Part shown: positions 1 to 13,396 of the stretch, piece by piece
Layout: each line of letters begins with the position of its first letter
Position numbering within the stretch: position 1 is the first letter of the stretch
Assembly (NCBI GenBank): GCA_008636095.1
Contig: VSJD01000059.1
Location: forward strand, 1-13,396
DNA: 13,396 bases
Direction: 5' to 3'
From: Kiritimatiellota bacterium
GTDB lineage: Bacteria > Verrucomicrobiota > Kiritimatiellia > JAAZAB01
Notes under the pieces: generated by a model
Databases searched by the model: none
What the model was told of the DNA's origin: nothing
What the model saw: only the letters and a program-made list of their open reading frames with translations
Translations under genes and position numbers: made by a program

Positions 1-304
1 AGGGCGCGCGCTCTATTTTTCACGCGCGAGCATTCCCCACATTCGGGAGCGCGATTTTCATGCCGCGGGGACGGTCTATTGGCGGCATATCGGCATTTAT
101 TTATATCGCGCCGTCTTTTTAAAAAGAATAGTGGCCGAGCCGCCTTGTCTGTTGGAGCGGGCGGAATGCCTGGAGCAGTTACGAGCATTGTATCTGGGGG
201 GCCGCATCAAGGTCGAGAAAACCCGGCATCTGGGCATCGGTGTGGATACACCCGCCGACGTGCCCGTGGTGGAAAAAGCACTGCGCAATATGGGATTAGC
301 CTAA
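1..304 (+). CDS. kdsB: CMP-Kdo synthetase (3-deoxy-manno-octulosonate cytidylyltransferase), C-terminal part
   Basis: An open frame enters from the left edge (codons start at base 2) and ends at TAA 302-304, giving the last 100 residues of a protein usually about 250 long. KdsB activates Kdo with CTP to CMP-Kdo in the cytoplasm, the donor for the inner core of LPS. Visible family landmarks are ALYFSRASIPHIRERD near the start (the conserved ALYFSR-x-IP segment), YWRHIGIYLYR in the middle, the LLERAECLEQLRAL helix, and IGVDTPAD close to the C terminus, all in the order expected for KdsB. The next gene, kdsA, makes the Kdo precursor, so the pair forms a Kdo module. The start lies outside the window. 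The first part of the downstream kdsA reading frame overlaps this gene out of frame, but that overlap is not coding. Confidence 0.93.
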   Translation, partial: GRALYFSRASIPHIRERDFHAAGTVYWRHIGIYLYRAVFLKRIVAEPPCLLERAECLEQLRALYLGGRIKVEKTRHLGIGVDTPADVPVVEKALRNMGLA

Positions 305-328
305 CGCGGCAAAACCGCAACAGAAGCA

Positions 329-363
329 AACATCGAACATCCAACATCGAACGCCGAACATCA
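329..363. repeat. Heptamer tandem array 1 (single arm), kdsB-kdsA gap
   Basis: Five successive 7-base units fit exactly in phase from 329 to 363. The consensus is AACATCG; all five begin AAC, and changes fall in the last four positions (for example AACGCCG). I see no inverted second arm in this 77-base gap. Read as protein in the frame open into kdsA, the array gives the seven-residue pattern HRTSNIE/RRTSKR, because seven bases times three frames repeat every seven codons. That apparent coding is an artefact. Confidence 0.85.
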
Positions 364-381
364 AAAAGAATAATCCAAGCA

Positions 382-1206
382 ATGAAGCATCGTACAGTCA
401 AAGTTGGCAATGTAACCCTGGGCGGTGCGCATCCCCTGGCGCTGATTGCAGGCCCTTGTGTCATTGAAAGTCGCAAGCAGTGCCTGGAGCTGGCCGGCCG
501 GCTGGCGCGTCTGGCGGTAGCCGAACGCATTCCCTTGATCTTCAAGGCTTCCTTCGACAAGGCCAACCGTTCTTCGCATGCCTCGTTTCGCGGGCCGGGC
601 CTGGTGCGCGGCCTTGACATTCTGGCGGAAGTGAAGGCCCGCTACGGCTTGCCGGTGTTGACTGACGTCCATCACGAAACCGAGGTGCCGCTGGCGGAGC
701 GCGTGGTCGATATGCTGCAGTGCCCGGCTTTCCTGTGCCGGCAGACCGATTTAATCCTGGCGTTAGGCCATAGCGGCAAGCCGGTCAACATCAAGAAGGG
801 ACAGTTTTTAGCGCCCGGGGATGTTCGGAACATCCTGGCCAAGCTGGAAAGCACGGGCAATCGCCAGATCGTGGTAACGGAACGGGGCGTAAGCTTCGGC
901 TACAATAATCTCGTTGCCGATATGCGTAGTCTGCCGCTCCTGCGAGAGTTAGGCTATCCCGTGGTATTTGACGCCACCCACAGCGTACAGTTGCCGGGAG
1001 GGGCGGGAGACCGGAGCGGCGGTGATGCCCGACTGGCGGCCACCCTGGCGCGGGCCGCAGTGGCGGCGGGTTGTGACGCCATCTTTATCGAAACGCATCT
1101 CAACCCGTCCGAGGCGTTGTCCGACAAGGATACCCAGTTGCCGTTGGCGCAGTTAAAGAAATTATGGCGTCTGCTCAGCCGGATTGACCGGCTGGTGCGG
1201 AAATAG
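382..1206 (+). CDS. kdsA: 3-deoxy-8-phosphooctulonate synthase (Kdo-8-phosphate synthase)
   Basis: Condenses phosphoenolpyruvate with arabinose-5-phosphate to Kdo-8-phosphate in the cytoplasm, the first committed step of Kdo synthesis. From ATG 382 the protein is 274 residues, the usual family length. Landmarks: AGPCVIES 23-30, KASFDKANRSS 56-66, the SFRGPGL segment 68-74, PAFLCRQTDL 115-124, NIKKGQF 136-142, DATHSVQ 197-203, and IETH 236-239. Cys26 replaces the Asn of the E. coli enzyme. With His200, Glu237 and Asp248 it matches the metal-ligand set known from the Aquifex-type enzyme, so this should be the metal-dependent class. The frame is open back to ATG 79, but that extension overlaps kdsB and translates repeat array 1, so 382 is preferred. 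No clear ribosome binding site precedes 382. kdsC is not adjacent. Confidence 0.95.
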   Translation: MKHRTVKVGNVTLGGAHPLALIAGPCVIESRKQCLELAGRLARLAVAERIPLIFKASFDKANRSSHASFRGPGLVRGLDILAEVKARYGLPVLTDVHHETEVPLAERVVDMLQCPAFLCRQTDLILALGHSGKPVNIKKGQFLAPGDVRNILAKLESTGNRQIVVTERGVSFGYNNLVADMRSLPLLRELGYPVVFDATHSVQLPGGAGDRSGGDARLAATLARAAVAAGCDAIFIETHLNPSEALSDKDTQLPLAQLKKLWRLLSRIDRLVRK

Positions 1207-1207
1207 C

Positions 1208-1356
1208 AACCAAATCCGAATATCTAAATTCGAAATCCGAAACAATATCAAAAACCCGAATATCAAATGACCAAAACAATCTTGTTTTGAATTTGCTTCA
1301 TTTGATTATTTGAATTTGTTTCGTATTTCGATATTCATATTTCGAATTTGGGTTGT
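1208..1356. repeat. Heptamer array 2: long imperfect inverted repeat, kdsA-lptC gap
   Basis: Almost the whole gap is one imperfect inverted repeat of about 70 bases per arm. The centre is an exact 8-base palindrome pair (CAAAACAA 1272-1279, TTGTTTTG 1282-1289). The right arm has five in-phase 7-base units at 1321-1355, four beginning TC and the last shifting to TGGGTTG. The left arm carries the complementary type (AAATTCG 1226-1232, AAATCCG 1233-1239). The DNA is AT-rich, unlike the flanking genes. As RNA it would fold into one long bulged hairpin. It is not a standard intrinsic terminator, since no clean T-run follows the stem. Confidence 0.8.
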
Positions 1357-1380
1357 GGGCAAGTCTGCGTTGGAGAAGAT

Positions 1381-1800
1381 ATGCGAATGCGGAACATAGC
1401 AGGTGCGGTGGTTCTCCTGCTGGCCGCCGTGGCGGTTGGGCAGGTGCTAAAAGGATTCCGCTATCCGGACTACGATGAAAAGGGGCAGTTAAAATTCGAG
1501 ATTACGGGTGATGAGGCGCAGATCCAGCCCAGCGGGTTGATTCAAATCAAGAATCTGAAAATGACGTTTTACGAGCAGGGCAAGGTCATGATGCAGGTAT
1601 CCACGCCGCAGTGCCTGTTTGATCGCGTGAAACGGTCGGCCGTATCTTCGTCTGATGTTCGCATAGCCCGCAAGGAAATTGAGCTGACCGGCCGCGGCTT
1701 CGCGTGGAATGCGCAAGACGGGCGCATGAAAATTTTTTCGAACACGCGGGTAGTTCTGCGGAACCTGAGCGCAAAATCCGCCGTGGAAGGGGAGCCGTAA
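1381..1800 (+). CDS. lptC: LPS export protein LptC, single-pass inner-membrane anchor
   Basis: LptC sits in the inner membrane with a periplasmic beta-jellyroll and passes LPS from LptB2FG to LptA. Starting at ATG 1381 the product is 139 residues. It has one hydrophobic segment at about 6-24 (IAGAVVLLLAAVAVG), then a soluble beta-rich domain in which strand-like stretches such as GLIQIKNLKMTFYEQGK (52-68) and ELTGRGFAWNAQDGRMKIF (101-119) show the LptA/LptC-type pattern. GGAG at 1372-1375 lies 5 bases before ATG 1381, which favours it over an upstream TTG at 1348 that would start inside the inverted repeat. The sequence is short and divergent, so the call leans on position: lptA follows 2 bases after the stop and lptB is next. 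kdsC, often found before lptC, is missing. Confidence 0.82.
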   Translation: MRMRNIAGAVVLLLAAVAVGQVLKGFRYPDYDEKGQLKFEITGDEAQIQPSGLIQIKNLKMTFYEQGKVMMQVSTPQCLFDRVKRSAVSSSDVRIARKEIELTGRGFAWNAQDGRMKIFSNTRVVLRNLSAKSAVEGEP

Positions 1801-1802
1801 CC

Positions 1803-2291
1803 ATGGGGCGCATGGTCGTCCTGGCGATGCTTGGCCTGGCATGGAGTGCGGTTGCAGTCGAGTCTGCCAAGCCGGCGAAGGCCGGAGAGGATACCAACAG
1901 CACGGTAATCACATCAACGCAACTAAGTTTCGATCAGCAGAAGCGCAAGGCGGTGTTTGAGGGAAATGTGGTGGTAACGGATCGTGAAATCAAAATCCTG
2001 TCCGATCGCCTGAAAGTGTTTTTCACGGAAGACAATAAAGTGGACCGGATCGAAGCCGAAGGCCGCGTGACGATTATCCGCAACGATTTGCAGGCCACCG
2101 GCGAAAAAGCCACCTACGACATGAAAGAGGGCAAGATGCAGTTAACGGGCAATCCCCGCATTCAGCGGGACCAGGATACGCTGACCGGAGAAACGGTGAC
2201 GCTGTGGCGGAATTCCAAGCGGATTCTATGTGAACCGAATGCCCGGCTGGTAATTTCCTCGGAGCAGGAGATGAACCGATCCTTTAAATAG
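1803..2291 (+). CDS. lptA: LPS transport periplasmic protein LptA
   Basis: LptA forms the periplasmic beta-jellyroll bridge that carries LPS from LptC to LptD in the outer membrane. The product is 162 residues with a signal peptide: short basic start, hydrophobic MVVLAMLGLAWSAVA, and a likely cleavage after Ala-Val-Ala at about residue 18. The mature part has the OstA-like alternation of strands: TSTQLSFDQQKRKAVFEGNV (38-57), then RIEAEGRVTI, LQATGEKATYDMKEGKMQL and IQRDQDTLTGETVTLW. A strong ribosome binding site, AAGGGGAG at 1787-1794, lies inside the end of lptC, 8 bases from ATG 1803, so the two genes are very likely co-translated. The open frame extends upstream to 1704 inside lptC, but the signal peptide and ribosome site fix the start. 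Confidence 0.9.
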   Translation: MGRMVVLAMLGLAWSAVAVESAKPAKAGEDTNSTVITSTQLSFDQQKRKAVFEGNVVVTDREIKILSDRLKVFFTEDNKVDRIEAEGRVTIIRNDLQATGEKATYDMKEGKMQLTGNPRIQRDQDTLTGETVTLWRNSKRILCEPNARLVISSEQEMNRSFK

Positions 2292-2331
2292 CAAGGCCGA
2301 AGTAATGGGTTGCGGGCGGCAGACACAGGGT

Positions 2332-2401
2332 TGTCATTCCGCACTTGATGCGGAATTTAGATCCTCTACAACACTGGATTCCCGCTTGCGCGAGAATGAC
2401 A
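2332..2401. repeat. 70-base inverted-repeat element resembling dRS3/RSKRESS-type repeats
   Basis: TGTCATTC at 2332-2339 and GAATGACA at 2394-2401 form exact 8-base inverted ends. Inside them are CCGCACTTGATGCGG on the left (a small hairpin) and GGATTCCCGCTTGCGCGAGA on the right. The right half has the ATTCCCGC...GAAT layout of the dRS3-type repeats known from Neisseria and translates on the minus strand to the common spurious peptide FSRKRESS. No target-site duplication is visible: the flanks GGGT and GAAA differ. It ends 8 bases before the lptB ribosome site. It is probably a mobile or amplified non-coding repeat. Confidence 0.72.
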
Positions 2402-2420
2402 GAAAGAACAGGTGGAAGTA

Positions 2421-3146
2421 ATGGAATCCTTGATTACAACGCACAATTTGGTTAAAACCTACCATGGCCGGAATGTCGTGGATGGGGTCAGTATCCAGGT
2501 TGGGCGGGGCGAGGTGGTCGGCCTGCTGGGACCCAATGGGGCCGGCAAAACCACCACCTTTTACATGATTGTGGGACTCATTGCGCCGAACGGGGGTCAG
2601 GTGGTGTTCGATCGGCATGACGTGACGCATCTGCCGATGCATCGGCGCGCACGGCGCGGGCTGGGCTATCTTTCCCAGGAGCCGTCCATTTTTCGAAAAC
2701 TAACCGTGGAGGAAAACGTGATGGCGATCCTGGAAATGTTGCCGCTCTCGGCGGACGAGCGCCGCGAGCGGATGGACAGCTTATTGGAACAGCTTAGCAT
2801 CAAGCGCCTGGCCAAGCAGATGGCCTATACGCTCAGCGGCGGGGAACGCCGGCGCCTGGAGATCACGCGGGCCCTGGTAACGAATCCTTCGGCCATCCTG
2901 CTGGACGAACCGTTCAGCGGCGTGGACCCGCTGGCCGTGTATGACGTGCAGGAAATCATCCGCGACTTAAAAAAGTGCGGCTTGGGAATTTTGATAACCG
3001 ACCACAATGTACGGGAAACCCTGACCATCGTAGATCGAGCCTACCTGATTTGCGACGGCAAGGTACTTCGCGAGGGAACCAGCCAGTTCCTCATTGAGGA
3101 TCCGTTAAGTCGGGAGCTGTATCTGGGATCCCGGTTCAGTATGTAA
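2421..3146 (+). CDS. lptB: LPS export ABC transporter ATP-binding protein LptB
   Basis: The cytoplasmic ATPase of the LptB2FG complex, which extracts LPS from the inner membrane. From ATG 2421 the product is 241 residues, the same length as the E. coli protein. All ABC motifs are present in order: Walker A GPNGAGKT 37-44, Q-loop Gln86 in YLSQEPSIF (an LptB-typical stretch), signature LSGGE 138-142, Walker B AILLDEP 158-164 followed by FSGVDP, and switch His195 in ITDHNVRET. The end DPLSRELYLG is also typical of LptB. AGGTGG at 2410-2415 precedes ATG 2421 by 5 bases, preferred over a GTG at 2412. In many Gram-negatives rpoN follows lptB; here a repeat-filled 200-base gap and hpf follow. The permease at 9969-11441 is a candidate membrane partner. 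Confidence 0.96.
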   Translation: MESLITTHNLVKTYHGRNVVDGVSIQVGRGEVVGLLGPNGAGKTTTFYMIVGLIAPNGGQVVFDRHDVTHLPMHRRARRGLGYLSQEPSIFRKLTVEENVMAILEMLPLSADERRERMDSLLEQLSIKRLAKQMAYTLSGGERRRLEITRALVTNPSAILLDEPFSGVDPLAVYDVQEIIRDLKKCGLGILITDHNVRETLTIVDRAYLICDGKVLREGTSQFLIEDPLSRELYLGSRFSM

Positions 3147-3171
3147 CCAGGATAATTAAGGCATTGATTTT

Positions 3172-3270
3172 TCAGTGTTCAGTGTTCGGGTGAGCAAAGC
3201 TTTTGTGATCGTGATACGGCGTCTTTGAGATATCCGGCGAGTATGGTGAACTGAACACCGAACACCTGAG
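3172..3270. repeat. Heptamer array 3: inverted arms, lptB-hpf gap
   Basis: The left arm has the exact repeat TCAGTGT at 3172-3178 and 3179-3185, then a third unit TCGGGTG to 3192. The right arm, 3251-3270, holds GAACACC-type units (CTGAACACCGAACACC) that are the reverse complement of the left type with a few mismatches. About 58 bases separate the arms. The 7-base period matches the other arrays although the heptamer differs. The unit count is lower here, so the period is less overwhelming than in arrays 4 and 5. Confidence 0.75.
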
Positions 3271-3346
3271 TGTTAACCGTGAAGCATTCGGGCTAACTTT
3301 AAAATTGTATCATTCGAGTAAACCAAACCCAAGGGAGATCATGCCT

Positions 3347-3697
3347 ATGACGATTAACATTACCAGCCGCCACGCGGATATTTCGGACACCCAGAAGACC
3401 CATGTGCATGCCAAGTTGGCGGCCGTGCTGGAAGCCTATCCGGAGGTGGAATATGCCCACGTGATCATGGATACTCAGAAATTCAGGCATATTATCGAGG
3501 TAATTGTACAGGGCAAACATCATTTGCGCATTGAGGCCAAGGAAGAATCGGACGATATGTATGCATCCGTGGATAAAGTTGCGGACAAGGTGGATCGTCA
3601 GTTGCGGCGCGCGCGGGACAAAGTGGTGGATCATAAGAGTGTCAAGCATCGTACCAAACTCGCAGATTTCGAACAGGAACTGAACCACCAGGTTTAA
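3347..3697 (+). CDS. hpf: Ribosome hibernation-promoting factor, short form (HPF/YfiA family)
   Basis: Binds the small ribosomal subunit near the mRNA channel and tRNA sites to stabilise idle ribosomes in slow growth. The start MTINITSRHADISD matches the family N terminus (hydrophobic-N-I-T then a negatively charged helix start). VIVQGKHHLRIEAKEESDDMYASVDKVADKVDRQLRR is the second half of the S30AE domain, with its conserved D-D/E-hydrophobic-Y-A-S/A-I/V-D core. Using ATG 3347 the product is 116 residues, a short HPF without the dimerising C-terminal domain. AAGGGAG at 3331-3337 lies 9 bases before 3347 but only 3 before ATG 3341, so 3347 is chosen. The lptB-hpf-kinase/PTS order recalls the E. 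coli lptB-rpoN-hpf-ptsN cluster, with rpoN absent and hprK in the ptsN place. Confidence 0.92.
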   Translation: MTINITSRHADISDTQKTHVHAKLAAVLEAYPEVEYAHVIMDTQKFRHIIEVIVQGKHHLRIEAKEESDDMYASVDKVADKVDRQLRRARDKVVDHKSVKHRTKLADFEQELNHQV

Positions 3698-3713
3698 TGC
3701 CTGGAAGTATGGG

Positions 3714-3757
3714 GATTGTCCGCCATAGGCGGGACGGCGCGCCGCCGGCGGATAATC
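3714..3757 (+). repeat. GC-rich stem-loop after hpf
   Basis: GATTGTCCGCC at 3714-3724 pairs over all 11 positions (one G-U) with GGCGGATAATC at 3747-3757. The loop holds a second palindrome, CGGCGCGCCG at 3735-3744. No T-run follows, so it is not a standard terminator. It may protect the hpf mRNA end or be a dispersed repeat. Confidence 0.65.
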
Positions 3758-3797
3758 CCGCCGGGTCAGGGGATCCGGCCTACAAAAAACGCTGTAG

Positions 3798-3863
3798 GCC
3801 CGTCCCGACTCTCCAAGAGGTCGGGATCACCGGGCGTCATAAAAGTCGCCCCGCCTTCGGGGC
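3798..3863 (+). repeat. Two adjacent hairpins before hprK
   Basis: The first stem pairs GCCCGTCCCGAC (3798-3809) with GTCGGGA (3820-3826) plus CGGGC (3831-3835), with a 4-base bulge. The second, GCCCCG (3848-3853) and CGGGGC (3858-3863), is a perfect 6-base stem with a CCTT loop. The sequence after the second stem on the plus strand begins CTGATT and then an A-run, not a T-run. The hprK ribosome site follows about 14 bases later, so these folds could influence hprK expression. Confidence 0.6.
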
Positions 3864-3888
3864 CTGATTAAAAAAACGGAGTCAACCT

Positions 3889-4827
3889 ATGGCCATTGCC
3901 GTCAAAGATTTTTTCAAGGTCGTTGGCGATAAAACATCGCTGGAAATGATTGACGGCAGTCGGGGTTTGGCGCGGATTATCCATGAGCCTGCCATTCACC
4001 GGCCCGGTCTGGCACTGGCCGGCTTTTTTCAGCATTTTGCGCATCGCCGGATCCAGGTGATCGGCATGGCCGAGCATGATTACCTTGCATCGTTGTCACG
4101 CGCGCGCCGCTACGCCGCCCTGCGCGGCCTGTTTAATCATCATATCCCCTGCCTGGTGATCTGCCGTAATCGGAAGCCCTGCCAGGAAATCGTGGAAATC
4201 TCCCGGATTTTTCGTGTGCCGGTGTTCCGCTCGCCGATGATCACAGGCGCTTTTATCAACACGGCCACGGTCATTATGGAAAACCTGTTTTCCCCGACGC
4301 TCACCGTCCAGGGCACCATGGTGGACATCATGGGTATCGGCGTGTTGATTGAGGGACGGCCTGGCATCGGCAAAAGCGAGGCGGCCCTGGCCCTCATCGT
4401 CCAGGGCTACAGTCTCGTGGCCGATGACTTCACCATCCTGCGGCGGCATGACGACCGGACGATTGTCGGTGGCTCGTCGCCGGTAACGCGTTACCACATG
4501 GAGCTTCGCGGGCTGGGTATCATTCATGTGCCCAGCCTGTTTGGGGTGGCTTCGGTGCGCGAGGAAAAAAGTCTTGAACTTATCGTAACGCTGCGCAAGG
4601 TGAACGAGCTGGAGGACCAGGGTTTGGGCATGGTGCCGGCCAGTCGCAACGTGCTGGGTGTGGATCTCCCGCATATCACGATTCCCGTGGCGCCGGGACG
4701 GGAACTGGCCCATATCATCGAGGTGGCCAGTATGAACGAAAAATTAAAGCGTTTGGGCCATGATGCCGCCAAGGAACTGGACGAAAAGTTAATGGACGTC
4801 CTGAAGAAAAGGAACAGTTTGCCATGA
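3889..4827 (+). CDS. hprK: HPr kinase/phosphorylase
   Basis: Phosphorylates, and in classical members dephosphorylates, a serine of HPr, tying PTS state to energy supply. The 312 residues have the normal two-domain length: an N-terminal domain (RIQVIGMAEHDYLASL 54-69, IPCLVICRNRKP 86-97) and a kinase domain with Walker A GRPGIGKSE 156-164, LVADD 176-180, signature ELRGLGIIHV 205-214, and the C-terminal block PGRELAHIIEVASMN 269-283. The usual VHG ahead of the Walker motif reads VQG here (Gln141), and GRNLA reads GRELA. From memory of the family these are departures at otherwise well-kept positions. GGAG ends about 9 bases before ATG 3889. The stop overlaps the ptsH start (ATGA), so kinase and substrate are translationally coupled. 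In E. coli this position is held by ptsN. Confidence 0.95.
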   Translation: MAIAVKDFFKVVGDKTSLEMIDGSRGLARIIHEPAIHRPGLALAGFFQHFAHRRIQVIGMAEHDYLASLSRARRYAALRGLFNHHIPCLVICRNRKPCQEIVEISRIFRVPVFRSPMITGAFINTATVIMENLFSPTLTVQGTMVDIMGIGVLIEGRPGIGKSEAALALIVQGYSLVADDFTILRRHDDRTIVGGSSPVTRYHMELRGLGIIHVPSLFGVASVREEKSLELIVTLRKVNELEDQGLGMVPASRNVLGVDLPHITIPVAPGRELAHIIEVASMNEKLKRLGHDAAKELDEKLMDVLKKRNSLP

Positions 4828-5120
4828 GTCATTCTGCCAGTGAGAATAATTCAAAAATCGTACGGGAATATGTGATCCAGAACCGATACGGCATCCACGC
4901 CCGGCCGGCGGCCATGTTGGTCAAAACGGCTTCCAAGTTCCAGGCGGATGTGACTGTGGAAAAGGGGTCCGTGCGGGTGTCCGGGAAAAGCATAATGGGG
5001 CTAATGACCATGGAAGCCAGTTGCGGTGCGAAAATCAGGATCGTGGCCGAGGGCGTGGACGCCGAACAAGCCCTTGATGAAATTGAGCGACTGTTCGAGA
5101 ACAAGTTTTACGAGGAGTAA
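4824..5120 (+). CDS. ptsH: Phosphocarrier protein HPr
   Basis: Small cytoplasmic phosphocarrier that accepts phosphate from Enzyme I on a histidine and is the target of HprK on a serine. The product is 98 residues, about ten longer than usual because of an N-terminal tail MSHSASENNS. Active-site His25 lies in GIHARPAA (24-31, His15 of the classical numbering). The regulatory Ser56 lies in GKSIMGLM (54-61, Ser46), so the kinase target is intact. AAAAGGA at 4807-4813 lies 10 bases before ATG 4824. The gene overlaps hprK by 4 bases. Having the serine site next to hprK supports a working regulatory branch. Enzyme I follows after repeat array 4. Confidence 0.96.
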   Translation: MSHSASENNSKIVREYVIQNRYGIHARPAAMLVKTASKFQADVTVEKGSVRVSGKSIMGLMTMEASCGAKIRIVAEGVDAEQALDEIERLFENKFYEE

Positions 5121-5124
5121 TGGG

Positions 5125-5285
5125 GAATGGCTGATGGTTTATGGATAATGGTTGATGATTGGACTATTCGATTCTACCGGGTAAGTCCATTCATTCGATC
5201 ATTGTGACCGTTATGCTCAATTCGTCCGCAGTATTTTTTATTTGTTTTTTCATCAACCATCGACCATTTACCATTAACCATTTCT
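5125..5285. repeat. Heptamer array 4: two five-unit inverted arms, ptsH-ptsI gap
   Basis: The left arm, 5125-5159, is five 7-base units sharing an ATGG core (for example TGATGGT 5132-5138). The right arm, 5251-5285, is five in-phase units beginning CAT (for example CATCAAC 5251-5257), the reverse complement of the left type. Aligned arm to arm they stay in register: the ATGG cores pair and nearly all mismatches fall in the variable three positions of each unit. The 91-base spacer (5160-5250) holds a short GGACT/AGTCC pair but nothing I recognise. The right arm ends 9 bases before the ptsI start codon, so the hairpin would sit on the initiation region. Confidence 0.88.
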
Positions 5286-5294
5286 TAAGATACC

Positions 5295-7073
5295 ATGGAT
5301 GCCGTTCCTCCAGACACAATCCCCTCCGGCGAACTGATTTTTCGCGGCATCGGCGTGTCCGCGGGTATCGCCATAGGGCGCGCGTTCCTGCGCCCTCTGC
5401 CGGATGATCAGGTCGTTGAGCGGGATATTTCACGCGCGGATGTGCCCCGCGAGATCGCGCGTTATGAAGCCGCCCTCATCGCGACCCGCCAACAGATTCG
5501 TGCAATCCAGAAGGATTGCGATCCCGACGTGGCCGGCATATTTGATGCCCACCTGTTGTTCCTGGATGATGGCCCCTTCATTAAGAATGTGTTTACGGGG
5601 ATCGAGGGACGCCGTAAAAATGTGGAGGTCGTGCTCCGGGATGTGGCCACAGGCTTTATGCAGTCGCTGGCCCGGGTCAAGGATGAGTACTTGCGCGAAC
5701 GGGCCAACGATGTGCAGGACGTTGCCCGCCGCATTTTGCACAACCTGGCCGGCAAACAAGTGACGCTGGCGGACATTACCGAGCCGGGCACAATTGTCGT
5801 GGCCAACGATTTGTCGCCTTCGGAAACGGTATCCATCAACAAGGATCGGGTGGGGGGCATTGTGCTGGACCTGGGCAGTCCAACGGCCCATACCGCCATC
5901 GTTGCCGCCAAACTGGGCATCCCGGCAGTGGTCGGTCTGCATAATATCAGCAAGGAAGTGCGCTCCGGTGACGAGTTGCTCGTGGATGGCGGCAAGGGAT
6001 TGGTGGTCCTGCGTCCTACGCTGGAGCGCCGCACGCAGGCCCTGCGCCAGGCGGAGTCCAAGCACGGCATTGAGATCGAACTCGGGCGGCTCAAGGATTT
6101 GCCGGCGGAAACGGTGGACGGATATCGGGTCACGCTTTCCGCCAATATCGAGTTGCCTAAGGACGTGGACGCAGTGCTGGCCGGCGGTGCGGAAGGCGTC
6201 GGCCTGTTCCGGACGGAGTATTTTTACATGTCGAGCAAGGATCTGCCCACGGAAGAGGAGCAATACGAGGCTTACCGGACCGTGGCCCAGCGCCTGATGC
6301 CCGCCCCGGTCATCATTCGCACGCTGGATCTCGGCGGCGACAAGTTCCTTTCCAATCTGGACGTGAATTGGAAGGAATCTAATCCGTTCATGGGCTGGCG
6401 GGCAATCCGCTTCTGCCTGGCCCAACCGGACCTGTTTCGCACGCAACTACGCGCCATTCTGCGCGCCAGTATCGTAGGCAATGTCAGCATCATGTATCCC
6501 ATGATCAGCAATCTCGATGAAATTGTCCGCGCCAACGTGATCCTGGACCAGGCCAAAAAGGAACTGTTGGAAAAAGGTCACCCGTTTAACCCGCACGTCG
6601 AGGTTGGCGCCATGATTGAAGTGCCCGCGGCCGCGCTCGTGGCCGATATGCTGGCACCCTATGTCAGTTTTTTCAGTATCGGCACCAACGATCTCATCCA
6701 ATACACGCTGGCCATTGATCGCGGCAACGAACGGGTAGCCTATCTCTACGAACCCACCCATCTGGCCATCCTGCGGCTGATCAAGAACACCATTGATATC
6801 GGTCATCGCCACGGCATCTGGACCGGCATCTGCGGCGGCATGGCCAGCGACCCGCTGATGACGCCGCTCCTGCTGGGGTTGGGCATTGACGAGTTGAGCG
6901 TCAGTTGCTCCGCACTGTCCATGGTCAAGGACGCCATCCGCCGGGTCAGTCTGTCGGAAGCCCGCGAAATTGCCCAGCTGGCGTTAACTTCGCAATCGTC
7001 CGTGGATGTGCATGACATGTTTCGGGAACTAACCAAAAAAATTGCTCCGGAAATTCTTGAACTGGTGGAATGA
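5295..7073 (+). CDS. ptsI: Phosphoenolpyruvate-protein phosphotransferase (PTS Enzyme I)
   Basis: Takes phosphate from phosphoenolpyruvate and passes it to HPr, the entry step of the PTS relay. The product is 592 residues, slightly longer than the usual 570-575. Domains in order: N-terminal HPr-binding and swivelling part with phospho-His199 in GSPTAHTAIVAAKLGIPAVVG (194-214), then the PEP-binding barrel with GLFRTEYF (Arg306), IRTLDLGGDK (Arg342), MIEVP (Glu442), GTNDLIQYTLAIDR (463-476) and GICGGMA (Cys513). All catalytic positions I can check are present. No GAF domain is present, so it is not the PtsP (nitrogen) form. ATG 5295 has no clear ribosome binding site and follows directly after array 4. 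No sugar-specific Enzyme II lies in the window, so the relay may be mainly regulatory or serve permeases encoded elsewhere. Confidence 0.96.
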   Translation: MDAVPPDTIPSGELIFRGIGVSAGIAIGRAFLRPLPDDQVVERDISRADVPREIARYEAALIATRQQIRAIQKDCDPDVAGIFDAHLLFLDDGPFIKNVFTGIEGRRKNVEVVLRDVATGFMQSLARVKDEYLRERANDVQDVARRILHNLAGKQVTLADITEPGTIVVANDLSPSETVSINKDRVGGIVLDLGSPTAHTAIVAAKLGIPAVVGLHNISKEVRSGDELLVDGGKGLVVLRPTLERRTQALRQAESKHGIEIELGRLKDLPAETVDGYRVTLSANIELPKDVDAVLAGGAEGVGLFRTEYFYMSSKDLPTEEEQYEAYRTVAQRLMPAPVIIRTLDLGGDKFLSNLDVNWKESNPFMGWRAIRFCLAQPDLFRTQLRAILRASIVGNVSIMYPMISNLDEIVRANVILDQAKKELLEKGHPFNPHVEVGAMIEVPAAALVADMLAPYVSFFSIGTNDLIQYTLAIDRGNERVAYLYEPTHLAILRLIKNTIDIGHRHGIWTGICGGMASDPLMTPLLLGLGIDELSVSCSALSMVKDAIRRVSLSEAREIAQLALTSQSSVDVHDMFRELTKKIAPEILELVE

Positions 7074-7085
7074 TTTCGGCATAAT
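7057..7085 (+). promoter_or_regulatory. Candidate sigma70-type promoter for metK
   Basis: TTGAAC at 7057-7062 and CATAAT at 7080-7085 are separated by exactly 17 bases, overlapping the end of ptsI. The -10 matches consensus at 5 of 6 and the -35 at 4 of 6. Transcription would start near 7092, leaving an approximately 54-base leader before metK with a small hairpin (GCAAAA...TTTTGT, about 7117-7132) just ahead of the AAAGGA ribosome site. Not experimentally supported. Confidence 0.4.
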
Positions 7086-7145
7086 GCCCCCTGTTTTCGT
7101 GAAACCCATGCTCCGGCAAAAGCGAAGTTTTGTAAAGGAAATCAT

Positions 7146-8318
7146 ATGATGGCTACCAGAAGGCACATGTTTACTTCGGAATCGGTAACGGAAGGACATC
7201 CGGACAAGATCGCAGATGCGATTTCGGATGCCGTCCTGGATGCCAATCTGGCCCAGGACAAGCACGCCCGCGTGGCGTGCGAAACCCTGGTCGCCACGGG
7301 CATGGCGATCATCGCCGGTCAAATTACCAGCAAGGCATCCATCAATTATGCCGATGTGGTGCGGGACACGATCCGGGAAATCGGGTACGTGGATGCCGCC
7401 ATGGGGTTCGACGCCAATTCCTGCGCCGTGCTGGTGGCACTGGACCGCCAGTCACCGGACATCTCCCAGGGTGTGACCGCGGGGCATGGGCTGTTCAAGG
7501 AGCAGGGGGCCGGTGATCAGGGCATGATGTTCGGGTATGCCTGTGATGAAACGCCGGAACTGATGCCCATGCCGATCATGTATGCCCACCGCCTGACGCG
7601 CGAGCTGGCGGCCGCGCGGCGTAGCGGGAAACTTCCCTTTCTACGACCGGATGGCAAATCGCAGGTCACGGTGATTTACGAGGATGATAAACCGGTGCGC
7701 GTGGACACGGTGGTCATCTCCACCCAGCATGCGCCGGATGTGGCTTATGGTAAATTGCGCAAGACCATTATCAATGAAATTATTCGCAAGGTAATCCCGG
7801 CGAAGTATCTGAATGCGAAAACCCGTTATCTGATCAACCCGACCGGCCGTTTTGTAGTCGGCGGTCCGCAGGGGGACACGGGACTTACCGGTCGCAAGAT
7901 CATTGCCGATACCTACGGTGGCATGGGCCGGCATGGCGGCGGGGCCTTCTCCGGCAAGGACCCGTCCAAGGTGGACCGTAGCGCCGCCTACATGGCGCGT
8001 TACATTGCCAAAAATATCGTGGCGGCCAAGCTGGCCCGCCGGTGCGAAGTCCAGCTTGCCTACGCCATTGGATTCGCGGAACCGGTTTCGGTGCTGGTCC
8101 ATACTTTTGGCACGGGACAGGTTGCCGATGCAAAAATAGAGAAGGCCGTAACCCGTGTTTTTGGGCTCAAGCCGGCCCAGATCATCGCGCACTTGAAACT
8201 GTTGAGGCCGATTTATCGTGCCACCTGCTCCTATGGGCACTTCGGGCGGACGAAGGATCTAAAGGCGTTCACGTGGGAAAAGACGGACAAGATCGCGGCG
8301 CTCCGCAAAGCCATTTAA
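7146..8318 (+). CDS. metK: S-adenosylmethionine synthetase (methionine adenosyltransferase)
   Basis: Makes S-adenosylmethionine from methionine and ATP in the cytoplasm. The product is 390 residues, the normal length. Family landmarks: [20 protein letters not shown] 9-28 with catalytic His18, [12 protein letters not shown] 121-132, the [21 protein letters not shown] region 231-251, [19 protein letters not shown] 264-282 (phosphate-binding loop), and the closing SYGHFGR 362-368. AAAGGA at 7134-7139 lies 6 bases before ATG 7146 and 9 before ATG 7149, so either ATG could be used (one residue difference). ahcY follows after a hairpin-rich gap, linking synthesis of the methyl donor to removal of its by-product. 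A candidate promoter overlaps the end of ptsI, so metK-ahcY may be a separate transcript. Confidence 0.97.
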
Positions 8319-8346
8319 AACTGTAGCAAGCTGGTTTTAATGTATA

Positions 8347-8426
8347 GGATTTTTAATCCATAGCGGTTCTAACGAACCGTAACTACACCAGACCGGATCG
8401 GTGTAGGGGCCGTTCGTGAGAACGGC
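8347..8426 (+). promoter_or_regulatory. Cluster of four consecutive hairpins, metK-ahcY gap
   Basis: Four stems fit without overlap: GGAT/ATCC 8347-8359; CGGTTC/GAACCG 8364-8379 with a TAAC loop; CTACACC/GGTGTAG 8383-8406; and GCCGTTC/GAACGGC 8409-8426 with a GTGA (GNRA) tetraloop. The last three stems are perfect. They precede ahcY by 35 bases. I do not recognise a known SAM or SAH riboswitch consensus. The GTAGGGGCCGTTC stretch also resembles dispersed genomic repeats of the GTAGGGGC type, so this may be repeat DNA rather than a regulator. Confidence 0.5.
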
Positions 8427-8461
8427 AGAGTTGCCGAAGATCTAATCAAGAAAGTGATTCC

Positions 8462-9868
8462 ATGACCAAACGAACAAAGCAATTCAGCGTGGCCGATATG
8501 AAGTTGGCCGATTGGGGCCGCAAGGAAATTGACTATGCCGAGGTGGAAATGCCGGGCCTGATGGCCCTGCGCCGGGAATATGGCCGCCAGCGTCCGCTGC
8601 GCGGCGCGCGGATTACCGGTTCACTGCATATGACCATCCAGACGGCCGTGCTGATTGAGACTCTGCAGGCTTTGGGCGCCCGGGTCCGCTGGTCGAGTTG
8701 CAATATTTATTCGACCCAGGACCATGCGGCCGCCGCCGTTGCCGCGCGCGGTACCCCGGTGTTCGCCTACAAGGGCGAATCCCTGTCGGATTATTGGGAA
8801 TACCTGGACCAATCCCTGGACTGGGGTCGCGGCCAGGGCCCCACCACCATCCTGGATGATGGCGGCGACGCCACGCTCTTTGTGCATCTGGGCCACCAGG
8901 CTGAGGAAAACCCGAAGATTTTGAACGCCAAGCCCGGCAGTCCCGACGAGTGTGCCCTGCTGGCGCAGTTAAAGAAATCACGGCGGCGTGATCCGAAACG
9001 GTTTCACCGGATCGTGCCGTCCATCGTGGGCGTTTCCGAGGAAACCACCACGGGCGTTCATCGGCTGTACCAGATGATGGGAAAAAAGCGCCTGCTGTTC
9101 CCCGCGTTTAACGTCAACGATTCGGTCACGAAATCCAAGTTCGACAATCTCTACGGCTGTCGCCACTCGCTCGTGGATGGTATCATGCGGGCCACGGACG
9201 TCATGCTGGCCGGTAAAGTGGCCGTGGTGGCCGGATATGGCGACGTCGGCAAGGGCTGCTGCCAATCCCTGCGCGGCCAGGGGGCGCGCGTCATGGTGAC
9301 CGAGATAGATCCCATTTGTGCCTTGCAGGCGTCCATGGAAGGATATGAAGTCGTGACCATGGATCAGGCCTGCACCATTGGCGATCTGTTTATCACGGCC
9401 ACCGGCTGTTGCGCCGTTATTACCGAGCGGCACATGCGCCGGATGAAACACATGGCCGTGGTCTGCAATATCGGACATTTCGATTCGGAAATCGAGGTCG
9501 AAAAACTCCGGCGCTACACTTGGATGCCCATCAAGCCGCAGGTGGATAAAGTCACGTTCCCGAGTGGCCGGAGCATCGTTTTGCTGGCAGAGGGGCGACT
9601 GGTCAACCTGGGCTGTGCCACAGGGCATCCCAGTTTTGTGATGTCAAACAGTTTTACCAACCAGGTACTGGCGCAGATCGAACTCTTTACCCATCCGGAG
9701 CAATACCCAATCGGCGTGTTCGTCCTGCCCAAGATCCTGGATGAAAAAGTTGCCCGTTTGCACTTAGGCAAGCTGGGGGTCCGGCTGGAAACGCTCTCCC
9801 GCAAGCAGGCGAACTATCTCGGGATTAAAAGCCAAGGCCCGTACAAGACGGAGCATTACCGGTACTAA
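8462..9868 (+). CDS. ahcY: Adenosylhomocysteinase (S-adenosyl-L-homocysteine hydrolase)
   Basis: Splits S-adenosylhomocysteine to adenosine and homocysteine, relieving product inhibition of methyltransferases; NAD is a bound cofactor. The product is 468 residues, the long bacterial form, with the extra segment around residues 150-185. Landmarks: [16 protein letters not shown] 53-68 (His56), STQDHAAAA 84-92, LDDGGD 131-136, VSEETTTGV 191-199, [17 protein letters not shown] 216-232 (catalytic Lys and Asp), Rossmann motif GYGDVGKG 258-265, [10 protein letters not shown] 335-344, and the C-terminal KTEHYRY, the cofactor-contacting tail with Lys and Tyr. Start ATG 8462 has only a weak purine stretch (AAGAAAG 8448-8454). 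The gene lies downstream of metK in the same direction. The SAH/MTA nucleosidase route is not represented in the window. Confidence 0.97.
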
Positions 9869-9871
9869 AGA

Positions 9872-9957
9872 TAATGCAGAATGAAGAATGCAGAATTAAT
9901 AATTCGGAATTAAGAATTTAATCCTTCGTTTCTGCATTCTTCATTCTACATTCTGCA
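9872..9957. repeat. Heptamer array 5: inverted arms, ahcY-permease gap
   Basis: Seven 7-base units fit in phase at 9872-9920. Five share the GAAT start (for example GAATGCA 9886-9892, GAATTAA 9893-9899); the other two begin TAAT. The right arm, 9930-9957, is four units of TTCTGCA type (9930-9936 and 9951-9957 are identical), the reverse complement of the left type. AATGCAGAATG at the left outer edge pairs exactly with CATTCTGCATT at the right, and the stem continues for over 20 bases with single mismatches. The array fills nearly the whole 100-base gap, starting 3 bases after the ahcY stop and ending 11 bases before the next ATG. Confidence 0.9.
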
Positions 9958-9968
9958 TTTCCGTCACC

Positions 9969-11441
9969 ATGCGCATTCTAACGACTTATATCACCCGTCA
10001 GTTCCTCCTGACGTTTGTAATTACGCTGGCGGTATTCCTGTTCGTCATGGCAGTGGGGAATATCTTCAAGGTCATTGACCTGTTCTCGCGGGGGGTGCCG
10101 GGGCTTCTGATCCTGCAGGTGTTTTCCTATGGAATTCCTTTTTCTCTGATTTTTGCCATTCCAATGAGCGTGATGGCCGCAGCGTTTTTGGTTTTCAGCC
10201 GCATGGCCAGCGATCGCGAGCTTATTGCCATGAAGGCTTGTGGGATCAGCCTCTGGCAGGTCGTTCAACCGCCGGTCTTGATCGCCGCCCTGCTCAGCTT
10301 GGTCTGCATCTATATCAACTGCAATCTGGCCCCCGATAGTCACTATGCCCGCCGCACGGTGCTGGGCAAGCTGGGCGTGGAAACGCCGTTGACGCTCCTC
10401 GACGAGGGCCGGTTCATTCGTGATTTCCCGGGATTCACGATTTACATCGCGCGTAAAGACGGTCAGCGTGTATCTGACATTGTTATTTATGAGTTTGACC
10501 GTAAGGGCGTCAAACAGACGGTACGGGCCAAATCGGGCACGATCGAGACTGACAAACAGAATCCAGGCAAGATCTTGATTCGCTTGTTCCAGGTGCGCAT
10601 AGATCAGGCCGACGAACAGTTTCCCAACGATCTGAGCCGCACGAAGCGCCTGAGCGCCGATGAATATCCGGTAAGCATTGATGTGGCTGAACTGATGAAT
10701 CGGGGCATCGTCTGGAAAAAGCGGGCCGATTTGACCATGCTGGAAATTTTCAGGACTATTCGTGGTTCCATGCTGTTCTCTTCCGATGATTTTACCGACC
10801 TGAACGGTCTGGCACAGGTACTGGCCGATCCGCCAAACCGGTTGACTGATTTTATCCAAGCCCACCTGTCTGATAATACCATGGCTTGGCTCAATAAGTT
10901 CGATGGCTCGTCGGCGACATGTGCGGGTTTGCCGGCGGCGTTGGTCACGGATTTTAACCGGATAATGGCCGGGCCGTGTATTTACACGGCCCAACGTTTC
11001 CAGGGGGTTAATCTGAACAATAACACCCGCGTCCTGTTGGACCATCAACCGACCGGGGAAACCCTTCTGCGCCTCAATCGCATGCTGTTGGAGGATGCCT
11101 ATCCGACATTTCTGGCACGCAATTTCCTCTCAAATCTCAAAGCGGAGGATGCCGTCGTGCATCGGATGTCACTCATGGTGGAGGTCAGCACCCGCCTGGC
11201 GTTGTCACTCTCGTGTTATGCTTTTGTCCTGCTGGGCGCGGCGCTGGGCATGAAGATTCATCGCAAGGAATCCTCCATCGGCATTGCGGTGTCGCTCCTG
11301 CTGGTATTTGTTTTTTATTTCTTCATCATCATTGCGGATGCCATGGTGAATCACCCCAAATTCCAGCCGCATCTGATCGTCTGGATCCCGTTTGTGGCAT
11401 CGGAAATCATCGGCTACGTGCTCATCAAACGGGCGAATTAG
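9969..11441 (+). CDS. LptF/LptG-family (YjgP/YjgQ) permease with a large internal insertion
   Basis: Membrane subunit expected to pair with LptB and lift LPS out of the inner membrane. The start MRILTTYITRQFLLTF, the three N-terminal membrane segments (about 11-33, 52-76, 98-120), the cytoplasmic link MASDRELIAMKACGIS (79-94), a periplasmic domain (about 121-255), and three C-terminal membrane segments (about 405-428, 436-458, 466-488) are the family plan. At 490 residues it is some 125 longer than usual. The excess lies at about 267-395, between LTMLEIFRTIRG and VEVSTRLALSLSC, and contains no clear membrane segment. Only one such gene is here, and I cannot tell LptF from LptG; the partner must lie elsewhere. 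No ribosome binding site is visible before ATG 9969, which follows array 5. The gene converges on the glycosyltransferase, 70 bases away. Confidence 0.88.
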   Translation: MRILTTYITRQFLLTFVITLAVFLFVMAVGNIFKVIDLFSRGVPGLLILQVFSYGIPFSLIFAIPMSVMAAAFLVFSRMASDRELIAMKACGISLWQVVQPPVLIAALLSLVCIYINCNLAPDSHYARRTVLGKLGVETPLTLLDEGRFIRDFPGFTIYIARKDGQRVSDIVIYEFDRKGVKQTVRAKSGTIETDKQNPGKILIRLFQVRIDQADEQFPNDLSRTKRLSADEYPVSIDVAELMNRGIVWKKRADLTMLEIFRTIRGSMLFSSDDFTDLNGLAQVLADPPNRLTDFIQAHLSDNTMAWLNKFDGSSATCAGLPAALVTDFNRIMAGPCIYTAQRFQGVNLNNNTRVLLDHQPTGETLLRLNRMLLEDAYPTFLARNFLSNLKAEDAVVHRMSLMVEVSTRLALSLSCYAFVLLGAALGMKIHRKESSIGIAVSLLLVFVFYFFIIIADAMVNHPKFQPHLIVWIPFVASEIIGYVLIKRAN

Positions 11442-11511
11442 TCGTTCTTATTTCGTCATCCGCCTGCATTCTTCCCTGGGCTGGTGTCCGTCTGGCGTCT
11501 GTCCTCCGGTG

Positions 11512-13206
11512 TTACCGTGGACTGGGCGGCAGGAGCTCTAAAATGATGGTGTCGGGGTCGCGCGGGATGGTTGTGGGGACCGTGCTCAAATCTAATGGCT
11601 TGAATCGCTTTTCCATGTCCTGGGGCTCGATGACCGCGAAGACGCGGCCGGGCGCTTTCCGCAAGAAAGCTTCCAGTTGGTCCTTATCTTTCAATTCCCA
11701 GGCTCGTTCCGGTTCCGCGCGCATGCCGTAAAGTAATTCATTCGTGTCCTGGAATGGAACGTAGATCTTCTGGGTATAGAAGGGCAGGGCGGGCCGGTAA
11801 GACCAGAACACCACGATCTGATCTTCCGGCTTGAGCTGGGCCGCCAATTGTTTATACACGTGGGATGAGTTGATGTGCAGAAGCACGTTGAAATCTTTGC
11901 CGGCCAAAGGCGATAGTAACAATGCCGTGGTCAGCACGATCCCGGTATTCAAGCCCAGCAGGCCGGTAAACGCGCGATAGCCCCGCGTCGCGATCAGCAC
12001 GATCAGCATGACCACGATCGGAAGCAAGGCTACCACGCTTCGGCCGCTGATCGGATAAATCTCTTTCGGAATGATTCTGAAATAGCTGATCAGCCACACA
12101 ACCATGATGGCCAACGCCGCGATGAACAGGCCGGCGGCGCCAATATTCCACAGGATCCGATCGCGTCGGCTATCATCCCGGTCGGTCAGGCCCCAGCGGC
12201 CCAGCAGGAGTCCGAGCGCTGGAATCGCCGGCAGGATGTAGGACATCAGTTTGCCGGTGCTGGCCGAGAAGAATCCAATCACGACCACGATCCAGACCAA
12301 CAGGAACCGGGACAAGCTATCCGTGCGCCATCCCCGGTTCGCGATCAACCGCCAAGCGGCGCGCACAATAAAAAGTGTCCAGGGTAATAGCAACAGGGGG
12401 ATGACCATGGCAAAAAACCAGAATGGCTCCGGGTGAAGCTGGATCTCGCGCGTGCCCGTGAAACGCGAAAAATGTTCGTCAATGACGAAATAATGAAAAA
12501 AGCCCGGGTTATGCTTCTCCAACAGGAGCATGACCGGGGTCAGCAGTCCGACACACAAAAGAATGGCCCAGGGCACGGACCATGTCCGCAGGGCCGCAGG
12601 GCGTCGCTCCCAGAGCAGCCAGATAAAAATAATGGCGGGCGGCAAAATGATGGCGACCGCGCCTTTTGTCAGGAACGCAAGCGCGGCGGCAATGGATGCG
12701 ACGGAGAATAGCAAAAAACGCCGGCCGCCGGATACGCCCGGCTGACAGCCAAAGAAAAGCGAAATACAGGTCAGGGCGAACCACATAAACAAAAATGAAT
12801 CGGTCAACAGCAATCCCGTGCCGGCCAGGAAGCCGATCATGGACAGCATGGTCAGGGTGGCAATATCGGCCGTGGTGCGTTCCCATTTTCGACGTGCCAG
12901 GAACCAAAAAATGCCGGTCAGCAAGAGCCCGCTTATCAGCAGCGGCACGCGCACGGCCCAATCCCTGGCACCGAACACTTTGATCGCTGGAGCAACCAGC
13001 CAGTAAGTCAGCGGTGGTTTTTCATAATAGCGGTAACCCAGCATGTGCATTTCCAGCCAGTTGCCGCTGACGACCATTTCCCGGGGGACTTCGGAATAGC
13101 GGCCCTCATCGGGGTCGTTAAAGCCGCGGTAGAACAGAACAATCAAAAACGCGCAGGCGATGACCAGCAGGGATAGGCTGAATAGTTTTTTTTGCAGATT
13201 GCTCAT
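11512..13206 (-). CDS. ArnT/PMT-family membrane glycosyltransferase
   Basis: A 564-residue polytopic protein of the polyprenyl-phosphate-sugar-dependent GT-C type, the fold of ArnT (aminoarabinose to lipid A) and protein mannosyltransferases. After a first membrane segment (about 9-26) comes DPDEGRYSEVPREM (31-44), with the DE acidic pair of the catalytic loop, and YYEKPPLTYW (60-69). These two blocks are typical of ArnT-like proteins. About a dozen hydrophobic segments follow, with LAFLTKGA near 180-190, then a C-terminal soluble region (about 440-564). ATG 13206 begins MSNLQKK just before the first membrane segment; an upstream TTG at 13260 would add 18 residues of poor quality. No clear ribosome site. 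The neighbouring LPS genes suggest an acceptor in lipid A or LPS core, but substrate and acceptor cannot be read from sequence. Confidence 0.85.
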   Translation of the reverse strand: MSNLQKKLFSLSLLVIACAFLIVLFYRGFNDPDEGRYSEVPREMVVSGNWLEMHMLGYRYYEKPPLTYWLVAPAIKVFGARDWAVRVPLLISGLLLTGIFWFLARRKWERTTADIATLTMLSMIGFLAGTGLLLTDSFLFMWFALTCISLFFGCQPGVSGGRRFLLFSVASIAAALAFLTKGAVAIILPPAIIFIWLLWERRPAALRTWSVPWAILLCVGLLTPVMLLLEKHNPGFFHYFVIDEHFSRFTGTREIQLHPEPFWFFAMVIPLLLLPWTLFIVRAAWRLIANRGWRTDSLSRFLLVWIVVVIGFFSASTGKLMSYILPAIPALGLLLGRWGLTDRDDSRRDRILWNIGAAGLFIAALAIMVVWLISYFRIIPKEIYPISGRSVVALLPIVVMLIVLIATRGYRAFTGLLGLNTGIVLTTALLLSPLAGKDFNVLLHINSSHVYKQLAAQLKPEDQIVVFWSYRPALPFYTQKIYVPFQDTNELLYGMRAEPERAWELKDKDQLEAFLRKAPGRVFAVIEPQDMEKRFKPLDLSTVPTTIPRDPDTIILELLPPSPR

Positions 13207-13396
13207 GATAATATGCGTTGCGTTTGAAATCGAGTGGGCGCATAGCCGTGTTTTGAGCAAGGCCTCCCAGTGACCATACGCTGCTGGAAGTAATCATACT
13301 GCCCAGCCACGTAATGTGGTGGCAAGCCAAAACTCGGAAATTCGCTCAACCAAGGTGTCTTTTTACACTAAAATTCACTCCGGGCGCAAGTTCAGA
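13207..13396. other. Upstream region of the glycosyltransferase gene, no gene seen
   Basis: I see no convincing coding region here. A GCCAC/GTGGC hairpin occupies 13306-13323. A weak promoter-like pair on the minus strand near the right edge is not strong enough to call. The region runs off the window. Confidence 0.4.

Follow-up and report, generated by a model that had tools for sequence, protein, structure and literature searches.

Tandem heptamer arrays in five intergenic gaps of the window (the whole stretch of DNA analysed, 13,396 nucleotides from a Kiritimatiellota bacterium) are, with a probability that we put at roughly 80%, the termini of small selfish mobile elements that encode an IVP protein, with one heptamer per IVP lineage. 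The gaps themselves most likely hold gene-less copies of such heptamer-armed elements. A preliminary description of this DNA had proposed either a process that sets period and layout irrespective of sequence or a family of elements with diverged units. The second proposal comes close to our result and the sequence-blind generator falls away, because period and layout are best explained by a gene partner that the description had overlooked: the PF05635 family (23S_rRNA_IVP, also S23p; a four-helix bundle, Avd-like), each subfamily with its own heptamer. Our literature search found no paper connecting heptamer arrays with IVP proteins.

Heptamer arrays in the window

As previously described, period-7 arrays occupy all five gaps (kdsB-kdsA, kdsA-lptC, lptB-hpf, ptsH-ptsI and ahcY-lptF), with an inverted second arm in four of them and none in kdsB-kdsA; the layout is common, the heptamer words unlike. 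The arms are as follows, with scores for the best match among eight IVP elements.

324..362, + strand: single arm, AACATCG family, kdsB-kdsA; outer end GAAGCAAACATC; second arm absent; TRF AACATCG x4.9; best match L365 (AACATCG), score 75, shuffled maximum 41
1210..1261, + strand: left arm, AAATCCG family, kdsA-lptC; inverted repeat I1, 52 nt, 71%; best match L366 (AAATCCG), score 79, shuffled maximum 54
1300..1351, - strand: right arm, AAATCCG family, kdsA-lptC; inverted repeat and L366 match; RNA fold z -5.6
3171..3196, + strand: left arm, GTGTTC family, lptB-hpf; TRF TTCAGTG; inverted repeats I1 and I3
3244..3265, - strand: right arm, GTGTTC family, lptB-hpf; directly preceded by the family inner stretch GGCGAGTATGGTGA; best match L380 (GTGTTC), score 64, shuffled maximum 51
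5126..5158, + strand: left arm, ATGGTTA family, ptsH-ptsI; inverted repeat, 33 nt, 79%
5250..5282, - strand: right arm, ATGGTTA family, ptsH-ptsI; inverted repeat; RNA fold z -5.2; best match L363 (ATGGTT), score 71 in a gappy alignment, shuffled maximum 57
9873..9896, + strand: left arm, AATGCAG family, ahcY-lptF; arms 92-96% complementary; lag-7 signal reached in 0/1000 shuffles
9930..9959, - strand: right arm, AATGCAG family, ahcY-lptF; TRF; inverted repeat; best match L371 (AATGCAG, sister genome G002), score 65, shuffled maximum 45

The lag-7 autocorrelation of ahcY-lptF and ptsH-ptsI was equalled by none of 1000 dinucleotide shuffles, that of kdsB-kdsA by 4, that of kdsA-lptC by 5 and the weak signal of lptB-hpf by 32. 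Five of the six other window gaps lacked the signal under 1000 such shuffles each (lptA-lptB 196, hpf-hprK 822, ptsI-metK 822, metK-ahcY 933, GT upstream 894), and the sixth, the 70-base perm-GT gap, gave 17/1000. When any lag from 2 to 21 was allowed, ptsH-ptsI and ahcY-lptF alone remained clear (0/300 shuffles each), with 17, 38 and 138 of 300 shuffles for kdsA-lptC, kdsB-kdsA and lptB-hpf, respectively. As RNA, kdsA-lptC and ptsH-ptsI (values above) and ahcY-lptF (z -6.3) folded far better than shuffles, which was the case neither for the solitary kdsB-kdsA arm (z 0.0) nor for lptB-hpf (z -0.8).

For all five heptamer gaps the best-matching IVP element carries the same heptamer, at a score above 100 shuffles; three further window gaps compared with the same elements gave no match above shuffles. 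There is no IVP gene in the window, whose own copies are without an ORF.

Arrays across the genome

The preliminary description expected many arrays built from a limited, reused set of heptamers, and this is what the genome contains. In a sample of 41 of the 357 contigs (514,479 bases, window included), the 80 kb of intergenic DNA held 65 period-7 segments, against 0, 0 and 1 for periods 4-6 and 3, 1, 1, 3, 1 and 2 for periods 8-13, and none at period 7 after letter shuffling. The called genes of the same contigs (400 kb, from a codon-usage script written for this analysis) held 20. An identical partner elsewhere in the sample was found for 65 of 89 units (8.8 expected from shuffled letters), and single-linkage clustering at distance 1 chained 63 of the 89 into one group. 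With at most one mismatch, AACATCGAACATC occurs at 127 places genome-wide and the reversed pattern at 0.

Neighbouring arrays of the same family were inverted 15 times and direct once among 28 pairs, and the genome's own AACATCG pairs at distinct places were +- in eight cases and ++ in one. Across phyla, AACATCG pairs 21-800 b apart, tandem cluster L124 excluded, were 18 +-, 13 ++, 3 -- and 3 -+. The two arms of one element vary independently (elements judged by eye), so we claim no selection on pairing. Not all arms keep to period 7: CACGGAT-type inverted arms in sister genomes, for which no IVP partner is known, have a period of 9-10, and some cyanobacterial relatives have an arm period of about 8, as judged by eye.

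IVP genes between the arms

PF05635 genes sit between inverted heptamer arms. Flanking inverted repeats scoring at least 30 surround 9 of the 10 own IVP genes above the Pfam cut-off and 31 of 40 IVP genes from seven genomes (40 of 72 matches, G005, G007 and G009 not included), against 2 of 286 ordinary own genes, one of which itself lies between GTGTTC elements; flanks started at the Pfam-match ends for IVP genes and at the called-gene ends for controls. Five of the nine armless genes (L361, L370, L379, L387 and L393) form one subfamily, armless in all five genomes where it was examined. Three of the 31 armed loci (L389, L395, L396) have no readable heptamer.

This genome holds IVP-bearing versions of the AACATCG (L365), AAATCCG (L366), GTGTTC (L360) and ATGGTTA (L363) elements. 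IVP-bearing AATGCAG elements were found in sister genomes only (L371 and L384) and not in this genome, which is 87% complete. Every one of the five window families thus has an IVP-bearing version in the genus.

The association also appears when loci are chosen by protein alone: on named plasmids, inverted arms surround 23 of 25 IVP genes (25 of the 42 matches listed, two protein queries). Conversely, 117 AACATCG loci contain five IVP genes, three of them among the query loci; the two new ones, L112 and L132, have repeat scores of 31 and 28 (control 99th percentile 27). Armed IVP genes occur in unrelated operons, for instance between cas2 and cas1. One query against phages gave no IVP gene match. 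Among ten proteins scanned, PF05635 was the only gene content between arms, with no transposase family, and Rfam (rRNA included) returned no family in 19 IVP loci or the window.

Heptamer and protein covary

The heptamer changes together with the IVP type, in different genomes and in different phyla. For 31 elements, protein similarity and heptamer distance gave a Spearman coefficient of -0.384 in a Mantel test, with 0/2000 permutations as low. The heptamer distance was 0-2 in all 13 pairs above 80% protein identity, in 8/11 pairs at 60-80%, 16/37 at 40-60%, 8/112 at 25-40% and 13/292 below 25%. On a tree of 43 IVP proteins, 21 heptamer labels need 21 changes (shuffles at least 29); for genome labels the number is 29, with a mean of 28.9 in shuffles. 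The AACATCG IVPs form one clade, drawn from this genus, Verrucomicrobia, Chthoniobacterales and Kiritimatiellota B12222. Units were read automatically for the Mantel test and labels set by eye for the tree; start codons for both, and for the structure, were those chosen by the gene-calling script, and the several relatives per genus, which are not independent, were all kept.

The same words recur in the gene-less arrays: 46 of 89 own intergenic units are identical to an IVP-arm heptamer (2.9 expected) and 76 of 89 lie within one letter of one (34 expected).

Gene-less copies

IVP gene remnants were detected in 6 of 9 short GTGTTC loops (E 2e-10 to 4e-25; reversed loops gave no match), and the GTGTTC copies retain both gene ends. 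Outside GTGTTC, an own-family remnant was found in two AACATCG loops only (E 2e-4 and 9e-4), and two short-element loops matched a non-cognate IVP family (E 0.002 and 0.003). Since 17 of the 26 short-element loops searched had no IVP remnant and own-family matches were few, the derivation of the non-GTGTTC copies rests on the common arms. Direct repeats flanking the ends of 41 elements averaged 3.76 letters, compared with 3.56 at unrelated ends, so no target-site duplication was seen, although, with element ends placed less precisely than to the single base, a short duplication could escape detection.

Turnover in sister species and alternative origins

Sister species lack several of the window insertions or have a different heptamer in the corresponding gap. 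The kdsB-kdsA gap measures 80 b here and 6 b in G003 and G004; the ptsH-ptsI gap measures 177 b here and 14-17 b in G002, G003 and G004 (the hpf query was off frame, and lengths adjoining hpf may err by 1-2 b). A comparison of G003:C8 with G004:C43, limited to 20 reciprocal best hits, showed arrays in none of 12 syntenic gaps.

Replication slippage alone would have the arrays arise in place, a 7-base segment suiting the polymerase and the inverted arms being fold-back copies. Heptamers are reported to be over-represented in many bacteria, with slippage proposed as the cause (as cited in sections of PMC4692102), and the present arrays range from 3 to 24 units, some very long and perfect (e.g., L046 1-171). 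However, slippage does not account for whole insertions missing from sister species, for identical words on different contigs, for the outer end GCA on 21 of 36 distinct own AACATCG arms, for the loops that arrays of one word have in common besides their outer ends, or for a word that tracks IVP type across phyla. We therefore reject it as sole cause and consider it improbable.

Just as improbable, in our judgment, is that the arrays serve the host as functional sites (hairpins at mRNA 3' ends, RNase III or regulator sites), with IVP as a host regulator and the layout selected rather than spread. The arrays do follow stop codons closely (median distance 21 b, and 68 b to the next start, in 41 co-directional gaps), their density is slightly greater in co-directional than in divergent gaps (1.04 vs 0.68 per kb), three of the five window elements form strong RNA folds, and translational regulation has been proposed for TAACTGA repeats (MacGregor 2015, in parts of PMC4679880). 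Nevertheless, the presence and family of an array at a given gap differ between species with 95% similar proteins, armed IVP genes stand in operons as unrelated as cas2-cas1, and gene-less copies carry IVP remnants. REP-like elements mobilised by RAYT (Y1) transposases, also intergenic, high-copy and in inverted pairs, with Y1 genes in 45 of 58 relatives, are rejected as very unlikely indeed, because Y1 genes are neither flanked by heptamer arms nor co-occurring with the repeats: this genome has four Y1 matches, of which L177 alone has strong flanking repeats, non-heptameric (the L179 flank is too short), G002 is Y1-free yet has 12 AACATCG matches, and G037 has 62 Y1 genes and no AACATCG.

A possible mechanism

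For the IVP elements, a full-length copy would consist of one PF05635 gene between a first arm, made of about 4-5 tandem heptamers, and an inverted second arm, with one IVP subfamily matched to one heptamer in each lineage. Most copies, the five of the window among them, have no gene: they are internally deleted, contain a different loop or are down to one arm. We know of no function for S23/IVP proteins, whose fold is solved (Xcc0516 is an S23 protein of known structure); solved relatives form a ring of five four-helix bundles. We infer that IVP binds the tandem heptamers at the ends of its own element. Subunit spacing in the ring may set the 7-base step and the binding surface of each subfamily the letters, which would account for words that differ while the period and the inverted layout stay constant. 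Because Avd of diversity-generating retroelements has the IVP fold, a plausible mobility enzyme is a reverse transcriptase provided in trans. A broader proposal, tentative and in our view rather doubtful as a whole, is that of a mobile element of a new class, with a recognition code specific to it: a pentameric protein of the Avd fold would read the tandem heptamers at the two element ends, with roughly one heptamer to each subunit, and would move its own element together with many gene-less copies. No transposase belonging to the element would be involved, and the route would probably lead through an RNA hairpin and a trans reverse transcriptase; bacterial heptamer repeats, from the cyanobacterial ones to the intervening sequences of rRNA, would then be traces left by this element.

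Relation to known systems

In parts of PMC4990558, S23p-coding intervening sequences of 23S rRNA (Coxiella, Leptospira) are described with the S23p ORF situated in the loop that an inverted-repeat stem closes, in Coxiella with tandem GACAGAT heptamers upstream of its start; they are called selfish, are sporadic and thought to be horizontally transferred, and a mobile-element origin was already proposed. Similarly, the full-length elements found in the genus for each of the five window families carry a PF05635 ORF, and among IVP loci at large the ORF lies within an inverted-repeat stem loop at 31/40 loci from seven genomes and at 23/25 plasmid loci. Unlike those sequences, which reside in rRNA and are removed from it by RNase III, the present arrays stand between protein genes genome-wide, in many mostly gene-less families whose heptamer tracks the protein subfamily. 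Because they lie outside rRNA genes, we do not class them as rRNA intervening sequences; the S23-coding ones would be their rRNA-resident kin.

Paired inverted heptamer arms, thought undescribed in the preliminary description, have a precedent in Xanthomonas, where GGGAATC arrays form convergent pairs, 70 in one genome and 75 in another (Rehm 2015, sections of PMC4692102). The same sections place Xanthomonas GGGAATC and Nostoc GGGGA(C/T)T in intergenic arrays, mostly of 4 units and nearer the 5' neighbour, which differ from ours in being a single heptamer per genome studied, read as a G-quadruplex, with no gene partner named there. TAACTGA repeats (excerpts of PMC4679880) likewise extend over several phyla (Beggiatoaceae, cyanobacteria, Bacteroidetes) and differ in being one word, direct (169 sets, one indirect) and read as translational regulators; their author floats a mobile repeat-binding protein, and the text makes no mention of S23 or four-helix proteins. 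The tandem heptamers in intergenic DNA also resemble heptameric SSRs of the STRR type. As in MITEs, gene-less copies share terminal inverted repeats with a gene-bearing parent, most clearly for GTGTTC; unlike MITEs, they show no target duplication (41 elements) and no transposase, and end in tandem heptamers.

If true, the IVP-element reading would unite the abundance of 7-base repeats in bacterial intergenic DNA, so far attributed to polymerase slippage, the function of S23/IVP proteins and the spread of rRNA intervening sequences, and it predicts a protein-to-heptamer code legible from genomes. Element insertion would also offer a simple reason for IVP genes in cas and other operons; 18 are reported in cas loci in parts of PMC3936711.

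The fold of IVP is that of Avd from diversity-generating retroelements: Foldseek gave a probability of 1.00 against 4dwl and 8ub7 (TM by query 0.69 and 0.67, E 0.03). Unlike those retroelements, the IVP elements showed no reverse transcriptase or template/variable repeat within them. One IVP protein, L132, matches Pfam bAvd, below the cut-off.

Period-7 arrays and their dispersal

The preliminary description had placed 7-base-period arrays in five gaps of the window (kdsB–kdsA, kdsA–lptC, lptB–hpf, ptsH–ptsI and ahcY–lptF), four with an inverted second arm; we found arrays in all five and inverted arms in four of them. Two gaps were clear by every test, two were moderate, and lptB–hpf was weak when judged by autocorrelation alone. 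Period 7 is also prominent in the source genome (3.8 Mb, 357 contigs, 87% complete; the window is its contig C247): 41 contigs held 65 intergenic period-7 segments, versus at most three at periods 4–6 and 8–13. Neighboring arrays within one gap formed 28 pairs, of which 15 were inverted and of the same family, one was direct, one was a tie and 11 joined different families, nested or side by side. Median arm length was 4.4 heptamers (44 arms). One contig end (L046, 1–171) carries 24 near-perfect AGAGGTC units; long arrays seem to break assemblies.

The heptamers are reused: of 89 units, 65 recurred letter for letter at another place in the sample, against 8.8 expected from shuffled letters. AACATCG arms have a common outer end: of 36 distinct arms, 21 have GCA before the array and 17 have AAT after it. 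Among 61 matches, the GTGTTC element at L046:3606–3813 had near full-length copies in five other contigs (70–82% identity), and AAATTCC elements have loop sequence common to copies within the genome and to the relative G002; elements are spread together with their loops. The repeated identical units, the common AACATCG outer ends and the dispersal of loops with arms argue against slippage in place.

A PF05635 gene between the arms

AACATCG arrays occur across many phyla, in at least 117 stretches with nearly four perfect units. Four loops of 251–800 b between inverted arms in those stretches were examined for genes, and three contained a PF05635 (IVP) gene: L080 (Verrucomicrobia), L169 (Chthoniobacterales) and L124 (Kiritimatiellota B12222, a complete chromosome). 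The fourth, L073, had none. The source genome gave 12 PF05635 matches (10 above cut-off) and ten family genomes gave 72; 14 control genomes gave none. Nine of the 10 lie between inverted heptameric arms, of GACGACA, AGAGATC, GTCAGAG, GTGTTC, ATTTTCG, ATGGTTA, AAATTCC, AACATCG and AAATCCG. Flanking inverted repeats scored at least 30 at 31 of 40 IVP loci from seven genomes, versus 2 of 286 ordinary genes.

In L124, many AACATTG/AACATCG arm pairs stand in tandem beside the IVP element (6334–7318), which is a local amplification. A hairpin, CGATCTGCGCGTAAGCGCGCAGATCG, directly precedes ATGG arms in three places (L031, 3590–3640; L040, 6300–6360 and 13500–13560), reflecting either an insertion preference or a piece of the ATGG element. 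In the source genome, a RAYT-like Y1 transposase gene (L177) is flanked by a separate inverted repeat, ATTGGGGACGCGTCTC, that is not heptameric.

Heptamer and protein covary

GTGTTC IVPs differ little between the source genome, G003 and G008, and the same holds for ATGGTTA IVPs of the source genome, G002 and G008. In the IVP tree, whose labels (set by eye) track heptamer and not genome, a single clade unites the AACATCG IVPs of the source genus, Kiritimatiellota and Verrucomicrobia. Kin proteins tend toward kin heptamers (AAATTCC with AAATCCG; AATGCAG with ATTTTCG), and for 31 elements with automatically read units, heptamer distance correlated with protein identity at -0.384 (0 of 2000 permutations). 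In the 13 protein pairs above 80% identity, the reverse-complement heptamer was always at least three mismatches away, so that polarity is kept.

Probable gene-less derivatives, and turnover

For six of nine short GTGTTC loops, the three best hits were GTGTTC-family IVP genes (E 2e-10 to 4e-25), versus no such hits for reversed loops; L276 retains both start and end of the gene. Short loops of other families have little or no gene remnant, and their origin therefore rests on the shared arms.

Nine relatives keep the kdsB-to-lptF gene order as far as their contigs extend. Measured from the last sense codon, the ptsH–ptsI gap is 177 b in the window versus 14–17 b in G002, G003 and G004; kdsB–kdsA is 80 b, with 6 b in G003 and G004 and 211 b in G001; lptA–lptB is 132 b versus 15 b (G001, 154 b); hpf–hprK is 194 b versus 28–29 b (G001, 182 b). 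The ahcY–lptF gap has AATGCAG arms with differing loops in the window and G004; G002 has AAATTCCA arms there, G007 has AGTCAGA arms, and in G001 the gap measures 9 b. A single gap thus receives elements of different families. The window also holds non-heptameric features:

2330–2402, lptA–lptB: insertion with ends GTCATTCC...GAATGAC, absent from G002, G003 and G004
3712–3860, hpf–hprK: insertion, absent from the same three relatives
8355–8440, metK–ahcY: hairpin element CATAGCGGTTCTAACGAACCG...GTTGCCG

The hairpin, which has a copy in the lptB–hpf gap of the sister genome G004, is a second kind of dispersed repeat. CACGGAT inverted arms of period 9–10, in the kdsA–lptC gap of G004 and G002 and the metK–ahcY gap of G004 (L219, L221), have no known IVP partner; they may represent a further lineage of this kind or something different.

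Protein structure and known systems

The modeled IVP (pLDDT 90) is a four-helix bundle. It matches the S23 proteins 2rld and 2gsc, with a weaker match to Avd of diversity-generating retroelements. In an alignment of 25 IVPs, Q43, S50 and E80 are invariant and R46, N54 and E57 almost invariant (L365 numbering). Beyond the arms, gene, pairing and turnover observed here, we infer that the IVP binds the heptamer arms. 2gsc (Xcc0516) is reported to assemble from five four-helix bundles (Lin 2006, title cited in PMC3936711; PMC4990558); subunits set at a constant distance in a ring would hold the period fixed and leave the letters free to vary. No transposase gene or target duplication was seen in the elements.

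PMC4990558 describes a similar arrangement in the Coxiella 23S rRNA IVS, a stem loop that carries S23p, with tandem GACAGAT heptamers, and cites older ideas of IVSs as transposition remnants or as mobile elements carrying a mobility ORF. Rehm 2015 (PMC4692102) and MacGregor 2015 (PMC4679880) describe single heptamers; in the open-licence literature we found nothing connecting heptamers with S23/IVP proteins outside rRNA.

Plasmid-borne IVP genes

As an independent test, two IVP queries were run by tblastn against named plasmids; the matches were mostly cyanobacterial, plus one Bernardetia and one Azospirillum, and 25 regions were fetched. In 23, no more than 2 of 200 letter-shuffled flanks equaled the flanking inverted repeats; L410 and L413 lacked repeats of this strength. 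Arms were heptameric in about 16 regions (e.g., GTAAAAA, ATTTACG, AATTCAA, AATTCGT, GAGGTCG, AACAGGG) and of unclear period in one. Six cyanobacterial regions from the AGAGATC-type query (L406–L409, L412, L415) had arms of period about 8 (GCAGGGGA), suggesting that the step may differ between subfamilies.

A metagenome study lists 18 IVP genes in cas loci (PMC3936711). Two plasmids had the element between cas2 and cas1. In plasmids of Anabaena (L397), Nostoc (L398), Pseudanabaena (L399) and Planktothrix (L400), armed IVP genes lay within or next to cas, DISARM and BREX genes.
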